Position numbers and translations under genes: made by a program
Shown: piece after piece, positions 1 through 64,000 of the stretch
Numbering within the stretch: the stretch's first letter is position 1
How the letters are laid out: each line of letters begins with the position of its first letter
Assembly (NCBI RefSeq): GCF_013401515.1
Contig: NZ_CP058529.1
Location: forward strand, 1,302,001 to 1,366,000
Direction: 5' to 3'
DNA length: 64,000 bases
Origin: Halorarum halophilum
Lineage (GTDB): Archaea; Halobacteriota; Halobacteria; Halobacteriales; Haloferacaceae
The notes under the pieces: model-generated
What the model saw: only the letters and a program-made list of their open reading frames with translations
The model's database searches: none
Told to the model about the DNA's origin: nothing

Positions 1-25
1 CATAACCGGCCCTGTCTCGCGGGTC

Positions 26-36
26 GTCATAAACCC
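26..36 (-). promoter_or_regulatory. TATA element for a gene starting at the left edge
   Basis: On the minus strand a GTTTATG element (28-34) lies 25-31 bases before an ATG at positions 3-1. This is the usual spacing for a leaderless haloarchaeal transcript, so a gene probably starts at position 3 and runs out of the window to the left. Nothing of its product can be read here. Confidence 0.5.
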
Positions 37-104
37 CCACGACGGCCGTCTCGCCGGTCGCTGGCCCCCCTCGTTCGGCGGTTAACCGCGGTTCCGTTCG
101 CGGG

Positions 105-596
105 TCACTCCGTCGCCTCGCGCTTCAGGCTGAGCACCGTTCGCTCGAACTCGCAGACGAGGGTGTCGTCCCCGTCCCCATCCCCATCGTCGTCCTCCCC
201 GTTGGCGACTTTGAACGCCTCCACGCGCATCGTGACGACGCCGCGCTCGCCGTCGCTCGTCTCGCGCTTTTCGAGCACCGTCGACCGCGCGTAGACGGTG
301 TCGCCATGGAAGACGGGGTTCGGGTGCTGGACGTCATCGTACGAGAGGTTCGCGACGATGGTGCCGTCGGTGGTGTCCGGGATAGACAGCCCCGTCGCGA
401 GCGCCATCGTGTAGATGCCGTTGACGAGGCGCCCTCCGAACTGCGTGTCCTCGGCGAACTCGGCGTCGAGGTGGAGCGGCTGCTGGTTCATCGTCATGTC
501 GCAGAACGTCTGGTTGTCCCGCTCGCTTACCGTTCGGCGCTTCTCGTGTTCGATGGTCTCGCCGATCTCGAACTCCTCGTAGTACTTCCCGGCCAT
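105..596 (-). CDS. MaoC-like hydratase (hot-dog fold)
   Basis: The 163-residue protein resembles MaoC-type (R)-specific enoyl-CoA hydratases. These act on CoA thioesters in the cytoplasm through a hot-dog fold whose catalytic Asp/His lie in a hydratase motif. The N-terminal YYEEFEIGE, then DxTMNQQPLHLD around residues 35-45 and FGGRLVNGIYTMAL around 53-66 fit the family. A run of alternating Asp/Gly near residues 133-142 is an acidic insert. The frame stays open upstream, but the start was placed at the ATG at 596 because family similarity begins there and a weak TATA-like element lies about 27 bases before it. It has no operon partner in the window. Its substrate is unknown; a role in a mesaconyl- or crotonyl-CoA-type step is only a guess. 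Confidence 0.75.
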   Translation of the reverse strand: MAGKYYEEFEIGETIEHEKRRTVSERDNQTFCDMTMNQQPLHLDAEFAEDTQFGGRLVNGIYTMALATGLSIPDTTDGTIVANLSYDDVQHPNPVFHGDTVYARSTVLEKRETSDGERGVVTMRVEAFKVANGEDDDGDGDGDDTLVCEFERTVLSLKREATE

Positions 597-1545
597 GCCT
601 CGAGGTCGGCGGCGGGGAACAAAACCGTGAGGCTTCGTTGACAGCCGGATTGGACGGGGCGACACAGGCCCAGTCGAATACGAACGTTCGCGCAACGTCC
701 CGGCGAGACGCGACATCATACGGCGTTTCTGCGACCGTCCTATTCGGGTCGCGGCCGCTTGCCCCTCGATTCGGGGTCGACGACGCCCACCTCCCAAGGG
801 GGATCGGTATCGCTTCCGCAGCCTCTCCGATTTCACGGTTCGGCCGAGCGCAAATCCGACGGGTTCAGAGTTCGGAAATATATGTAGTTTCTCAAGTAAT
901 ATGCCGTATAAGAAATTTTATTGATATATTCGATCGTAACGATAAGAATCCGTCAAACCGGGGGCCGAACGAGCGACCTGTCCGCAATGGAAACCCAACT
1001 CGCGTTGACGGCGGCGGGGCCACCTGTGGTGAGTACACGACTCGGGTCTCTCGTTGGTTCTCGGGCGAGGAGGTCGATCGTTTAACGTCGCAAAATCGGC
1101 GTAATGCCACTCTTCCAGAGGACTTGACAGAAACGGGTAGCTCGCAGGTGGAGCCGATCGACACGGTAGACCGGGGGATCGTCGTGGTGGGTTCAGAAAC
1201 TCTTCACCACCTACCCACGGGACCCACCTGGCCCCCGTCGAGGCTGACTGTCTGATCACGTTGTCTTCATTAGATATCGACCCGAGTATAGAGAACATAT
1301 ATCCTATGAATATATAAGATTGGATTGGTATTAATCGTAAGGCTGAACAACGTATCTAACCCGTCCGGTCACTTGATCCCGCGGCTCGTTTCCCGACATT
1401 CAGGCTGGAACCCGTCGTGCTTTCCTCGGACGAGAGCGGTTTCGAGAGAAGCAATCCGGTTCGCACCGCCGTCTCCTCGTCAGCCGCTGAACACCGTCCG
1501 ACGGGAACGGCCAGGTCACGTCGCTCGTTCGGTCCGTCCGTCAGT
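597..1545. other. gene-free region of about 950 bases
   Basis: No credible coding sequence was found. Open frames here have basic, low-complexity translations typical of antisense or noncoding GC-rich DNA. Two AT-rich patches stand out (about 881-950 and 1262-1335, the latter rich in ATAT). They could be promoters or the edge of older inserted DNA. No tRNA or terminator hairpin was recognised. Confidence 0.5.
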
Positions 1546-1565
1546 GATCGTTATCGTGAACGATC
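1546..1565. promoter_or_regulatory. perfect inverted repeat upstream of the IclR gene
   Basis: GATCGTT and AACGATC form a perfect 7-base inverted repeat with a 6-base spacer. It lies 54-73 bases before the chosen IclR start at 1619. Symmetry and position suit an operator for the dimeric regulator encoded next to it, probably autoregulatory. Binding is inferred, not shown. Confidence 0.5.
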
Positions 1566-1576
1566 TGTCCGGTCTG

Positions 1577-1610
1577 TGTGAACAATCGTTTTGTATGATA
1601 ACTGTGAACA
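1577..1610 (+). promoter_or_regulatory. paired TGTGAACA boxes flanking a TATA-like element
   Basis: The octamer TGTGAACA occurs at 1577-1584 and again at 1603-1610, 26 bases apart start to start. A T-rich TATA-like stretch (1589-1597) lies between them and is 22-30 bases before the ATG at 1619. This could be the IclR core promoter with two regulator half sites. Confidence 0.4.
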
Positions 1611-1618
1611 CACGGCCA

Positions 1619-2392
1619 ATGGGAACGAACACCGCGAACGCGACGAACACGATCGGAGCGCTCGGAACCTCGTTCCGAATCCTCGAAGCGCTGAAAGAGA
1701 AGGGTGCCGCGGGCGTGACGGAGCTCGCGACGGACCTCGACCTCCCCAAGAGCACCGTCTACAGCCATCTTCGGACCCTTCACGAACACGAGTATATCGT
1801 CTGGCAGGACGAGACCTACCGGGTCGGTCTGAAGTTCCTCGAACTCGGCGAGCACACGCGCGACCGGATGCGCATCTACGACGTCGCGAAACCCGAGGTG
1901 GAGTCACTAGCCGAGGACACGGGGGAGCTGGCAAACCTGCTCGTCGAGGAACACGGCGTGGGCGTCTACCTCTTCCGTGCTAAGGGCAAACAGGCGGTCA
2001 ATCTCGACACCCACGCGGGGAAGCGTGTAAACCTCCACTGTACGTCGCTGGGGAAGGCGATCCTCGCGTATCTCCCCGAGGAACGCGTCGACGAGATACT
2101 CGAACGCCGGGCTATGCCCGCCCGGACGGCCAACACGATTACCACGCGGGAGGAACTCGAAGCGGAACTGGACGCCATCCGTCAGCGCGGGTACGCGAAG
2201 GACAACGGCGAACGGTTCGCCGGACTCCGCTGTGTCGCCGCGCCCATCACCGACGACGACGACCGCGCCATCGGAGCCGTGAGCATCGCCGGTCCGACCA
2301 GTCGCATGAAGGGGGAGGCGTTCGAAACAGAGGTCGCCGAACGCCTCCAGAGCGCCGCGAACGTCATCGAACTCAACCTGACGTACTCGTGA
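1619..2392 (+). CDS. IclR family transcriptional regulator
   Basis: The 257-residue protein has the two-domain IclR layout. An N-terminal winged helix-turn-helix (about residues 14-70, with VTELATDLDLPKSTVYSHLRTL) is followed by a C-terminal effector-binding GAF-like domain. IclR proteins bind small metabolites, often sugar acids or aromatic acids, and control catabolic operons. The ATG at 1619 gives the usual family length; an in-frame ATG at 1595 would add eight residues. It is the only clear DNA-binding regulator in 64 kb of catabolic genes, so it may control several of them. In haloarchaea an IclR member (XacR in Haloferax) regulates pentose and sugar-acid genes, which supports the idea but does not prove it here. 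An inverted repeat and repeated octamers lie upstream. Confidence 0.88.
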   Translation: MGTNTANATNTIGALGTSFRILEALKEKGAAGVTELATDLDLPKSTVYSHLRTLHEHEYIVWQDETYRVGLKFLELGEHTRDRMRIYDVAKPEVESLAEDTGELANLLVEEHGVGVYLFRAKGKQAVNLDTHAGKRVNLHCTSLGKAILAYLPEERVDEILERRAMPARTANTITTREELEAELDAIRQRGYAKDNGERFAGLRCVAAPITDDDDRAIGAVSIAGPTSRMKGEAFETEVAERLQSAANVIELNLTYS

Positions 2393-2589
2393 CCGCCGCC
2401 GCGGTATCGCTCGCCCGGTCCTAACCCGACGACGCCCGACGACGGACGCACTGCGCCATCGCCGACCCTCGCTCGACGGTCCCATCGTCTCGGGCTCCTG
2501 TTCGTGTTCCCGCTCGCGGCACCTCCTTGCGTCTCGCATTCGCGGGCGACGGGACCAACCGCGATTGTGTCCCCGCCTGCGGGACTGGC

Positions 2590-2596
2590 TTTTTAC
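2590..2596 (+). promoter_or_regulatory. TATA element deciding the DUF1537 kinase start
   Basis: TTTTTAC lies 24-30 bases before the ATG at 2620. This fits a leaderless transcript and supports that start over in-frame upstream codons. Confidence 0.5.
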
Positions 2597-2619
2597 CCCC
2601 TCTCTTCGAACCCCGGGCG

Positions 2620-3909
2620 ATGGCATGCTTCGGACTCGTCGTCGCCGACGACCTCACCGGGGCGACCGACACGGGCCACGAGTTCGCCGCCCGCGGCCTC
2701 CGGACCCTCGTCTCCGTAGGCGCCGCAACGGCGGCGGAGGACGGTCCCCCGGCGGACGTTCGCGTCGTTGACACGGACTCCCGGTACGTCGACCCCGAGG
2801 TCGCGGCGGCGGCGGTCCGCCGCGTCATCGGCGCTCACGACGCCTCGTTCGTCTACAAGAAGGTCGACTCGACGCTCAGGGGGAACGTCGTGGCGGAGGT
2901 GGACGCCGCGCTCGACGCGACCGGCGCCGACCTCGCACTCGTCGCCCCCGCGTCGCCGCGAAACGGCCGGACGACCGTCGAGGGGTACCACCTCGTCGAC
3001 GGCGTCCTCGTCGCCGAGACCGACGCCGGCGACGACCCCGAACGGCCGGTCGATACGTCCCACCTCCCGACGCGCTTCGCCGGGTCGTCCTACCCGGTCG
3101 TCAGGCTTCCCGTGGACCGCGTCGCCGCCGGGGCGGACGCCGTCGCCGACGACCTCCGAGCGACGGCGGGCGAGGGCCGAGCGGTCGTCGTCGCGGACGC
3201 CGTCCACGAGCGTCACCTTGAGGCGCTGGCGACGGGGGCGGCGAAGTCTGGCTGTTCGGTCGTCTACGTCGGGAGCGCCGGACTCGCCCGGTACGTGAAG
3301 ACGCCGCCGCCCACCGCCGACGGACCTCCGTCAGTGCCGACCCGGGAGCGGAGCGTCCTCTGCGTCGTCGGGAGCACGAACCCGGCCACGCTCGAACAGG
3401 TGCGCGCGCTCCACGCGGAGTCGGTGGTTCCGCTGGACCTCGAAGCGGCCATCGACGATCCGGGGGCGGCGAGCGACGCCGCAGCGTCGGCCTGTGCCGC
3501 CCGACTCGACGACGCTGGCTTCGCCGCGCTCGTCTCGGCGCCGGACAGCGACGCGCCTGCCCGGGCGCTCGAGGCGGGTCGGCGTCTCGGACTCGAGGGG
3601 ACGTCGGTCCGCACCCACATCGCCGAGGCGCTGGCCGGGACGGTGGAGCGACTCTGGCACCGTGACGACGACACCCCGGAATCGCTGTTCGTCACCGGCG
3701 GTGCCGTCGCCAGCGACGTCTTCGACGTGCTGGACGCGGAGGGCGTCCTGCTCTCGGGGGAGGCGGTCGAAGAGGGGATCCCGCTGGGGTGCGTTGCCGG
3801 CGGCGTCGCGGACGAGACTCCCGTCGTCACGAAGGCGGGCGCGTTCGGAAGTCCCGGGGCAATCCGTAAGTGCGCCGCCCGTCTCGGTGGACGTGATGAG
3901 TTCGAGTAA
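2620..3909 (+). CDS. DUF1537 four-carbon acid-sugar kinase
   Basis: This 429-residue protein belongs to the DUF1537 (OtnK/DtnK/DenK) kinase family, which phosphorylates acid sugars such as D-threonate, D-erythronate or L-threonate at O4 with ATP. The N-terminal acid-sugar-binding motif ADDLTGATDTG is at residues 9-19 and KKVDSTLRGN follows near 79-88. The C-terminal nucleotide-binding domain has VTGGAVA and a TKAGAFG motif near the end. Its stop lies inside the following pdxA-type gene (14-base overlap), so the two are translationally coupled. A kinase followed by PdxA2 is the known arrangement for D-threonate or D-erythronate breakdown to dihydroxyacetone phosphate and CO2. The exact stereochemistry of the substrate cannot be read from sequence. 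Confidence 0.87.
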   Translation: MACFGLVVADDLTGATDTGHEFAARGLRTLVSVGAATAAEDGPPADVRVVDTDSRYVDPEVAAAAVRRVIGAHDASFVYKKVDSTLRGNVVAEVDAALDATGADLALVAPASPRNGRTTVEGYHLVDGVLVAETDAGDDPERPVDTSHLPTRFAGSSYPVVRLPVDRVAAGADAVADDLRATAGEGRAVVVADAVHERHLEALATGAAKSGCSVVYVGSAGLARYVKTPPPTADGPPSVPTRERSVLCVVGSTNPATLEQVRALHAESVVPLDLEAAIDDPGAASDAAASACAARLDDAGFAALVSAPDSDAPARALEAGRRLGLEGTSVRTHIAEALAGTVERLWHRDDDTPESLFVTGGAVASDVFDVLDAEGVLLSGEAVEEGIPLGCVAGGVADETPVVTKAGAFGSPGAIRKCAARLGGRDEFE

Positions 3910-4912
3910 GCCCCTGGTCGCCGTGACGATGGGCGACCCGGCGGGAGTGGGGTCGGAGGTCGCGGCGAAGGCGTACCCCTCGGTCACCGAGTTCGCGCGG
4001 ATCGTGGTCGTCGGCGACGCCGACGCGATGCGGGCGGCCGCCGCGGCGTGCGACGCCGCGTTCGACGTCCGCGTCGTGGAGTCGACGGACGAGGTTGAGG
4101 ACGACCCGACCACCTTCGCGGTCCTCGACTGCGACAACGTGGACGAACTCGTCCCGGGCGAACTGCGCGCGGCGTACGGCGAGGCGAGCCTCGAGTACGT
4201 CGAACGTGCGATCGACCTCGCGGTCGCCGGCGAGGTCGACGCGATCGCGACTGCGCCCATCAACAAGCAGGCCACGCGGATGGCGGGGAGCGAGCACGCC
4301 GGACACACGGGGCTCCTCGCCGAGCGGACGGGGGTCGAGAACTACTCGATGATGCTCATCGAGGACGACCTCCGGGTGACCCACGTGAGCACCCACGTCC
4401 CCCTGAGGGAGGCCTGCGACCTCGTGACGACGGGGAACGTGCTCGACACGATCCGCGTGACCGACGGGGCGCTGCGCGAACTCGGCCTCGAGTCGCCGCG
4501 CGTCGCCGTCGCCGGGCTGAACCCCCACGCCGGTGACGGCGGCCTGCTCGGCGACGAGGACGCCGAGGAGATCGCCCCGGCGGTCGAGCACTCCCGCGAG
4601 GAGGGCGTCGACGCCGACGGTCCCCTCTCGCCCGACACGGCGTACGTCCGGGCCGCACGGGGGGAGTTCGACTGCGTCGTCTCGATGTACCACGACCAGG
4701 GGCACATCCCCCTGAAGATGCTCGGGTTCGACGAGGCGGGCGGCGTCAGCGGCGTCAACATGACGATCGGTCTCCCCATTATCCGCACGAGCGTCGACCA
4801 CGGGACCGCCTTCGACATCGCCGGCGAGGGAATCGCCAGCGAGACGAGCATGGTCGACGCTATCCGCGTCGCCGCGGACGTAGCCGAGAGTCGTGGGAAA
4901 ACGAAGTCCTGA
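3896..4912 (+). CDS. pdxA2: PdxA2-type 4-phospho-D-threonate/erythronate dehydrogenase
   Basis: The 338-residue protein is a PdxA-family NAD-dependent oxidative decarboxylase. Metal-binding histidines are in place: H167 (THVPL), H211 (NPHAGD) and H266 (YHDQGH), the same positions as in Escherichia coli PdxA. Substrate-binding APINK (120-124) and HAGHT (134-138) are also conserved. Partnership with the overlapping DUF1537 kinase gene argues for the catabolic PdxA2 role: oxidising a 4-phospho four-carbon acid, with loss of CO2, to dihydroxyacetone phosphate. A role in pyridoxal phosphate synthesis is unlikely because archaea use the PdxS/PdxT route. The ATG at 3896 was chosen because family similarity starts there and the kinase frame ends 14 bases later. 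Confidence 0.88.
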   Translation: MSSSKPLVAVTMGDPAGVGSEVAAKAYPSVTEFARIVVVGDADAMRAAAAACDAAFDVRVVESTDEVEDDPTTFAVLDCDNVDELVPGELRAAYGEASLEYVERAIDLAVAGEVDAIATAPINKQATRMAGSEHAGHTGLLAERTGVENYSMMLIEDDLRVTHVSTHVPLREACDLVTTGNVLDTIRVTDGALRELGLESPRVAVAGLNPHAGDGGLLGDEDAEEIAPAVEHSREEGVDADGPLSPDTAYVRAARGEFDCVVSMYHDQGHIPLKMLGFDEAGGVSGVNMTIGLPIIRTSVDHGTAFDIAGEGIASETSMVDAIRVAADVAESRGKTKS

Positions 4913-4999
4913 GCCCACATCGGCCAACCAAATCCCGAGCCCTCGCCGGGACGACGAAAGCCCTGCCGCGACGATTGGGGGACGACGTTATGCTAGGGG

Positions 5000-5013
5000 G
5001 AACGTTTATGTTC
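5000..5013 (+). promoter_or_regulatory. TATA element inside a GAAC-N6-GTTC inverted repeat
   Basis: TTTATG (5005-5010) lies 24-29 bases before the GTG at 5034. It is enclosed by GAAC (5000-5003) and GTTC (5010-5013). A regulator bound to this dyad would cover the TATA box, so repression is plausible. The spacing supports leaderless initiation at the GTG. Confidence 0.45.
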
Positions 5014-5033
5014 ACACTCGCCACCTCAAACCC

Positions 5034-6089
5034 GTGAGCTACGACATCGCACTACTTCCGGGGGATGGGATCGGCATCGAAGTGATTGACGCGACGCTCC
5101 CCCTCCTCGAGGACGCCGCGGACCTCGGCGGGTTCTCCGTCGAGACGACGCGGTACGAGTGGGGGAGCGAACGCTACCTGGAGGAGGGGTCGATGATGCC
5201 CGAGGACGCCATCGAGACGCTCGAGGGATATGACGCCATCCTCCTCGGCGCCGTCGGTCACCCCGACATCCCGGACCACCTGACCCTCCGGGGAATGATG
5301 CTCCCGATCAGGAAGGCATTCGACCAACAGGTCTGCAAGCGCCCGTCCGTCCTGTTCGACGGGATCGAGAGCCCGCTGCGTGGGTACGAGGGCGGCGACA
5401 TCGACCTCGTGGTGTTCCGCGAGAACACCGAGGGGGAGTACTCGGACGCGGGCGGCCACGAACACCGGGGATACCCGCACGAGGTGGCGGTCCAGACGGC
5501 CATCTACACGCGGCAGGGGACCGAAGCCATCGTGCGCGCGGCGTTCGAGGAGGCGACCGCCCGCGAGGGCCACCTGACGAACGTCACGAAGTCGAACGCG
5601 CAGGCCCACGGCATGGTGTTCTGGGACGAGATCGTCGAGGAGGTGGCCGCGGAGTACCCCGAGGTGACCGTCGAACGGCTGCTCGTCGACGCCGCCTCGA
5701 TGGACCTCGTCCGCCGACCCGACGAGTTCGACGTCCTCGTCGCCTCGAACCTGTTCGGCGACATCCTCACCGACATCGGCGCGATCGTCAGCGGGAGTAT
5801 GGGGCTGGCGCCGTCCGCGAACATCAACGTGGAGGGGCACTCGCCATCGATGTTCGAACCCGTCCACGGGAGCGCCCCGGACATCACGGGCGAGGGAATC
5901 GCGAACCCGCTCGCGACGGTGCTGTCGATCTCGATGCTGTACGAGCACCTCGGCGAGGACGCCGTCGCCGCGGCCCTGTGGGACGTCGTCGCCGACCAGT
6001 TGTCCGACGAAGACGCCCCGCGGACGCCCGATCTCGGCGGCGACGCCGGAACGAAGGAGGTCGTTTCGGATCTCCGTAGGCGGCTCTAA
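5034..6089 (+). CDS. tartrate/D-malate/isopropylmalate-type dehydrogenase, copy 1
   Basis: The 351-residue protein is a member of the NAD-dependent beta-decarboxylating dehydrogenase family (isopropylmalate, isocitrate, tartrate and D-malate dehydrogenases). It opens with LLPGDGIG (7-14). Catalytic Tyr136 lies in ENTEGEYSD and Lys186 in NVTKSNA, metal-binding Asp residues follow in DAASMD and FGDILTD, and HGSAPDI lies in the NAD-binding loop. GTG at 5034 was taken as the start because a TATA box sits 24-29 bases upstream and the paralog at 7744 has exactly the same length. The segment around residues 85-104 (LPIRKAFDQ) is closer to the tartrate/D-malate branch than to leucine biosynthesis. 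It lies directly downstream of the kinase-PdxA2 pair with its own promoter, so it may handle a related four-carbon hydroxyacid. Confidence 0.82.
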   Translation: MSYDIALLPGDGIGIEVIDATLPLLEDAADLGGFSVETTRYEWGSERYLEEGSMMPEDAIETLEGYDAILLGAVGHPDIPDHLTLRGMMLPIRKAFDQQVCKRPSVLFDGIESPLRGYEGGDIDLVVFRENTEGEYSDAGGHEHRGYPHEVAVQTAIYTRQGTEAIVRAAFEEATAREGHLTNVTKSNAQAHGMVFWDEIVEEVAAEYPEVTVERLLVDAASMDLVRRPDEFDVLVASNLFGDILTDIGAIVSGSMGLAPSANINVEGHSPSMFEPVHGSAPDITGEGIANPLATVLSISMLYEHLGEDAVAAALWDVVADQLSDEDAPRTPDLGGDAGTKEVVSDLRRRL

Positions 6090-6865
6090 GCAGCCCGCGT
6101 CACCTCCCAGACGGGGTAGCCGAAAGACGGGAGTGGTTCCGGGGTCCCGGACGTCGACGCGACGGCCACGCCCGCGTCCGCGTCGGAGCTGCTCCGGGAC
6201 GACTGCGAGTCCTCAACGGCGAGTCGTCCTATGCCGAGCGTCACGGATTGAGCGCCTTCGCGATCACCCGCATCGGGCCGTCGGTGTGACGACGCCGACG
6301 AGAGTCAGGGCGTGAGCCCGACCGCGCGGACGACCAGAATGGCGTCGCGCTGCTGATACACGACGAGCAACAGCGGGTTTCATCGTCAGCGCGAGGCACC
6401 CAATGACCGCGAAGACGACGAGCGTCACGTCGAGGTAGATGGCATCGTTGACGCCGTATCGCTTCGCGATCGTCAAGCCGACGGTTTCAACGTTGCCCCC
6501 TTAATTTCCGACAAACGTCCGACTTCTATGCCTACCCAGATTACATCCATACTGCTGTCACGGGTTTGTTGATTGTTATCACACTTCCTGTGTCATTTTA
6601 ACAGGGTCGCCCCTCGCCGCTGGGGTAGTCACTTCCGTACCCGACTCCGTCGGGCCGGGACGATCGCCCCCCGGATTCACGATGCTGATCGTGTCGGGGG
6701 TCGCCCCGACACCTTGCATCGACTGGAGAGAGGGTTTCCGAGGAGCCCCCGTACCTCGCCCACTCTGCGGACGTGTTTCCGGGCAGTATCACGTGAGGGT
6801 CTTCGGACGGGTGGCTCCCTCGGGGTGGCGTCCGAGCGTCAATCGAACCTGCGACGTTGTCCCCG
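6090..6865. other. gene-poor region with decayed sequence
   Basis: About 780 bases hold no intact gene. A short minus-strand remnant (6366-6476, separate entry) is the only recognisable piece. Positions 6485-6610 are AT-rich, unlike the surroundings. The region looks like a site of past gene loss between the two dehydrogenase paralogs. Confidence 0.5.
6366..6476 (-). pseudogene. possible fragment of an antiporter subunit (MnhF/MrpF-like)
   Basis: About 36 residues encoded on the minus strand are hydrophobic and contain AIYLDVTLVVFAVIG. This resembles the last membrane helix of MnhF/MrpF subunits of cation/proton antiporters. The following sequence turns basic and loses similarity, and nothing of the preceding helices is visible upstream. 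If real, it is a relic of a gene lost from this spot. The match is short, so it could be chance. Confidence 0.27.
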
Positions 6866-7648
6866 CTAGATGGCGCTGTAGCCGCCATCGACGTACAGCA
6901 GTTCGCCGGTGACGTAGTCGGCGTCCTCGCACGCCAGATAGAGCGCCGCGCCCGCGACGTCCTCGGGACGGCCTGCCCGGCCGGCCGGGATCGGCTTGAG
7001 CCCTTCCCCCCCGCTCCGTTCGGTCTCCTCGGCGTTGAGGGGGCCGAACTCCGTAGCGATCCGCCCCGGAGCGATCGCGTTGACCCGGACGTCGTGTTCG
7101 GCGAGTTCGACGGTGGCGCTCAACGTTATCATCCGGACCGCTCCCTTCGTCGATTCGTAGGTGACCTGCCGGGGTTTGGCCCCCGTCGAACTGATGGAGG
7201 CCATGTTGAGGACGACCCCACCCGCGCCGCGGTCTATCATATCGTTCGCGGCTGCCTGACACCCGAAGAACGTCCCTCTGACGTTGACGGCGTGGACGCG
7301 ATCGAACGTCTCCGGGTCGACCGACCGGATGGACTCCGTGACGTGGACGCCCGCGTTGTTGACCATCACGTCGACGCCGCCGAACTCGCGGGCGGCGTCG
7401 ACGGCCGCCTCGACTTGCTCGGGGTCGCTGACGTCCGTCCCGACGAACGCCGCGTCGCCGCCCCGTTCCCGGACGACCTCGTGGGTCGGCGTCGCCTCCC
7501 CGTGGTCCCGTGGCTCCTCGCGGACGTCGGCGACGACGATCGCCGCCCCAGCCTCGGCGAACCCGGTGGCTATCTCGCGGCCGATGCCCGAACTCCCGCC
7601 TGTGACGAGCACCGTCTCGCCCTCGTAGTCGTAGTTCGCTCGCCCCAT
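6866..7648 (-). CDS. short-chain dehydrogenase/reductase (SDR)
   Basis: This 260-residue classical SDR carries the NAD(P)-binding TGGSSGIG at residues 16-23, an NNAG motif, an active-site serine in NMASISS and the YESTK catalytic Tyr/Lys. The C-terminal YVTGELLYVDGGYS is the usual family ending. Asp in VVADV after beta-strand 2 favours NAD over NADP. Such enzymes oxidise hydroxyls of sugars or sugar acids in many catabolic clusters, for example 2-keto-3-deoxy-L-fuconate. ATG at 7648 was preferred over the one at 7663 because a CTATCA element sits about 27 bases before it. It is transcribed divergently from the tartrate-type dehydrogenase across about 95 bases. Confidence 0.85.
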   Translation of the reverse strand: MGRANYDYEGETVLVTGGSSGIGREIATGFAEAGAAIVVADVREEPRDHGEATPTHEVVRERGGDAAFVGTDVSDPEQVEAAVDAAREFGGVDVMVNNAGVHVTESIRSVDPETFDRVHAVNVRGTFFGCQAAANDMIDRGAGGVVLNMASISSTGAKPRQVTYESTKGAVRMITLSATVELAEHDVRVNAIAPGRIATEFGPLNAEETERSGGEGLKPIPAGRAGRPEDVAGAALYLACEDADYVTGELLYVDGGYSAI

Positions 7649-7713
7649 GGCTCCCGCTGCCACGGCGGGCGTGATAGCTGTTGGGTCGTCGGTCGGGGAA
7701 TCGGACGCGGGGG

Positions 7714-7719
7714 TTTATT
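7714..7719 (+). promoter_or_regulatory. TATA element deciding the 7744 start
   Basis: TTTATT lies 25-30 bases before the ATG at 7744 but only 10-15 before the in-frame ATG at 7729. The second ATG is therefore the likely start. Confidence 0.6.
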
Positions 7720-7743
7720 CTCCCCGCCATGGTAGCCGGCCGC

Positions 7744-8799
7744 ATGGCTCACGACATCGCCCTGTTGCCGGGTGACGGCATCGGCGTCGAGGTGGTCGAC
7801 GCGGCGACGCCGCTGCTGGAACGGGCGGCCGAGACCCACGACTTCGAAGTGGAGACGACACGTTACGAGTGGGGGTCCGACCGCTTCCTCGATGAGGGAT
7901 CGCTATTCCCGGACGACGCGATGGACCGACTCGCCGACCACGACGCCATCCTGCACGGCGCGATGGGAGACCCGCGCGTACCCGACTACGTGACGTCCAT
8001 CGAGGGCCCCATCGCCATCCGCCAGGCGTTCGACCTCTACGTCAACTACCGCCCCGTCCGCCTCCACGACGCGGGCAACACGCCGCTCAAGGGGTACGGC
8101 CGGAACGACGTCGACATCGCGTGGTTCCGCGAGAACAGCGAGGGCGAGTACGTCGACATCGGCGGCCGCCTCGACCGCGGCGGGGGGTCCGAACTCGCCA
8201 TCCAGACGTCGGTCTACACCGAGAAGGGGGTCGAACGCGTCGTCAGGGCGGCGTTCGAGGCTGCGCTCGACCGCGAGGGCTACCTGACGAACGTCACGAA
8301 GTCGAACGCGCTCCGCTACGGCCCGGTGTTCTGGGACGAGGTGGTCGAGGATGTCGCCGAATCGTACCCGTCGGTCACGCTCGAGCACCTCCTCGTCGAC
8401 GCCGCCTCGATGGACTTCGTGCTCCGCCCCGACGAGTTCGACGTGGTCGTCGGGCCGAACCTCTTCGGCGACATCCTCACCGACCTGACCGCGGCCGTCA
8501 CCGGCGGCCTCGGCCTCGCACCGTCGGCGAACGTCAACCCCGACGGCGACGCCCCGGGGCTGTACGAACCCGTCCACGGCAGCGCCCCAGACATCGCGGG
8601 CGAAGGGGTCGCCAATCCGATCGCGGCGGTGCTGAGCGGCGCACTCATGTTCGAGGACCTCGGCGAGGAGTCGGCTGCCGACGCGCTGCGCGACGCCGTG
8701 GCCGCCCACCTCGCGGACGACGGCGCGCCCCACACCCCCGATCTCGGGGGCGACGGGACGACCGCCAACGTCGTCGCCGACCTCCGCTCGCGGCTCTGA
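7744..8799 (+). CDS. tartrate dehydrogenase-type beta-decarboxylating dehydrogenase, copy 2
   Basis: This is a paralog of the gene at 5034, also 351 residues long. LLPGDGIG is at 7-14, Tyr136 in ENSEGEYVD, Lys186 in NVTKSNA, with FGDILTD and HGSAPDI further on. The ENSEGEY-IGGR context and the AIRQAFDLYVNYRP segment (91-104) are close to tartrate dehydrogenase/decarboxylase enzymes. These are NAD-, Mn- and K-dependent and convert tartrate or D-malate to oxaloglycolate, D-glycerate or pyruvate. Oxidation of L-tartrate or a related C4 diacid is the best guess. Its last base abuts the stop codon of the convergent glucarate-type dehydratase gene with no gap. Confidence 0.85.
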   Translation: MAHDIALLPGDGIGVEVVDAATPLLERAAETHDFEVETTRYEWGSDRFLDEGSLFPDDAMDRLADHDAILHGAMGDPRVPDYVTSIEGPIAIRQAFDLYVNYRPVRLHDAGNTPLKGYGRNDVDIAWFRENSEGEYVDIGGRLDRGGGSELAIQTSVYTEKGVERVVRAAFEAALDREGYLTNVTKSNALRYGPVFWDEVVEDVAESYPSVTLEHLLVDAASMDFVLRPDEFDVVVGPNLFGDILTDLTAAVTGGLGLAPSANVNPDGDAPGLYEPVHGSAPDIAGEGVANPIAAVLSGALMFEDLGEESAADALRDAVAAHLADDGAPHTPDLGGDGTTANVVADLRSRL

Positions 8800-10023
8800 C
8801 TACCAGCGGGGTTTGTTCGGCAGCCAGTCCGATCGGCCGACGTCGGACATCGCGTCCGCGTACTCGGCAGCCATCGACGACACCGACGAGTACGCCAGGG
8901 GGTCGCCCTCCTCGTACTGCCGGTGGAGTCGCTGGAGTTCGGCCTCGTCGAGTTCGACGCCGAGACCCGGTCCCTCGGGTTTGATGCATCCAGCCTCGAA
9001 CGAGAGCGGCTCGGTCACCACGTCGTCGGCCATCCACGGGTAGTGCGAGTCGCACGCGTAGCGGAGGGTCGGCATGGCGGCGGCGACGTGCGCCATCGCG
9101 GCCATGCTCACGCCGAGATGGGAGTTCGAGTGCATCCCGACGCCGAGGTCGAGCGTCCCCGCGACGTCGTCGAGGCGGACGTTGCCGCGCATCCCGCCCC
9201 AGTAGTGGTGGTCGCTCAGGACGACGTCGACGGCGTCCATCTCCACAGCGGGCGCGACGTGCTCGAACTCGGTGACGAACATGTTCGTCGCCACCGGGTA
9301 GTCGACGCGTCGCTTGAGTCGGGCGTGGGCGTTCATCGACGGGACTGGGTCCTCGAGGAACTGCAGGTGTAGGTCCATCCCGCGCAGGCGCTTCGCGAGA
9401 CGAGTCGCCGTCTCGACGCTCCACGTCCCGTTCGGGTCGATGCGAAGCGGCGTGTCGCGGCCGAACTCCTCGGCGAGCAGGTCGAGCGTCCGCACCTCCT
9501 CGTCGGGGTAGAGGACGCCCCCCTTCAGTTTCAGCGTCCCGAAGCCGCCGCGGTCGACGAACTGGCGGGCCTCCTCGACCATCGCCTCCGCCGAGAGCAC
9601 CTCCTCCGGCGCGATCGCGGCCGAGTCGGGGTCGGAATCCGCGTGCTTGTAGAAGAGGTAGCCGGAGAACTCCACCTCGTCGCGGACGCGCCCGCCGAGG
9701 ACGTTGTACGCGGGTTCGTCGTGCGCCCGGCCGAGCAGATCGACGAGCGCGGTGTCGATGGCTCCGTACGCCATCGAGTCCTGTAGGCGGAGTTCGAGCG
9801 GGCGGACCTCGTAGGGGTCGCGCCCCTCCACGAGGTCGACGGCGCCTTCGAGGGCCTCGATGACCTGCTCGTCGCCGTACGTCTCGCCGACGCCGACCTC
9901 GCCGTCCCTCGTCGTCACGCGGACGATCGTCCGCGCGGCGAGTTCGCTGTGTACGCCCCACGAGTTCCGGAGCGGCGGTTCCCGGTGGGCGACCGGGATC
10001 ACCTCCATCTCGGCAATCTCCAT
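8800..10023 (-). CDS. glucarate dehydratase-type enolase superfamily enzyme
   Basis: This 407-residue enzyme resembles the glucarate dehydratase (GlucD) subgroup. GlucD enzymes dehydrate D-glucarate or L-idarate to 5-keto-4-deoxyglucarate. Family features include SGYLFYK (120-126), the KxK pair K165/K167, Asp196 and Asn198 (IDPNGTW), Glu224 (FLEDP), Asn247, Asp271 and catalytic His298 in HSNSHLGVS. These correspond to E. coli GlucD K205/K207, D235, E260, N289, D313 and H339. The extended C terminus after residue 340 is also GlucD-like. A TTTATT element about 24-30 bases before the ATG at 10023 supports the start. The next gene upstream in the same direction is a DapA-type enzyme that could process the product. 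Galactarate or another hexarate is a possible alternative substrate. Confidence 0.8.
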   Translation of the reverse strand: MEIAEMEVIPVAHREPPLRNSWGVHSELAARTIVRVTTRDGEVGVGETYGDEQVIEALEGAVDLVEGRDPYEVRPLELRLQDSMAYGAIDTALVDLLGRAHDEPAYNVLGGRVRDEVEFSGYLFYKHADSDPDSAAIAPEEVLSAEAMVEEARQFVDRGGFGTLKLKGGVLYPDEEVRTLDLLAEEFGRDTPLRIDPNGTWSVETATRLAKRLRGMDLHLQFLEDPVPSMNAHARLKRRVDYPVATNMFVTEFEHVAPAVEMDAVDVVLSDHHYWGGMRGNVRLDDVAGTLDLGVGMHSNSHLGVSMAAMAHVAAAMPTLRYACDSHYPWMADDVVTEPLSFEAGCIKPEGPGLGVELDEAELQRLHRQYEEGDPLAYSSVSSMAAEYADAMSDVGRSDWLPNKPRW

Positions 10024-10064
10024 GGTGGCCTCGCCGAGGACGGGAGAATAAAGTTACCGGTGGA

Positions 10065-10979
10065 TTACCTGTTCTCGGGGCGCTCGTAGACGCCGCGGTC
10101 GCGCATGGCCGCGACGGCGTCGGCGATGCGCTCGCGGTCCGCCCCGGACGAGTCGACGATGGGGCTCCGCGGGTGGCCGGGGTTCCGACCGAGCAGTTCG
10201 ATCGCCGCCTTGACGCCGCCCGGGTAGTTGCCATCGCGGTCCCACACCGCCGCCCGCGCGAGCGGGAGCGTGGCCTCGTGGATGGTGCGCGCCCGGTCGA
10301 TGTCGCCGTCCTGAACGGCCTCCCAGAGGTCGACGCTCACGCGGGGGTAGATGGAGGTGACGCCGCCGATGGTTCCCACCGCGCCGAGGACGTACGACGG
10401 GAAGAGCAGGTCGTCGAGCGCGGTCAAGACGGTCAACTCGTCGCCGACGGCCGTGAGCATGTTCGCGAGGCCGTGCATGTCGCCGCCGCTCTGTTTGATG
10501 CCGTACAGCTCGGGCACGTCGTCGGCGATCCGGGTGGCCAGGTCGGCCGTCACGTCCACCTTCTCGATGACGTCGTAGATGAGGATGGGCAGGCCGCCGG
10601 CGTCGCCGACGGCGGCGAAGTAGTCGACGAGGCCGTCGTCGGTCGGCCGCTCGTAGTGGGGCGGCGTCGCCATGACGGCGTCAGCGCCCGCGTCGCGGGC
10701 GCGTTCGGCCTTCGCGGCCGCCTCGCGGGCGCTGGTGGCGATGACGCCCGCGACGACGGGCACCGACCCGTCGACCTCGTCGACGGCGACGCCGTACACC
10801 TCCTCGTGTTCGTCGACCGAGAGGGCGTTTCCCTCGCCGGTGCTGCCGGCGACGGAGACGCCGTTGACGCCCGAATCGAGGTGGTAGCGGATCTCCTCGC
10901 GCAGCGCGTCGGCGTCGACCTCGCCCGTCTCTTCGAACGGCGTTACGACCGGTGGAACGACTCCGTGGATGTCCGTCAT
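10065..10979 (-). CDS. DapA/NAL-family aldolase or dehydratase
   Basis: The 304-residue protein has the (beta/alpha)8 DHDPS/N-acetylneuraminate lyase fold. The carboxylate-binding motif GSTGEG is at 45-50, the active-site Tyr135 in IYDVIEK and the Schiff-base Lys162 in GIKQSGG. Family members in sugar-acid pathways are 2-keto-3-deoxygluconate/galactonate aldolases or 5-keto-4-deoxyglucarate dehydratases. Its position next to the glucarate-type dehydratase, same strand, 41 bases away, favours use of that product. The common YNxP motif is replaced by YDVI, so substrate cannot be assigned from the paralog at 51581. ATG at 10979 starts at family similarity; an ATG three codons earlier is possible. 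Confidence 0.8.
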   Translation of the reverse strand: MTDIHGVVPPVVTPFEETGEVDADALREEIRYHLDSGVNGVSVAGSTGEGNALSVDEHEEVYGVAVDEVDGSVPVVAGVIATSAREAAAKAERARDAGADAVMATPPHYERPTDDGLVDYFAAVGDAGGLPILIYDVIEKVDVTADLATRIADDVPELYGIKQSGGDMHGLANMLTAVGDELTVLTALDDLLFPSYVLGAVGTIGGVTSIYPRVSVDLWEAVQDGDIDRARTIHEATLPLARAAVWDRDGNYPGGVKAAIELLGRNPGHPRSPIVDSSGADRERIADAVAAMRDRGVYERPENR

Positions 10980-11096
10980 CGTGAGCACCTCGGTGTGAGC
11001 ATCAGAGACGGCCGAAGGTGCGACCCGGACCGTGTTAAGCGTATGCGTACCGCGACCCGGACGGCTTTACGCCGTCGCCGCGTCTCCCCGGCCGTC

Positions 11097-11864
11097 ATGG
11101 CACGTGACGACACACCACTCGACGGGAAGACGGCGCTCGTGACCGGTGCGAGCTCCGGAATCGGGCGAGCGGCCGCGAGACTGCTCGCCCGCGACGGTGC
11201 CGACGTGGCCGTCGCTGCGCGGCGCGAGGAGCGACTCCACGACCTCGCCGAGGGAATCGAGGCCGACCACGGCCGGCGGGCGCTCGCCGTCCCGACGGAC
11301 GTGACCGACGAGACGCAGGTACGGGAGCTGGTCGAGCGGACGGCCGACGAGCTCGGGGGCGTAGACGTCGTCGTCGCCAACGCCGGCATCAACAGGCAGG
11401 GGACCGTCGAGGACATCTCGACCGAGCGGTACCGCTCGCTGATGGACGTCAACGTCGACGGCACCTTCTTCACCGCACAGGCGGCGATTCCCGCGCTCCG
11501 GGAGACGGCGGGCGTCCTGATATTTGTCGCGAGTTTCGCGGGGCACTACCCCCGTCCCGACCAGCCGATCTACGCCGCCTCCAAGTGGTGGACCCGCGGG
11601 TTCGCGCTGTCGCTGGCGGGCTATCTCGGCCGCGACGACGTGGGCGTCACCGTCGTCAGCCCCAGCGAGGTCGACACGGAGATCGGCATCCACGATGGCC
11701 GCCCCGCCCACGAGCGGTTCACCGACATCGACTCGGCGACGCCGGAGGAGTTCGCCGAGTGCATCGCCTTCGCCGCGCGCCAGGAGGCGCCGAACGCCGT
11801 CGCCGAACTCGGATTCTACCGTCGGGACAAGTTCAGCAACTGGACGCGGAACGCGGACAGATAG
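11097..11864 (+). CDS. short-chain dehydrogenase/reductase (SDR)
   Basis: A classical SDR of 255 residues. It has TGASSGIG near residues 16-23, NAG (VVANAGI), Ser in FVASFAG and the catalytic YAASK. After beta-strand 2 the motif is AARREERL, which favours NADP(H). The C-terminal FYRRDKFSNW is unlike the usual VDGG ending and matches SDRs that reduce or oxidise hydroxyacids. A GCTTTAC element about 27-33 bases before the ATG at 11097 supports this start, although the frame is open far upstream. It is followed on the same strand after 60 bases by an aldo/keto reductase gene that has its own T-rich promoter element. Substrate unknown. Confidence 0.83.
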   Translation: MARDDTPLDGKTALVTGASSGIGRAAARLLARDGADVAVAARREERLHDLAEGIEADHGRRALAVPTDVTDETQVRELVERTADELGGVDVVVANAGINRQGTVEDISTERYRSLMDVNVDGTFFTAQAAIPALRETAGVLIFVASFAGHYPRPDQPIYAASKWWTRGFALSLAGYLGRDDVGVTVVSPSEVDTEIGIHDGRPAHERFTDIDSATPEEFAECIAFAARQEAPNAVAELGFYRRDKFSNWTRNADR

Positions 11865-11924
11865 CGCCCTCCCGGCGACGGCGCCGTCCCGAACGCTTTT
11901 CGGCCCTGGGGCGGAGTCGGCGGC

Positions 11925-12902
11925 ATGGAGTACACCACGCTCGGGGCGACGGGCACGACGGTGAGCCGCATCTGTCTCGGCTGCAACAGCTTCGGGAGCC
12001 AACATGGGTGGATGCTCGACGCGGAGGTGGGCCGCGATCTCGTCGAGCGGGCGGTCGACCTCGGGGTGACCTTCTTCGACACCGCGAACGTCTACTCGAA
12101 GGGCGAGTCGGAGTCGATCCTCGGCGAGGCGCTCTCGGCGTACGATCGGGACCGCTTCGTCGTCGGCACGAAGCTCTACTACCCGATGCGGGAGGACGAC
12201 CCGAGTTCGGGCGGCCTGTCACGGAAGGCCATCGAGCAGGAACTCGACGCCTCGCTCGACCGCCTCGGCATGGAGACGGTCGACCTCTACCAGATCCACC
12301 GCTGGGACGACGACACGCCGATCAAGACGACGATGCGTGCACTCGATGACGCGGTCCGGCGGGGGAAGGTGCGGTATCTCGGCGCCTCCTCGATGTGGGC
12401 CCACCAGTTCGCCGACGCGCTCGCCACCAGCGACCGCCTCGGCACCGAGCGGTTCGCGACGATGCAGAACCACTACAACCTCGCCTACCGCGAGGAGGAG
12501 CGCGAGATGCTCCCGCTCTGTGCGCGAGCGAACGTCGGCGTCATCCCCTGGTCCCCGCTCGCCCGCGGCTACCTCGCTCGTCCCGACGACGAACTCGCTA
12601 CGACGCGGCGGGCCGAGACGGACGACATCCTCGAGGGGCGCATCGACGTCTATCGCGCGAACGGGGGGCGCGAGGTGAACGAGCGGGTCGAGGAGCTGGC
12701 CGCCGAGAAGGGCGTGAAGATGGCCCAGATCGCCCTCGCGTGGCACCTCCACCGCGACGAGGTCACGGCGCCGATCGTGGGGACGACGAGCGTCGAGCAC
12801 CTCGAGGACGCCGTTGAGGCGCTCGACGTGAAGCTGTCCGCCAGCGACGTGGCGTATCTGGAGGAACCCTACGAACCCGTGCCCGTCACGGGCCACGAGT
12901 AG
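11925..12902 (+). CDS. aldo/keto reductase, copy 1
   Basis: This 325-residue (beta/alpha)8 NADPH-dependent oxidoreductase has the complete AKR tetrad: Asp52 and Tyr57 (FFDTANVYSKG), Lys83 (GTKLYY) and His125 (YQIHRWD). The sequence groups with the YajO/L-glyceraldehyde 3-phosphate reductase-like branch. A likely role is reduction or oxidation of aldehydes, such as the lactaldehyde or glyceraldehyde produced by the aldolases nearby. A close paralog lies at 44005-44979. The two share long, almost identical DNA stretches in the middle (about 12207-12500 and 44295-44600). The stop codon abuts the end of the convergent gene at 12903 with no gap. Confidence 0.85.
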   Translation: MEYTTLGATGTTVSRICLGCNSFGSQHGWMLDAEVGRDLVERAVDLGVTFFDTANVYSKGESESILGEALSAYDRDRFVVGTKLYYPMREDDPSSGGLSRKAIEQELDASLDRLGMETVDLYQIHRWDDDTPIKTTMRALDDAVRRGKVRYLGASSMWAHQFADALATSDRLGTERFATMQNHYNLAYREEEREMLPLCARANVGVIPWSPLARGYLARPDDELATTRRAETDDILEGRIDVYRANGGREVNERVEELAAEKGVKMAQIALAWHLHRDEVTAPIVGTTSVEHLEDAVEALDVKLSASDVAYLEEPYEPVPVTGHE

Positions 12903-13889
12903 TCAGCCGTCGGCGACGGCCTGGAGCGCGGCCTCGTCGTACTCGCCGTCGCGGAGGACCTCCCGCCCGTCCAGTTCGATTGCCGGGCGCGTGATGATGC
13001 TGTCGATGTGGAGTTCGCTCGCCGTGGTGCCGCCGATGCTGGTGTTGTCGCCGAGGGCCACGTCGAGGACGCCGAGACGCTTCTTGCACTCGGCGAGGTT
13101 CGGCGTGAGTCGCGCCGCCGGGTTGGTCCCCGGGGCGAACTCCGCGAGGTTCCGCGCGTTCGCGTCGGCGGCGTCGAGTCGGTCCCGCAGCGTCGCCGCG
13201 GCCGACCCGCCGCGGAACTCGACGGCGCGGCCACCGTCGAGGACGAGTTCGACCGGTTCGTCGAACGCGCCGATGCCGTCCATCGCGTGGTCGAGGACGA
13301 TGGTCCCCTCCGCCGTCCCCTCGACCGGCGAGCAGACAGCCAGCCCGGGCGGGAGGTTCGAGAAGCCGTAGTCGTGGAAGAAGCCGTCGAGCGGGAGCGC
13401 GGACCGGCCCTCGAGGCTCATCGCCGCCTTGGTCCCCTCGGGGCAGCTAACGCGCGCCTCCGAGGCGGCGGTGAGCGCGTCACAGACCAGCCCCGTCGTC
13501 CGCCGCACCGCCTCGAAGTCCGCAGTCATCGCGCCCTCGACGAGCATCTCGGGGGTGACGCCGCGGAGGACGGCGACGCGCGTGCCCGCGGCGGCGGCCT
13601 CCCGTCTGGCCTCGGTGTGGACCAGCGAGTGCTCCGTGACGACGAAGACGACGTCGACGGCGCGCATGGCCGCGGCGACACCCGCCGGGGGTTCGGCCCC
13701 GTGGCCCGCGAGACGCGGGACGACCGACAGGGTGGCGGAGGCATCGGCCGCCCGCGCCGCCCGTGTGAGCGCCCGGCCGAGTTCGACGGCGCCGGGGTCG
13801 GCGACGACGAGCGCCTCGTCGTCTGCCGTCAGTTCGCCCAGCCGTTCCACGACCCGCCTCGTCACCGCGGCGTACTCCAGGTCGCGCAT
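12903..13889 (-). CDS. M29 aminopeptidase/NicX-like protein
   Basis: The 328-residue product resembles the COG2309 family (leucyl aminopeptidase/aminopeptidase T), which also contains ring-cleaving 2,5-dihydroxypyridine dioxygenase (NicX). Family metal-ligand motifs lie near the C terminus: RLTPNLAECKKRLG, ALGDNTSIGG and LHIDSII. The last supplies the conserved His and Asp, but the usual His in the HIALG strand is Val here (DVALGD). This makes classical peptidase activity less certain. The ATG at 13889 was chosen at family similarity although the frame is open upstream. It is convergent with the AKR gene, without spacing. Whether it cleaves peptides or a catabolic intermediate is unknown. Confidence 0.7.
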   Translation of the reverse strand: MRDLEYAAVTRRVVERLGELTADDEALVVADPGAVELGRALTRAARAADASATLSVVPRLAGHGAEPPAGVAAAMRAVDVVFVVTEHSLVHTEARREAAAAGTRVAVLRGVTPEMLVEGAMTADFEAVRRTTGLVCDALTAASEARVSCPEGTKAAMSLEGRSALPLDGFFHDYGFSNLPPGLAVCSPVEGTAEGTIVLDHAMDGIGAFDEPVELVLDGGRAVEFRGGSAAATLRDRLDAADANARNLAEFAPGTNPAARLTPNLAECKKRLGVLDVALGDNTSIGGTTASELHIDSIITRPAIELDGREVLRDGEYDEAALQAVADG

Positions 13890-13995
13890 ACCTCGCACTC
13901 CGCGTGCGGGCCCATAAGTCCGCCCTCGACGGGGACCGGGGGTCCGGCCTCGGCCGGGAGCTACCTTTTTTCTCCTCGTCCCGGAAGGGTGGCAT

Positions 13996-14964
13996 ATGGC
14001 CGAGGATCGCTGGCGCGTGCTCGTCCCGGAACCGATGGACGAGGCGGGACCGGAGAGCATCGCCGACGTCGCGGACTGCGTGTGGTACGACGAGTACGAC
14101 GGCCGCGAGCAGATGCGGGCAGACATCGGCCGTTTCGACGCCGTCGTCGTCCGGACTTTCGTCGTGGACGGCGCGCTGCTCGACTGCGCCGACCGCCTGA
14201 AGGTCGTCTCGAAACACGGCGCGGGCCTCGACAACGTCGACGTCGAGGCCTCGACCGAGGCGGGCGTCGTCGTCTGCAACACGCCCGACGTGAACGCGCC
14301 CTCGGTCGCCGAGCACGCGATGACGCTCCTGCTCGCGGTGCGAAAGCGGATCCGGGTCGCCGACGCCGATGTCCGCGGGGGGACCTGGGACCGGACGAAG
14401 TACACGGCGAGCGAGGTCCGCGGCGACACACTGGGCCTGTTCGGGAGCGGCAGCATCGGGGGCGAGATGGCCGCCCTCGCGCGGGGGTTCGGGATGGACG
14501 TCGTCTTCTACGACCCGTACCTCCCGGCCGGCGAGGGACCGCTGGGGGCGACGCGCGTCGAGACGACCGACGACCTCTTCGGCTGTTCCGACGCGGTGAG
14601 CGTCCACACCCCGCTGACGGACGAGACTCGTGGCGCGATCTCGACGGCGGAACTCGACGCGCTCGGCCAGGACGGCATCCTCGTCAACACCGCGCGCGGC
14701 GGCGTCATCGACGAGGACGCGCTCGTCGCGGCGCTCGACGACGGCACCCTCGCGGGCGCGGGGCTCGACGTCTTCGCGGAGGAACCGCCGGACGCCGACC
14801 ACCCGCTCTTCTCGTTCGAGAACGTCGTGGTGACGCCTCACGTTGCGGGGTCCACCGTCGAAGCGCTGGAGCGGATGAGCCGCGGCGCGGCGGCGAATGT
14901 CCGCACGGTCTACGAGGGGCGACTCCCGGAGACGTCTGTGAACGAGGTCGACGTCGGCGAGTGA
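13996..14964 (+). CDS. D-2-hydroxyacid dehydrogenase
   Basis: The 322-residue protein belongs to the D-isomer-specific 2-hydroxyacid dehydrogenase family (phosphoglycerate, glyoxylate/hydroxypyruvate or D-lactate dehydrogenases). The Rossmann GxGxxG is at 150-155 (GSGSIG). Catalytic Arg234 (NTARGG), the Glu262/Glu263 pair (AEEPP) and His282 (TPHVAG) are present. It has no C-terminal ACT domain, so it is not a regulated serine-biosynthesis enzyme. Reduction of hydroxypyruvate, glyoxylate or tartronate-type intermediates from sugar-acid cleavage would fit the surroundings. A TACCTTTTTT tract (13961-13970) lies about 27-35 bases before the ATG. An HpaI-type aldolase gene follows on the same strand. 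Confidence 0.83.
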   Translation: MAEDRWRVLVPEPMDEAGPESIADVADCVWYDEYDGREQMRADIGRFDAVVVRTFVVDGALLDCADRLKVVSKHGAGLDNVDVEASTEAGVVVCNTPDVNAPSVAEHAMTLLLAVRKRIRVADADVRGGTWDRTKYTASEVRGDTLGLFGSGSIGGEMAALARGFGMDVVFYDPYLPAGEGPLGATRVETTDDLFGCSDAVSVHTPLTDETRGAISTAELDALGQDGILVNTARGGVIDEDALVAALDDGTLAGAGLDVFAEEPPDADHPLFSFENVVVTPHVAGSTVEALERMSRGAAANVRTVYEGRLPETSVNEVDVGE

Positions 14965-15009
14965 TCGCCACCCAAAGCGTTTTGCCGCCGGTTTGCGACT
15001 CGGCTTCGT

Positions 15010-15786
15010 ATGAGCCGTGAGAACAAGGTACGGGAACGCCTGGAGTCCGGCGGCAACGTGCTCGGCGCGCGCGCCGAGACGATGTCCCCGGTCCTCGTCG
15101 AGGTGTACGGCCGGCTGGGCTACGACTTCGTGTGGCTGGACTTCGAGCACGCGGGCGCGAGCCCCTACGACAGCACCGCCCTCGATCCGCTAGTCCGGGC
15201 GGCCGAGAGCACCGACATCGAACTCCTTGTCCGCGTCCCCCACGGGGAGCCGCCGCTCGTCCACAAGGTGCTCGACGCCGGCGTCTCGACGCTGCTCGTC
15301 CCGCGGGTCGAGTCGGCCGACCAGGTGGAGCGTGCCGTCAGGGCCGCCCGTTTCGAGTTCGACGGCGAACCCGGCGACCGCGGGTGGGGCGGCGGTCGTC
15401 CGACTGCGTGGGGCGCCGACGCGGAGAACTTCACCGAACGGCAGGACGAGCAGGTGCTCGTGGGCGCGATGATCGAGAGCGCGGCGGCCGTCGCGGACGT
15501 CGAGGAGATCCTCTCGGTGCCTCACCTCGGCTTCGCGTTCATCGGCGCGAACGACCTTTCCGTCTCGCTCGGCCACCCGCAGGAGACGGACCACCCCGAG
15601 GTGGTCGACGCGATCGAGCGGATCGAGTCGGCCTGTCTCGACGCCAACGTGCCCTTCGGCGCTCCCAAGCACGACACCGACGCGGCGGCCGCGGCGCTCG
15701 AGGACGGCTACTCCGTCCTCCGCGTCGGCGACGAGGTGGGATCGGTCCGCGAGGTGCTCGGCGACCGCCTCGAGGCGCTCAGATGA
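15010..15786 (+). CDS. HpcH/HpaI-type class II aldolase, copy 1
   Basis: This 258-residue protein is a pyruvate-dependent, metal-assisted aldolase of the HpcH/HpaI family, which includes 4-hydroxy-2-oxoheptanedioate and 2-keto-3-deoxy-L-rhamnonate aldolases. Catalytic His47 (LDFEHAG), Arg75 (LVRVPH) and metal ligands Glu156 (MIES) and Asp182 (GANDLS) align with HpaI H45, R70, E149 and D175. Compared with the two paralogs in this window it has an insert around residues 117-148, and its DFEH differs from their DTEH. It may therefore take a different substrate. Its stop overlaps the start of the UlaG-like gene (ATGA), so the two are co-translated. Confidence 0.83.
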   Translation: MSRENKVRERLESGGNVLGARAETMSPVLVEVYGRLGYDFVWLDFEHAGASPYDSTALDPLVRAAESTDIELLVRVPHGEPPLVHKVLDAGVSTLLVPRVESADQVERAVRAARFEFDGEPGDRGWGGGRPTAWGADAENFTERQDEQVLVGAMIESAAAVADVEEILSVPHLGFAFIGANDLSVSLGHPQETDHPEVVDAIERIESACLDANVPFGAPKHDTDAAAAALEDGYSVLRVGDEVGSVREVLGDRLEALR

Positions 15787-16661
15787 GCGACGTCCACTCG
15801 ACTTGGGGCGACTGGTTCGTCCACGCGGAGGTGGAAGCCGTCGACCCGTCGGGGCTGTCGACGTGGTATCTCGGCTGCAATGGGTTCGCCCTCCGGACGC
15901 CCGAGACCACCATCTACGTCGATCCATACTTCGGCGACGGCCGCCCGCCGAACCTCGTCCGGATGGCGCCGGTGCCGATGGACGCGAACGACGCGACGCG
16001 CTGTGACGCCGTCCTCGTCACGCACGAACACGTCGATCACATGCACCCGCCCTCGTTCAAACCGCTAGTCGAGGGACTCGGCGCCTCGTTGTACGCCCCG
16101 TCGGCGTCGTACGAGGAGGCAACGTGCGACGTCGACGTGAGCGACTACGCCGAGCGGTGTGAGACGGTCGAGGCGGGCGACCGCTTCGAGGTGGGCGACC
16201 TGATCGTCCACGTCCGGGGCGCGAACGACCCGGACGCCGTCGAACCCGTCTCCTACGTCCTCGAGCACGAGTCGGGGACATTCTTCCACGGCGGCGACTC
16301 CAGGTCCGCCGAAACGTTCGCGTCCGTCGGTCGGGAGTTCGACATCGACGCGGGCGTCCTCGCGTTCGGGTCGAACGGGCGTCGGTTCGATCCGGCGGCG
16401 GGCGAGACGGTCCACTCGAACGTCTACATGAACGAGGACCAGGTGTTGGAGGCCGCGAACGACCTCCAACTGGACCGACTGCTCCCCACCCATTACGGTA
16501 TGTGGAAGGGGCTCGACGGCGATCCGACATCGCTCGTCGAGCACGCCGCGTCGTTCGAGTACCCGCGGGTGATCGAACCGATCACCGTCGGCGACCGGGT
16601 CGACGTCCACCGGCCCGGCATCGTTCCCATGGACGCGCTCACGCGGGGGGAGGCAGGGTAG
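15783..16661 (+). CDS. metallo-beta-lactamase-fold lactonase (UlaG-like)
   Basis: A 292-residue metallo-beta-lactamase-fold hydrolase. The metal-binding THEHVDH motif gives His81, His83, Asp85 and His86. Further ligands are probably His in FFHGGDSR near residue 180 and His in LPTHYGMW near 235-245. The arrangement resembles UlaG, the L-ascorbate 6-phosphate lactonase. The ATGA overlap with the HpaI-type aldolase suggests that a sugar lactone is opened or an acyl product hydrolysed within one pathway. Another dehydratase gene follows 44 bases later. Hydrolysis of a sugar-acid lactone is the best guess; the phosphate requirement cannot be judged. Confidence 0.75.
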   Translation: MSDVHSTWGDWFVHAEVEAVDPSGLSTWYLGCNGFALRTPETTIYVDPYFGDGRPPNLVRMAPVPMDANDATRCDAVLVTHEHVDHMHPPSFKPLVEGLGASLYAPSASYEEATCDVDVSDYAERCETVEAGDRFEVGDLIVHVRGANDPDAVEPVSYVLEHESGTFFHGGDSRSAETFASVGREFDIDAGVLAFGSNGRRFDPAAGETVHSNVYMNEDQVLEAANDLQLDRLLPTHYGMWKGLDGDPTSLVEHAASFEYPRVIEPITVGDRVDVHRPGIVPMDALTRGEAG

Positions 16662-16705
16662 CGTGGTCGCCTCGGCGGTCGGCCGGTCGCGGAGGTGAGC
16701 GAGCG

Positions 16706-17794
16706 ATGGAAATCACGGACGTCCGAGTCGACGCGCTCCGCGTGCCGCTGGGGACCGAACTCGGCGACGCGCGGGCGTCGGTCACGGAGCGGTACTGGAT
16801 CGTCCTCGAACTCGACACCGACGCGGGGCTGACGGGCACCGGGTGGATCAGCACGTGGCGCGTGCCCGACCTGCTCGCGCGCTACACCCGGGAGTTCTCG
16901 GACCTGCTGGTCGGCGCCGACCCGTTCGCCACGACGGCCCTCGGGGAGGCGATGCGCGAGCGGACGCTCTACTACCCGGGCGAACTCGGGTTCTCCGCGC
17001 ATCCACGTTCGGTCGTCGACGTTGCCTGCTGGGACCTCAAGGCACAGGCGGCGGGAGTGCCGCTCTACCGCCTCCTCGGCGGCACGGACCGCGAGGTGCC
17101 TGCCTACTGTTCGCGCCTCGACGCGGGCGAGGACGCGGATACTGTCGTCGAACGGCATACAACACAGGCCGACCGCGGGTTCGAGGCCTTCAAGACGAAG
17201 GTCGGCGGGCGGTCGCTGGCGGCCGACCTCGAACGGGTCGACGCCCTGCGGGCGGCACTCGGCGACGAAGCGGAGCTACTCGTCGATGCCAACCAGGCGT
17301 GGACCGTCGCGGAGGCCCGGCGGGCGGTCGCGGCCCTCGCCGAGCGCGGGGTCGGCTGGGTCGAGGAGCCCGTCTCGGCGTACGACGTCGACGCGTACCG
17401 CCGGGTCGCGGCGGGGGCGCGCGTCCCCATCGCGACGGGCGAGATGTTCTACCGTCCGGAGCGACTGCGCCACCTGCTCGATGCGGGTGCCGTCGACGTC
17501 GCACAACCCGACCTCGTCCGCGGCGGCGGGATCACGGGGCTCCTGAACGCGGCCCACCTCGCCGAGAGCCACGACGTCCTGTTTGCACCGCACGTCCACT
17601 ACGCCGTCAGCGCACACCTGGTCAGCGCCGCGCCCAACGGCCTGTACGCCGAGTACATCCCGGAGTACGACGCCTCGCCGCTCCTGGCCGCGGGGCCGAC
17701 TGTCCGCGACGGCAACGTCGTGCTGCCCGAGGAACCCGGTCACGGCTGTCGGCTCGACCCGGACGCTCGCGAGCGGAACCGTCTCGACGGCTGA
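16706..17794 (+). CDS. enolase superfamily acid-sugar dehydratase/racemase (KxK type)
   Basis: A mandelate racemase-subgroup member of 362 residues. The second-half barrel carries Lys163-x-Lys165 (FKTKVGG), metal ligands Asp194, Glu220 and Glu246, Asn196 after the first ligand (DANQAW), and the Asp269/His296 dyad (QPDL, APHVHY). With bases on both faces of the active site it could act as dehydratase or epimerase. The 362-residue length is typical. It follows the UlaG-like gene by 44 bases on the same strand and precedes another family member by 44 bases, so all may form one transcript from 15010. ATG at 16706 begins at the family start (MEITDVRVD). Confidence 0.85.
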   Translation: MEITDVRVDALRVPLGTELGDARASVTERYWIVLELDTDAGLTGTGWISTWRVPDLLARYTREFSDLLVGADPFATTALGEAMRERTLYYPGELGFSAHPRSVVDVACWDLKAQAAGVPLYRLLGGTDREVPAYCSRLDAGEDADTVVERHTTQADRGFEAFKTKVGGRSLAADLERVDALRAALGDEAELLVDANQAWTVAEARRAVAALAERGVGWVEEPVSAYDVDAYRRVAAGARVPIATGEMFYRPERLRHLLDAGAVDVAQPDLVRGGGITGLLNAAHLAESHDVLFAPHVHYAVSAHLVSAAPNGLYAEYIPEYDASPLLAAGPTVRDGNVVLPEEPGHGCRLDPDARERNRLDG

Positions 17795-17838
17795 GCCGGC
17801 ACCGCAACTCCCTTACCCTCACCGGGAGTGGCGAATCC

Positions 17839-19011
17839 ATGGCGCCGACGATCACCCGCATCGAGACCACGGAGTTCGCCTACCCGTTACGGGACGTCAC
17901 GAGGAACCCCCACGGGTTCGACCTCGTCTACGAACCCGGACGGACGCGCGAGCGGATCACGTACGGGATCCGAATCCACACCGACGAAGGGGTGACGGGC
18001 GAGTACATCGGTGGGAATCCGTCCGCCTTCGCGCAGGTGAACATGGTCGCCGACTACCTGATCGGCGAGGACGCCCTGGCACGCGAGCGACACTGGAGCG
18101 AGATGAAGCGCGCGCTCCGCAAGTACGACCGGATGGGCATCGGCCCCATCGACATCGCCCTCTGGGACCTCGCCGGGAAGTACTACGACGCGCCCGTCCA
18201 CGAACTGCTGGGCACCTACCGCGAGCGGTTCCCGGTCTACGTCTCCACGTACTTCGGGAGCGAAGCGGGCGGCCTCGACTCGCCGGAAGCGTACGCCGAC
18301 TTCGCCGAGGAGTGTCTCGACCGGGGGTTCAAGGCGTTCAAGATCCACCCCATCGGCGGTCTCGACGACCGCGACATCGACCGCGAGGTCGAGATGATCC
18401 ACGCCGTCGGCGAACGCGTCGGGGACGAGATGGACCTGATGCTGGACCCGGTCGGCGAGTATCACACATTCGCCGACGCGCTGACGGTCGGGAGGGCCTG
18501 CGACGAACAGGGGTTCTTCTGGTACGAGGACCCGCTCCGGGGGGCCACCCGTTCACAGCACGCGAGCCGAAAGCTCCGCCAGCTGCTCGATACGCCGCTT
18601 CTGATGACCGAACTGGTCCGTGGGCTGGAACCGCACACGGACTTCATCGCCGAGGAAGCGACCGACTTCGCGCGCGCCGATCCCGAGTGGGACGGCGGGA
18701 TCACGGGCGCGATAAAGCGCGCCCGCGCCGCCGAGGGATTCGGCCTCGACGTGGAGTATCACCTCGCCGGGCCCGTCCAGCGGCACCTGCTGGCGGCGAC
18801 GCGCAACACGAACTACTACGAACTCGGCCTCGTCGGCCCGGACTTCGGGGTGCCACACGTCGAGGCCCCCGTCTACGTCGACGGCTACACGGACGCGATG
18901 GACGCCGTCAACGATGGACACGTGTCCGTCCAAGACGGGCCGGGCATCGGCGTCACCTACGACTGGGACTACGTCGAGGAACACGCGCTCGGCGGGCGGG
19001 TCTACGACTAG
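17839..19011 (+). CDS. enolase superfamily dehydratase with K-x-H motif
   Basis: A 390-residue member of the mandelate racemase/muconate lactonizing enzyme group. The first base motif is Lys168-I-His170 (FKIHP) instead of KxK. Metal ligands are Asp203 (LDPVGEY), Glu230 (WYEDPL) and Glu258 (MTELVRG), with His308 (YHLAGP) on the opposite face. The 20s loop (residues 20-38) is long and charged, which helps set substrate specificity. It is most like the gene at 25677, which has the same K-x-H layout and a shared motif after residue 145 (GGLDSPEAYADFAEECLDRG). Dehydration of an unidentified aldonate is inferred. The 44-base spacing after the preceding dehydratase suggests cotranscription. Confidence 0.82.
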   Translation: MAPTITRIETTEFAYPLRDVTRNPHGFDLVYEPGRTRERITYGIRIHTDEGVTGEYIGGNPSAFAQVNMVADYLIGEDALARERHWSEMKRALRKYDRMGIGPIDIALWDLAGKYYDAPVHELLGTYRERFPVYVSTYFGSEAGGLDSPEAYADFAEECLDRGFKAFKIHPIGGLDDRDIDREVEMIHAVGERVGDEMDLMLDPVGEYHTFADALTVGRACDEQGFFWYEDPLRGATRSQHASRKLRQLLDTPLLMTELVRGLEPHTDFIAEEATDFARADPEWDGGITGAIKRARAAEGFGLDVEYHLAGPVQRHLLAATRNTNYYELGLVGPDFGVPHVEAPVYVDGYTDAMDAVNDGHVSVQDGPGIGVTYDWDYVEEHALGGRVYD

Positions 19012-19180
19012 GACGGGCGGTGGAGGGGAACCCAGGCGAGGAGGAGAACCCGGGCGACGGACGGGAACGGGGGCTGGCTGTCGCGCGAATCGTCCTACTG
19101 ATGCGGCCTACCCGCGAGAACACGGCGATCAAACCTCTCTCACCCAAAATCTTTCAACGGTCCCCCACGTCGCGGTTACC

Positions 19181-20311
19181 ATGTCCCACTGGACGGAAGT
19201 TCGCCCCTCGGAGGACTTCTACCGGGTCCTCGACGCGGACGGCCGACCGCTCGACGATCCGCCCGACGTCGACGAGGAGACGCTCCGACGGATGTACCGG
19301 GCGTTCGTCCGGTCCCGGGCCTTCGACGCGAAGGCGCTCAGCCTGCAGCGGCGCGGCGAGATAAGCATCCACGCCGCCTCCACGGGGGAGGAGGCCGTCT
19401 CCGTCGGCAGCGCCGCGGCGCTCGAACCGGACGACTGGTGCTTCCCGACGTACCGGCAAACCGCCGCGTCCATCTACTGGGACGCCCCGCTCGCCCGGAC
19501 GTTCGCGGGCCTCATGGGAGCCGAACCCGAGACGGTGGCCGAACACCTCGACGACGAGTCGAACCCGGCGGTCAACTTCTCGCCGCCGTACATCCCGCTC
19601 ACGGTGAACGTGACGAACGCCGTCGGCTCCGCGATGGCCGACGCGTTCAACGACCGGGACACCGTGACGATGTCGTACGTCGGCGACGGGTCGACCAGCG
19701 AGGGGGACTTCCACGAGGCACTGAACTTCGCGGGCGTCTTCGAGGCCCCCGCGGTGACCATCTGTCACAACAACCAGTGGGCCATCTCCGTCCCGACGCA
19801 CAGACAGACAGCCGCCGAGACGTTCGCCCGAAAGGCCGAGGCTCACGGCGTCCCGTACGACCGCGTCGACGGCAACGACGTCCTCGCCGTCTACGAGAAA
19901 TCCCGCGAAGCGATCGAGCGCGCCCGGAACGGCGGGGGGCCGACGCTGCTCGAGTGCGTCACCTACCGGATGGTGGACCACAACACCGCCGACGAGGACA
20001 GCGTCTACCGCGACGAGGAGGAGCTGGCGCGGTGGGCTGACCTCGATCCGGTCGACCGGTTCGAGACGTACCTCCGCGAGGCGGGCGTCATGGACGACGA
20101 CGAGATGGACCGCGTCGCCGAGGCGGCCGAGGCGGACGTGGACGAGGCCGTCGAGGCTGCGCGATCGGTGCCCCGCTCCGACCCCCAGCGGATGTTCGAC
20201 AACCACCTCCACGGCGAGTCGTGGACCGAACGCCACCAGCGCGCCGAACTACGTCGCGAGGGGATGGGGGAGAACCCTTTCGTCGACTTCGACGGGGAGG
20301 GGTTCAAATGA
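19181..20311 (+). CDS. 2-oxoacid dehydrogenase E1 component, alpha subunit
   Basis: A 376-residue thiamine-diphosphate E1 alpha subunit, of the type used in pyruvate, branched-chain 2-oxoacid and acetoin dehydrogenase complexes. The ThDP motif runs from GDG (168-170) to NN (197-198), with EGDFHEALNFAG between, and SIHAASTGEEA (62-72) is the usual early motif. E1 decarboxylates a 2-oxoacid and passes the acyl group to lipoyl-E2. Its stop overlaps the beta-subunit start (ATGA), and E2 follows, giving an E1alpha-E1beta-E2 operon. No lipoamide dehydrogenase (E3) is present in the window, so E3 must be shared from elsewhere. Upstream (19012-19180) is a 169-base gap that must hold the promoter. The substrate of such haloarchaeal complexes is generally not predictable. 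Confidence 0.88.
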   Translation: MSHWTEVRPSEDFYRVLDADGRPLDDPPDVDEETLRRMYRAFVRSRAFDAKALSLQRRGEISIHAASTGEEAVSVGSAAALEPDDWCFPTYRQTAASIYWDAPLARTFAGLMGAEPETVAEHLDDESNPAVNFSPPYIPLTVNVTNAVGSAMADAFNDRDTVTMSYVGDGSTSEGDFHEALNFAGVFEAPAVTICHNNQWAISVPTHRQTAAETFARKAEAHGVPYDRVDGNDVLAVYEKSREAIERARNGGGPTLLECVTYRMVDHNTADEDSVYRDEEELARWADLDPVDRFETYLREAGVMDDDEMDRVAEAAEADVDEAVEAARSVPRSDPQRMFDNHLHGESWTERHQRAELRREGMGENPFVDFDGEGFK

Positions 20312-21321
20312 GTTCCGGCGACGTAGCCCTCGACGTCGAGGGCGACACGGAACGGTGGAACGTCGTTGACGCGGTCCGCGAGACGCTCGCACAGGAGATG
20401 CGCCGCGACGACGCGGTCCGGCTCCTCGGCTATGACGTTGGACCCATCGGTGGCGTCTTCCGCGCCACAGAGGGCCTCTACGAGGAGTTCGGGGGGGAGC
20501 GGGTGATCGACACGCCCCTCTCGGAGAACGGCATCCTCGGCACCGCCGTCGGGATGGCCATGCGTGGCGAGCGCGTCGTGCCGGAGATCCAGTTCATGGG
20601 CTTTCTTTATCCCGCGTTCGGGCAGCTCATGTACTCGCTCGCGAAGCTCCACGAGCGCTCCGGGGGCGGCATCGAGGTGCCGATGACGGTCCGCATCCCC
20701 TACGGCGGCGGCATCAAGTCCAGCGAGTACCACTCCGAATCGACGGAGACGTTCCTGGTTCACACACCGGGCGTCCGTGTGGTCTGTCCGAGCACGCCCG
20801 CCCAGACGAAGGGGCTGCTCGCGGCGAGCATCCGCCACCCCGACCCGGTGATGTTCCTCGAACCCAAGCGGATCTACCGCGGCGAGCGCGAGGCCGTCCC
20901 GACCGGCGAGTACACCCTGTCCCTCGACGAGGCTCGCGTCGTCCGCGAGGGAGAGGACGTGACGCTCCTGACGTGGGGTGCGATGCTCGAACACGCCGAG
21001 ACGGCCGCCGACAGCGTCGACGCGGACGTCGAGATCGTCGACCTCGTCTCCCTCTCGCCGCTGGACGTCGAGACGGTCCTCGACTCGGTGAAGAAGACCG
21101 GCCGGTGTGTCGTCCTCCACGAGGCCCGGCGAACGCTCGGCCTCGGCGCGGAACTGTCCGCGCTGGTGAACGAGTACGCCCTCGATCACCTCCACGCGCC
21201 GATCAAGCGCGCGACCGGCTACGACGTCCACTTCCCCGGCCACCAGACGGAAGACGCCTACCTGCCCGACGCCGAACGAGCCGAACACGCCATCAGGGCG
21301 GTGATGTCCTATGAGTTCTGA
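20308..21321 (+). CDS. 2-oxoacid dehydrogenase E1 component, beta subunit
   Basis: The 337-residue E1 beta subunit (transketolase pyrimidine-binding plus C-terminal domains) pairs with the alpha subunit encoded just upstream. ATG at 20308 overlaps the alpha stop. Recognisable segments are GYDVGPIGGVFRATEGL early, DTPLSENGILGTAVGMA with the ThDP-contacting Glu, EIQFMGF, RIPYGGG, and VVLHEARRTLGLGAE near the C terminus. These fit branched-chain 2-oxoacid/pyruvate dehydrogenases in general and do not separate them. Embedded among sugar-acid dehydratases, the complex probably oxidises pyruvate or a 2-oxoacid from their products to an acyl-CoA, but this is inference. Confidence 0.88.
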   Translation: MSSGDVALDVEGDTERWNVVDAVRETLAQEMRRDDAVRLLGYDVGPIGGVFRATEGLYEEFGGERVIDTPLSENGILGTAVGMAMRGERVVPEIQFMGFLYPAFGQLMYSLAKLHERSGGGIEVPMTVRIPYGGGIKSSEYHSESTETFLVHTPGVRVVCPSTPAQTKGLLAASIRHPDPVMFLEPKRIYRGEREAVPTGEYTLSLDEARVVREGEDVTLLTWGAMLEHAETAADSVDADVEIVDLVSLSPLDVETVLDSVKKTGRCVVLHEARRTLGLGAELSALVNEYALDHLHAPIKRATGYDVHFPGHQTEDAYLPDAERAEHAIRAVMSYEF

Positions 21322-21375
21322 GCACGCACACGGGCGACCCGAACCGCACCGACGACCGGGGGCTGGGAGGCGACG

Positions 21376-22788
21376 ATGACGCGCTACGAATTCCCGCTGC
21401 CGGACCCCGGCGAGGGGCTGACCGAGGCGGAGGTCGTCGAGTGGCACGCCGACCCGGGCGACCGGGTCGAGGAGGACGACCCGCTCGTCGACGTCGAGAC
21501 CGACAAGGCGGTCGTCGAGATCCCGGCCCCCTGCGAGGGGACACTCGAGGAACGGCGCGCGTCGCCTGGTGACGTGCTCGCCGTCGGCGACGTCGTCGCC
21601 GTCTTCGAGACGGACGCTCCCCCGACGGAACGCCAGCAGGAAGGGAGCGTCGAGGGTGCAGCGGACGACGAGTCCGAGTCCGCCTCGGGCGGTGGAACGG
21701 CGGGGGCGGAACAGCGCGATGCCGCCGGAACGACCACGGCGACCGGCGCTATCGACCGGGTCGAATCCGCCGAAGATACCGAACCCGCCGGATCGACCCG
21801 GTCCTCAGAGTCGGCCGAATCCGCCCAGTCCGCCGAACCCGCAGAGGCCGGGACCACCGCGGACGCCGACGCCGACGCCGACGGCCGGGTGTTCGCAGCC
21901 CCGAGCACGCGGCGGTACGCCCGCGAGTCCGGTGTCGACCTCTCGGCCGTCGAGGGGACCGGCCCCGGCGGTCGTGTGCTCCGCTCCGACGTAGACGCAC
22001 ACGGCGACGGCCAAGCGAGTGAAGCGGCCGGGGTAAACGAGTCAGCTCGTCCCGCTGCTACCGACGCCGAGGACCGCTCGACGTCCGACGACCGCGAGAC
22101 CCGTCGCCCTCTGACGGGACTGCGGCGGGCCATCGCCGACAACATGGTCCGCTCGACGGACGAGATCCCGCACGTCACCTCCGGCTTCCGGGCCGACGCC
22201 GTCGAGTTCGTGAAGCTCCGCGAGCGGCTGAACGGGAAGCACGACGCGCGCATCTCCTACACGGCGATGGTGGTGAAGGCGGTCGTCCCCGCGCTCGCGG
22301 AGTTCCCGCTCGTGAACGCCAGCGTCTCCGAGTCGGGCGAGGAGATAATCGAGAAGCACCACTACGACATCGGCGTCGCGACCCACACGGAGGACGGCCT
22401 GCTCGTCCCCGTCGTCCGCGACGTCGACGGCAAGTCGCTCGTCGAGGTGTCCGAGGAACTCGACTCCCTCGCGGCGGGCGCGCGCGAACGGTCGCTCGAC
22501 CCCGGACAGCTCCGCGGGAGCACGTTCACGGTGACGAACGTCGGGAGCCACAGCGAGCACGGGACCTTCGGGACGCCCATCATCAACCACCCCGAGGCGG
22601 CCATCATGGGGCTCGGCCGCATCGCGGAGGAGCCGGTCGCCGTCGACGGCGAGATGGAGATCCGCGAACAGCTCCACCTGTCGCTGTCGTACGACCACCG
22701 CCTTGTCGACGGCGTCACCGCCGCGGGGTTCGCCGACCACGTCATCGAGAGCATCGAGGACCCCGACGTCCTCCTAGCGCGGCTCTGA
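21376..22788 (+). CDS. dihydrolipoamide acyltransferase (E2)
   Basis: The 470-residue E2 core protein has three domains. An N-terminal lipoyl domain carries Lys44 in ETDKAVVE. A long Ala/Glu/Ser/Asp-rich flexible linker spans about 81-172. A peripheral subunit-binding domain follows (about 173-208, [10 protein letters not shown]...[11 protein letters not shown]), then the C-terminal acyltransferase domain with catalytic His441 and Asp445 in SYDHRLVDG. It transfers acyl groups from lipoate to CoA and forms the complex core. There is one lipoyl domain. The gene follows E1 beta by 54 bases and ends 48 bases before another dehydratase gene on the same strand. Confidence 0.9.
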
Positions 22789-22836
22789 GCCGGCGGGACG
22801 AAGGTATTTGCCGCTCGACGTCGAGCCTCGATTCGC

Positions 22837-24099
22837 ATGCCGGACTCGAAATACCGACAGCTCGTAGCGGACATGACCGGCGGCGTCGGCTGGCGCGACC
22901 TGCGGGCCGACGGCCTGCGGCGGGACCCCGAGCGCGACGTCGAGATCACCGACGTGGAGTGTGTCGTCGTCGAGGGCAACTTCCCGTGGAACCTGATCAA
23001 GGTCAGCACCGACGCGGACGAGTACGGCCTCGGCGAGGCGTTCCCCGGGCCGGCCGGCGAGTACATCGAGTTCCTGAAGCCAGGGCTCGTCGGCGAGAAC
23101 CCGCTCGACGTGGACCGTCTCGTCGAGCACATGACGCAGCTCGTCTCCGGACTCGGCGGGTCGCTCGGCTACTCGCAGGCGGCGGTCAGTGGCATCGAGA
23201 TCGCGCTGTGGGACGTCGCCGGCAAGGTGCTCGATGTCCCCGTCTACCAGTTGCTCGGCGGCAAGTACCGCGACGCCGTCCGGATATACGCCGACTGTCA
23301 CGCGGGCGAGAACCTCGCGGCGGCGGCGGAGGCCGACCCCCGCGACATCTACACACCGGAGTCGTACGCCGACGTCGCCCGCGAGGTAATCGACGAGGGG
23401 TTCGACGCGCTGAAGTTCGACCTCGACGTCAAGATAGAGGACGCCGACACGGCCACCAGGCGGCTCTCGAACGGCGCCATCCAGCACAAGATCGACGTTG
23501 TCGACGCCGTCCGCGAGGAGGTGGGATACGACCCGACGCTCGGCTTCGACCTCCACTGGAACTTCACGGTCGAGACGGCGACGAAACTCGCTCGGGGCGT
23601 CGAGGAGTACGACCTCGACTGGATCGAGGACCCGGTCCCCCCTGAGAACGTCGATGCCCACCGGAAGGTGACAGAGAGCACGAGCACGCCCGTCCTCGCG
23701 GGCGAGAACCTTACCCGCGTCGAGGGGTTCCTGCCCTTCCTCACCGAGCAGGCGGTCGACGTCGTCGCACCCGACATTCAGAAGTGCGGCGGCCTCCTCG
23801 AACTCCGCAAGATCGCCACCGTCGCCGACGCTTTCGACGTTCCTGTCGCGCCCCACAACATCTCCAGCCCGGTCGGGACGATGGCGAGCGTCCACGCCTG
23901 CGCCACCGTGCCGAACGCGTTCGCGCTCGAGTGGCACGCCCGGGAGGTCGACTGGTGGGACGACCTGCACACGGGCGACCCACTCATCGTCGGTGGCGAG
24001 ATCCAGGTGCCCGAGGAACCGGGCATCGGCATCGACCTCGACGCCGAGGTGGTCACCGAACACGCCGCGCCGGGCGAGGACGTCTTCGACCTCGACTGA
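22837..24099 (+). CDS. enolase superfamily dehydratase, gluconate/xylonate dehydratase-like (K-x-D type)
   Basis: This 420-residue enzyme has an N-terminal extension (DPERDVEITDVE at residues 30-41) like haloarchaeal D-gluconate and D-xylonate dehydratases. Active-site residues are Lys193-x-Asp195 (LKFDLD), Asp238 and His240 (FDLHW), Glu264 (IEDPVPPEN), Glu290 (AGEN) and His340 (APHNISSP). YADCHAGE near 151-158 occurs in the same subgroup. Two relatives lie at 38566 and 50232. Such enzymes make 2-keto-3-deoxy acids in the semiphosphorylative Entner-Doudoroff or xylonate routes; which aldonate is used here is open. The stop codon abuts the minus-strand relic at 24100 without spacing. Confidence 0.84.
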   Translation: MPDSKYRQLVADMTGGVGWRDLRADGLRRDPERDVEITDVECVVVEGNFPWNLIKVSTDADEYGLGEAFPGPAGEYIEFLKPGLVGENPLDVDRLVEHMTQLVSGLGGSLGYSQAAVSGIEIALWDVAGKVLDVPVYQLLGGKYRDAVRIYADCHAGENLAAAAEADPRDIYTPESYADVAREVIDEGFDALKFDLDVKIEDADTATRRLSNGAIQHKIDVVDAVREEVGYDPTLGFDLHWNFTVETATKLARGVEEYDLDWIEDPVPPENVDAHRKVTESTSTPVLAGENLTRVEGFLPFLTEQAVDVVAPDIQKCGGLLELRKIATVADAFDVPVAPHNISSPVGTMASVHACATVPNAFALEWHAREVDWWDDLHTGDPLIVGGEIQVPEEPGIGIDLDAEVVTEHAAPGEDVFDLD

Positions 24100-24452
24100 C
24101 TACGTGACCGGGTAGCTGTCGTGGTCGAGCACCTCCGGCATGTGCCCGCTCAGGTTGACGCCATCCTCGCTGACCCGCTCCCGCAGGCGGTCGATGCTCT
24201 CGTAGCACGCCCCCGCGTCGACGTGGATTCCCGGCGGGACGTACGGCAAGTCGACGGGCGTGACCGCCACCCTCTCGCCGTCGACGTCGCAGACCGACTC
24301 GCCGCCGGTTCGGGGTTCTGCCGGAGTAGACGAGGTCGCCGACGGTGGCGTGTGGTCCCTCGCCCGTCTCGGCGACGATGGGCTCGTTACCGAGTAGCCG
24401 ACGGGCACACTGGCGATTCGAGTGTCTCCCGCATCTCGTTGTCGTGTCGCAT
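24100..24452 (-). pseudogene. frameshifted remnant of a metallo-beta-lactamase-fold lactonase
   Basis: Read on the minus strand, the last 50 or so codons give a coherent end (VTPVDLPYVPPGIHVDAG, then YESIDRLRE and HMPEVLDHDSYPV). This resembles the C terminus of N-acyl-homoserine-lactonase-like metallo-beta-lactamase proteins. Immediately upstream the matching sequence continues in another frame (CARRLLGNEPIVAETG, then GPHATVGDLVYSG), and a start-like MRHDNEMRE lies in a third frame. The catalytic HxHxDH half is missing altogether. The gene is therefore truncated and frameshifted at least twice. Its intact relatives would hydrolyse a lactone, so it may once have served this cluster. Confidence 0.65.
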
Positions 24453-24534
24453 GCTGGTACCCCGAACCGCGACGAAAAACCGCTCTCGACGGACGGGGCG
24501 AAGATTCTTGGCGGGGTCAGCCGGTGTACCCTGC

Positions 24535-25680
24535 ATGGAGATCACGGACATCGTCGTCCACACGCTGTCGGTCGACGAGGTCGAGGGCGAGAAGGCCGAC
24601 GGCTCACAGGACGCGTGCATCGTCGAGGTGGAGACCGACGAGGGGATCACGGGCGTCGGCGAGGCAGACTCCTCGCCGCTCGTGGTGAAGGCCATCGTCG
24701 AGGCGCCGGTTTCCCACGACAAGAGCGCGGGGCTGAAGGAGGTGCTGCTCGGCCGCGACCCCTTCGACGTGGAGGCGCTCTGGAACGAGATGTACGACCG
24801 CACCTACTTCTTCGGGCGGCGCGGCGCGGCCATCACCGCGATGAGCGCCGTCGACATGGCGATGTGGGACGTCGTCGGGAAGGCGACCGACCGACCGCTC
24901 TACCAGCTAATCGGGGGCAAACACCGCGACTCCGTGCGGGCCTACGCGAGCACCCTCTTCCCGGCGGAACCGACCGACCTCAACCACGTGCGCGAGGAGG
25001 CCGGACAGGCGCTGGACGACGGCTTCTCGGCCATCAAGTTCGGCTGGGGCGGGTTCGGACGGGACCGGGTACAGGACCTCGAACTCGTCGGCGCGGCTCG
25101 CGACGTGCTCGGCCCCGAGTTCGACCTCATGGTCGACGCGGGCATGGTCTGGCAAGGCGACGTGAAACGCGCCATCAAGGGCATCAACGAACTCGACAGC
25201 GAGCACGACCTCTACTGGGTGGAGGAGCCGGTCTACGCGGACAACCTCGACGGCTACGCCGCTATCGCCGACGCCTGCGAGACGCGAATCGTCGGCGGCG
25301 AGGAGGAGTACACCGCCTACGGCTTCCGGGAGTTCGTCGACCGCGGCCGTCCCGACGCGGTCCAGCCGGACGTCGCCCGGTCGGGTGGCATCACCCACAT
25401 GCGGAAGATCGCCGACATCGCGGCGGGGGCGGGGATCCCCTTCGTCCCGCACGGTTACAGCACGGACGTCATCGTCGCCGCCAACCTCCAGCTCATCGCG
25501 GCCACGCGGAACGCGCCGCTGCTCGAATACTGCGTCGAGGAGTCGCCGCTCCGCTGGGACCTCGTCGAGGAGGACTTCACCGCCGAGGACGGCCGCGTCG
25601 AGGTCCCGGACCGGCCGGGACTCGGCGTGACGCTGGACCGAGATGTGCTCGAGGAGTACCGGACGGATCTCCCGCTCTAG
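24535..25680 (+). CDS. enolase superfamily dehydratase, unassigned subgroup (K-x-G)
   Basis: A 381-residue mandelate racemase-type protein. The first catalytic motif reads Lys168-F-Gly170-W-G, so only one lysine of the usual KxK is present. Metal ligands are Asp201 (MVDAGMVW), Glu230 (WVEEPV) and Glu256 (GGEEEYT); Asp279 and His306 (VPHGYST) form the opposite dyad. A one-base mechanism from the His side suits a dehydratase rather than a racemase. The frame is open before ATG 24535, but family similarity starts there (MEITDIVVH). Its last codon overlaps the stop codon of the convergent dehydratase gene at 25677, so the two genes share four bases. Substrate unknown. Confidence 0.82.
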   Translation: MEITDIVVHTLSVDEVEGEKADGSQDACIVEVETDEGITGVGEADSSPLVVKAIVEAPVSHDKSAGLKEVLLGRDPFDVEALWNEMYDRTYFFGRRGAAITAMSAVDMAMWDVVGKATDRPLYQLIGGKHRDSVRAYASTLFPAEPTDLNHVREEAGQALDDGFSAIKFGWGGFGRDRVQDLELVGAARDVLGPEFDLMVDAGMVWQGDVKRAIKGINELDSEHDLYWVEEPVYADNLDGYAAIADACETRIVGGEEEYTAYGFREFVDRGRPDAVQPDVARSGGITHMRKIADIAAGAGIPFVPHGYSTDVIVAANLQLIAATRNAPLLEYCVEESPLRWDLVEEDFTAEDGRVEVPDRPGLGVTLDRDVLEEYRTDLPL

Positions 25681-26843
25681 GCGAGACCGCTCACGAGGGG
25701 TTCGTCGATGACCTCGTGGTTCGTCAGGCGCTCGTCGACGAAGTCCCAGTCGACCTCGACGCCGAGGCCGGGGCCGTCGGGAATCGGAACGGTGCCGTCG
25801 TCGTCGATGTGCTCAGGCGACTCGAGGAAGCCCTGTGCGCTCATCCACTCGATGCCAGCCGGGTGGACGAGGCCGTGTTCGTAGTAGTTCGTGTTGCGGA
25901 TGGCGCTCATACAGTGGAGGTGTGCGGGGCCGCCGACGTGGAGTTCGACGTCGCGGCCGAACGACTCGGCGACGTTCGCGATCTTCATCGCGCCGGTGAT
26001 GCCCCCGTCGAGGTGGGCGTCGGCGCGGACGAGGTCGAGCGCCTCGTCGGCGAGGTGGTTCGCGCGGGTGTAGGGCCCGCCCCGGACGTGTTCGACGCCG
26101 AGGATGGGGGTGTCGAGGTCACGGGCAAGTTGTCGTGTCATCTCCATGCTCTCGCCGCCGTCGGCCATCGGGTCCTCGTACCAGAAGAAGTCGAGTTCGT
26201 CGAGGGCTCGTCCGACGCGGAGGGTGTCGGCGTAGGTGTCGTACTCGCTGGCCGGGTCGAGCATGAGGTCCATCTCGTCGCCGACGCGGTCGGCGACCGC
26301 GCGACAGGCGGCGACGTCCCCGTCGGGGGCGCCGAACCCATGCAGCTTGTAGGCGGGAAAGCCGCGGTCGAGACACTCCTCGGCGAAGTCAGCGTACGCC
26401 TCCGGCGAATCCAGCCCGCCGTTATCGTCGGCCATGAACGTCGAGGCGTACGCCGGCACCGGCTCGCTGGTGCCGCCGAGGAGTTCCGAGACGGACGCGC
26501 CGTAGTGGTTACCCGCGAGGTCCCACAGCGCGACGTCGATGGGGCCCATCCCGACGTGGTCGAGGTGGCGCATCGCCTTCCAGAGGTCCTGCCAGATGTC
26601 CTCCCGTTCGAGCGGGTCGCGGTCGAGCAGGGCCGACGACGCCATCCTGATCTGTGCCAGCATCGGCGGGACGAAGTAGAAGCCGCGGTAGTGGCCTTCC
26701 AGACCGTCGGCGGTCCGTATCGTGAGGACGAACCCCGGCGGTTCGAGGACGTTCCCGGGGTCGTACCCCTGGTGGCCGTGTGACATTCCCACGTCGTCGA
26801 GTCGGTAGGTGAACTCGTGGATCTCCAGTTCGCTGATGCGCAT
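25677..26843 (-). CDS. enolase superfamily dehydratase with K-x-H motif
   Basis: A 388-residue relative of the gene at 17839. It has Lys166-L-His168 (YKLHGFG), Asp196 (LDPASEY), Glu223 (WYEDPM), Glu251 (GVEHVRGG) and His302 (LHVGGP). Residues 143-162 (GGLDSPEAYADFAEECLDRG) are identical to the paralog. ATG at 26843 was preferred to the GTG at 26849 because a CCTAAAG element lies 26-32 bases before it. The gene is convergent with the previous dehydratase, overlapping by four bases at the stops. The two K-x-H paralogs form their own subgroup within this window and probably act on related aldonates. Confidence 0.82.
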   Translation of the reverse strand: MRISELEIHEFTYRLDDVGMSHGHQGYDPGNVLEPPGFVLTIRTADGLEGHYRGFYFVPPMLAQIRMASSALLDRDPLEREDIWQDLWKAMRHLDHVGMGPIDVALWDLAGNHYGASVSELLGGTSEPVPAYASTFMADDNGGLDSPEAYADFAEECLDRGFPAYKLHGFGAPDGDVAACRAVADRVGDEMDLMLDPASEYDTYADTLRVGRALDELDFFWYEDPMADGGESMEMTRQLARDLDTPILGVEHVRGGPYTRANHLADEALDLVRADAHLDGGITGAMKIANVAESFGRDVELHVGGPAHLHCMSAIRNTNYYEHGLVHPAGIEWMSAQGFLESPEHIDDDGTVPIPDGPGLGVEVDWDFVDERLTNHEVIDEPLVSGLA

Positions 26844-26903
26844 CGCCACTTAAGTCGGCGCGGGCGGCCCTAAAGGTATGCCAGCGCATCGCAAAACCGA
26901 TGG

Positions 26904-28097
26904 TCAGTACGCGTCCTCGAAGACGCCGACCACGTCGTCGTGGTCCATGTCGCGGGGGTTCCGCTCGATGTTATGTTCCGAGTATTCGAAGCAGATGTCC
27001 GCGAAGCGGTCGAACTCGTCGGGGTCGACGTCGCCGAGTTCGCTGATGTGGTTGGGGATGCCGACGTCGTCGTTGAGTTCCATGACGGCGTCGACGCTCC
27101 GGTACGCGAGATCGAGCGTCGACTCGCCGGGAGCCCGCTCCTCGCCGAGGAGTCGAGCGATCTCGGCGAAGTGTTCGGGTTCGGCGGGGACGTTATACGC
27201 CATGACGTGGGGCAGGAGGACGGCGTTCGCGAGGCCGTGACCAATGCCGCACTCGATGCCAAGCGGGTAGGTGAGCGCGTGGACCGCGCCAAGCCCGGAG
27301 TTGACGAACGCCTTGCCGGCCGTCGTCGCGGCGAAACTCATCTCGTAGCGCGCGCGGTCGTTGCCCGCGCCCTGGTGGACCGCAGCACGGAGGTTGTCGC
27401 CGATGCGCTCGATGGCGTCACGGGCCAGCACGTCGGAGTACGGCGTCCGCAGCATCGTCACGGATGACTCGATCGCGTGGGTGAGCGCGTCCATTCCCGT
27501 CGCGGCCGCGATCCCCGCCGGGAGCGACTCGGTGAGCGCCGGGTCGACGATGGAAAGGTCCGAGAAGAGCTGGTCGTCGTAGACGACGACCTTGTTGCCG
27601 CCGTCCTCCGAGTCCGAGAAGACGCCGATGTGGGTCACCTCGCTGCCGGTGCCGGCCGTCGTCGGCAGGAGCGCGAGCGCCAGGCCTGCCCCGGGGGCGT
27701 TGCCCATGCCGACGGTGTCGCGGACAGGCACGTCGTGGACTGCGAGCACGGACGCCAGTTTCGCGGTGTCCATGCAGCTCCCCCCGCCAGCGCCGACCAC
27801 GAGGTCGAACTCGTCCGCGCGGAGCGCAGCCGCGGCGTCCTCGACCATCGACAGCTTCGGCTCGGGTTCGACGCCGTCGAATACCTCGACCGCCACCCCA
27901 GCGGATTCGAGCGCGCCCTCGATAGGGTCGAGGACGCCGGCGGCGACGATGTCGGCGTCGGTGACGACGAGCGCTCGCTCGACGCCCTCGCTTCCGGCGA
28001 ACTCGGCGAGTTCCCCAGTCGCACCGATGCCGTAGCGGACATCGGCGGGGGACTTGATGCTGTTCGTCTCGGTGATCGAGTGGACGCCCTCGGACAT
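26904..28097 (-). CDS. iron-dependent (group III) alcohol dehydrogenase
   Basis: The 397-residue protein is a group III alcohol dehydrogenase. NAD-binding GGGSCMDTAK is at 104-113 and LPTTAGTGSE at 144-153. The metal ligands are Asp203, His207, His273 and His287 (MDALTHAIE, HALTYPLG, GHGLANA). Members reduce aldehydes such as lactaldehyde, glycolaldehyde or succinate semialdehyde, or oxidise alcohols. It could interconvert the short aldehydes produced by the aldolases here. ATG at 28097 is supported by a TATAAG element 25-30 bases upstream (28122-28127). It lies 60 bases from the preceding dehydratase gene, which has its own promoter, so the two are probably separate units on the same strand. 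Confidence 0.88.
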   Translation of the reverse strand: MSEGVHSITETNSIKSPADVRYGIGATGELAEFAGSEGVERALVVTDADIVAAGVLDPIEGALESAGVAVEVFDGVEPEPKLSMVEDAAAALRADEFDLVVGAGGGSCMDTAKLASVLAVHDVPVRDTVGMGNAPGAGLALALLPTTAGTGSEVTHIGVFSDSEDGGNKVVVYDDQLFSDLSIVDPALTESLPAGIAAATGMDALTHAIESSVTMLRTPYSDVLARDAIERIGDNLRAAVHQGAGNDRARYEMSFAATTAGKAFVNSGLGAVHALTYPLGIECGIGHGLANAVLLPHVMAYNVPAEPEHFAEIARLLGEERAPGESTLDLAYRSVDAVMELNDDVGIPNHISELGDVDPDEFDRFADICFEYSEHNIERNPRDMDHDDVVGVFEDAY

Positions 28098-28121
28098 ACG
28101 GGAACGAACCGTGCAGACGGT

Positions 28122-28127
28122 CTTATA
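28122..28127 (-). promoter_or_regulatory. TATA element for the alcohol dehydrogenase gene
   Basis: On the minus strand TATAAG lies 25-30 bases before the ATG at 28097, supporting a leaderless transcript and this start. Confidence 0.5.
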
Positions 28128-28306
28128 GCCACGGGCGGGCTGACGGCCGGCTAGCCGCCAGAGTGCCCGTCGACCTCGACCGTGAATCATTGCGGTTGAC
28201 GCCGCAAGACGAGGTGATGCGGACCGTCCTCGCCGACGGGGAGGACCGGAGAACCGACGCGGCCCGAACGGGAGGCTGAAGTACAGCGGAGGGGAACCGT
28301 CGGTCG

Positions 28307-29056
28307 ATGCTCGCAGACCGGTACGACGCGTTCCTCTTCGACCTCGACGGCGTCGTCGTGGTTGGCGACCGCCCCGTGACGGGGGCAGTGGAGACGCTCG
28401 AACGCCTCCGCGACCGGGGGGCCCAGGTCCGCTTCGTTACCAACAACTCCCGGTCGACCCGCGAGAGCGTCAGCGACCACCTCGAATCGCTCGGCGTCGA
28501 GGCAGCAGTCGAGGAGACGTTCACCGCCGCGTCGGCGACCGCGGCCCACCTGGCCGATGCGGGCGCATCGTCCGTCTACGTCCTCGGCAGCGACGGCTTC
28601 ACCGAGGAGATGCGCCGCCACGGCGTGCGGCCGACCGAGGCGGACGCTGACGCCGTCGCCGTCGGCCTCGCTCGGACGGCGACGTACGACGACCTCGCGA
28701 CCGCGACCCGTCTCGTCCGTAACGGCGCGTCGTTCGTGGCCGCGAACGCCGACGGTGCCTACCCGACTGAGGAGGGCATCGCCCCAGGAACTGGCGCGCT
28801 GGTGGCCGCACTCCGGGCCGCGACTGGGCGGGACGCCACCGTCGTCGGCAAGCCGGAACCGGAACTGTTCGAGCGGGCGCTGTCGGGCGTCGAGGGTCGC
28901 GTCGCGATGGTGGGCGACTCACGGGGTTCCGACGTCGCGGGCGCCAGGCGTGTCGGCATCGACGCGGTGCTCGTTACCGAACACGCGCGCGAGGACGACG
29001 CCGGCCCGGAGCCGGACGCAACGGTCGCGACGCCGCACGGACTGTTCGAGGAGTGA
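28307..29056 (+). CDS. HAD phosphatase of the NagD type
   Basis: A 249-residue HAD-superfamily hydrolase with the NagD/phosphoglycolate phosphatase (subfamily IIA) layout. Motif I is DLDGVV (nucleophile Asp near residue 12), motif II TNNS (about 46-49), motif III lysine in VGKPEPE and motif IV GDSRGSDV. The C2-type cap lies between motifs II and III. Such enzymes dephosphorylate sugar phosphates, nucleotides or 2-phosphoglycolate. Given the kinases and the RuBisCO-like protein elsewhere in the window, removal of phosphate from a small sugar-acid phosphate is possible but unproven. It stands alone between the alcohol dehydrogenase and a decayed Fe-S gene. Confidence 0.8.
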   Translation: MLADRYDAFLFDLDGVVVVGDRPVTGAVETLERLRDRGAQVRFVTNNSRSTRESVSDHLESLGVEAAVEETFTAASATAAHLADAGASSVYVLGSDGFTEEMRRHGVRPTEADADAVAVGLARTATYDDLATATRLVRNGASFVAANADGAYPTEEGIAPGTGALVAALRAATGRDATVVGKPEPELFERALSGVEGRVAMVGDSRGSDVAGARRVGIDAVLVTEHAREDDAGPEPDATVATPHGLFEE

Positions 29057-29254
29057 GTATTCACTTCCCGAGGCAGTCGGGACGGTCGGAACGGACCTCG
29101 GAACCGGTCGGAGCGGTCGAACGGTACCCGTACTGGGTCGGTGAGATGTGGCATGGCTGTACAACCCCCTACGGAATTCGAGCCATCCCTGGAGGAGCAG
29201 GGGTCGAGTTGGACCAGAACGACGACCGGGGGGTTCGTCGAGACAGTGGCCGAG

Positions 29255-29545
29255 GCGGTCGCCTCTCACGCTCACAGCCAGCAACTGACGCTCGGCCTCG
29301 ACGCCCACACCGAGGCGGTCCTCGACGGGCGTGGCTTCGACGTGGGGACCTCCACCGTCGAGTGTTGCGGGATGGCGGGGTCGTTCGGCTACAAGTCCGA
29401 GGACTACGAACTCAGCATGGACGTCGGCGGCGACCTCCAGGCCGAGTTCTCCGCCCATCTTGACAGGGAGGTCCTCGCAAGCGGCACCTCCTGCATCGAG
29501 CAACTCGACGCCCTGTTCGACGACGGGACACGCCACCTGATCTGA
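29255..29545 (+). pseudogene. C-terminal relic of an Fe-S (CCG-domain) lactate/glycolate oxidase
   Basis: About 97 codons match the end of FAD-linked D-lactate/glycolate dehydrogenases fused to a GlpC-type iron-sulfur module. The HSQQLTLGLDAHTEAVL segment is followed by VECCGMAGSFGYK, a CCG-domain signature that binds a 4Fe-4S or disulfide-reducing cluster, and then by ASGTSCIEQLDAL. The FAD domain, ferredoxin-like CxxCxxCxxxC clusters and first CCG repeat are absent upstream, where the frame gives unrelated sequence. A protein this short could not work alone, so the gene is judged broken. It shows that a membrane-linked hydroxyacid oxidase once belonged to this region. Confidence 0.65.
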
Positions 29546-29562
29546 AGCCTCGACCCGGGGCG

Positions 29563-29838
29563 CTAGCCTTCCGGCATCGGCGGGTCCGAGAGCGCGAGCG
29601 TGTCGCCGTCTTCGAGGCGCGTCCCGCCCCCGTCCTGTATCGAGACGTGCCGCACGTTCCGCATCACCACCAGCGGCTTCGGGTCGTCGTGGAGGAGTCT
29701 GTCGAGCAGTCCCGGCGCGCGCTCGTCGAGCCGTTCGACGACCGTCCGCACCGTCGCGCCGTCCTCGAGCGTCATCTCGTGTGACTTCCCGCCTACCGCC
29801 TCGCCGACCGCGCCGTAACAGTTGACCTCTACCTGCAC
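29563..29838 (-). CDS. ThiS/MoaD-type ubiquitin-fold protein
   Basis: The 91-residue protein looks like a beta-grasp sulfur carrier. It has an early MQVEVNCYGAVGEAVGGK strand, TVRTVVERLDE in the helix, and a late DGDTLALSDP strand. MoaD, ThiS and SAMP proteins end in Gly-Gly, which is adenylated. This one ends PMPEG with a single glycine, so classic activation is doubtful. It lies about 1.2 kb from the tungsten aldehyde oxidoreductase gene; MoaD-like proteins commonly accompany such enzymes for pterin cofactor synthesis. It follows an HpaI-type aldolase gene on the same strand after 39 bases. Confidence 0.7.
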   Translation of the reverse strand: MQVEVNCYGAVGEAVGGKSHEMTLEDGATVRTVVERLDERAPGLLDRLLHDDPKPLVVMRNVRHVSIQDGGGTRLEDGDTLALSDPPMPEG

Positions 29839-29877
29839 GGGGCGGCGTACGGACCGACTGGTATTAGAGCGTCGGTC

Positions 29878-30651
29878 CTACCCATCGACGGCGTCCTCGA
29901 AGTGCGCTTTGGCCGCCTTCGCGCCCTCGGTGAGGTAGACCATGTCGGCACCGACCTGCATGAAGTCAACGCCAGCGTCGAGCCATCGGTCGATGCCGTC
30001 GTGATTGAGTGCGAGCATCCCCACGGGGACGTCGGCCGCGTGGGCGGCCTCGACGACGTCGTCGACGGCCCCCTGGAAGTCCTTGGCCCCCCAGTCGCCG
30101 AACGCGCCGAGCGAGGCCGAGAGGTCGCCCTGGCCGATCTGTATCGCGTCGACGCCGTCGACGGCGGCGATCTCCGCCGCGTTCTCGACGCCCCGCCGGG
30201 TCTCGATCTGGGTGATAGTCACGAGGCCATCGTTGGCGCCCGCGAAGTACTCGCCCAGGCTGCGGCCGTAGTCGGAGGCGCGGGCGGGCGCGACGCCGCG
30301 GACGCCCTCGGGCGGGTAGCGCATCGCGGCCACGATGTCCTCGGCCTCTTCGGCCGTCTCGACCATCGGAAACATCAGTCCCACGGCCCCCGCATCGAGG
30401 ACGCGCTTGACGCGGCCCGGGTCGTGGCTCGGCACGCGCACCAGCGGTGCAGTATCGCCCTCTGCGGCCTCGACGGCCCGTATGACGTCCTCGAGTTCCG
30501 AGACACTCGTCGAGGTGTGTTCGGTGTCGACGACGACGTAATCGAAGCCCAGCTGAGCGCTCATCTCCCCGACCGCCGGGTGACCGATGGAGATCCAGGT
30601 GCCGGTGAGTCGCTCGCGGGCGGTCAGCGCGCGGTGGAAGTCCGGATTCAT
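29878..30651 (-). CDS. HpcH/HpaI-type class II aldolase, copy 2
   Basis: A 257-residue aldolase. Catalytic His45 (VDTEHT) and Arg72 (LVRVPS), with metal ligands Glu150 (QIET) and Asp176 (GQGDLS), match HpaI almost position for position. It condenses or cleaves 2-keto-4-hydroxy acids to pyruvate plus an aldehyde in the cytoplasm. It is closely related to the copy at 58066, sharing RYPPxGxRGVA and VDGVDA motifs. Likely substrates are 2-keto-3-deoxy acids made by the neighbouring dehydratases. GQGDLS replaces the usual G[PA][AN/S]DLS, so the loop near the metal differs slightly. A ThiS-like gene follows. Confidence 0.85.
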   Translation of the reverse strand: MNPDFHRALTARERLTGTWISIGHPAVGEMSAQLGFDYVVVDTEHTSTSVSELEDVIRAVEAAEGDTAPLVRVPSHDPGRVKRVLDAGAVGLMFPMVETAEEAEDIVAAMRYPPEGVRGVAPARASDYGRSLGEYFAGANDGLVTITQIETRRGVENAAEIAAVDGVDAIQIGQGDLSASLGAFGDWGAKDFQGAVDDVVEAAHAADVPVGMLALNHDGIDRWLDAGVDFMQVGADMVYLTEGAKAAKAHFEDAVDG

Positions 30652-30764
30652 ACGTCCCGGCGCACTCCGGGACGGAAGAAAAGGGTTGTGTCACCCGATC
30701 ACACGCGTTCGTGGACGAGAACCGGAACGGGAGCTTACATATCGACGGAGGGGTTACACCGGGC

Positions 30765-31052
30765 ATGGACGTCGAAGTCAAGCTGTTTGGTCCGATGCGC
30801 GAGGACGTGGGCGAGAAGACGCTCGTCCGGACGCTCCCCGAGGGAGCGACGGTTGCCGACCTCGTCGCGGACCTCGTCGCGGACTACCCCGTGCTCGACG
30901 GACGTCTCCTCGACGACGAGGGCGACATCGACACCCACGTCAACGTCACCGTCAACGGGACGAACGTCAGACAGCGCGATGAACTGGCGACGGAACTGGA
31001 GGACGGCGACGTGCTCCGGACGGCACCGCAGGTCGTCGGCGGGCGAGAATAG
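30765..31052 (+). CDS. MoaD-like sulfur carrier protein
   Basis: A 95-residue beta-grasp protein typical of MoaD homologs next to tungsten aldehyde oxidoreductases: MDVEVKLFGPMRE, then GATVADLVADLV and LEDGDVLRTAPQVVGG. The Gly-Gly is followed by Arg-Glu, not at the terminus, so a protease would have to expose it or the protein is not adenylated in the usual way. A CTTACATAT element about 24-32 bases upstream supports the ATG at 30765. It converges with the AOR gene, with stops 18 bases apart. It probably supplies sulfur for the tungstopterin dithiolene. Confidence 0.72.
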   Translation: MDVEVKLFGPMREDVGEKTLVRTLPEGATVADLVADLVADYPVLDGRLLDDEGDIDTHVNVTVNGTNVRQRDELATELEDGDVLRTAPQVVGGRE

Positions 31053-31070
31053 GGGACGTCGGCAGCGGGC

Positions 31071-32744
31071 TCAGTCGTCCGCCTCGGCGTACTCCGAGAC
31101 CGTGCTGTCGGGGACGGTGCCGTCGTCGTTCCAGCCGCGGAGTTCGTAGTACTCGTCGAGCGCCGACTCGAAGTCGGGAAGGTCGTACGGGAGGACGTCG
31201 TCGTCGCGGTCCATCCCGCGTTTGTTGTTGAAGTGTCGCTCCATCTCGACGACGCGCGCGCCCATCGCCATCAGATCCTCGTACTCACAGCCCATGAGCG
31301 TCTCGTGGAACGCCTCGTCGACGTACTCGCTCCTGTCGCCGAACGCACAGACGATGCCGCTGTCGCGGAAGGCGCACATGTCTTCGCGCCGTTTGACGAT
31401 CTCGGGTTTGCCGTCGAGGCCCTCGGGGTCGATCTCGCCGTCGTATTCGAGGCGGAGTGTCGTCGTGTACATGTGGTCGCCGCCGCGGTTGGCGACGGCG
31501 TAGCTCAGCCCCTGTCCGTTGAGGACGCGGCCGTCGTGGGCGGCGAACTCCATGCCCTTGACCGACCAGTTCTCGACGCCGAGTTCTTCGTGGGCGCGGG
31601 CGACACCCTCTGCGAGCAGGTCGCCGACGCCCTCGCGGTGGGCGATCTTCTCGACCGTCTCGTGGACCAACTCGGGGTTGCCGAACTCGTCCTCGGAGGC
31701 GAGGTACGCCGCGACGGTGTCGCCACAGGAGATGGTATCGAGGCCGAACTCGTCGCAGAGTTCGTTCGACTGCATCACGTCGACGATGTCGCCGACGCCG
31801 CAGTTGCTCCCGAACGACATGACCGTCTCGAACTCCGGCCCCTCGGTGACGAGGCCGCGGGCCTCGTCCTTCGTCGGAAGCTTGCAGGCGAACGCACAGA
31901 CCGAACACGCCCCCTTCTTGTACTTCTTCTCCTCGACGGCGTCGCCGCCGATATCCTCGACGTGCTCGAAGTTCATCTCCGAGAAGTACCGCGTCGGCAG
32001 CGAGAAGTTGTCGTTGATGAACTCGGTGTTGGCGGTCGTCCCCTGCCGCTTCATCATGTCGTCGGCGGTGGCGGCCGTCCGGTGGATCTCCGACATCGCC
32101 TCCTCGTCGAGGTCGATCTCCCGACGGGAGTCGCCCCGGAACGTGACCGCCTTGACGTTCTTCGCCCCGAGCACCGCGCCGAGGCCACCGCGACCGAATG
32201 CGCGGCTCTCGTAGGTCATCACGCAGGCGAAGCGGACCCGGTTTTCTCCGCCGGGGCCGATGCAGGCGATGTTCTCTGGGGCCAGGTCGTGTTCGTCGGC
32301 CATGTACTTGGTCACCTCGGAGGTCTTCGCCGCTTCGAGGTCGGGCACTGGTTCGAACTCGACGCCCTCGTCGGTGACGTGCACCGCGACGAGTTCGTCG
32401 CTCGCGCCGGTGATCTCGACGACGCTGTGTCCCGTGTCCGCGAACTCCCGCGACATGTAGCCGCCGGCGTTCGTCGACAGCAGGCCGTCCGTCAGCGGCG
32501 AGAGCCCCGTCATGTTCATCCGACCGGTGAAGCTCATCTGGGAGACCTGGTACGGCCCCGTCGAGAAGTAGACCCGGTTCTCCGGGCCGAACGGGTCGGC
32601 GTCGAACGGGATCCGGTCGTGGCCCAGTTTCGTCGCGATGCCCCTTCCGCCGACGAACTGCGAGAGTTCGTCGTCGATGTTCGTCGTGTCCGCCTCCCGT
32701 GCGCCCACGTCGACGGTGAGGAGTGTTCCCTGGGCGTGTAGCAT
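31071..32744 (-). CDS. aor: tungsten-containing aldehyde ferredoxin oxidoreductase
   Basis: The 557-residue protein is an AOR-family enzyme that oxidises aldehydes to acids with ferredoxin, using tungsten-bispterin and one 4Fe-4S cluster. Cluster ligands are Cys280, Cys283 and Cys287 (CSVCAFAC) and probably Cys466 (DSGIVCAF). FVGGRGIATK (30-39) and the AFGRGGLGAVLGAKN segment (182-196) are characteristic pterin-domain motifs. Start at MLHAQ (32744) is preferred over the ATG nine codons upstream because a TTTATT element (32772-32777) is correctly spaced for it. In this setting it probably oxidises lactaldehyde, glyceraldehyde or glycolaldehyde from the aldolases. Two MoaD/ThiS-like genes nearby fit cofactor assembly. 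Confidence 0.92.
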   Translation of the reverse strand: MLHAQGTLLTVDVGAREADTTNIDDELSQFVGGRGIATKLGHDRIPFDADPFGPENRVYFSTGPYQVSQMSFTGRMNMTGLSPLTDGLLSTNAGGYMSREFADTGHSVVEITGASDELVAVHVTDEGVEFEPVPDLEAAKTSEVTKYMADEHDLAPENIACIGPGGENRVRFACVMTYESRAFGRGGLGAVLGAKNVKAVTFRGDSRREIDLDEEAMSEIHRTAATADDMMKRQGTTANTEFINDNFSLPTRYFSEMNFEHVEDIGGDAVEEKKYKKGACSVCAFACKLPTKDEARGLVTEGPEFETVMSFGSNCGVGDIVDVMQSNELCDEFGLDTISCGDTVAAYLASEDEFGNPELVHETVEKIAHREGVGDLLAEGVARAHEELGVENWSVKGMEFAAHDGRVLNGQGLSYAVANRGGDHMYTTTLRLEYDGEIDPEGLDGKPEIVKRREDMCAFRDSGIVCAFGDRSEYVDEAFHETLMGCEYEDLMAMGARVVEMERHFNNKRGMDRDDDVLPYDLPDFESALDEYYELRGWNDDGTVPDSTVSEYAEADD

Positions 32745-32771
32745 CTCAGGAGAGAGGAGGGGGAGTCTCAT

Positions 32772-32777
32772 AATAAA
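32772..32777 (-). promoter_or_regulatory. TATA element deciding the AOR start
   Basis: TTTATT on the minus strand lies 28-33 bases before the ATG at 32744 but directly abuts the alternative ATG at 32771. It therefore selects the shorter reading. Confidence 0.55.
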
Positions 32778-32914
32778 TGATGGGTGCGATCCCCGAACGC
32801 TCCCGCGTGGCCGACGGGGACCACGCTGATATAGCGGTTCACCGTAGCGGAACCAACGGAGGCCGTCGAACCCGGAACGGGAATCGGGACGGCGCGCGGC
32901 CCCACCGCTCACCG

Positions 32915-34081
32915 ATGACTTCCGACGCAAAGAGGCGGTTCGTGTTGGCACTCCGGTCGCTCGACGGTCCGGCGTTCGTCGACTTCGTGGCCGCGCTCTG
33001 GACCGCTCGCGGGTGGCGTACGATCGTCGAAGCGCCGGACCGCTTCGAGGCGACCGACGAAGCCGGCCGCGAGTCGTCGACGCTCCGCGTCGTCGGGACG
33101 GGCGCCGCGACCGCCTCGTTCCTGGCCCGGCCGAACGCGACGGACGTCGTCGTCACCCGCGGTCCGGTGGGTCGCGCCGCCGTCCACGCCGTCCGGCTGT
33201 TCCGCCCCGACGTCGGGTTCGAACACGTCGACGCGAGCGACCTCTACGAGCGGTTCGCCTACGCCATCGGTGACGCCGACCGGCGACGCCTCCGGGAGCG
33301 CCACCTCCGGGCGGGCGCCGAACACCCGACGCTCGGAGCCCGTATCTCCCACGGGACGGAGCGGGCCCGGGGCATTCCGCAGTCTCGCCGCGTCCGGACG
33401 ACCCTCTCGTCGCGCACGCTTGCGGCGGTGGCGGTGCTCCTTCTCGTCGTGGTCGGGGCGACGACCCCCCTGCTCGTCGGCCCCCAGTTCGACCGGGGGT
33501 CGACGTCACGAATCGGCGACGACGTCGACGGCGGGGGTGGCGCACCGACCTGGACTCGGACCGGGACCACGACGCCGACGCCGATACCCGCGGCGCTCGA
33601 CCTGCCGTCAGCGTGTCCCCCTCCCCCGGCCGACGCCCACCCGGTCCTCATCAGGCCCGGCGTCGTGCGGACGGCGAGCACGTCAGGGCTGGAGGGATGG
33701 CAAGTCGTCCTCGACGGGAACCTCACCGATTTCGACCCCAACGACGAACGGCGGTCAGTATTCCCGCCCGTCCGCCATTTCATCGTCTACGAGTCGCCGA
33801 GCGGCCGGCAGTACCGGCTCTCCGTCGACCGCTGGCGCTCGCCGGACCGCGCGATGGCGCAGGTTCAGCCGGGCGAGAAGTCGGGCGCCGATGCCGTCCT
33901 CGTGTGGGGGTCGTACGTCGTGACCGCACGCGCGTCCGCCGACGACGCCCCAGACCTGGCCCGTTCGGACGTCCGGCAGTTGCTCGCGAACCTCCAGCAG
34001 CCGAGCGGCGTCCGCCTCGGCTACCAGTGCGCCGACGCCCTGACGACGCCGGCTCAGAGGTGGTCGAACCGCTCGCGGTAG
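32915..34081 (+). CDS. membrane-anchored protein with Mrr-like N-terminal domain
   Basis: The function of this 388-residue protein is unknown. Residues 10-120 resemble haloarchaeal restriction-endonuclease-fold (Mrr-like) domains in outline: LDGPAFVDFVAALWTARGW, then a VVVTRG strand and VDASDLYERF. The usual catalytic Asp and Q/ExK residues are not evident, so nuclease activity is doubtful. A single transmembrane helix spans about 168-189. A Thr/Pro-rich linker (about 215-230) then leads to an extracellular or outward-facing C-terminal domain with two cysteines (CPPPPAD, YQCADAL). The frame is open upstream; ATG at 32915 is the first sensible start. The gene end overlaps the convergent cupin gene by 28 bases. 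It seems unrelated to sugar-acid metabolism. Confidence 0.6.
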   Translation: MTSDAKRRFVLALRSLDGPAFVDFVAALWTARGWRTIVEAPDRFEATDEAGRESSTLRVVGTGAATASFLARPNATDVVVTRGPVGRAAVHAVRLFRPDVGFEHVDASDLYERFAYAIGDADRRRLRERHLRAGAEHPTLGARISHGTERARGIPQSRRVRTTLSSRTLAAVAVLLLVVVGATTPLLVGPQFDRGSTSRIGDDVDGGGGAPTWTRTGTTTPTPIPAALDLPSACPPPPADAHPVLIRPGVVRTASTSGLEGWQVVLDGNLTDFDPNDERRSVFPPVRHFIVYESPSGRQYRLSVDRWRSPDRAMAQVQPGEKSGADAVLVWGSYVVTARASADDAPDLARSDVRQLLANLQQPSGVRLGYQCADALTTPAQRWSNRSR

Positions 34082-34401
34082 CCCTCGCGGGCGGGCGTGA
34101 ACGCGTCGATGGCGACGGCGTGGTCGTCGCCGCCCTCGACGCCGTGCCGGTGACCGGGCGGGACGTAGTAGCCGTCGCCCTCCTCGACGTCGCGCGTCTC
34201 GTCGCCGGTGAACGTGAACGACCCCTCGGCGACGTAGCCCGCCTGTTCGTGGGGGTGTTCGTGCACCTGGAGCGTCGCGCTCGGCGCGATGTCGACGCGC
34301 ACCACCATCAGGTCGTCGCTGCTGACGAGGGGGCGGAGTTCGATGCCCTCGTCCGGGACGTACGCCTCGAGCACTTCGGACGGCTGAACGGTCAGCGCCA
34401 T
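34054..34401 (-). CDS. cupin protein, KdgF-like
   Basis: A 115-residue single-domain cupin. Metal-binding motif 1 is HEHPHEQAGYVAEG (about 47-60) and motif 2 is PPGHRHG (about 81-87). The end, DAFTPAREGY, matches the pattern of KdgF-type cupins, which open the ring of unsaturated uronates during pectin or alginate breakdown. That would fit a sugar-acid island. Generic sugar or hydroxyacid-binding cupins remain possible. It overlaps the convergent membrane-protein gene by 28 bases at its 3-prime end and is divergent from the dehydratase at 34671. Confidence 0.75.
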   Translation of the reverse strand: MALTVQPSEVLEAYVPDEGIELRPLVSSDDLMVVRVDIAPSATLQVHEHPHEQAGYVAEGSFTFTGDETRDVEEGDGYYVPPGHRHGVEGGDDHAVAIDAFTPAREGYRERFDHL

Positions 34402-34670
34402 GGCCCCTCATCGCACCCATTCCATATGACCCTGTGGTCGGGGCGACGAGAATTCCGGTGGGGACGGGACTACACTACGCGTACCGTCACCGTCGCCACG
34501 GCTCGGTTCGCAGGCGTGCGTCGGCCCGCTTCGCGGGTGCCGGCCCCCTTTCGTGGACCCAGTTCCGACTCGTGTTCGCCAGACCCGGCGATTCCCGGTC
34601 GGTCCGCTGGACCTCGGAACCCGTCGTGTTGTGTGATAGCTCTTTACGTTCGAACCGCGTTGGCGGGTGC

Positions 34671-35837
34671 ATGCACATCACGGACGTGCGTGCTGTCCCG
34701 CTGTCGGACCCAGTACCGGAGGAAAAACGCCACCGAACGGACCTCGGAACCAAGGTGAAGACGGACGCGACGTTGGTCTTCGTCGAGAGCGACGACGGGT
34801 CGACCGGCGTCGGCGCGTCACTCGGCAACCCGCCGACGATAACGAGCATCGTCGAACACGAACTCGCGCCGCTGCTGCTCGACGAAGATCCCCTCTACAC
34901 GGAACGGCTGTGGGAGAAGATGTACGACGGGTCGCGGTGGAAGCCGTCGCTGGAGCGGGGGTACTCCCAGCCGCGGGAGGACCGCCGGGGCGTGACGCTG
35001 GAGGCCATCTCGGGGCTCGACATCGCGCTGTGGGACCTGAAGGGGAAGCTCCTCGACCAGCCCGTCTACAAGCTGCTCGGCCCAGTCAGGGACGACATCC
35101 GGGCGTACGCGAGCGGCGGGTGGGCTCCGGGCGACGCGGCCGAAGCGGAGCTGCGCGGCTACGCCGAGAAGGGGTTCGACGCCGTGAAGATGCGCGTCGT
35201 CGGCGAGGACGACTTCGCCATCGAGCACACGGTCCGCCGGGTCGAGGCGGCACGGCGCGGCATCGGCGACGACGTCGACCTCATGGTCGACGCCCACGGC
35301 TGTCTGGACGTGTCAACGGCGATCCGGCTCGCCGACGCGCTCGAACCCTACGACATCTCCTGGTTCGAGGAGCCGGTCTCGCCGGACGACCACGCCGGCC
35401 TGGCGGAGGTCCGCCGGGCGACCACCATCCCTATCGCGACGGGCGAACGGGAGTTCACCCGGTTCGATTTCCTGAGCCTCTTCGAGGAGCGCGCGCTCGA
35501 CGTCGCCCAGCCCGACGTCTCCCGCGCCGGCGGGTTCACCGAGATACGTCGTATCGCGGCGATGGCCTCCGCGCGCGGCCTGCGTGTCGCGCCGCACGCC
35601 TGGGGCAGCGGCGTCCTCTTCGCCGCCAGCATCCACCTGGCGATGGCGACGCCGAACTGCCACGTCCTCGAGGTGAGCCAGGGACACATGCCGCTCATGT
35701 ACGACATCTTCGAGGAGGAGTTCGATGTCCGCGACGGCCGCGTCCAGGCGCCCGAGCGCCCCGGACTCGGCTTCACGCTTCGGGAGGACTACGACGAGCG
35801 GTTCTCGTACGTCGACGGCCCCGAGTACGTCTTTTGA
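34671..35837 (+). CDS. enolase superfamily dehydratase (K-x-R type)
   Basis: This 388-residue member has Lys173-M-Arg175 (VKMRVV), Asp207 and His209 (MVDAHG), Glu233 (FEEPVSPDD), Glu259 (ATGERE) and His309 (APHAWGS). The KMR motif, the DAHG box and the overall pattern resemble rhamnonate- and galactarate/talarate-type dehydratases. ATG at 34671 is supported by CTCTTTACG, about 25-31 bases upstream; an adjacent GTTCGAAC palindrome (34648-34655) could be an operator. It is the first of three dehydratase genes on the same strand, each with its own TATA element. Substrate assignment needs the 20s and 50s loops to be compared with known enzymes. Confidence 0.84.
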   Translation: MHITDVRAVPLSDPVPEEKRHRTDLGTKVKTDATLVFVESDDGSTGVGASLGNPPTITSIVEHELAPLLLDEDPLYTERLWEKMYDGSRWKPSLERGYSQPREDRRGVTLEAISGLDIALWDLKGKLLDQPVYKLLGPVRDDIRAYASGGWAPGDAAEAELRGYAEKGFDAVKMRVVGEDDFAIEHTVRRVEAARRGIGDDVDLMVDAHGCLDVSTAIRLADALEPYDISWFEEPVSPDDHAGLAEVRRATTIPIATGEREFTRFDFLSLFEERALDVAQPDVSRAGGFTEIRRIAAMASARGLRVAPHAWGSGVLFAASIHLAMATPNCHVLEVSQGHMPLMYDIFEEEFDVRDGRVQAPERPGLGFTLREDYDERFSYVDGPEYVF

Positions 35838-35941
35838 CTGTGGTTCGGTCCGGTCGACCGCGGCACAGTTCGGTCAACGAGGCGCCTCACGGTGCCCGCC
35901 GCGGGTATCTTTATGTCCTCCCCTCCGCGAGAGGGGTTCAC

Positions 35942-37168
35942 ATGCGACTCACGAACGTCACGGCACACACGCTCTCCTCGCCCATCGACCCCCCACAGGA
36001 TCGCCACTTCGCGGGCGGCGTCCGCCGGCTGCTCAAGCGGGACTTTGTCCTCGTCGTCGTCGAGACGGCGGACGGGGAAGTAGGTGTCGCGCCTGGCGGC
36101 GCCTCGAGTTCTGCGATGCGTGAGTACTTCGAGGGCGCCTCCCAGGACGACTTCGCCAGCGTCATCGAGGAGGTGGTCGCCCCCGAGGTGACGGGCGACC
36201 CGATCGAGGATCCGGCCGAGATACACGAGCGAATCGCGGCCGCCGGCCTCCCCGAGATGCTCGAATCGCAGGCCGTCTCGGTCGTCGACGTCGCGTACCA
36301 CGACATCCTCGGCAAGCGCCGCGGCATCCCGGTGTACGATCTGCTCGCCGACGGCGACGTGACGACCCGGATGCCGTTGTACGCCAGCGCCGGAATGTAC
36401 ATGCCCCCCGAGGGGTACGCGGACCAGGCCGCCGCGATACGGGACCGGGGATTCAAGGGGTACAAGTACCGCCCGGGACTGGGCTACGACGACGACCTCC
36501 GGACCATTCGCCTCATCCGCGAAGCCGTGGGCGACGACATGGAGATTATGGTCGACGCCCACACCTGGTGGAAGATGGGCGACGCCTCCTACTCGTTCGA
36601 CGAACTCGTCGACTTGGTGACCGAGATGGAGGCGTTCGACCCCTACTGGCTGGAAGAACCGGTGCCGCCGGCCGACTACGACGCCTACCGGGACCTGGCC
36701 GCCGAGGTGGAGGTCACGCTGGCCGGCGGCGAGAGCGAGGAGTCGCCGGAGGGCCTCGTCGAACTCGCGGAGACGGGCGCCGTCGGCTTCCTCCAGGGCG
36801 ACGTCCGACACCACCGGGGCTACACGGGGTGCTGGGAGGTCGTCGAACACTGCCGGGGGACGGACGTGACGTTCCTGCCGCACAACTTCGGGACGAACCT
36901 GGGGCTGGTCGCGAACGCCCACCTCGCGGCGGCGACGCCGCTGGAGGGCTACCTGGAGTATCCGGTCTTCGGCGACGACGTCGCGGGCATGTACCCCTTC
37001 CCGCTGGCCGAGGAGATCCTCGTCGACGACATCGACATCGAGGACGGCTACTTCGAGGTGCCTGACGGCCCGGGCCTCGGGGTGGAAGTCGACTTCGACG
37101 CCGTCGAGGAGTATCCCCACATCGACGGTCCCTGGACGGAGTTCCTCGACGAGGACGAAGTCGAGTAA
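35942..37168 (+). CDS. enolase superfamily dehydratase (K-x-R type), unusual variant
   Basis: A 408-residue member with Lys175-Y-Arg177 (YKYRPG), Asp205 and His207 (MVDAHTWW), Glu238 (LEEPV), Glu264 (AGGESEE) and His314 (LPHNFGTN). Between the third metal ligand and the catalytic His the sequence is unusual: GFLQGDVRHHRGYTGC (282-297) takes the place of the usual QPDxxxxGGxxE, so the Asp that normally pairs with His sits in a different context. The extra Trp pair after the first metal ligand and the acidic C-terminal tail are also distinctive. A CTTTATG element about 30 bases before the ATG supports the start. Substrate unknown. Confidence 0.8.
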   Translation: MRLTNVTAHTLSSPIDPPQDRHFAGGVRRLLKRDFVLVVVETADGEVGVAPGGASSSAMREYFEGASQDDFASVIEEVVAPEVTGDPIEDPAEIHERIAAAGLPEMLESQAVSVVDVAYHDILGKRRGIPVYDLLADGDVTTRMPLYASAGMYMPPEGYADQAAAIRDRGFKGYKYRPGLGYDDDLRTIRLIREAVGDDMEIMVDAHTWWKMGDASYSFDELVDLVTEMEAFDPYWLEEPVPPADYDAYRDLAAEVEVTLAGGESEESPEGLVELAETGAVGFLQGDVRHHRGYTGCWEVVEHCRGTDVTFLPHNFGTNLGLVANAHLAAATPLEGYLEYPVFGDDVAGMYPFPLAEEILVDDIDIEDGYFEVPDGPGLGVEVDFDAVEEYPHIDGPWTEFLDEDEVE

Positions 37169-37217
37169 CCACCCCATTCCCGGGCGTCGACGCCACGGAA
37201 GACCCCGTGGACGAGAA

Positions 37218-37224
37218 CTTATAT
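37218..37224 (+). promoter_or_regulatory. TATA element for the dehydratase at 37248
   Basis: CTTATAT lies 24-30 bases before the ATG at 37248. It shows that this gene has its own promoter despite following another dehydratase closely. Confidence 0.6.
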
Positions 37225-37247
37225 CTCGGCGACCCGGGTCAGGAACC

Positions 37248-38381
37248 ATGCGAGTCACTGAAGTCGACGCGATACCACTGGCGCACGAACTCGACGAGGG
37301 AAGGTCGTTCGGACACGCCCGGGGACTGACATCGAGGCGGAGCTGCGTGCTCGTCCGTGCCGAGACGGCCGACGGCACCGTCGGGTGGGGGGAAGCACTC
37401 GCGACGCCGCGGACGACTGCGGCCGCCGTCGACGAGGTGCTCGCGCCGATGGTCGAGGGAATCGACCCCTACGAGGTGGAGACGCTGGTCGAACGGACGC
37501 ACGCCGAGGCGTACAACGTCGCCGGCGGCCCCGTCCTCCAGAGCGCGCTCTCGGCCGTCGACGTCGCTCTATGGGACATCATCGGGAAATCGGTGGACGA
37601 ACCCGTCTACCGCCTGCTCGGCGGGGGCGACGCCGATCACGTCGTCCCGTACGCGTCGACGATGTACATCACCGAGTGGGAAGAGGACCCCGCCGATCCT
37701 ATCAGGGACGCCGTCGACGAGGGGTTCACGGCGGCGAAACTGAAGATCGGCCGCGGGGTGGAAGACGACAGGCGCCGCGTCGAAACCGCTCGGAACCTCC
37801 TCGGCGACGACGCCCACCTCATGGTCGACTACAACGGCAACTACCGGCTGAAACAGGCCATCCGATCGGTCGAGGCGCTCGAACCCTACGACCTCACCTG
37901 GATAGAGGAACCTGTCCCGCCGGAGGACTACACCGGTCTCCGCAAACTCACCGACCGCGTAGACGTACCCGTCGCCACGGGCGAGTCGCACTTCGGGCGC
38001 TTCGACTACGGACGACTCATCAGGGACCACGCCGTCGACATCGTCCAACCGGACCTCGGCCGGGCGGGCGGCCTCTCGGAGTCGCGTTTCCTCGCGAAAC
38101 TCGCGACGACGGAGAACGTCGCCGTCTACCCGCACGTCTGGAACGGCGGCGTCGGCGTCGCCGCCGCGCTCCAGTTCGCGGCGAGTCTACCCTCGTACCC
38201 CCACAACGACAACCTCCCCGACCCGTTTCTGTTCGAGTTCGACCGCAGCGAGAACCCGCTCCGGGAGGAACTCATCACGGAGCCGTTCGACCCGAGCGGC
38301 GGCACGCTCGACGTGCCGCAGCGGCCGGGGCTCGGCGTCGAAGTCGACGAAGCGGCGGTCGAACGCTATCGAGTGGACTGA
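37248..38381 (+). CDS. enolase superfamily enzyme, KxK mandelate racemase/MLE type
   Basis: A 377-residue protein with Lys164-L-Lys166 (AKLKIG), Asp194 and Asn196 (MVDYNGNY), Glu220 (IEEPVPPED), Glu246 (ATGESHF), Asp269 (QPDLGRAGG) and His296 (PHVWNGG). With both base sites intact it could be a dehydratase or an epimerase. The AxLKIG-DxNGNY pattern is shared with muconate lactonizing-enzyme-like and mandelate racemase-like proteins. It is the third dehydratase in a row on the plus strand and is followed by an AT-rich, T-tract-containing stretch that probably terminates transcription. Substrate unknown. Confidence 0.84.
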   Translation: MRVTEVDAIPLAHELDEGRSFGHARGLTSRRSCVLVRAETADGTVGWGEALATPRTTAAAVDEVLAPMVEGIDPYEVETLVERTHAEAYNVAGGPVLQSALSAVDVALWDIIGKSVDEPVYRLLGGGDADHVVPYASTMYITEWEEDPADPIRDAVDEGFTAAKLKIGRGVEDDRRRVETARNLLGDDAHLMVDYNGNYRLKQAIRSVEALEPYDLTWIEEPVPPEDYTGLRKLTDRVDVPVATGESHFGRFDYGRLIRDHAVDIVQPDLGRAGGLSESRFLAKLATTENVAVYPHVWNGGVGVAAALQFAASLPSYPHNDNLPDPFLFEFDRSENPLREELITEPFDPSGGTLDVPQRPGLGVEVDEAAVERYRVD

Positions 38382-38410
38382 GGCGACCGGTCGACCCCGC
38401 CGAAGAGGGT

Positions 38411-38450
38411 GTTAATTTATGCACCGATTCTAGCATTTTTCTTTATTGGA
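38411..38450 (+). terminator. probable T-tract terminator
   Basis: Starting 30 bases after the stop of the preceding gene, the sequence becomes AT-rich with TTAATTTAT (38412-38420) and CATTTTTCTTTATT (38434-38447). Archaeal termination commonly uses such U-tracts without a hairpin. This separates the plus-strand dehydratases from the minus-strand pair that ends at 38566. Confidence 0.45.
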
Positions 38451-38565
38451 TAGAAATATAGTTCGTCCGTGAGTGAACGTGACTTAGTTCCCGAGTCGTC
38501 GACGACTGTCCACGATTTTCCGTGGGTGCGGACAACGACTGGCGAGCGAGCGGCCCCAAGGCCGC

Positions 38566-39786
38566 CTACGCGAACATCGTGCCCGGGTCGTGGAGGTGTT
38601 CCTTCGCGACCTCCTCGTTCAGCTCGATGCCGAGGCCGGGTTCCTCGGGCACCTCGATGTAACCGTCCTCAATGAGCGGATCCTCGTGGTCGTGGAGGTC
38701 GTCCCACCAGTCGACTTCGAGCGCGTGGAACTCCAGCACGTCGAAGTTGGGGACGCACGCCCCGAGGTGGACGCAGGCCATCGTGCCGATGGGGCCACAG
38801 ACGTTGTGCGGCGAGAAGGCGATGTAGTTCTCCTCGGCGCGGTTGGCGATCGCCTTCGACTCGGCGAGCCCGCCGCACGTCGAGGGGTCCGGCGTGATGA
38901 TGTCGACGCCGAAGTCGTACAGCAGGTCCTTGAACTCGTGGACGCGGAATCGGTTCTCGCCAGTGGCGATGGGAACCGGCGAGACGCGAGTTATCTCGCG
39001 CTGGGCATCCATGTTCTCCGGCGGCACGGGGTCTTCGAGCCACATCAGGTCGTACGGTTCGAGCTTCCGGCAGAGCCGTTTCGCGCTGTCCATCGAGTAG
39101 TCCCAGTGGATGTCGAACGCCAGGTCGATCTCATAGCCGATCTCGTCGCGGATGGCCTCGACGGTGTCGACCTTCCGCTGGATTGCGGCGTTCGAGACCC
39201 GCCCGTTGTATGGGTCCGGGTGGTTGTCGAACGGCTGGTCGAGGTCGAACTTCAGCGCGGAAAAGCCCATGTCGGCGACGCGGCCCGCCTCCTGGGCGTA
39301 CGCCTCGACCGCGTACGCGTCGTCGGACGCCGGCGAGTGGTAGCCGGCGTCCGTAGCGAACGCCTCACCGGCGTGGCAGTCGCAGTAGATTCGCACCTCG
39401 TCGCGGTACTTGCCGCCGAGCAACTGGTAGACGGGGACGTCGAGCACCTTGCCGGCGACGTCCCACAGCGCGATCTCGATGCCGGTCGCCGCGGTGACGA
39501 CCTTGCCCGTGGTGCCGCTGTGGCCGGACGTCTCCTGGACCATCCGGCGGAACAGTCGCTCGACGTCGAGGGGGTTCTCGCCGACAAGGAATCGCTTCAT
39601 GTACTCGACGATGGCGGTGACGCCGCCGCCTCGGTAGGACTCGCCGATGCCGGTCACGCCGGCGTCGGTGTGGACCTTGACAATGTTCCACTCGAAGTTC
39701 CCCTTGACGACGCAGGTCTCGATGTCGGTTATCTCGACGTCGCGCTCCGGCACGCGGTTCGTGGCGTGGTTGGAATAATCTCTCAT
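38566..39786 (-). CDS. enolase superfamily dehydratase, gluconate/xylonate dehydratase-like (K-x-D type)
   Basis: The 406-residue product shares the VPERDVEITDIE N-terminal block (12-23) and YCDCHAGE (134-141) with haloarchaeal D-gluconate/D-xylonate dehydratases. Active-site residues are Lys179-F-Asp181, Asp225 and His227 (FDIHWDY), Glu251 (LEDPVPPEN), Glu277 (ATGEN) and His327 (SPHNVCGP). Compared with its paralogs at 22837 and 50232 it has a longer loop around 145-160 (GYHSPASDDA), a likely specificity determinant. TTTTATG lies 32-38 bases before the start, so a short leader is possible. It follows the dehydratase at 39851 by 64 bases on the same strand. Confidence 0.84.
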   Translation of the reverse strand: MRDYSNHATNRVPERDVEITDIETCVVKGNFEWNIVKVHTDAGVTGIGESYRGGGVTAIVEYMKRFLVGENPLDVERLFRRMVQETSGHSGTTGKVVTAATGIEIALWDVAGKVLDVPVYQLLGGKYRDEVRIYCDCHAGEAFATDAGYHSPASDDAYAVEAYAQEAGRVADMGFSALKFDLDQPFDNHPDPYNGRVSNAAIQRKVDTVEAIRDEIGYEIDLAFDIHWDYSMDSAKRLCRKLEPYDLMWLEDPVPPENMDAQREITRVSPVPIATGENRFRVHEFKDLLYDFGVDIITPDPSTCGGLAESKAIANRAEENYIAFSPHNVCGPIGTMACVHLGACVPNFDVLEFHALEVDWWDDLHDHEDPLIEDGYIEVPEEPGLGIELNEEVAKEHLHDPGTMFA

Positions 39787-39850
39787 GTCGGCTACGTCCT
39801 GTCCCGTCGCATCGAATCATAAAAGCTCCTCTCCCCGCAATCCCGGTCGC

Positions 39851-40954
39851 TCAGATGCGGAACTGTTCGAGCGCATCGTCGTCGAGTTCGACGCCGTGGC
39901 CGTCGCGGTCGGGGATTTCGAGGTAGCCGTCCTCGGCCTCCATCGGGTGGACGAGGACATCGTCGAACGCCTTCACGTCGGAGTCGCGGTAGAAGAACTC
40001 CGCCCAGAGGCCGTTCTCGATGGCGCCGAGTAGGTGGACGTGGAGGTCCCAATTGTAGTGGGGCGCGACGGGGATGTCGCGGGCGGCCGCGGCGTTCGCG
40101 ACGCGCATCCACTCGGTGACGCCGCCGACGACGGTGACGTCCGGCTGGATTATCTCGACCGCGCCGGAGTCCATCAGGTGCTCGAAGCCGTAGCGGGTGA
40201 ACTCCAGTTCGCCGGCCGCGACGGGGTACGAGAGCGCGGCGTTCACCTCGCTCATCAGGTCGATGCTGTCGGGCATTACCGGCTCCTCAATGAAGTAGGG
40301 GTCGTACTCGCCGAAGGCGCGGCAGGCCCGAACGGCCTCCTGTTTGTTCGACCACTTGCCGTTGGCGTCCATGAGGAGCGTCCGGTCGGGGCCGATCGTC
40401 TCTCGGACGGTGCGGACGCGTTCGACTTCCTCCTCGACCGATCTCCGGCCGACCTTCATCTTGACCGTGTTGTGTCCCCGGTCGACGTACGTCCGCATCT
40501 CCTCGCGGAGCCCCTCGAGCCCCTTCGACTCGCGGTAGTAGCCGCCGCTTGCGTAGGCGGGTATCCGCTCCTTACTCCCGCCGAGGAGTTTGTAGAGCGG
40601 CATCCCGGCGGCCTTCGCCTTGATGTCCCACAGCGCGATGTCGAGGATGGAGATGGCACGCACCATGACGCCCTTGCGGCCGATCTGGACGGTCCCGTCG
40701 AACATCTCCCGCCAGAGGCGTGTCGTGTCCCGCGGGTCCTCGCCCTCGAGCATCGGCGCGAGCACGTCGGAGGCGGCGTCGGCGACGAGTTTGGCGCCGC
40801 CGTAGCCCAGCGAGTAGCCGAGCCCCTCGTGCCCCTCGTCGGTCCGGACGTAGACGATAGCGTGGTCCCGCTCCTCGACGGTTCGGGTGGCGAACGACAC
40901 CGGTTCCTCGAGCGGTATCGAGACCGCGAAACTCTCGATTTCGGTGATTTCCAT
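39851..40954 (-). CDS. enolase superfamily enzyme, KxK mandelate racemase type
   Basis: This 367-residue protein has the full mandelate racemase set: Lys165-M-Lys167 (VKMKVG), Asp196 and Asn198 (MDANGKW), Glu223 (IEEPVMPD), Glu249 (AAGELEF), Asp272 (QPDVTVVGG) and His299 (APHYNWDLH). The intact opposing bases allow racemisation or dehydration. Among family members here it is closest to the gene at 16706. ATG at 40954 starts family similarity (MEITEIES); an A-rich element lies about 27 bases upstream. Next to a gluconate/xylonate-like dehydratase it may supply or use the same aldonate family. Confidence 0.84.
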   Translation of the reverse strand: MEITEIESFAVSIPLEEPVSFATRTVEERDHAIVYVRTDEGHEGLGYSLGYGGAKLVADAASDVLAPMLEGEDPRDTTRLWREMFDGTVQIGRKGVMVRAISILDIALWDIKAKAAGMPLYKLLGGSKERIPAYASGGYYRESKGLEGLREEMRTYVDRGHNTVKMKVGRRSVEEEVERVRTVRETIGPDRTLLMDANGKWSNKQEAVRACRAFGEYDPYFIEEPVMPDSIDLMSEVNAALSYPVAAGELEFTRYGFEHLMDSGAVEIIQPDVTVVGGVTEWMRVANAAAARDIPVAPHYNWDLHVHLLGAIENGLWAEFFYRDSDVKAFDDVLVHPMEAEDGYLEIPDRDGHGVELDDDALEQFRI

Positions 40955-41025
40955 GCGTACGCGTGTCGATACGATGTGAGGAGAAAACGCTTTTGGTGAG
41001 GTAACATCCCACACGCCGAGAGCTC

Positions 41026-42066
41026 TCAGGCCGGCCGTTCCGCGAGGCGCAGCAGGCGCCCCCGCAGCGACCGAACCTCGCCGGCGTACGGCCCGGCGGT
41101 GCCGTACTCGAGACGCTCACCCAGCGCGGCCGCCACTTCCCGCTCTGCCTCGTGGAGGTCCGTCTCGATGTCAGCCGCCCGCTCCTGCTGGTCGGGCGTG
41201 AGCGACCCCTCGCGGGCCGTCCGGAGGTGCGTCCTGACGTCCCGGCTCATCTCGATGGCCTGTCGGCCGTCCTCAACGATGTAGGCCGATTCGTTTTTCT
41301 CCCAGGCCACCTCGACCGCCTCCTCGGAGAGCGCGCCGACCAGGAACTCGGCCTTCCCGAGGCGTGCGTCGGTCGGCGTCGTGCCGGGATCGAAGTCGGC
41401 GCGGGCGTCGTAGGAGACGAGCACGGCCTTCTCGGGGGCGGTGTAGGTGTCGGTCGCGTACGCCGTGTTGACGACGCCCATGACCCCAATGACGAGGATA
41501 GCAACGAGGCCGAGCGCGAGGAACCACCTGGGGGCGCCGCGGACGGGGATCGGTCCGACTAGTGGGTTGTTCGAGTGGCTCCGCATCGACACGTCCCGGA
41601 GGTCGGCCACCCACTCCGCCAGCGTCCGCGTCCTCTCGGAGGCGCCGGTGACGACGAGCCGCCCGCTGTCGGTGAGCCGGACGAACGAGTTGTGGAAGCC
41701 GCCGTGTTTGACCATCAACCCCTCGCCCTCGGAGAACGACTCCCGACGGACGGAGTCGGCGATGTCGCCGCCGACGGCGTCGGCGATGATCGTGAGCGCC
41801 CCGTCGGGGTTCGGGTCGGGTTCGTCCGAGACGAACGTCGCGTCGAGTTCCGCGGCGCCACGGCGGCGGGCCACGAGGTACCGCCTCCCGCGGCGCGACC
41901 AAAGCTTCGCGTACGCGAGCGCTCTCGGGAGCAGCAGAATTGTCAGCGCGGTGATGACGCCCGGCAGGAACCGGAGCGGGCCGCCGTAGGCGACGGCGGC
42001 CCAGACGCTCAGCGCGAACAGGAACGTGCCGGACGAAACGGAGACGACGCGTAGCCAGTTCGTCAT
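41026..42066 (-). CDS. hypothetical membrane protein with three helices
   Basis: Function unknown. The 346-residue protein has two N-terminal helices (about 9-29 and 33-53), a cytoplasmic-looking domain (about 60-178) containing a KHGGFHNSFVRL segment, a third helix (about 181-201) and a C-terminal acidic, helical domain with coiled-coil character (about 270-340, rich in Glu, Arg and Ala). Its start overlaps the stop of the 96-residue upstream gene (ATGA), so the two form an operon. Nothing links it to sugar acids. It interrupts the catabolic genes like a separate, perhaps older, insertion or a conserved core pair. Confidence 0.65.
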   Translation of the reverse strand: MTNWLRVVSVSSGTFLFALSVWAAVAYGGPLRFLPGVITALTILLLPRALAYAKLWSRRGRRYLVARRRGAAELDATFVSDEPDPNPDGALTIIADAVGGDIADSVRRESFSEGEGLMVKHGGFHNSFVRLTDSGRLVVTGASERTRTLAEWVADLRDVSMRSHSNNPLVGPIPVRGAPRWFLALGLVAILVIGVMGVVNTAYATDTYTAPEKAVLVSYDARADFDPGTTPTDARLGKAEFLVGALSEEAVEVAWEKNESAYIVEDGRQAIEMSRDVRTHLRTAREGSLTPDQQERAADIETDLHEAEREVAAALGERLEYGTAGPYAGEVRSLRGRLLRLAERPA

Positions 42067-42353
42067 CGCCAGGCGAAGAGGGCCTGTTTGAGACGGCCGA
42101 AGAGACTGACCTGGCGCGAGCGTATCTCCGACTCGATTATCGGTTCGAGCTTCCGGTCGAGGTCCTCGCGGTTCTCGAAGCGGTCGACGTCGTTGTCGAC
42201 GAACAGCTCCGAGACCATGATCATGTGCCGGCCGTCCTCGTCGAGCTTGACGTTCTTGAGGGCGTGTTCGCGTTCGAGGCGGGTGACCGTCACCGGATAG
42301 CTCCACCCGGAATCCTCGATGAGTTCGTGGATGGCATCCAGGCCGTAGGTCAT
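42063..42353 (-). CDS. hypothetical small haloarchaeal protein
   Basis: A 96-residue soluble protein that I cannot assign. The segment HELIEDSGWSYPVTVTRLER and the later RFENREDLDRKLEPI resemble small haloarchaeal proteins of the DUF5789 type, but this is from memory of the pattern. It is the first gene of a two-gene operon with the three-helix membrane protein (four-base ATGA overlap). A perfect TTTATA (42377-42382) lies 24-29 bases before the start, so the operon has its own leaderless promoter. Confidence 0.65.
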   Translation of the reverse strand: MTYGLDAIHELIEDSGWSYPVTVTRLEREHALKNVKLDEDGRHMIMVSELFVDNDVDRFENREDLDRKLEPIIESEIRSRQVSLFGRLKQALFAWR

Positions 42354-42376
42354 ATCCGATGTAGTCCGTCCGATGG

Positions 42377-42382
42377 TATAAA
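42377..42382 (-). promoter_or_regulatory. TATA element of the small-protein/membrane-protein operon
   Basis: TTTATA on the minus strand lies 24-29 bases before the ATG at 42353, the standard spacing for a leaderless haloarchaeal gene. Confidence 0.6.
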
Positions 42383-42412
42383 TGTACTACGCACGCGCCG
42401 TCGCCGGGCGAC

Positions 42413-43384
42413 TCAGACGACCTGGTTCTCGAGGTCGTCGTAGGACCCGGTCTCCTCGACACGGCCGAGGTTCCGGGCGAGGATGTCGGCGACGCGGGGA
42501 TAGTACTGCGGCGTGTAGCCGGAGTTGTGCGGCGTGATGTGGACGTTGCCCATCCGCCAGAGGTCGTGGTCCGACGGGAGCGGTTCGGGGTCCGTCACGT
42601 CGAGCGCCGCCCCGCGGATGGCGTTGTCCTTGATCGCGTCGGTCAGCGCCTCGGTGTCCACGATGGGGCCGCGGCCGACGTTGACGAGGACGGCGTGGGG
42701 CGGGAGCGTCTCGAACTCCGCCCGTCCGACGAGCCCGCGGGTCGTCTCGGTCAGTGGACACGCCAGCACGAGGTAATCCGTCCTGGCCAGCGCGTCGTGG
42801 AACTCCGCCCCGTCGAAGCCGAGCACCTCGTCGGTCGGGCCTCCCTTCCCCGGGGTGTATCGGACCCCGATGAGGTGGGGACCGAACGCGTCGAGGCGCT
42901 CAACGATGGCCTGGCCGATCGGGCCGAGGCCGACGACGGTAACGGTGCTGTCCCCCAGTTCACGCGGGAACCCCTGGTAGTGGCGCCACTCGTGGTTCCG
43001 CTGTCGCTCCCACCCTACGTGGAGGTTGCGCACGAAGGCGAGGACGTTGCCGATGACCTGCTCCGCGATGTTCGGGCCGTGGACGCCCGAGGCGTTCGTG
43101 ACGGCGACGCCACGGGCCGCCAGTTCCTCCTGTGGCAGGTGGCCGACGCCCGCCGAAAAGCAGGCGAACAGTTCCAGTTCCTCGGCCGCCTCCAGCAGTT
43201 CCTCGTCGATGCCGTGGCCGACGATGACCGGTGCCTCGGCGGCGGCCTCGCGTTCCCCCGCCGGCGTTCCCGGCCGGACCACCTCGTAGTCGGGGAGTCG
43301 CTCGCGTATCGCCTCGGCGAGCATCGTCGTCGACATCCCATGGGCCGCACGGCGCAGAACCACGATGTCCGGCGATTCAGTCAT
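42413..43384 (-). CDS. D-2-hydroxyacid dehydrogenase
   Basis: A 323-residue enzyme of the D-isomer-specific hydroxyacid dehydrogenase family. Rossmann GLGPIG is at 152-157, catalytic Arg238 in VNVGRGP, Glu267 in DPEPLP and His286 in ITPHNSG. The catalytic arrangement and the SAGVGHL segment (78-84) are closest to glyoxylate/hydroxypyruvate reductase-like members. ATG at 43384 was taken instead of one three codons earlier. It could reduce 2-oxoacids released by sugar-acid cleavage or oxidise D-hydroxyacids. It is divergent from the cupin gene at 43582. Confidence 0.83.
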   Translation of the reverse strand: MTESPDIVVLRRAAHGMSTTMLAEAIRERLPDYEVVRPGTPAGEREAAAEAPVIVGHGIDEELLEAAEELELFACFSAGVGHLPQEELAARGVAVTNASGVHGPNIAEQVIGNVLAFVRNLHVGWERQRNHEWRHYQGFPRELGDSTVTVVGLGPIGQAIVERLDAFGPHLIGVRYTPGKGGPTDEVLGFDGAEFHDALARTDYLVLACPLTETTRGLVGRAEFETLPPHAVLVNVGRGPIVDTEALTDAIKDNAIRGAALDVTDPEPLPSDHDLWRMGNVHITPHNSGYTPQYYPRVADILARNLGRVEETGSYDDLENQVV

Positions 43385-43501
43385 CGGTACCACCTTCGAG
43401 AACGGTGACTCGATTCGGCATACGAGCCACCGTCGTCACCAGCCCCCTTAATTCGCTCGTCAGCGTCACAACCGAGCGGGTCCGTCCTCCCGTCAGGTCC
43501 A

Positions 43502-43547
43502 TCCCTATGCCAAGTCCGCCCCCACGCAGATCCGTCCCTATGCCAAG
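43502..43547. repeat. 13-base direct repeat upstream of a cupin gene
   Basis: TCCCTATGCCAAG occurs twice, at 43502-43514 and 43535-43547, with a 33-base period, i.e. three helical turns. It lies 35-80 bases before the cupin start at 43582. Repeats on the same DNA face in a divergent promoter region suggest binding sites for a regulator, though they may be chance. Confidence 0.4.
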
Positions 43548-43581
43548 GTTCATGGCGTCGTGCCGCGTCCGCTGGAGTGCA

Positions 43582-43926
43582 ATGGAGCCTGTATCCTTCG
43601 ACCAGGCGGAGACGTACGAACCCGAGGAGGGCTGGCGCCGCGTCGCGATGGCTGGCTCCGACGCATTCTCGTTCGAGTGGTTCGAGAAGCCGCCCGGCCA
43701 CTCCTCGCCGATGCACGACCACGAGAACGAGCAGGTCTGTCTTGTGACCGAGGGCGAACTCACCGTCTACACCGAAGACGACGAGGTGACGCTCGGTCCC
43801 TACGACTCGACGTGGCTCGAACCTTGGGAGCGCCACCGCGTCGAGAACACGGGCGACGAGCGGGCCGTCGGCGTCGACGTGTTCGCGCCGGGGCGGTCGT
43901 TCGACTTCTGGCTCGACCGGGAGTGA
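43582..43926 (+). CDS. cupin protein, KdgF-like
   Basis: A 114-residue single-domain cupin. Motif 1 includes HDHENEQVCLVTEGEL (about 45-60) and motif 2 WERHRVENTGD (about 82-92), with the end DVFAPGRSFDF. The DVFxPxR ending is shared with KdgF-type enzymes that linearise 4,5-unsaturated uronates. A related cupin lies at 34054. In this protein the second metal motif has His-Arg rather than the usual PxxxxH context, so function is less certain. ATG at 43582 was chosen by family start; the frame is open further upstream. Confidence 0.72.
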   Translation: MEPVSFDQAETYEPEEGWRRVAMAGSDAFSFEWFEKPPGHSSPMHDHENEQVCLVTEGELTVYTEDDEVTLGPYDSTWLEPWERHRVENTGDERAVGVDVFAPGRSFDFWLDRE

Positions 43927-44004
43927 TCGGGGCGACGGGGCGACCGTCAGCGCCCGTTTACTCTAACGCGTACCTTTTTCGTCGCGTCGCCCGACGCCAC
44001 GCGC

Positions 44005-44979
44005 GTGGAGTACACGACACTCGGTGACACGGGACTCGAGGTATCGCGGATCTGTCTCGGCTGCATGAGCTTCGGGACGAGCGAGTGGCGCGACTGGGTG
44101 CTCGACGAGGAGGAGAGCGTCGAGATCATCGACCGGGCGGTCGACCTCGGGATCAACTTCTTCGACACCGCGAACGTGTACTCGAAGGGCGAGTCCGAGC
44201 GCGTCCTCGGGACGGCGCTGGACGGGCGGCGCGAGGAGTCGGTCGTCGCGACGAAGGTGTACGGCGACATGCGCGAGGACGACCCGAACTCGGGCGGCCT
44301 GTCACGCAAGGCCATCGAGCAGGAACTCGACGCCTCGCTCGACCGCCTCGGCATGGAGACGGTCGACCTCTACCAGATCCACCGCTGGGACGACGACACG
44401 CCGATCAAGACGACGATGCGCGCGCTCGACGACGCGGTCCGGCGGGGGAAGGTGCGGTATCTCGGCGCCTCCTCGATGTGGGCCCACCAGTTCGCCGACG
44501 CGCTCGCCACGAGCGACCGCCTCGGCACCGACCGGTTCGCGACGATGCAGAACCACTACAACCTCGCCTACCGCGAGGAGGAGCGCGAGATGCTCCCGCT
44601 CTGTGCGCGAGCGAACGTCGGCGTCATCCCGTGGTCGCCGCTCGCCCGCGGCTTTCTCACCCGGCCGGCCGAGGACATCGACGCGACGACCCGCGGGGAG
44701 TCAGAACGGCGGATGTACGAACACCCCTACCGCGAGGGTGGCGGAATCGAGGTGAACGAGCGGGTCGAGGAACTGGCCGCCGAGAAGGGCGTGAAGATGG
44801 CCCAGATCGCGCTCGCGTGGCTGTTGCACAGGGACGAGGTCACCGCACCGATCGTGGGGACGACGAGCGTCGAGCACCTCGAGGACGCCGTCGAGGCGCT
44901 CGACATCTCGCTGTCGGGGAGCGAGATGGACTACCTCGAAGAACCGTACGAACCGGTCCGCGTCTCGGGACACGAGTAG
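44005..44979 (+). CDS. aldo/keto reductase, copy 2
   Basis: This is a paralog of the gene at 11925, 324 residues long. The catalytic tetrad is complete: Asp54, Tyr59, Lys84 and His126. It starts with GTG at 44005; a TACCTTTTT tract lies 24-33 bases before it. Protein and DNA are nearly identical to copy 1 in the middle (SGGLSRKAIEQELDASLDRL and onward), while the N-terminal third and the region around residues 215-245 differ. The pattern suggests duplication followed by gene conversion in the core. Probably reduces short aldehydes made by the aldolases. Confidence 0.85.
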   Translation: MEYTTLGDTGLEVSRICLGCMSFGTSEWRDWVLDEEESVEIIDRAVDLGINFFDTANVYSKGESERVLGTALDGRREESVVATKVYGDMREDDPNSGGLSRKAIEQELDASLDRLGMETVDLYQIHRWDDDTPIKTTMRALDDAVRRGKVRYLGASSMWAHQFADALATSDRLGTDRFATMQNHYNLAYREEEREMLPLCARANVGVIPWSPLARGFLTRPAEDIDATTRGESERRMYEHPYREGGGIEVNERVEELAAEKGVKMAQIALAWLLHRDEVTAPIVGTTSVEHLEDAVEALDISLSGSEMDYLEEPYEPVRVSGHE

Positions 44980-45060
44980 ACTGGACCACGCGCGGGAACT
45001 CGACGAATCAATCCGGCCTTACCGCAGTGCGAGGGGCGAACGCGAAAACTGTTCGGCGGG

Positions 45061-46242
45061 CTACTCCGCGCTGCCTACTTCCTCGATGGGGGCTTCCTGA
45101 TCCCCTGACGCCGTGGATTTCTCCGTCCCGTGGGTGAGCGCTTGCTCGGTCTCGATGTCGAAGAGGTGGATGTTCTCCTCGTCGAAGGTGAACTCGAAGG
45201 TCGTGTCGAGGGCGGGTTCGATCGTCGACGGCGTCCGCACGCGGCACTCCTTGCCGTCCATGTCGAGGTAGATGAAGTTGTCCGAGCCGACGACCTCGAC
45301 GACGTCGACGCGGGCGCTGAGGGTCTTGCCCTCTGGGGTCGTCGCGTCCGCAGGGCTCATGCTCTCGGGGCGGATTCCCATGATCATCCGATCGCTCCTT
45401 CGGTCCTGGACGTTGTTCACGATGCGCTCGGACACCTCGTAGGTGAAGCTCTCGTTGCCCAGCCGTCCGCCGCCGTCGGCGTCGGTCTCCAGTTCGACCT
45501 CGAAGAAGTTCATGCTGGGCGATCCGATGAAGTCGGCGACGAAGTAGTTCACCGGTTCGTAGTAGACCTCCTTCGGCGTGGCCATCTGCTGGAGTCGGCC
45601 GTCGTTGAGCACGACGATGCGGTCGGCCATCGTCATCGCCTCCTCCTGGTCGTGGGTCACGTACATCGTCGTGATGCCCAGTTCCGTGTGGAGGCGGGCC
45701 AGTTCGGTCCGCATGTGCTTGCGGAGCTTCGCGTCGAGGTTCGACAGCGGCTCGTCGAACAGGAACACCGCGGGCTCGCGGACGATGGCGCGACCTGTGG
45801 CGACACGCTGCTGTTGGCCGCCCGAGAGCGAGCCGGGTTTCTTGTCCAGGAGGTCCTCGATTCCCATCATCGACGCGGCCTCCTCGACCCGTTTGTCGAT
45901 CTCTTCATCCGTGAGGTCGGTCGAGAGCCGGAGGCCGTACGCCATGTTCCCCCTGACCGTCTTGTGGGGGTAGAGCGCGTAGCTCTGGAAGACCATGGCG
46001 ATATCGCGGTCCTTGGGCGGTTTGTCGTTGATGACCTCGTCGCCGATGCGGATCTCGCCCTCAGTGGCGGTCTCGAGGCCGGCGACCGTCCGTAACGTCG
46101 TCGACTTGCCACAGCCCGAGGGGCCGACGACGACGACGAACTCGCCGTCTTTGATGTCCAGGTCAAGCTCTTCGACCGCGACGATGGGACCGGAATCCGC
46201 ATCGAATACTTTCGTGAGGTTATCTATCTGTAATCGTGCCAT
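45061..46242 (-). CDS. sugar ABC importer ATPase (MalK/UgpC type)
   Basis: The 393-residue ATPase has Walker A GPSGCGKS (40-47), the Q-loop Gln86, signature LSGGQQ (139-144), Walker B VFLFDEP (159-165) and H-loop His197 (VTHD). A C-terminal TOBE/OB regulatory domain follows from about residue 235, as in MalK-type CUT1 importers. The last 30 residues are an acidic tail. It energises uptake by the permeases encoded directly upstream on the same strand. A 135-base gap precedes it, with an AAATAAC element about 31-40 bases before the start, so it may also be transcribed separately and serve several importers. Confidence 0.92.
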   Translation of the reverse strand: MARLQIDNLTKVFDADSGPIVAVEELDLDIKDGEFVVVVGPSGCGKSTTLRTVAGLETATEGEIRIGDEVINDKPPKDRDIAMVFQSYALYPHKTVRGNMAYGLRLSTDLTDEEIDKRVEEAASMMGIEDLLDKKPGSLSGGQQQRVATGRAIVREPAVFLFDEPLSNLDAKLRKHMRTELARLHTELGITTMYVTHDQEEAMTMADRIVVLNDGRLQQMATPKEVYYEPVNYFVADFIGSPSMNFFEVELETDADGGGRLGNESFTYEVSERIVNNVQDRRSDRMIMGIRPESMSPADATTPEGKTLSARVDVVEVVGSDNFIYLDMDGKECRVRTPSTIEPALDTTFEFTFDEENIHLFDIETEQALTHGTEKSTASGDQEAPIEEVGSAE

Positions 46243-46377
46243 GGGTGTCTCGTTGCGTGGATGTTGGACTGCCGTTATTTAGCGTTACTCCCGGACCGCT
46301 CACGACGCTCGCCGTGCCGGGGTTCGATGCCGGCCGATGCGAGCGCCGCGCGGGGGTGGGATCGGTTCCTGTCACGA

Positions 46378-47223
46378 TCATCCACCTCCGGTGGTTCCGC
46401 CCAGCCCCTCGCCGACGTAGCGCTGGGAGAGGCCGTAGAAGATGACCGGCGGCGCGACCAGAATCACGACGGCGGCCATCAGGACGTTCCACTCGCGGAG
46501 CACGTCGCTCCCGAGGATGTAGTGGATCGCGACGGTCGCCGTCCGGACGTCCTCGTCGCTCGTGAGGATGAATACCCACAGGAAGTTGTTCCACCCCGAG
46601 AGGAACGAGAACAGGGCCGCGGCACCGATGGCGGGCGCGCTCAGCGGGAGCACGATGCGGAGGAACGCGGTGATCTCCGTGTTGCCGTCGAGCAGCGCCG
46701 CCTCCTCGATGTTCGGCGGTATCCCCTGCCGGAAGAACCCCTGGAGCAACCAGATGTTCTGTGGCAGCGTGAAGATCGCGATGGCGATGATGACGCCCGT
46801 GAGCGTGTTCACCAGTCCCGCCCGGTAGAAGATATCGTACACCGGGATGGTGATGACGATCCAGGGGAACATGATGGTGAACACTGCCGTGTAGAACAGT
46901 ATCTGCCGTCCCGGGAAGTCCAACCGGGCGAACGCGTACGCGCCCGGGATGGAGAACAGCACCGAGATCACCATCGCCGAGAGCGCGACGATGATGCTGT
47001 TCTTGAAGAACAGCGGGAAGTCGGCGCGGTTCCAGATCTGCGTGAACGGCTGGAGACTGAAGACCTCGCCGGCCGGGATATACGGTGACGCCGGGTCGAC
47101 GGCGGCGAAGTTCGTCAATATTGACGTTCTGAGGACCCACATGTAGGGGATCAGCGCCCAGAGCGTGAAGACGGCGATGCCGACCCACAGCAGCGTTTTC
47201 GATCGCTTGTTTTCGTTGAGCAT
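46378..47223 (-). CDS. sugar ABC importer permease (MalG type)
   Basis: A 281-residue inner-membrane permease with six predicted helices, of the CUT1 MalG-like class. The conserved cytoplasmic EAA loop reads EEAALLDGNTEITAFLRIVLPL (start near residue 190), which docks on the ATPase. The first helix is VGIAVFTLWALIPYMWVL. The gene starts two bases after the stop of the companion permease, so they are translationally coupled. Together with the ATPase and binding protein it forms a complete importer for a sugar, oligosaccharide or sugar acid. The substrate is not readable from sequence. Confidence 0.92.
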   Translation of the reverse strand: MLNENKRSKTLLWVGIAVFTLWALIPYMWVLRTSILTNFAAVDPASPYIPAGEVFSLQPFTQIWNRADFPLFFKNSIIVALSAMVISVLFSIPGAYAFARLDFPGRQILFYTAVFTIMFPWIVITIPVYDIFYRAGLVNTLTGVIIAIAIFTLPQNIWLLQGFFRQGIPPNIEEAALLDGNTEITAFLRIVLPLSAPAIGAAALFSFLSGWNNFLWVFILTSDEDVRTATVAIHYILGSDVLREWNVLMAAVVILVAPPVIFYGLSQRYVGEGLGGTTGGG

Positions 47224-47225
47224 GG

Positions 47226-48185
47226 TTAGACGTAGAGTTGTTCCTCCTGTCTGATGGCGTTGACGTAGACGATTCCCGCGAACATCGCGAGCAGGATCAT
47301 CACCACGCCGATGGAGAACGCTCGCGCGAACGAGAGGTTGACGAACGCGGTGCGGTACGTCAGGATGGACAGGAGCATCGTCCTGGTCCCCGGCCCACCG
47401 CCGGTCAGTTCGAACGGCTGTGCGAACTCGGCGACGTTCCAGGCGGTCCGCAACGCGAGGATGATCACCGTGGGGATGAGCAGGTGCGGGAGCGTCACGT
47501 CGCGGAACCGACGGAGTCGGCCGGCGCCGTCGAGGGCGGCGGCCTCGTACTGTGCGCTCGGCACCGACGCCAGCGCGGCCCCGTAGATGATGGCCGCGTA
47601 CGCGTAGTCGTGCCACGCCTGGGCGACGATGAGCGAGACGTAGGGCCAGAAGCCGTCGGCGAGGAACGCCGGCAGGGTCATGCCGAGGTCGGAGGCGACC
47701 TTGGCGAGTAACCCGAAGTCGCTGTTCAGGAACCAGAACCAGATGACACCGCCGGCCAGGGGGGCCGAGAAGTACGGCGACATCAGGACCGCGCTGAACG
47801 TCTCCTTCAGCCCGCTCCGGAGCTCGTTCAACAGCAGTGCGGCCATGAGACCGATGACCAGTTGCAGGGCCGTCACGCTGAAGACGAACGCCATGGTCCA
47901 GCCGAGCGCGAACACGAACAGGTCGTTCGAGAGCATCCACACGTAGTTGTCCAGCCCGACGAACTGGTAGCTCGTCCCGCCGAGCGTCGCGTTCGTGAAC
48001 GTGAGGAAGATCCCCTGGATGATCGGGATGTAGAACAGGAGGATGAACATGACGAACGTCGGCAGGATGAACAGGTAACTGGTGTAGTTCTCCCTGATTC
48101 TGTCGAGGAGCGTCTCGTCCCCGACGCCGTATCGTTCGCGGATTGCCTCTGCGGTTCGTTGTTCTTGTGCCACGCTAACAGTCAC
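47226..48185 (-). CDS. sugar ABC importer permease (MalF type)
   Basis: A 319-residue permease with an N-terminal cytoplasmic stretch, a first helix near residues 37-57 (LFILPTFVMFILLFYIPII) and five further helices. The EAA loop YEAAALDGAGRLRRFRDV lies near residue 220. It starts at a GTG (48185); an alternative GTG lies four codons in. A TATA-like TTTTTATACC (minus strand, 48217-48226) and a GTGATTCAC palindrome (48202-48210) sit just upstream. The two-permease operon may thus be expressed apart from the binding protein. Confidence 0.9.
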   Translation of the reverse strand: MTVSVAQEQRTAEAIRERYGVGDETLLDRIRENYTSYLFILPTFVMFILLFYIPIIQGIFLTFTNATLGGTSYQFVGLDNYVWMLSNDLFVFALGWTMAFVFSVTALQLVIGLMAALLLNELRSGLKETFSAVLMSPYFSAPLAGGVIWFWFLNSDFGLLAKVASDLGMTLPAFLADGFWPYVSLIVAQAWHDYAYAAIIYGAALASVPSAQYEAAALDGAGRLRRFRDVTLPHLLIPTVIILALRTAWNVAEFAQPFELTGGGPGTRTMLLSILTYRTAFVNLSFARAFSIGVVMILLAMFAGIVYVNAIRQEEQLYV

Positions 48186-48201
48186 CTCTGAGCATCGTTG
48201 A

Positions 48202-48226
48202 GTGATTCACTAACCCGGTATAAAAA
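48202..48226 (-). promoter_or_regulatory. internal promoter of the ABC permease operon
   Basis: On the minus strand a TTTTATACC TATA element (48217-48226) lies 32-41 bases before the permease GTG. The palindrome GTGATTCAC (48202-48210) lies between it and the gene. The palindrome would overlap the transcription start region and could bind a repressor. Confidence 0.42.
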
Positions 48227-48304
48227 TCATTGTGAGTCATGTCCGTGCTGTCCTCCGTCGAATGGGGTGTCTTCGATATGGCATCCGAGTGCCCTACCGA
48301 AACG

Positions 48305-49861
48305 TTACTGGTTGCGCTCCTGCAGTGTGGTGTCGACCTTCTGGCGGATCTGCTGGGGCAGGTTTTCGACCGGGACCTGGCCCGCGATGGACTGGCTCAT
48401 CGTCTCGTTGATGTCCGTCCAGCGGATCTGATCGGTGCCCCAGACGTCCCAGGGGGCGCCCGTGTTGTTGTACTGCGTGCCGTACTCCTCGAGGTTGGAC
48501 AGGACCTTCTTGAAGTTCTGCGGCAGGTCGGGGTACTCCTCGAGCAGCTTCTGCTGCATCGGCGAGTCCGCCGGGATCGCGGGGTATTTTTCCCCGTAGA
48601 GCGTGAGGACGTGCTGGTCGTCCTGGTGCAGGAAGGTGTTGAGCTCCCAGGCGGCGTCCATCTTCGCCTGGTCGCCGACGTCGAAGATGGAGTGTGCCTG
48701 TTCAAGCGCCCATACGTGGCCGCCGTGCTGGCCCTCGAACCCTTCCAGTTCGCTGATGCCTATTTTCGAGCCGTACTCGGCGTCGAGTCTGGGGTTGGGA
48801 AGCAGCATCACGTCGCCGTTCCCGCCGTTCCAGCCGAAGGTGGCGTCCTTTTTCACCTGCTTCCAGCGGGTGAAGTTCTGGGTCATGTAGGTGAACGACC
48901 CGACGCGGTCGGTCAGCATCAGCGACGGAATCTCCTCGTCGCCGCGGCTGGCCGACTCGCTGCTGGAGAACTCGTGGGCCAGCGTGACCGTGTTCTTGAT
49001 CATCCCGTCGGTCCGCTTGCCGTCGTCGCCGTCCGAGTTGATGATGACGTCGGGGTCGGTCGGGTCGCCGCGGATCCACGGGTCCGTCCCTTCGGTGTAC
49101 GCCGTACGAGCCTGTCCCCAGTAGGATTCGAGGTCGGGCCCGACGCCGGTCTCCTCGTAGGCGTTCGCGTCCGGGAACTCCTCCTGCACCATCTGGAGCG
49201 CCTCGTAGAACCCGCTCCACGTCTCGAGCTGGTCGGGCCCCGAGACGCCGGCCTGGCTGAACATCTTCGGCCGGATGCCGAGGGAGCTCACGCTGTGGCG
49301 GAGCGGCCCGCCGCTCCACCAGTTCCCGCGGAAGTTCGCCGTCGCCTCCGACGCGACGCTCCAGCGGTCCGGGTAGTCGCTCCCCTCGACCCACTGATCG
49401 TGGTCGGGCACGGTTCCGTCGTTCCAGAACTCGATCCCCGCGCCGCCGGACTCCGCCAGCGCCGGCGGGTTGCCCGCCGAGACGGTCGAGGAGATCTTCT
49501 GTCTGACGTCGGAGTACGAGGCCGTCTGCAGCGAGGCGTTGTTGCCGGTCTGTTCGTTGAAGCGTTTTACCGATTCCGTGAAGTGAGGCTTCGTCAGCGA
49601 GTTTTCGGCGGCTTCGGCCGAGAGATACTGGAAACTGGCACCCTCGGAACCGCCGCCGTTCCCGCCCCCGTTTCCGCCGCCGTTCCCGCCCCCGTTTCCG
49701 CCCCCGTTTCCGTCGCCGTTCCCGCCCCCGTTTCCGCCGCCGGCACAGCCGGCGAGCGCCCCGAGCGCGCCGGTCGCCCCCGCAGCACTGGTAACTTTCA
49801 GGAAGTTACGTCGAGAGGAATCCGGCGGTTCTTCGGCAGCCATTGTGTCATGTTTTGACAT
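48305..49861 (-). CDS. sugar ABC importer substrate-binding lipoprotein
   Basis: The 518-residue binding protein has a Tat signal (SRRNFLK, 16-22) followed by a lipobox LAGC (Cys39), so it is exported folded and lipid-anchored on the outer face of the membrane. Residues 41-72 form a Gly/Asn-rich repetitive linker. The rest is a type 1 (MalE-like) solute-binding domain: SAGNPPALAESGG, GIRPKMFSQAG and ALEQAHSIF. At about 518 residues it is large for the family, which may indicate an oligosaccharide or a bulky uronate. ATG at 49861 is supported by a CATATA element about 21-26 bases upstream. A 119-base gap with its own promoter separates it from the permeases. Confidence 0.9.
   Translation of the reverse strand: MSKHDTMAAEEPPDSSRRNFLKVTSAAGATGALGALAGCAGGGNGGGNGDGNGGGNGGGNGGGNGGGNGGGSEGASFQYLSAEAAENSLTKPHFTESVKRFNEQTGNNASLQTASYSDVRQKISSTVSAGNPPALAESGGAGIEFWNDGTVPDHDQWVEGSDYPDRWSVASEATANFRGNWWSGGPLRHSVSSLGIRPKMFSQAGVSGPDQLETWSGFYEALQMVQEEFPDANAYEETGVGPDLESYWGQARTAYTEGTDPWIRGDPTDPDVIINSDGDDGKRTDGMIKNTVTLAHEFSSSESASRGDEEIPSLMLTDRVGSFTYMTQNFTRWKQVKKDATFGWNGGNGDVMLLPNPRLDAEYGSKIGISELEGFEGQHGGHVWALEQAHSIFDVGDQAKMDAAWELNTFLHQDDQHVLTLYGEKYPAIPADSPMQQKLLEEYPDLPQNFKKVLSNLEEYGTQYNNTGAPWDVWGTDQIRWTDINETMSQSIAGQVPVENLPQQIRQKVDTTLQERNQ
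49646..49741 (-). repeat. Gly/Asn codon repeat in the binding-protein linker
   Basis: About 96 bases consist of a repeated 12-base unit coding for Gly-Gly-Gly-Asn (GGGN or GNGG), with one Asp variant at residue 50. It encodes the spacer between lipid anchor and binding domain. Tandem repeats of this sort change copy number easily, so linker length may vary between strains. Confidence 0.75.
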
Positions 49862-50231
49862 ACCAGTTTCGTCTTAAGCGGTATATGTAATAAAAGTTCG
49901 GGGCATGGTTCGCCGGAAGTAATGATAGTAAAATATCACTTTTCGGCAGAAACGGCCGACTGCGGTGTTGTCCCACCGCTCTCATCCCGAACCCCTCCCC
50001 GTCCTGTTAGATCGTCAATTATTGAGCCGACGAGCGAGGGAGCCTTCGCCTCGACCATCTGGGAGACATCGACCGAAATCGCATCCCACGCCGGTCGTGT
50101 CGGGTCGGAAAATTCCACGGAACGAGGCGGAAGTAGCTCGCGAACGGTTCGAATGGACGTTGAGTCCGACAGTATGTCCAGTACAGGGGACGAACGAACC
50201 AGAACACGAGAGTGTCCCGCCCTCAGCGAAC
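49862..50231. other. intergenic region upstream of the ABC binding-protein gene
   Basis: These 370 bases hold no credible gene. The left end contains the binding-protein promoter (AT-rich 49882-49950 with TATATG and ATAATGATAG). The rest shows nothing recognisable. Confidence 0.5.
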
Positions 50232-51497
50232 TCAGAGGAACGACGTCGACCCCTCGACGAGGTGATCCTCGACGACGTCGGCATCGAGCTCGACGCCGAG
50301 GCCCGACCCCTCGGGCAGGTCGATATAGCCGTCGCCGATGATGGGGTCGTCGGGGGCATCGGTCCTGTCCACCAACTCGCCCCACCACGGGACGTCACGC
50401 GCATGCCACTCGAGCGAGAGGAAGTTCGGGATAGCGGCACAAACGTGGGCGCCCGCGACCGTGCCGACAGGACTGGAGATGTTGTGCGGCGACAGCGGGA
50501 TACCGTTGAGGTCACAGACGGTCGCGATCTTCCGGAGTTCCCACAGCCCGCCGCACTTGTTGACGTCGGGCGCCGCGATGTCCATCGCGCCGGCCCCCGC
50601 GTAATCGTTGAACGCGTCGGCGGTTACGAGGTTCTCGCCCGTCAGGATCGGGAGGTGCAGTTCCTCGGCGAGCCTGGCGTGCGCCTCCAGTTGCTCCGGC
50701 GGGACGGGGTCTTCGAGCCACGCCAGGTCGTACGGTTCGAGTTTCCGCCCGATGCGACGGGCCGTCTCGACGGTGAAGTTCCAGTGGAGGTCCATCCCAA
50801 GGTCGACGTCGTACCCGATCTCGTCGCGGACCGCCTCCACGAGCGACACCTTGTGTTCGATCGCCTCGTTGTCGAGACGGCGCGCCGCCGTGTCGACGTC
50901 CCGGTGCGTGGGCACGTCGAGGTCGAATTTCAGCGCCTCAAACCCCTCGTCGACTACCTCGCGGGCCGCCTGCGCGTACGACTCGGGTGTGTAGACGTCC
51001 ATCGGGTCGCGCGAGGCGGCCTGCCCCAGCGATTCGCCGCCGTGGGTGTCACAGTAGATTCGTATCTCGTCGCGGTACTTCCCGCCGAGCAGTTCGTAGA
51101 CGGGGACGTCGAGGACCTTTCCCTTGATGTCCCACAGCGCCGTCTCGATGCCGGTGAACGCCGCCTGCCCGATGCGCCCGCTGCCGGTGTAGCGCTGGTT
51201 CATCAGTTCGAGTAGGCGGTCGATGTCGAGCGGGTTCTCCCCCGCAAGGTCGACGATGAGCCGCTCGGCCATATCGAGCGCCGCCTCGGCCCGGAACGTC
51301 TCGCCGATGCCGTAGTGTTCGGTGTTCGTCTCGACCTTGACCAGTCCCCACGTGAAGTTCCCCGCGACCGCCATTGTCTCGATGCCCGTGATCTCGATAT
51401 CGCGCTCTGGCGGCCGGTGGCGTTCCTCGACGCTCAGGTCGCGCCACGGAACGCCGCCACCCGGCGGAATCCGGTAGTCCGCTTCGTCTCCAGTCAT
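50232..51497 (-). CDS. enolase superfamily dehydratase, gluconate/xylonate dehydratase-like (K-x-D type)
   Basis: A 421-residue relative of the genes at 22837 and 38566. The N-terminal PPERDIEITGIE is at 29-40. Active-site residues are Lys190-F-Asp192, Asp236 and His238 (MDLHWNF), Glu262 (LEDPVPPEQ), Glu288 (TGEN) and His338 (SPHNISSP). It shares YTPESYA and SPHNISSPVGT blocks with the 22837 protein more than with the 38566 one. ATG at 51497 was chosen over one seven codons upstream because a TTAATG element then falls at about 29 bases. It is 84 bases downstream of a DapA-type aldolase gene on the same strand. Confidence 0.84.
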   Translation of the reverse strand: MTGDEADYRIPPGGGVPWRDLSVEERHRPPERDIEITGIETMAVAGNFTWGLVKVETNTEHYGIGETFRAEAALDMAERLIVDLAGENPLDIDRLLELMNQRYTGSGRIGQAAFTGIETALWDIKGKVLDVPVYELLGGKYRDEIRIYCDTHGGESLGQAASRDPMDVYTPESYAQAAREVVDEGFEALKFDLDVPTHRDVDTAARRLDNEAIEHKVSLVEAVRDEIGYDVDLGMDLHWNFTVETARRIGRKLEPYDLAWLEDPVPPEQLEAHARLAEELHLPILTGENLVTADAFNDYAGAGAMDIAAPDVNKCGGLWELRKIATVCDLNGIPLSPHNISSPVGTVAGAHVCAAIPNFLSLEWHARDVPWWGELVDRTDAPDDPIIGDGYIDLPEGSGLGVELDADVVEDHLVEGSTSFL

Positions 51498-51580
51498 AGC
51501 TCGGTGGGTAAACCGCACCGGCTCACATTAAGTTGCAGGGGTGGTCAGTCAGCGGGTCGCGTCCGGCCGCCCTGCGACGG

Positions 51581-52477
51581 TCATCGGGTCGCGTCCAGCC
51601 GAGTAGCGACGGCGTCGTACGCGTCCGCGAGGCGCCGTTCCTCCGCGGGGGACAGTTCCGGCAGCGGCAACAGCGGCGGGCCGACCTCCGTGCCGCTATG
51701 GCGGACGAGGAACTTCAGCGCCATCGCCGTCGGGATGCCGTCGTGGGCAGCGCTGATGGGTATGACGACATCCTTGAGGAGTCGGGTTACCCGCTCCCCC
51801 TCGCCGGCGACGTGGGCGTCGTACAGGTCGGCCATCGCCCCCGGGAAGACGTTCGCCGTCCCCGTGACGATGCCGTCCGAACCTGCGTCGAGCGACGCCG
51901 TCGCGAGCGTCGTGATTCCCTGGATGACCGAGAAGTCCTCGGGCGTGTTCTCGATGAGCCTGAAGTGGTAGGTCGCTCCCCCACAGGAGTCCTTGATGCC
52001 GACGATGTCGTCGTGGCCGGAGAGCGCAGCAACCGTCTCGACGTCGAGGGAGACGCCCGTCAACTGCGGGATGTTGTACAGCACCACCGGAAGGGGCGAG
52101 CGGGTCGCCACGGTCTCGTAGAACTCCCGCAGTCCCGACTGCCGGGTCGAGAGGTAGTAGGGCGTCACCACGACGGCGGCGTCAGCGCCCGCGGCCTCTG
52201 CGTCGTCGATGCCGGCCAGCACGTCGCCCACGCTCGTCCCGCCGCAGCCGGCGATGATAGGCGTCCCGTCCGCGGCGTCGACCACCGTCTCGACGACCGT
52301 CCGGCGCTCCGCGCGCGTGAGGCTGGAGAACTCGCCGTTCGAGCCGTTCGGGAACAGCGCGTGGACGCCGCCGTCGACGAGCGACTCGGTGAACGACCGG
52401 AGCGTGGGGGCGTCGACGCCGCCGTCGCGACCGAGCGTCGGCGTCACCATCGGCGGAATCGTGCCGGAGATTCGCAT
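51581..52477 (-). CDS. DapA/NAL-family 2-keto-3-deoxy acid aldolase
   Basis: The 298-residue protein has the classical set: carboxylate-binding GSNGEF (45-50), Tyr134 in LYNIPQ and Schiff-base Lys162 in GIKDS. This YNIP/IKDS pattern is typical of archaeal 2-keto-3-deoxygluconate/galactonate (or xylonate/arabinonate) aldolases and of dihydrodipicolinate synthase. Dehydratase genes flank it on both sides (DgoD at 52520 upstream, a gluconate/xylonate-like one downstream), which argues for cleaving their 2-keto-3-deoxy products to pyruvate and glyceraldehyde. A CTTTTGACG stretch lies about 27 bases before the start. Confidence 0.85.
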   Translation of the reverse strand: MRISGTIPPMVTPTLGRDGGVDAPTLRSFTESLVDGGVHALFPNGSNGEFSSLTRAERRTVVETVVDAADGTPIIAGCGGTSVGDVLAGIDDAEAAGADAAVVVTPYYLSTRQSGLREFYETVATRSPLPVVLYNIPQLTGVSLDVETVAALSGHDDIVGIKDSCGGATYHFRLIENTPEDFSVIQGITTLATASLDAGSDGIVTGTANVFPGAMADLYDAHVAGEGERVTRLLKDVVIPISAAHDGIPTAMALKFLVRHSGTEVGPPLLPLPELSPAEERRLADAYDAVATRLDATR

Positions 52478-52519
52478 CGGTGCCGAAGTGGGGGGGTGAC
52501 GTCAAAAGTGTGCCGCGTC

Positions 52520-53698
52520 TCACCACTCGGCGAAACTCCCGTCCTCGTGCCGCCAGACGTCGCGGTGGAACGAGAGCGCCTCCCCCCAGTCGACCGTCGC
52601 GGGGTCCTCGGCCGCCCCTCGAACCTTCGATTCGTCGATGGTGACCCCCAGCCCGGGACCGTCCGGGATGTCGACGTAGCCGTCCTCGTACTCGAAGACC
52701 GACGGGTCCTCGAGGTAATCGAGCAGGTCCGCCTCGCGGTTGTAGTGGATGTCGAGGCTCTGTTCCTGGATGACGGCGTTCGGCGTGGCGGCGTCGACCT
52801 GGAGGCAGGAGGCGAGCGCGACCGGGCCGAGCGGGCAGTGGGGCGCCAGCGCGACGTCGTACGCCTCCGCCATCGCCGCGATCTTCCGCACCTCCGTGAT
52901 GCCGCCGGCGTGCGAGAGGTCCGGCTGGACGACGTCGACCGCGCCGGACTCGAAGAGCGGCTTGAAGTCCCAGCGGGTGAACAGCCGCTCGCCGGTCGCG
53001 ATCGGCGAGTCCGTGTGGGCCGCCACCTCCGAGAACGCCTCGAGGTGCTCGGAGAGGACGGGTTCCTCGACGAACATCGGGTCGTGGGGCTCCAGCGCCG
53101 CCGCCAGCTTCTTCGCCATCGGCTTGGCCACCCGTCCGTGGAAGTCAACGGCGACGTCGACGTCCGGCCCGACCACCTCGCGGACCTCGCGGAGGCGAGC
53201 GACCGCCGCCTCGACGGCGGCGGGCGACTCGACGCGGCGGAACTCCTCGGTCGCGTTCATCTTCATGGCGGTGAACCCCTGGTCGACCTTCCGTTCGGCC
53301 GCCTCGCCGACGTCGGCCGGCCTGTCGCCGCCGATCCACTGGTAGACCCGCATCCGGTCGCGGGCTCTCCCTCCGAGTAGTTCGTGGACGGGTGCGCCGT
53401 GGTGCTTGCCCTTGATGTCCCAGAGGGCCTGATCGATGCCGGCGATGGCGCTCATGAGCACGGGGCCGCCCCGGTAGAAGCCGCCGCGGTACATCGTCGT
53501 CCAGTGGTCCTCGATGTGCAGCGGGTCCGCCCCGCGCAGTCGCTGCTCGAAGAGCGCGGCGACGGCCGCCGCGACGGGGGCCGGACCGCCGCCGCCCGTG
53601 ACGTGTTCGCCCCACCCGACGGTGCCGTCCGCGGTCTCGAGGCGGACGAACAGCCACCGTGGCGGGACGGCGAACGTCTCGCAGTCGACGACTTTCAT
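52520..53698 (-). CDS. dgoD: D-galactonate dehydratase
   Basis: The 392-residue protein can be followed along most of E. coli DgoD: PPRWLFVRLET, YRGGPVLMSAIAGIDQALWD, GGDRPADV, QPDLSHAGGITEV, APHCPLGPVAL, LQEQS-like QEQSLDIHYN and the last WRHEDGSFAEW. Active-site residues are Asp185 and His187 (VDFHGR), Glu211, Glu237 and His287. These match E. coli D183, H185, E209, E235 and H285 with a shift of two. DgoD turns D-galactonate into 2-keto-3-deoxygalactonate. Its start codon overlaps the stop of the upstream hydroxyacid dehydrogenase gene (ATGA), and a KDG/KDGal-type aldolase gene follows 42 bases downstream. Together they give a short galactonate pathway. Confidence 0.93.
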   Translation of the reverse strand: MKVVDCETFAVPPRWLFVRLETADGTVGWGEHVTGGGGPAPVAAAVAALFEQRLRGADPLHIEDHWTTMYRGGFYRGGPVLMSAIAGIDQALWDIKGKHHGAPVHELLGGRARDRMRVYQWIGGDRPADVGEAAERKVDQGFTAMKMNATEEFRRVESPAAVEAAVARLREVREVVGPDVDVAVDFHGRVAKPMAKKLAAALEPHDPMFVEEPVLSEHLEAFSEVAAHTDSPIATGERLFTRWDFKPLFESGAVDVVQPDLSHAGGITEVRKIAAMAEAYDVALAPHCPLGPVALASCLQVDAATPNAVIQEQSLDIHYNREADLLDYLEDPSVFEYEDGYVDIPDGPGLGVTIDESKVRGAAEDPATVDWGEALSFHRDVWRHEDGSFAEW

Positions 53699-54639
53699 GG
53701 GTCGTTCACCGCCGTCTCGGGGCGTTCCCCCGCGAGCGCCTGTCGGATGGCGCGCGCGACGCCCTCCCGGCACTCCCGTTTCGACTCCTCGGAGTACCAC
53801 GCCTGGTGCGGCGTGGCGACGACCCGCGGGTGATCTCGGAGCGGGCTGTCGGGCGCGGTGGGTTCCTCCTCGAAGACGTCGAGGCCCGCGCCGGCGATCT
53901 CGCCGGCGTCGAGCGCCTCGACGAGCGCCGTCTCGTCGACGATGGGGCCGCGCGCGACGTTCACCAGGGATGCCGTCTCCTTCATCCGCGCGAGGACGTC
54001 GGCGTCGATTAGCCCTTCCGTCTCGGGCGTGAGCGGCGAGTGGACCGAGAGATAGTCGGCCCGTTCGACGGCCTCCTCGAACGGGACGAGTTCGGCGTCG
54101 TGGCCGGCGAGGTCCTCGGGTTCGAGGTACGGGTCGGCCGCCAGCACCGTCGCCCCCAGCGCCGAGGCCCGGTCGCCGACGCCGCGGCCGAGTTTCCCGA
54201 ACCCGACGACACTCACCGTCTCCTCGGAGAAGCGGTGGATCTCCGCGGCCCGGTCGGTCTTCCACTCCCCGGCGGCGATCCCGGCGTCGTACTGCTTGAG
54301 CTGGCGGTCGAGCGCCAGAATCAGGGCAACGGCGTGGGTCGGGACCTCCTCCAGACAGTAGTCGGGAACGTTGGCGACGTAGATGTCCCGCTCGGTGGCA
54401 GCCTCGACGTCGATGTTGTCGACGCCGATGCCGTATCGCGCGATGACGCGGCAGCCGTCGAGTTCGGCGACGTCAGCGGCGGAGACGACGTCGACGTGGT
54501 TGATGAGGGCGTCCGCGTCGGCGAGCGAGACGCCGTCCTCCCTGAGCAACCGAATCTCGGCGATGTCGCCGAGGATCTCGCGCTCCACCCCGAACTCCCC
54601 GTAGTTCTGGTCGGTGGCGACCACGGTATAATTAGGCAT
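53695..54639 (-). CDS. D-2-hydroxyacid dehydrogenase (CtBP-like subgroup)
   Basis: A 314-residue NAD-dependent dehydrogenase. GFGKLG is at 146-151, catalytic Arg230 (VNVARGP), Glu259 (EEEPTAPD) and His278 (TPHQAWYS). ARYGIGVDNIDVEAAT (67-82) and VPDYCLEEVPTHA resemble the C-terminal-binding-protein/phosphoglycerate dehydrogenase-like subgroup. It is the first gene of an operon with dgoD (four-base overlap) and probably the DapA-type aldolase. A GTTATG element lies 29-36 bases before the start. It may act on hydroxypyruvate, glycerate or another product of galactonate breakdown. Confidence 0.83.
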   Translation of the reverse strand: MPNYTVVATDQNYGEFGVEREILGDIAEIRLLREDGVSLADADALINHVDVVSAADVAELDGCRVIARYGIGVDNIDVEAATERDIYVANVPDYCLEEVPTHAVALILALDRQLKQYDAGIAAGEWKTDRAAEIHRFSEETVSVVGFGKLGRGVGDRASALGATVLAADPYLEPEDLAGHDAELVPFEEAVERADYLSVHSPLTPETEGLIDADVLARMKETASLVNVARGPIVDETALVEALDAGEIAGAGLDVFEEEPTAPDSPLRDHPRVVATPHQAWYSEESKRECREGVARAIRQALAGERPETAVNDP

Positions 54640-54718
54640 GCTATGGATACGCAGGCACGCGGCGACGGCATAACGTTACGGGTGCCCGCGGTTCGATGGT
54701 TCCGCGGTTCAACACATC

Positions 54719-54723
54719 TATAA
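54719..54723 (+). promoter_or_regulatory. TATA element of the first chaperonin-like gene
   Basis: TATAA lies 25-29 bases before the ATG at 54748, choosing that codon over the ATG at 54730. Confidence 0.55.
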
Positions 54724-54747
54724 CACCGTATGCGCCATGGAACAGGC

Positions 54748-56319
54748 ATGGCCGAGAACGCGCGTGCCGACCTCACTGCCGACGCCCGCACCGTCTGTGA
54801 CCTCGTCCGGACGACGGTCGGGCCGTTCGGCGCCAACAAACTCGTACTCGGCACGAACGGGACGGCGAAGACGACGGCGTCGGGGTCGCTCGTTCTCGAC
54901 TCGCTCGAACTCGACAACCCGGCGGTGAACCTGTTGAAGGGCGCGGCGAGCGACTTCAGGGACGCCCACGGCGATGGGGCGAGTTCCGTCGTCGCGCTCA
55001 CGGGGGCGCTCCTGACCGAGGCCGACCGCCTCGCGGAACTGGGACTCCACCCGACGACGATAGAACGGGGGTACCGCGAGGCGCTCGGCGTCGCGGTCGA
55101 CCGATTGGAGCAGAGCGCCCGCCCCCTCGACGAGGTGGGCGTCGACGCCGTCGCGCGCACGGCGCTCACGGCGACGCGAAACCCGAACACGCGCGCGCAA
55201 GTGGGCGAGTACGTGGCGCGCATCGCCGAGAGCCTCGCCGACGACGACAGCTTCGACGCCGATCGAGTGAAGGTCCTGTCGCAGCTTGGCGGGGGCGAGT
55301 CGGAGACGGAACTCGTCGAGGGCGTCGTCCTCGACCGAGACCCCGTGACCGACGACATGCCGCGGACGCTCGAGGACGCCGGCGTGGCGGTGCTCTCGGC
55401 GACGGTCGACGTGCCGAAGCTCGGCGGCAGTACCGGCAGGCTGGACGCCAGGCTCTCGATCAGCCCCGAGCGCTTCGAGGACCGGGCCGCGATTGGCGAC
55501 GGCGAGCGCGAGCGCTTCCGCGAGCACCTCGACGCCGCCGTCGACGCCGGCTGCCGCGTCGTCGTGACGGGCATGGCCATCAACGAGCGCGTCGAGCGGA
55601 TGCTGGCGAACGCCGGCGTCCTCGCCCTCCAGCGCGTCGACGACGAGGACCTGCCGCGCGTCGCCCGTGCCACGGGCGCAACGGTCGTCCCGGGGCTCGA
55701 ACAGGTGACCCCGGAGACGTGCGGGCGCGCGACCGTCCGCGTCACCCGGTGGGCCGGCCGCGACGTGACGTCCTTCGTGTCCGTCGGCGCCGAGCGGGAA
55801 CCGGTCTACACGCTGTTCTGTCGGGCACCCGATTCCCGTTCGGTTGAGGCGTTCGAGCGCTCCGTCGAGAGCGCGCTGGCCGCCGTCGACCACGCCTTCC
55901 GGACCCGCACCGTCGTCCCCGGCGGCGGCGCGGCGGAGACGGGGGCGACGCTCGCGGTCCGCGAACACGCCCGGTCGGTCGCCGGGGCTGAACAGCTCGC
56001 GATCGAGGCGTTCGGCGACGCGATGGCGACCATCCCCCGGGCGCTGGCGGTCAACGCCGGCATCGACGGCTGGCGCGGCCTCGTTCGCCTCCGGGTCGCC
56101 CACCACGAGGGGCACGACGCGGTCGGCGTCGACTGCCTGTTCGGCGAGACCCGCGACGTCCTCGCCGAGGACCCCATCGCCGAACCGACGGCGCTCAAGC
56201 GCGACGTCTGGTCGGCGGCGACCGACCTCGCGACACACCTCGTCCGCATGGACGCCGAGGTCCCCGCGTCCGACCTGAGCGACGAGGAGACGGCGGACAG
56301 GCTCGGGGAGCGTCCCTGA
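54748..56319 (+). CDS. divergent group II chaperonin-like protein, probably hydrolysis-deficient
   Basis: The 523-residue protein has the three-domain layout of thermosome/CCT subunits: TVGPFGANKLV (24-34), NPAVNLLKGAA, GDGASS (75-80), HPTTIERGYREAL, a mid apical-type region, PGGGAAETGA (391-400) and LAIEAFGDAMATIPRALAVNAGID. Two catalytic aspartates appear lost. The TNDG position reads TASG (Ser45, GroEL D52 equivalent) and the DAL position reads ESAL (Ser375, GroEL D398 equivalent). Asp76 of GDG (GroEL D87) remains. Canonical thermosome subunits are about 540-560 residues and far more conserved, so this is an accessory paralog. It converges on a second chaperonin-like gene seven bases away. 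The two may form one hetero-oligomeric ring; the clients are unknown. Confidence 0.75.
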   Translation: MAENARADLTADARTVCDLVRTTVGPFGANKLVLGTNGTAKTTASGSLVLDSLELDNPAVNLLKGAASDFRDAHGDGASSVVALTGALLTEADRLAELGLHPTTIERGYREALGVAVDRLEQSARPLDEVGVDAVARTALTATRNPNTRAQVGEYVARIAESLADDDSFDADRVKVLSQLGGGESETELVEGVVLDRDPVTDDMPRTLEDAGVAVLSATVDVPKLGGSTGRLDARLSISPERFEDRAAIGDGERERFREHLDAAVDAGCRVVVTGMAINERVERMLANAGVLALQRVDDEDLPRVARATGATVVPGLEQVTPETCGRATVRVTRWAGRDVTSFVSVGAEREPVYTLFCRAPDSRSVEAFERSVESALAAVDHAFRTRTVVPGGGAAETGATLAVREHARSVAGAEQLAIEAFGDAMATIPRALAVNAGIDGWRGLVRLRVAHHEGHDAVGVDCLFGETRDVLAEDPIAEPTALKRDVWSAATDLATHLVRMDAEVPASDLSDEETADRLGERP

Positions 56320-56325
56320 GGACGG

Positions 56326-58017
56326 TCAGTCCCGTTCGGGTTCCGGACGGAACTCCCCCAGGTCGACGCCGGGGTGAATCACCGCGTCGACGGTGAGCAA
56401 CTGCTCGGCGACCGAGTTCGCCGTCTCGACGGCCTGCGAGAACAGCCGACGGGGTTCCACGACGCCGGCCTCCCACGCGTCGAACGATTCGCCGTCGACG
56501 GAGACACCCGCGGATATCGGCCCCTCGTTCGTCGCGTGTTCGGCCCGCAGGGCCGCGAGCAGGTCGAGGCGGTCGGCACCGGCGTTCGCCGCCAGCGCCG
56601 CCGGCACGGATTCGAGCGCGTCGGCGAACGCCTCGATGGCCAGCTGTTCGAGGTCCGAGATGGAGGTGGCGTACCCCCGGAGGTCGGCGGCGACGGCCAT
56701 CGCGGGCGCACCCGCCCCGGGAAGTACCTGACCGTCGGTGGCCGCCGTCGCCGTCACCTCGAGGGCGTCCTCCAGCATCCGCTCGTGTTCGGCGCTGGCC
56801 GTCTCGGTCTCCACGTCGACGATGAGCGTGTACACGGCGCCCTCGCAGTCGTCGAAGAAGGTCCACTTCTCGTCGCCGACGCGGCGCTCGGTTATCGATC
56901 CGACCATCCCGAGTTGGTCCGGCGTCAGCTCCGAGAGGTCGTCGACGACGGTCCCGCCGGACGCCCGCGCCAGCCGGTAGACATCGACGAGCGGGTACTT
57001 CACCTCGTCGACGACCGCGACGCCGCCGGACTCGAACGCCGTCCGCGTCCGGTCGTCGAGCCGCTCCTGGGAGACCAGCACGTCGACGCCCATCCCGTCG
57101 AGGCGGTCGACGAGCGCCGCGACGCGGCGATTCAGCCCCTCGGTGTAGTCGGTCCACTGTTCGAACGACTCAATTTCGACCCCGGGGTCGCTCCCCTGAC
57201 CGAACGGGGTCGCCGTCTTCTCGACGTCGATCTCCTCGTCGACGAGCGCCACCGTCGCGTCGGTCATCGGCTCGAGCATCGACCAGTCGAACTCCCGCAA
57301 CGACTCATCCGACTCGTCGAGCGGCCCCGGGTAGCGGCGGACGACGACGCCGCGGTAGCGACCGCCGGGCGCTTCGGGGCCGGCGAGCACCTTCGCGTCG
57401 TCGGTGTCGATCCAGTCGGTGTCGCCCCACTCGGCGAGCACGCGTATCGTCTCCGCGACGCGAGCGGCGTACGCCTCGCGCGTGGTCGCGTCGAGGTCGC
57501 CGGTCATCGAGGTGGCGGCGACGCGTTCGAGCAGGTCGACGTCCTCCGGGTCGACCTCCCTCGCGAGCGCGTCGAGGACGGCTCCCGCGCGGGCGGCCGC
57601 CATCGAGAAGCCGACGACGACGTTCCCCGGGTGGAGACCCGCCTCGACAAGGTCGACTCCTTCGTCGACCAGGGCCTCCCCGAGGAGGACAGCGGTGGTC
57701 GAGCCGTCGCCGAGTTCGCGCCGCATACCGTCGACGGCGTCGACGAACAGCGCGGCGACGGGGTGGCCGAAGCCGCCGCCGCGCTCAATGGCGTCGAGTA
57801 TCTCGCTGGCGTCGGACGTCAGCACCGTCTCGGGTTCCTCGACGTTGTCGACGGTCTGAACCTGGGTGCTCATGCCGTTCGGGCCGAGCGTCGAGCGGAC
57901 GAGCGACGCGACAGTCCGCGTCGCGGCGGAGACGAATGTCCGCGCCTCCTCGTCCCGCAGGGTCCACGATCCGGCGTCGACGGGGGCGTAGTCGACGTCT
58001 TTGCGTCCACCTTCCAT
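56326..58017 (-). CDS. divergent group II chaperonin-like protein with intact catalytic residues
   Basis: A 563-residue thermosome/CCT-type protein. STLGPNGMSTQV (42-53), LTSDASEIL (66-74), GDGSTTAVLLGEAL (103-116), LHPGNVVVGF, EDALEV (416-421), LPGAGAPAMAV and LAIEAFADALESVPAALAANAGAD follow family order. Asp69, Asp104 and Asp417 occupy the positions of GroEL D52, D87 and D398, so ATP hydrolysis looks possible. The GGGA motif is altered to GAGA. ATG at 58017 is supported by GTTTATG 25-31 bases upstream. Paired tail to tail with a chaperonin-like gene that lacks two of these aspartates, it suggests an active/inactive subunit system. The sequence is too divergent to be the housekeeping thermosome. 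Confidence 0.78.
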   Translation of the reverse strand: MEGGRKDVDYAPVDAGSWTLRDEEARTFVSAATRTVASLVRSTLGPNGMSTQVQTVDNVEEPETVLTSDASEILDAIERGGGFGHPVAALFVDAVDGMRRELGDGSTTAVLLGEALVDEGVDLVEAGLHPGNVVVGFSMAAARAGAVLDALAREVDPEDVDLLERVAATSMTGDLDATTREAYAARVAETIRVLAEWGDTDWIDTDDAKVLAGPEAPGGRYRGVVVRRYPGPLDESDESLREFDWSMLEPMTDATVALVDEEIDVEKTATPFGQGSDPGVEIESFEQWTDYTEGLNRRVAALVDRLDGMGVDVLVSQERLDDRTRTAFESGGVAVVDEVKYPLVDVYRLARASGGTVVDDLSELTPDQLGMVGSITERRVGDEKWTFFDDCEGAVYTLIVDVETETASAEHERMLEDALEVTATAATDGQVLPGAGAPAMAVAADLRGYATSISDLEQLAIEAFADALESVPAALAANAGADRLDLLAALRAEHATNEGPISAGVSVDGESFDAWEAGVVEPRRLFSQAVETANSVAEQLLTVDAVIHPGVDLGEFRPEPERD

Positions 58018-58041
58018 GCCGAGGGGGTATGGAGGTGCCAC

Positions 58042-58048
58042 CATAAAC
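58042..58048 (-). promoter_or_regulatory. TATA element of the second chaperonin-like gene
   Basis: GTTTATG on the minus strand lies 25-31 bases before the ATG at 58017 and supports that start. It falls between the chaperonin start and the end of the upstream aldolase gene, so the chaperonin can be made independently. Confidence 0.55.
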
Positions 58049-58065
58049 CTGCCCGTGCGCCGGCG

Positions 58066-58839
58066 TCAGTCGCCGCCCGCGGCGTCCTCGAACGCCCCCT
58101 TCAGTTCGTTGCCTCCACGGATGAGATAGCGCGTGTCGGTGCCGACGATGAGGAAGTCGAAACCGAGGCCCATCCAGCGGTCGACGTCCGCGGCGGAGAC
58201 GGCGAGCGATCCGACCGCGGTGCCCGCCTCCTCCCCTGCTTCGACGACCCGGGACATCGCGTCGAGCAGCGTCTCGCTCTCCCAGTCGCCCATGACGCCG
58301 AGGGACGTCGAGAGGTCCGACGGTCCGACGAACATCGCGTCGACGCCGTCGACGGCGGCGATCCCCGCCGCGTTCTCAACCGCGGTCTCCGTCTCGATCT
58401 GGACGATCGTGAGCAGTTCGTCGTTCGCCCGGGAGACGTACTCCTCGAACGTCGAGCCGTAGCCCGCCGCGCGGCCGGTAGCGACGCCGCGAATTCCATC
58501 CGGCGGGTAGCGCATCGCGGCGACGACGGCCTCGGCCTCCTCGGCCGTCTCCACCATCGGCACCATGACGCCGTCGACCCCGATGTCGAGGACGCGCTTT
58601 ATCTCGACGGGGTCGTTGCCGCCGACCCGGACGATGGGCCGCGGTTCGCTCCCATACTCGAGCGCACGGACGAGGTCCTCGACGGTCTCGAGGCTTGTCG
58701 CCGTGTGTTCGGTGTCGACGAGGACGAAGTCGAACCCGACGATGCCGTTTATCTCCGCGACCTTCGGGTGTCCGATGGAGAGCCAGTTGCCGACCACCGG
58801 GTCGCCCTCGCGCAACGCGTTCGTGAACTCCGTGTCCAT
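58066..58839 (-). CDS. HpcH/HpaI-type class II aldolase, copy 3
   Basis: A 257-residue aldolase with His45 (VDTEHT), Arg71 (VRVGGND), Glu149 (QIET) and Asp175 (GPSDLS), the same numbering as HpaI apart from one residue. It is closely related to the copy at 29878. It cleaves 2-keto-4-hydroxy acids to pyruvate and an aldehyde, or the reverse. ATG at 58839 is the family start. It lies 48 bases upstream of the second chaperonin-like gene on the same strand, so readthrough could link their expression. Confidence 0.85.
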   Translation of the reverse strand: MDTEFTNALREGDPVVGNWLSIGHPKVAEINGIVGFDFVLVDTEHTATSLETVEDLVRALEYGSEPRPIVRVGGNDPVEIKRVLDIGVDGVMVPMVETAEEAEAVVAAMRYPPDGIRGVATGRAAGYGSTFEEYVSRANDELLTIVQIETETAVENAAGIAAVDGVDAMFVGPSDLSTSLGVMGDWESETLLDAMSRVVEAGEEAGTAVGSLAVSAADVDRWMGLGFDFLIVGTDTRYLIRGGNELKGAFEDAAGGD

Positions 58840-59302
58840 GCGCGCTCCACAGGGGGAACCGACAAGAAACCACCCCCCGGGGGAAACGATATGGGCGAAC
58901 GCCCGATTGCAACGGACGATGACGAACGAACTGCGCGGAACGGGATGAGCCCGGGATGACGGATACCGCCACGCTCGACGCCTCGACCGCCGTTGTCGTA
59001 CCTGAGACGTCCGGACGCACGTGAGGGACGCGCACCCCTGGCGAGCATATCTGGGGAGAACGTGGCGAGGCGGCGCACGCCGTGGGAGCCGTGGCCGGTC
59101 AGGTCGGCGCCGACGAGCGACGCTGCGATGTCGGCCGCGACGTCCGGCGGGGTGTCCCACGACTCGACGACCGAACGCGCGAACGATTCGAGTTCGGGAG
59201 CTCGATTCGACCCATGCCGACCGATGCGAGGGATCGGGGAAAACTACGCCGCGAGCGGTCGGACGGTCCATCTTTTTGGCGGACGGCGGCGAACGCCGGA
59301 CG
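58840..59302. other. intergenic region without recognised genes
   Basis: About 460 bases between the divergent aldolase and cupin genes. No coding sequence could be supported. The right end carries CATCTTTTTGGC (59269-59280), a likely TATA element for the cupin gene. Confidence 0.5.
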
Positions 59303-59680
59303 ATGTCCGACGAATACAGCATCGTCCGGGTGGACGACGTAGAACCGAAGCCGTCGAAGAGTTCCGGAACCGACCACGTCGACCTGGTCGAACAGCTCGG
59401 CTGTACGGAGATGCGACCGAAGGTGTGGTACCTCTCGCCCGGCGACGCGATGAGCTACCACCGCCAAACCGAACAGGAGGAACTCTACTACGTCCTCCGG
59501 GGACCCGGCCGAATGAAGATCGCGGGGGAGCTGCTCGACGTGCCGGAGGGGACTGCGGTCCGCATCCCGCCCGAGACCAACCGACAGGTGCTCAACGACA
59601 CCGATAGCGAGCACGTCTGGCTCATCGTCGGCGCACCGCCGGCCACCGACGACGGCCGGCCCGCCTCCGGGGACGACTGA
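59303..59680 (+). CDS. cupin-domain protein
   Basis: A 125-residue small cupin. The first motif reads YHRQTEQEELYYVLRGPG (about 51-68), giving His52, Gln/Glu ligands and the conserved glycines. The second, PPETNRQVLND, lacks the usual His (Asn/Gln instead). Metal binding may therefore be weak and a ligand-binding role is possible. The protein resembles small cupins annotated as sugar-binding or mannose-6-phosphate isomerase-like. A CTTTTTGG tract lies 23-30 bases before the ATG. It is convergent with the AzlD gene, 19 bases apart. Confidence 0.72.
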   Translation: MSDEYSIVRVDDVEPKPSKSSGTDHVDLVEQLGCTEMRPKVWYLSPGDAMSYHRQTEQEELYYVLRGPGRMKIAGELLDVPEGTAVRIPPETNRQVLNDTDSEHVWLIVGAPPATDDGRPASGDD

Positions 59681-59699
59681 CCCCCTCGGGGACGCCTGA

Positions 59700-60041
59700 T
59701 CACGCGAGGAACCGAAGCCCCCAGAAGACGGCCATCCCGACGCCGAGCGTCGGGAGGACCCGCTCGGTGCGCCACGCGACGAGGGCCGCCACCGCCGCCG
59801 CGAGGAGGCGCTCGTTGCCCGGCGAGACGGCGATCGACCCGTCGACGACGACCACGGCGGGGACGACGAGCGCAGTCAGCACAGCGGGGGGGACGTAGCT
59901 CAGCGCCCGCTCGACCCGTGGGGGAACCGTCTCGACGCGCCGAAAGAGGACGACGAACGACGCCCGGAGCGCGAGCGTGCCGACCGCGGCCGCGACGATG
60001 ACGAGCCAGACGAGCGTGGGGGAGACCGCGGTCTCGGCCAT
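59700..60041 (-). CDS. azlD: AzlD family exporter subunit
   Basis: A 113-residue hydrophobic protein with four predicted helices, belonging to the AzlD family. AzlCD pairs export branched-chain amino acids or related small compounds. Typical features are LRASFVVLFRRVETVPPRVERALSYVPPAVLTALVVP near residues 25-61. Its start shares one base with the stop of azlC (TGATG), so the two are co-translated. The C-terminal helix ends at Ala113. Confidence 0.85.
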   Translation of the reverse strand: MAETAVSPTLVWLVIVAAAVGTLALRASFVVLFRRVETVPPRVERALSYVPPAVLTALVVPAVVVVDGSIAVSPGNERLLAAAVAALVAWRTERVLPTLGVGMAVFWGLRFLA

Positions 60042-60724
60042 CAGGCCGCCCCCCAGTCGACGACCAGTCCGGCGGCGACGCCCGCGACCGCTGCGACGAC
60101 GAGGCCGAGGTTGAACGGCAGTCCCGCGCCGGCGACGGCGACGACGCCCGCGGCCACCGCGGCCAGGAGCGACGCGCGGTTCTCGATGGTCGGGACCGCG
60201 AGGGCGACGAACGCGAGCGGGATGACGAAGTCGAGTCCCCACGACGATGGAATCCGCGCGCCGAGGACCGCGCCGGCGGCGGTTCCGCCGACGTAGGCGA
60301 TCCACAGCGGGATCGCCGCCCCGAGGTAGTACCGACGGTTGTAGTCCGGGTGGGACTCGTCGAACTCGGTGATGGCCAGCGCGTAGATGTAGTCGGTCAG
60401 GATGTAGACGAACGGCCAGCGCCACCGGGGCGAGAACTGCCTGAAGTACGGCGCGATCGAGGCGCTGTACATGGTCATCCGGACGTTGACGACGAGCACC
60501 GTGGCCACGACGACGGCGGCGGGGGCGTCGCGGGCCAGGAGGTCGAAGGCGGCGAACTGGGACGCCCCGGCGAAGAGGAGGATAGACATGACCGTCGCCT
60601 GCACCGACGTGAAGCCCACCCCGACGGCGGCGACGCCGACGAGCATCCCGAACGGGATCGCGCCCGAGAGGAGCGGAACCATGTCCCTCGCGCCGGCGCG
60701 AACGCCGGACTGTGTGTCTTCCAT
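60041..60724 (-). CDS. azlC: AzlC family exporter subunit
   Basis: The 227-residue partner of AzlD. The AzlC signature GAIPFGMLVG occurs near residues 20-30 and FAGASQFAAFDLL near 50-62, with five or so helices in total. Together the two subunits form a small exporter for branched-chain amino acids or analogues. ATG at 60724 was preferred over a TTG 17 codons upstream, which would add a polar, non-conserved stretch. Nothing ties this pair to sugar-acid catabolism, although export of a toxic intermediate cannot be excluded. Confidence 0.85.
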   Translation of the reverse strand: MEDTQSGVRAGARDMVPLLSGAIPFGMLVGVAAVGVGFTSVQATVMSILLFAGASQFAAFDLLARDAPAAVVVATVLVVNVRMTMYSASIAPYFRQFSPRWRWPFVYILTDYIYALAITEFDESHPDYNRRYYLGAAIPLWIAYVGGTAAGAVLGARIPSSWGLDFVIPLAFVALAVPTIENRASLLAAVAAGVVAVAGAGLPFNLGLVVAAVAGVAAGLVVDWGAA

Positions 60725-61074
60725 CGGTACGTCGGTGGTCCCGGCGGCCGCTTGAACGTTGCTTTCCCCCGTCAATCGCTGCCATGCTGCTCGCCGGGAT
60801 GGCGTACCTCATGCGGTACCGAACACCGCTGCGCATTCAACTGCCGTCGAGCGTCGGACGCGCTGTCGTCCGAACGGCCGGCGCGTCCTCCGGCCGACGC
60901 GGTCGTACGGGCTCACCGATCGGAGAGCGACCGCCGAGCGCCCCGTCGTCGACGTGTCTCTCCGGCGTTCGCCGTTTCCTTCGTTCGAAATCCGGCGCGA
61001 CGTGTAGCTACTACGGTCCTCGCGACGCGTCCGCCCTAGCCGTCGCCCTCCATCGAGCCGTCCCCTCGGGAGCG
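60725..61074. other. intergenic region without recognised genes
   Basis: These 350 bases between azlC and the apionate-type genes contain no supported coding sequence, RNA gene or repeat. Confidence 0.5.
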
Positions 61075-61920
61075 TCAATCGGTCGTCGCGATGTCCTCGG
61101 CACTCTTCCTGATGCTCTCGACCGCGAAGACGTTCTCCTTCCAATCGTCACGGAAGACGCGCGGCTTGGCCTCCTCGACGGCCTCGAGTGCCGCATCGGA
61201 GAGGGGGAAGTCGGTGAGACCCATAATGATCGCCGTCTCGATGCGGATGTGACCCAGCAGGAACGAGCGGGCGGCCTCCTCGGGAACGCCCATCTCGACT
61301 GCGCGGTCGAATCCCTCGCGGACGACCGTCAGACAGGTCGCGAGGAGCGTCTCGACCAGCGCGGGTTCGAGGATCGCCATCTGTTCGGTCGTGACCCGGT
61401 GGGCCTCGTTCACCGGCGCGTAGACGTCCCGGGCGACGGCTTCCCCGCGGGCGTAATCCGCTTCCGACCCCCGGTGGAGGGCGCAAACGATGTCCTGCTC
61501 CGCAAGCCCCTGCCCGCCGAAGAGGTCCGCCTGCGCCTCGGGGTCGGTCTCGTCGTTGAACACCGGCGGGTGACACGGGTGGGAGACGAAGTAGGAGACG
61601 CCCTCCCGCTCCGGTAGGATGTCGGCGTACGCCGCGGCGGGGTCGAGGAGGACGACCATCGCCCCGTCGTCCAGATCGGGGACGACATCTTCGCAGACGG
61701 CCCGCATAAGCGAGTCGGGGACGGCCATGACGACGACGTCAGCACCGTCGACCGCCTCGGCGACCGTCGTCGCCGAGACGCCGCGGTCGGCCAGCCGCTC
61801 CCGCCCCGCCTCGCTCGGTTCGACGTATCGCATCCGGTAGTCCGGGTGGTCCTTCAGCTGGTCCGTGATCCGACAGCCCATCTTGCCGCCGGCGCCCATG
61901 AGGGTGAGTGTGACCGTCAT
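61075..61920 (-). CDS. D-apionate oxidoisomerase-like dehydrogenase
   Basis: The 281-residue NAD-dependent protein closely resembles D-apionate oxidoisomerase (ApnO). The Rossmann motif GAGGKMG is at 9-15. The characteristic HPCHPPVFNDETDPEA (114-129) and the TVEQMAILEP-like TTEQMAILEPALVET follow, and the C terminus has KPRVFRDDWKENVF. ApnO converts the branched acid D-apionate to 3-oxo-isoapionate. The next genes upstream on the same strand are a DUF1537 kinase of the 3-oxo-isoapionate kinase type and a RuBisCO-like protein, the same set as in bacterial apionate pathways. Start at ATG 61920. The recall of ApnO sequence is from memory; a database comparison would settle it. Confidence 0.78.
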   Translation of the reverse strand: MTVTLTLMGAGGKMGCRITDQLKDHPDYRMRYVEPSEAGRERLADRGVSATTVAEAVDGADVVVMAVPDSLMRAVCEDVVPDLDDGAMVVLLDPAAAYADILPEREGVSYFVSHPCHPPVFNDETDPEAQADLFGGQGLAEQDIVCALHRGSEADYARGEAVARDVYAPVNEAHRVTTEQMAILEPALVETLLATCLTVVREGFDRAVEMGVPEEAARSFLLGHIRIETAIIMGLTDFPLSDAALEAVEEAKPRVFRDDWKENVFAVESIRKSAEDIATTD

Positions 61921-62015
61921 CGTGCCGTCCAACAAGTTCCACCGTGCCGTGTTAGCCGTTTCGCCGGCGGCGCGTGCCGCGCCACGGCGATCGTTTCCGA
62001 ATACACGAGCGGCGA

Positions 62016-63416
62016 CTACGTCTCTTCGATCAGGCCGCCGTTCCGGACGGCGTCGAAGAAGTTCGGCTCCTCGGCGGCGGTCTCGACCTGGCCGCCCTTC
62101 AGCGCTATCTCGAGGCCGTCGAAGGTGTCAACGTGCGAGCGCGCCCGACAGAGCGGACTCCCGGGACCGACCGGAGCCGCGAACTCCAGCGCGTAGATTC
62201 CCAATTCCGGGACGACGTACCCGCTGGTGTCGCCGCCGGCGACGCAGGCACGTTCCAGCCCGGTCTCAGCCAGCACGTCGCGCAAGATCCGCCCCTGCTG
62301 TCGGCCGAGTCGCCGACCGACGCGCTCGTCGTCGATGCCGAGTTCCCGAGCGCGCGCGCTCGTCCGCTCGACGATCGAATCGTCGGGGCCGCGGGCCGAG
62401 TAGACGATGGGGCTCTCGCCGCGCTCGATCGCGTCAGTCGCCGCCTCCACGGCTCGCGCTCTCGCGTCGTCGGCCGCGTCGGGGTCGACGAGCGCCGGCG
62501 CGTCAAGCGGCAAGCCGACGAACCCGTGGTCGAGCGCCCACTCGATCTGGGCGGCGTTGACGGGCGATGCGCTCCCCGAGACGACGACCGTCCGATCGAC
62601 GGCGTCGAGCGTCTGCGGCAGGTCGGGGTCGTCGACGACCCCGACCGACCGCCAGTGGTCGGCCAGCGCGTAGTTCAGCCCCGAGGAGCCGACGGCGAAG
62701 AGCGGGCCGTCGTCCGGGCGCCGCTCCCAGAGGAGGCGGCCGACCGTCCGCTGGTGGTCGTGGTTCAGACCGTCGAAGACGACGACGTCGCTCTCCGCGA
62801 GCGTGGATTCGAGCGCCCGGTCGAGGTCGTCGTCGGCCCCGCCGTCGAGGTGCCGGATCTCGAGGTTGCCGACGGAGCGGTCGGTCTGCTCGCCAAGGTG
62901 GTCCACGAGGTCGGCCTCCCGCATCGGCGTCACCGGGTGGTCGCGCATCGTCGGGTGTCGATCGAGTCGGTAGGTCTCCCCGTCCACCGTCGCGAAGAGG
63001 TTGCCGAACAGGACGTAGCGCCCGCGCGGGGCGAGCGACGGCGCGGCGACGACGACGGGGACGAACGGCGAGTCGACGGCGCGCTGGCCGACGTCAAGGG
63101 CCCGACCGATGCTCCCCACCTCCGGAGAGGAGTCGAACGTCGAGCAGACCTTGTACTGGAATACGTCGGCGTCGAATCGACCGAGCGCCGCGAATGCGTC
63201 CGTGAGTTCCTCCTCCATCTCCGCCGGCGTCATGCTCCGACTGGTGCCGGCGACGCCGACTGCCCGCACCGCGTCGAACTCCTCCAGGTCCCCGGGCTCG
63301 GGTGGTTCGAGGAAGAGCACCGTCGGGACGCCGCAGAGCGACAACGCCTCCAGCACGTCGGTCGAGCCGGTGAAGTCGTCGCCGTAGTAGGCGAGGAGGA
63401 AGTCCGAACCGACCAT
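62016..63416 (-). CDS. DUF1537 kinase, 3-oxo-isoapionate kinase-like
   Basis: This 466-residue DUF1537-family kinase differs clearly from the one at 2620. The N-terminal acid-sugar motif is YYGDDFTGSTD (10-20), followed by KVCSTFDSSPEVGSIGRA, GRYVLFGNLFATV and YRLDRHPTMRDHPVTPM. The C-terminal nucleotide domain has AGGDTSGYV and LKGGQVE. These segments match the OiaK branch, which phosphorylates 3-oxo-isoapionate at O4 for cleavage by a RuBisCO-like protein. The gene starts one base after the stop of the RuBisCO-like gene, so they are co-translated, and precedes the ApnO-like gene by 95 bases. Confidence 0.82.
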   Translation of the reverse strand: MVGSDFLLAYYGDDFTGSTDVLEALSLCGVPTVLFLEPPEPGDLEEFDAVRAVGVAGTSRSMTPAEMEEELTDAFAALGRFDADVFQYKVCSTFDSSPEVGSIGRALDVGQRAVDSPFVPVVVAAPSLAPRGRYVLFGNLFATVDGETYRLDRHPTMRDHPVTPMREADLVDHLGEQTDRSVGNLEIRHLDGGADDDLDRALESTLAESDVVVFDGLNHDHQRTVGRLLWERRPDDGPLFAVGSSGLNYALADHWRSVGVVDDPDLPQTLDAVDRTVVVSGSASPVNAAQIEWALDHGFVGLPLDAPALVDPDAADDARARAVEAATDAIERGESPIVYSARGPDDSIVERTSARARELGIDDERVGRRLGRQQGRILRDVLAETGLERACVAGGDTSGYVVPELGIYALEFAAPVGPGSPLCRARSHVDTFDGLEIALKGGQVETAAEEPNFFDAVRNGGLIEET

Positions 63417-63417
63417 C

Positions 63418-64000
63418 TCAGCGACCGCTCCCGACGGGACCGTAGTATTCGATCGCGGTCCGCAGTTCCTCGTGGGTTTCGGCGTACTCCTCTAGCGGAA
63501 TCCCCCGCATCGCCGCCTCCCACCCCTGCTTGATGTGGGCCACCCCCGCGGCCGGCCCGTCGGGGTGCCCCAAGATGCCACCGCCGGCGAGGTACATCAG
63601 GTCCGGGTTGCCGAGCGCCTCGTAGGTTTCGGGGGCCTGCCCGGCCCACTGTCCGGACGAGAACACCGGCATCACCCTGTCGTCCTCGTCGGCGATGGGC
63701 GCCTGGCAGGCCCGCGCCGAGCGGACGACCGACGCGTCGGACTCGCAGAACTTGTTCCGGATCCCGTTCACGTGCATGTGGTCCGCGCCCGCGAGGCGGA
63801 AGAACGTGTGGTAGGCGGCGTAGTCGAATCCGAGGAGCGGATGTCGGGAGAGCGCCCCCCACCCGTTGCGGTGTGCGTGGATCGGCAGGTCGGCCTCCCG
63901 GCGCAGGTCCAGGAGGCCCGAGATGCCCACGCTGTTCATGCTCACCATCACGCAATTGCCCCCGGCGTCCTTCACGGCGTCGTGGCGCTCGAGCATCTCG
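63418..64000 (-). CDS. RuBisCO-like protein, C-terminal part (cut by window edge)
   Basis: About 193 C-terminal residues are visible; the gene continues beyond position 64000. The barrel motifs of the RuBisCO large-subunit family are clear: IHAHRNGWGAL (RuBisCO HAHRA region with His294/Arg295), HVNGIRNKF at the loop 6 region, FSSGQWAGQ and AGGGILGHPDGPAAGV for the phosphate-binding loops, then a short C terminus. Loop 6 lacks the GK of true RuBisCO, so it is a RuBisCO-like protein rather than a CO2-fixing enzyme. Gene order with OiaK- and ApnO-like genes indicates cleavage or decarboxylation of 3-oxo-isoapionate 4-phosphate. The carbamylated-lysine region is outside the window. Confidence 0.88.
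   Translation of the reverse strand, partial: EMLERHDAVKDAGGNCVMVSMNSVGISGLLDLRREADLPIHAHRNGWGALSRHPLLGFDYAAYHTFFRLAGADHMHVNGIRNKFCESDASVVRSARACQAPIADEDDRVMPVFSSGQWAGQAPETYEALGNPDLMYLAGGGILGHPDGPAAGVAHIKQGWEAAMRGIPLEEYAETHEELRTAIEYYGPVGSGR

Follow-up and report, generated by a model that had tools for sequence, protein, structure and literature searches.

Two divergent thermosome-like subunits co-inherited with a CUT1-type ABC importer in haloarchaea

The chaperonin-like genes and their locus

The window analysed here is a stretch of 64,000 nucleotides from Halorarum halophilum (contig NZ_CP058529.1, positions 1,302,001 to 1,366,000), and it contains two chaperonin-like genes that we refer to herein as S and L. 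The short subunit, S, is encoded on the plus strand (54748..56319; 523 amino acids) and the long subunit, L, on the minus strand (58017-56326; 563 amino acids). The initial annotation had described two group II chaperonin-like genes with convergent ends, and both open reading frames were recovered in this tail-to-tail arrangement, with 6 bp between their stop codons (56320..56325). In the 16 genomes in which the two genes are adjacent, the corresponding gap ranges from -4 to 139 bp. An in-frame ATG at 54730 would lengthen S to 529 residues and an alternative start at 58044 would lengthen L to 572; a TATA-like box approximately 28 bp 5' of S favours the start at 54748.

Both proteins match PF00118 (Cpn60_TCP1) over its full length, with scores of 346 bits for S and 320 bits for L against a cut-off of 34.3. 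AlphaFold2 models of S and L (mean pLDDT 82.5 and 80.9, respectively) found group II chaperonins as their best Foldseek matches over the whole length (E = 1e-36 and 3e-37), and by secondary structure the lid, or helical-protrusion, segments seem to be present in both models. Neither protein reaches the cut-offs for thermosomes proper (TIGR02339, NF041082 and NF041083; 400-671 bits), S scoring 315-326 bits and L 301-309 bits. L is missing the C-terminal GGM tail, and S is missing about 23 N-terminal residues that are present in ordinary thermosome subunits, where they contribute to inter-subunit contact. Three typical thermosome genes (510-609 bits) sit elsewhere in the same genome.

Upstream of S, a divergent promoter region (54640..54747) separates it from a catabolic and importer operon on the minus strand. 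The first gene of this operon encodes a D-2-hydroxyacid dehydrogenase (53695..54639), and it is followed by an enolase-superfamily (MR/MLE) enzyme (52520..53680, N-terminal boundary approximate), a DHDPS-family aldolase (51581..52477) and another MR/MLE enzyme (50232..51518), all four of which are variable cargo. The operon ends with the importer: a Tat-signal lipoprotein substrate-binding protein (SBP; 48305..49861), permease P1 (47226..48185), permease P2 (46381..47223, lower end approximate) and an ATPase of the MalK/UgpC type (45061..46242). P2 is intact and 73% identical to the copy at locus L057. All 17 SBPs read carry a lipobox after a Tat motif. A search for inverted repeats in the divergent promoter, covering five such regions, returned nothing informative.

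Catalytic residues and relation to known chaperonins

To place the residues matching GroEL D52, D87 and D398, S and L were aligned with solved thermosomes using HMMER, and the blocks flanking each site were ungapped. L in the window carries D69, D104 and D417 at the three sites, and S carries Ser45, D76 and Ser375, so that the residue assignments of the initial annotation hold for both proteins and the alignment places no aspartate at either of the two serine sites. Residues were then counted at 25 loci, 18 from genomes of a 392-genome survey and 7 from further genomes (Halogeometricum pallidum, Haloferax massiliensis, Halegenticoccus soli, two Haloquadratum MAGs, Halosimplex aquaticum and Salinigranum salinum). 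Among the S orthologues, the D52 site is Ser or Ala in every case (Asp in 0/25), the D398 site is Asp in one (genome G102) and the D87-site Asp is invariant (25/25). L orthologues keep Asp at these sites in 24/25, 22/25 and 25/25, respectively, and 21 of the 25 loci, the window included, encode an L with both catalytic aspartates. The exceptions are G152, G166 and G190 (Haladaptatus) and L087 (Halosimplex), each with one catalytic Asp changed to N, S or T; judged from these substitutions, the pair may hydrolyse little or no ATP in those genomes. The proposed pairing of an active with an inactive subunit is therefore upheld for S, which appears incapable of hydrolysis, and is not absolute for L, which is one Asp short in 4/25.

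In both families the TGK motif of thermosomes has lost its lysine, which we take to be K161 of Methanococcus maripaludis Cpn, and the GPxG phosphate loop is present in all 25 S orthologues and in all L orthologues except one. Since dN/dS between close pairs was 0.10-0.32 for S and for L, indicating purifying selection, S is a maintained and apparently non-hydrolysing subunit; these values and the conserved non-catalytic sites rule out a decaying gene. As the phosphate loop and the D87-site Asp are retained, S is expected to bind ATP, and its residues suggest that it would not split it. The matching change in the M. maripaludis chaperonin, D386A, leaves ATP bound and not hydrolysed (PMC5019054).

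The eukaryotic chaperonin-like proteins MKKS, BBS10 and BBS12 have an assembly role. They resemble S and L in fast evolution and in the loss of hydrolysis residues (PMC2846930), and differ in having no operon and no conserved two-subunit pair. On the model of these proteins, S and L would form an ATP-poor assembly or scaffold factor that builds or regulates the membrane importer without enclosing a client, in keeping with the missing catalytic residues of S at every locus and of L at four, and with the absence of the TGK lysine from both. However, L keeps both catalytic aspartates at the large majority of loci and the lid segments seem to be present in both predicted models, and we regard a scaffold of this kind as improbable.

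Compared with the thermosome (CctA/B/C; PF00118, TIGR02339), S and L share the fold, the domain order, the GPxG loop and the Mg-binding GDG aspartate, and L alone shares the two catalytic aspartates. They differ in falling far below the equivalog cut-offs, in features missing from both (the TGK lysine), from L (the GGM tail) or from S (the catalytic aspartates and the N-terminal strand region), and in being tied to one operon partner instead of universal. Eukaryotic CCT/TRiC offers a parallel to the complex predicted for S and L in its paralogous subunits of unequal ATPase competence, CCT6 and CCT8 being low; unlike CCT, the pair comprises two subunits rather than eight, the catalytic residues of S are actually lost, and there is apparently one client. 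Divergent group II subunits in excess of the one to three that archaea usually have are also found as Hsp60-4 and Hsp60-5 of the Methanosarcina acetivorans type. Their probable homologues L141, L144, L145 and L147, which we assume to be Hsp60-4/5, form a separate clade that keeps both catalytic aspartates, and our trees place S and L outside this divergent methanogen clade, rejecting their identity with Hsp60-4/5. A review records five group II chaperonin genes only from M. acetivorans (PMC6420498); the window genome also has five. In the part of the literature that was searched, no description of the S/L pair or of its connection with an importer was found.

Paired evolution of S and L and co-occurrence with the importer

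In trees of 110-116 sequences, the S and L families are each monophyletic (support 1.0) and stand apart from the three housekeeping thermosome genes. When a GroEL-like sequence was included, L was drawn towards it; when it was left out, S and L were weak sisters (support 0.61). Sequence identity is about 30% between S and L, and roughly 35-38% between S and thermosomes. Orthologues of S, and likewise of L, share about 50% identity, versus a median of 82% for housekeeping thermosomes in a set drawn from different genomes, and by this measure S and L are evolving far faster. Across the 18 survey genomes the pairwise distances of S and L correlate strongly (r = 0.94, or 0.96 without the outlier G102), a level that none of 20000 Mantel permutations reached, and the partial correlation remains 0.85-0.91 once transporter distances are removed. 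This correlation and the monophyly of each family fit two subunits of one complex and, together with the paired inheritance described below, support the earlier proposal of a specialised chaperonin built from two paralogous subunits. No S/L orthologues were found outside haloarchaea in a genome scan or a phylum sample. Viral carriage of S was also considered and rejected, no relatives having been found among viral contigs.

The same comparisons bear on the possibility that S and L have no ring of their own and join CctA/B/C as substrate-inducible subunits that shift its specificity. A common fold and similar length would allow this, and CCT rings tolerate single hydrolysis-dead subunits, complexes with one D-to-A subunit being still able to fold (PMC5413064). 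The identities of about 30% between S and L and 35-38% between S and thermosomes, set against 82% among the housekeeping copies, speak against joint assembly with CctA/B/C, as does the strong S-L co-variation expected of mutual contact, and we consider such joining unlikely.

A set of 392 haloarchaeal genomes from 95 genera was searched for S, L, SBP and P1, each independently of the others. All four occur in an identical set of 18 genomes from 13 genera, and neither S nor L was seen without the other; regular occurrence of either gene alone had been named beforehand as an observation that would refute the proposal. The sets are well separated: S orthologues score at least 492 bits versus at most 292 bits for other chaperonins, and SBP scores in the pair-less genomes tested are no higher than 49 bits. 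G104, of the same genus as the window, has none of the four. In the 7 further genomes, which came by a route other than the survey, S, L, SBP, both permeases and the ATPase were complete in every case. In 15/18 genomes S and the importer operon are arranged head-to-head, the SBP gene being the immediate neighbour of S in 12, and in Halomarina BND7 the gene order from importer to pair is that of the window. The six-gene set is kept despite rearrangement in G102, G199, G375 and Halosimplex, and Haladaptatus QDMS2 retains both S and L 32 kb apart. An apparent break in the SBP and permease genes of Haloquadratum J07HQX50 is a scaffold gap of N and not decay. A second SBP copy, 47% identical, was found on another contig of one genome (G099:C122:5623-7143).

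The initial annotation had suggested that the pair serves the enolase-superfamily or tungsten enzymes around it, and a chaperonin that folds the sugar-acid enzymes encoded there, aldolases included, would account for their frequency as neighbours. Within the stretch around the pair, 13/18 genomes have an enolase-type gene, and most of the 18 genomes have an orthologue of an isopropylmalate/tartrate-type dehydrogenase. However, no enzyme family occurs at every locus. Enolase-type and tungsten enzymes differ between loci, the aldehyde ferredoxin oxidoreductase (AOR) family being present in 2/18, and the dehydrogenase is missing in G102 and G375 and occurs in 5/12 pair-less genomes tested. The varying catabolic genes include the enolase superfamily, DHDPS aldolase, hydroxyacid dehydrogenases, tartrate-type dehydrogenase, four-carbon-acid kinase/PdxA, LUD, FGGY kinase and AOR. 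Enzyme neighbours were therefore rejected as the constant partner, and chaperoning of these enzymes seems to us an unlikely role. Since the 18 genomes are identical for the pair and for SBP and P1, the exclusive partner is instead one CUT1-type ABC importer. In several genomes, two neighbour families of predicted open reading frames, family 9 (L065:17834-18919) and family 7 (L058:10015-11361), lie close to the importer; neither gave a convincing Pfam match.

The S/L module is patchy and often lies on large plasmids, and linkage and joint transfer could explain part of its co-occurrence. Carried to its limit, this would mean that the chaperonins are simply carried along on a sugar-acid island that spreads horizontally, and are functionally unlinked to the importer. 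Retention of the same six genes in 13 genera, through rearrangement or separation of up to 32 kb, while the metabolic neighbours vary, argues against mere carriage, as does purifying selection on both S and L, and we hold this explanation to be very improbable.

A possible client-dedicated chaperonin and other operon-linked paralogues

We think it somewhat probable that S and L constitute one client-dedicated, thermosome-like chaperonin that is passed on, and probably also expressed, together with one CUT1-type ABC importer. In the mechanism that we propose, S and L would co-assemble into a mixed double ring, in which L would bind and hydrolyse ATP and so power opening and closing. S, with its phosphate loop and Mg-binding Asp and without the two hydrolysis aspartates, would hold ATP unsplit; it could thereby slow or stagger the cycle, and could supply a specialised client-binding wall. 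A precedent for a chaperonin encoded beside its client is found in MmoG and MimG, which are divergent GroEL-like proteins and which differ from the pair in being group I, bacterial, encoded by a single gene and devoted to a monooxygenase; MmoG is required for the enzyme encoded beside it (PMC7994243). The strict genomic association with one candidate client system that would be expected of an MmoG-like, dedicated chaperonin was observed for S and L across the 18 identical genomes.

The client would most likely be a component of the importer, and the best candidate is the divergent Tat lipoprotein SBP. Haloarchaea export proteins mainly through Tat, which transports them in the folded state (PMC2910488), and the SBP is attractive as a client since it should have to reach its fold in the cytoplasm. 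Such a need for the pair would not be general, as most haloarchaea export Tat SBPs without it. Distances of S correlate with those of SBP at 0.58 (0.85 without G102) and with those of the permease at 0.72 (0.80 without G102). Since the S-SBP correlation is not clearly above the S-permease correlation, these data do not favour the SBP over the permeases or the ATPase as client.

The usual view of group II chaperonins is that they are generalists; the S/L pair suggests one that is devoted to a single client rather than to general housekeeping. With a hydrolysis-dead partner and a single predicted client, the pair would make testable both this generalist view and the puzzle of unequal ATPase subunits in CCT. 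It occurs in Haloferax species close to the genetically tractable Haloferax volcanii. Its strict co-inheritance with the importer suggests that folding may be a bottleneck for binding proteins exported through Tat.

Operon linkage of divergent thermosome paralogues is not confined to S and L. A second family lies beside formamidase (fmdA) in Natrinema, Natribaculum, Halomicrococcus, AArc-T1-2 and genome G020 (loci L160, L162-L169, L152, L153, L155, L156 and L158:9325-10941). Among 10 genomes with the closest relatives of this type, formamidase lies within 1.5 kb in 9; it is beside the paralogue in 0/20 controls, which are less closely related matches and for the most part housekeeping genes. 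Judged from the formamidase-linked paralogues, dedication to a client seems to be a recurring path in chaperonin evolution, and together with ABC-linked paralogues they independently support the notion of client-dedicated haloarchaeal thermosomes. Such thermosomes may have arisen repeatedly, S/L with a built-in hydrolysis-dead subunit for one importer and the formamidase-linked and other ABC-linked paralogues for other clients, a generalisation that we put forward tentatively.

In two formamidase-linked paralogues the D398 site is Gly. On a plasmid of Halorussus vallis, a divergent thermosome subunit (NZ_CP100002.1 57040-58659; L151:7920-9539) lies inside a two-part ABC importer cluster and adjoins an alpha-glucuronidase gene; the S/L carrier G102, which has a matching subunit at nearly the same position, is probably this organism. 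Another divergent subunit, on a plasmid of Haloarcula marina (NZ_CP100405.1 157673-159283; L154:6923-8533), lies in a different sugar ABC importer, between the ATPase gene and the SBP and permease genes.
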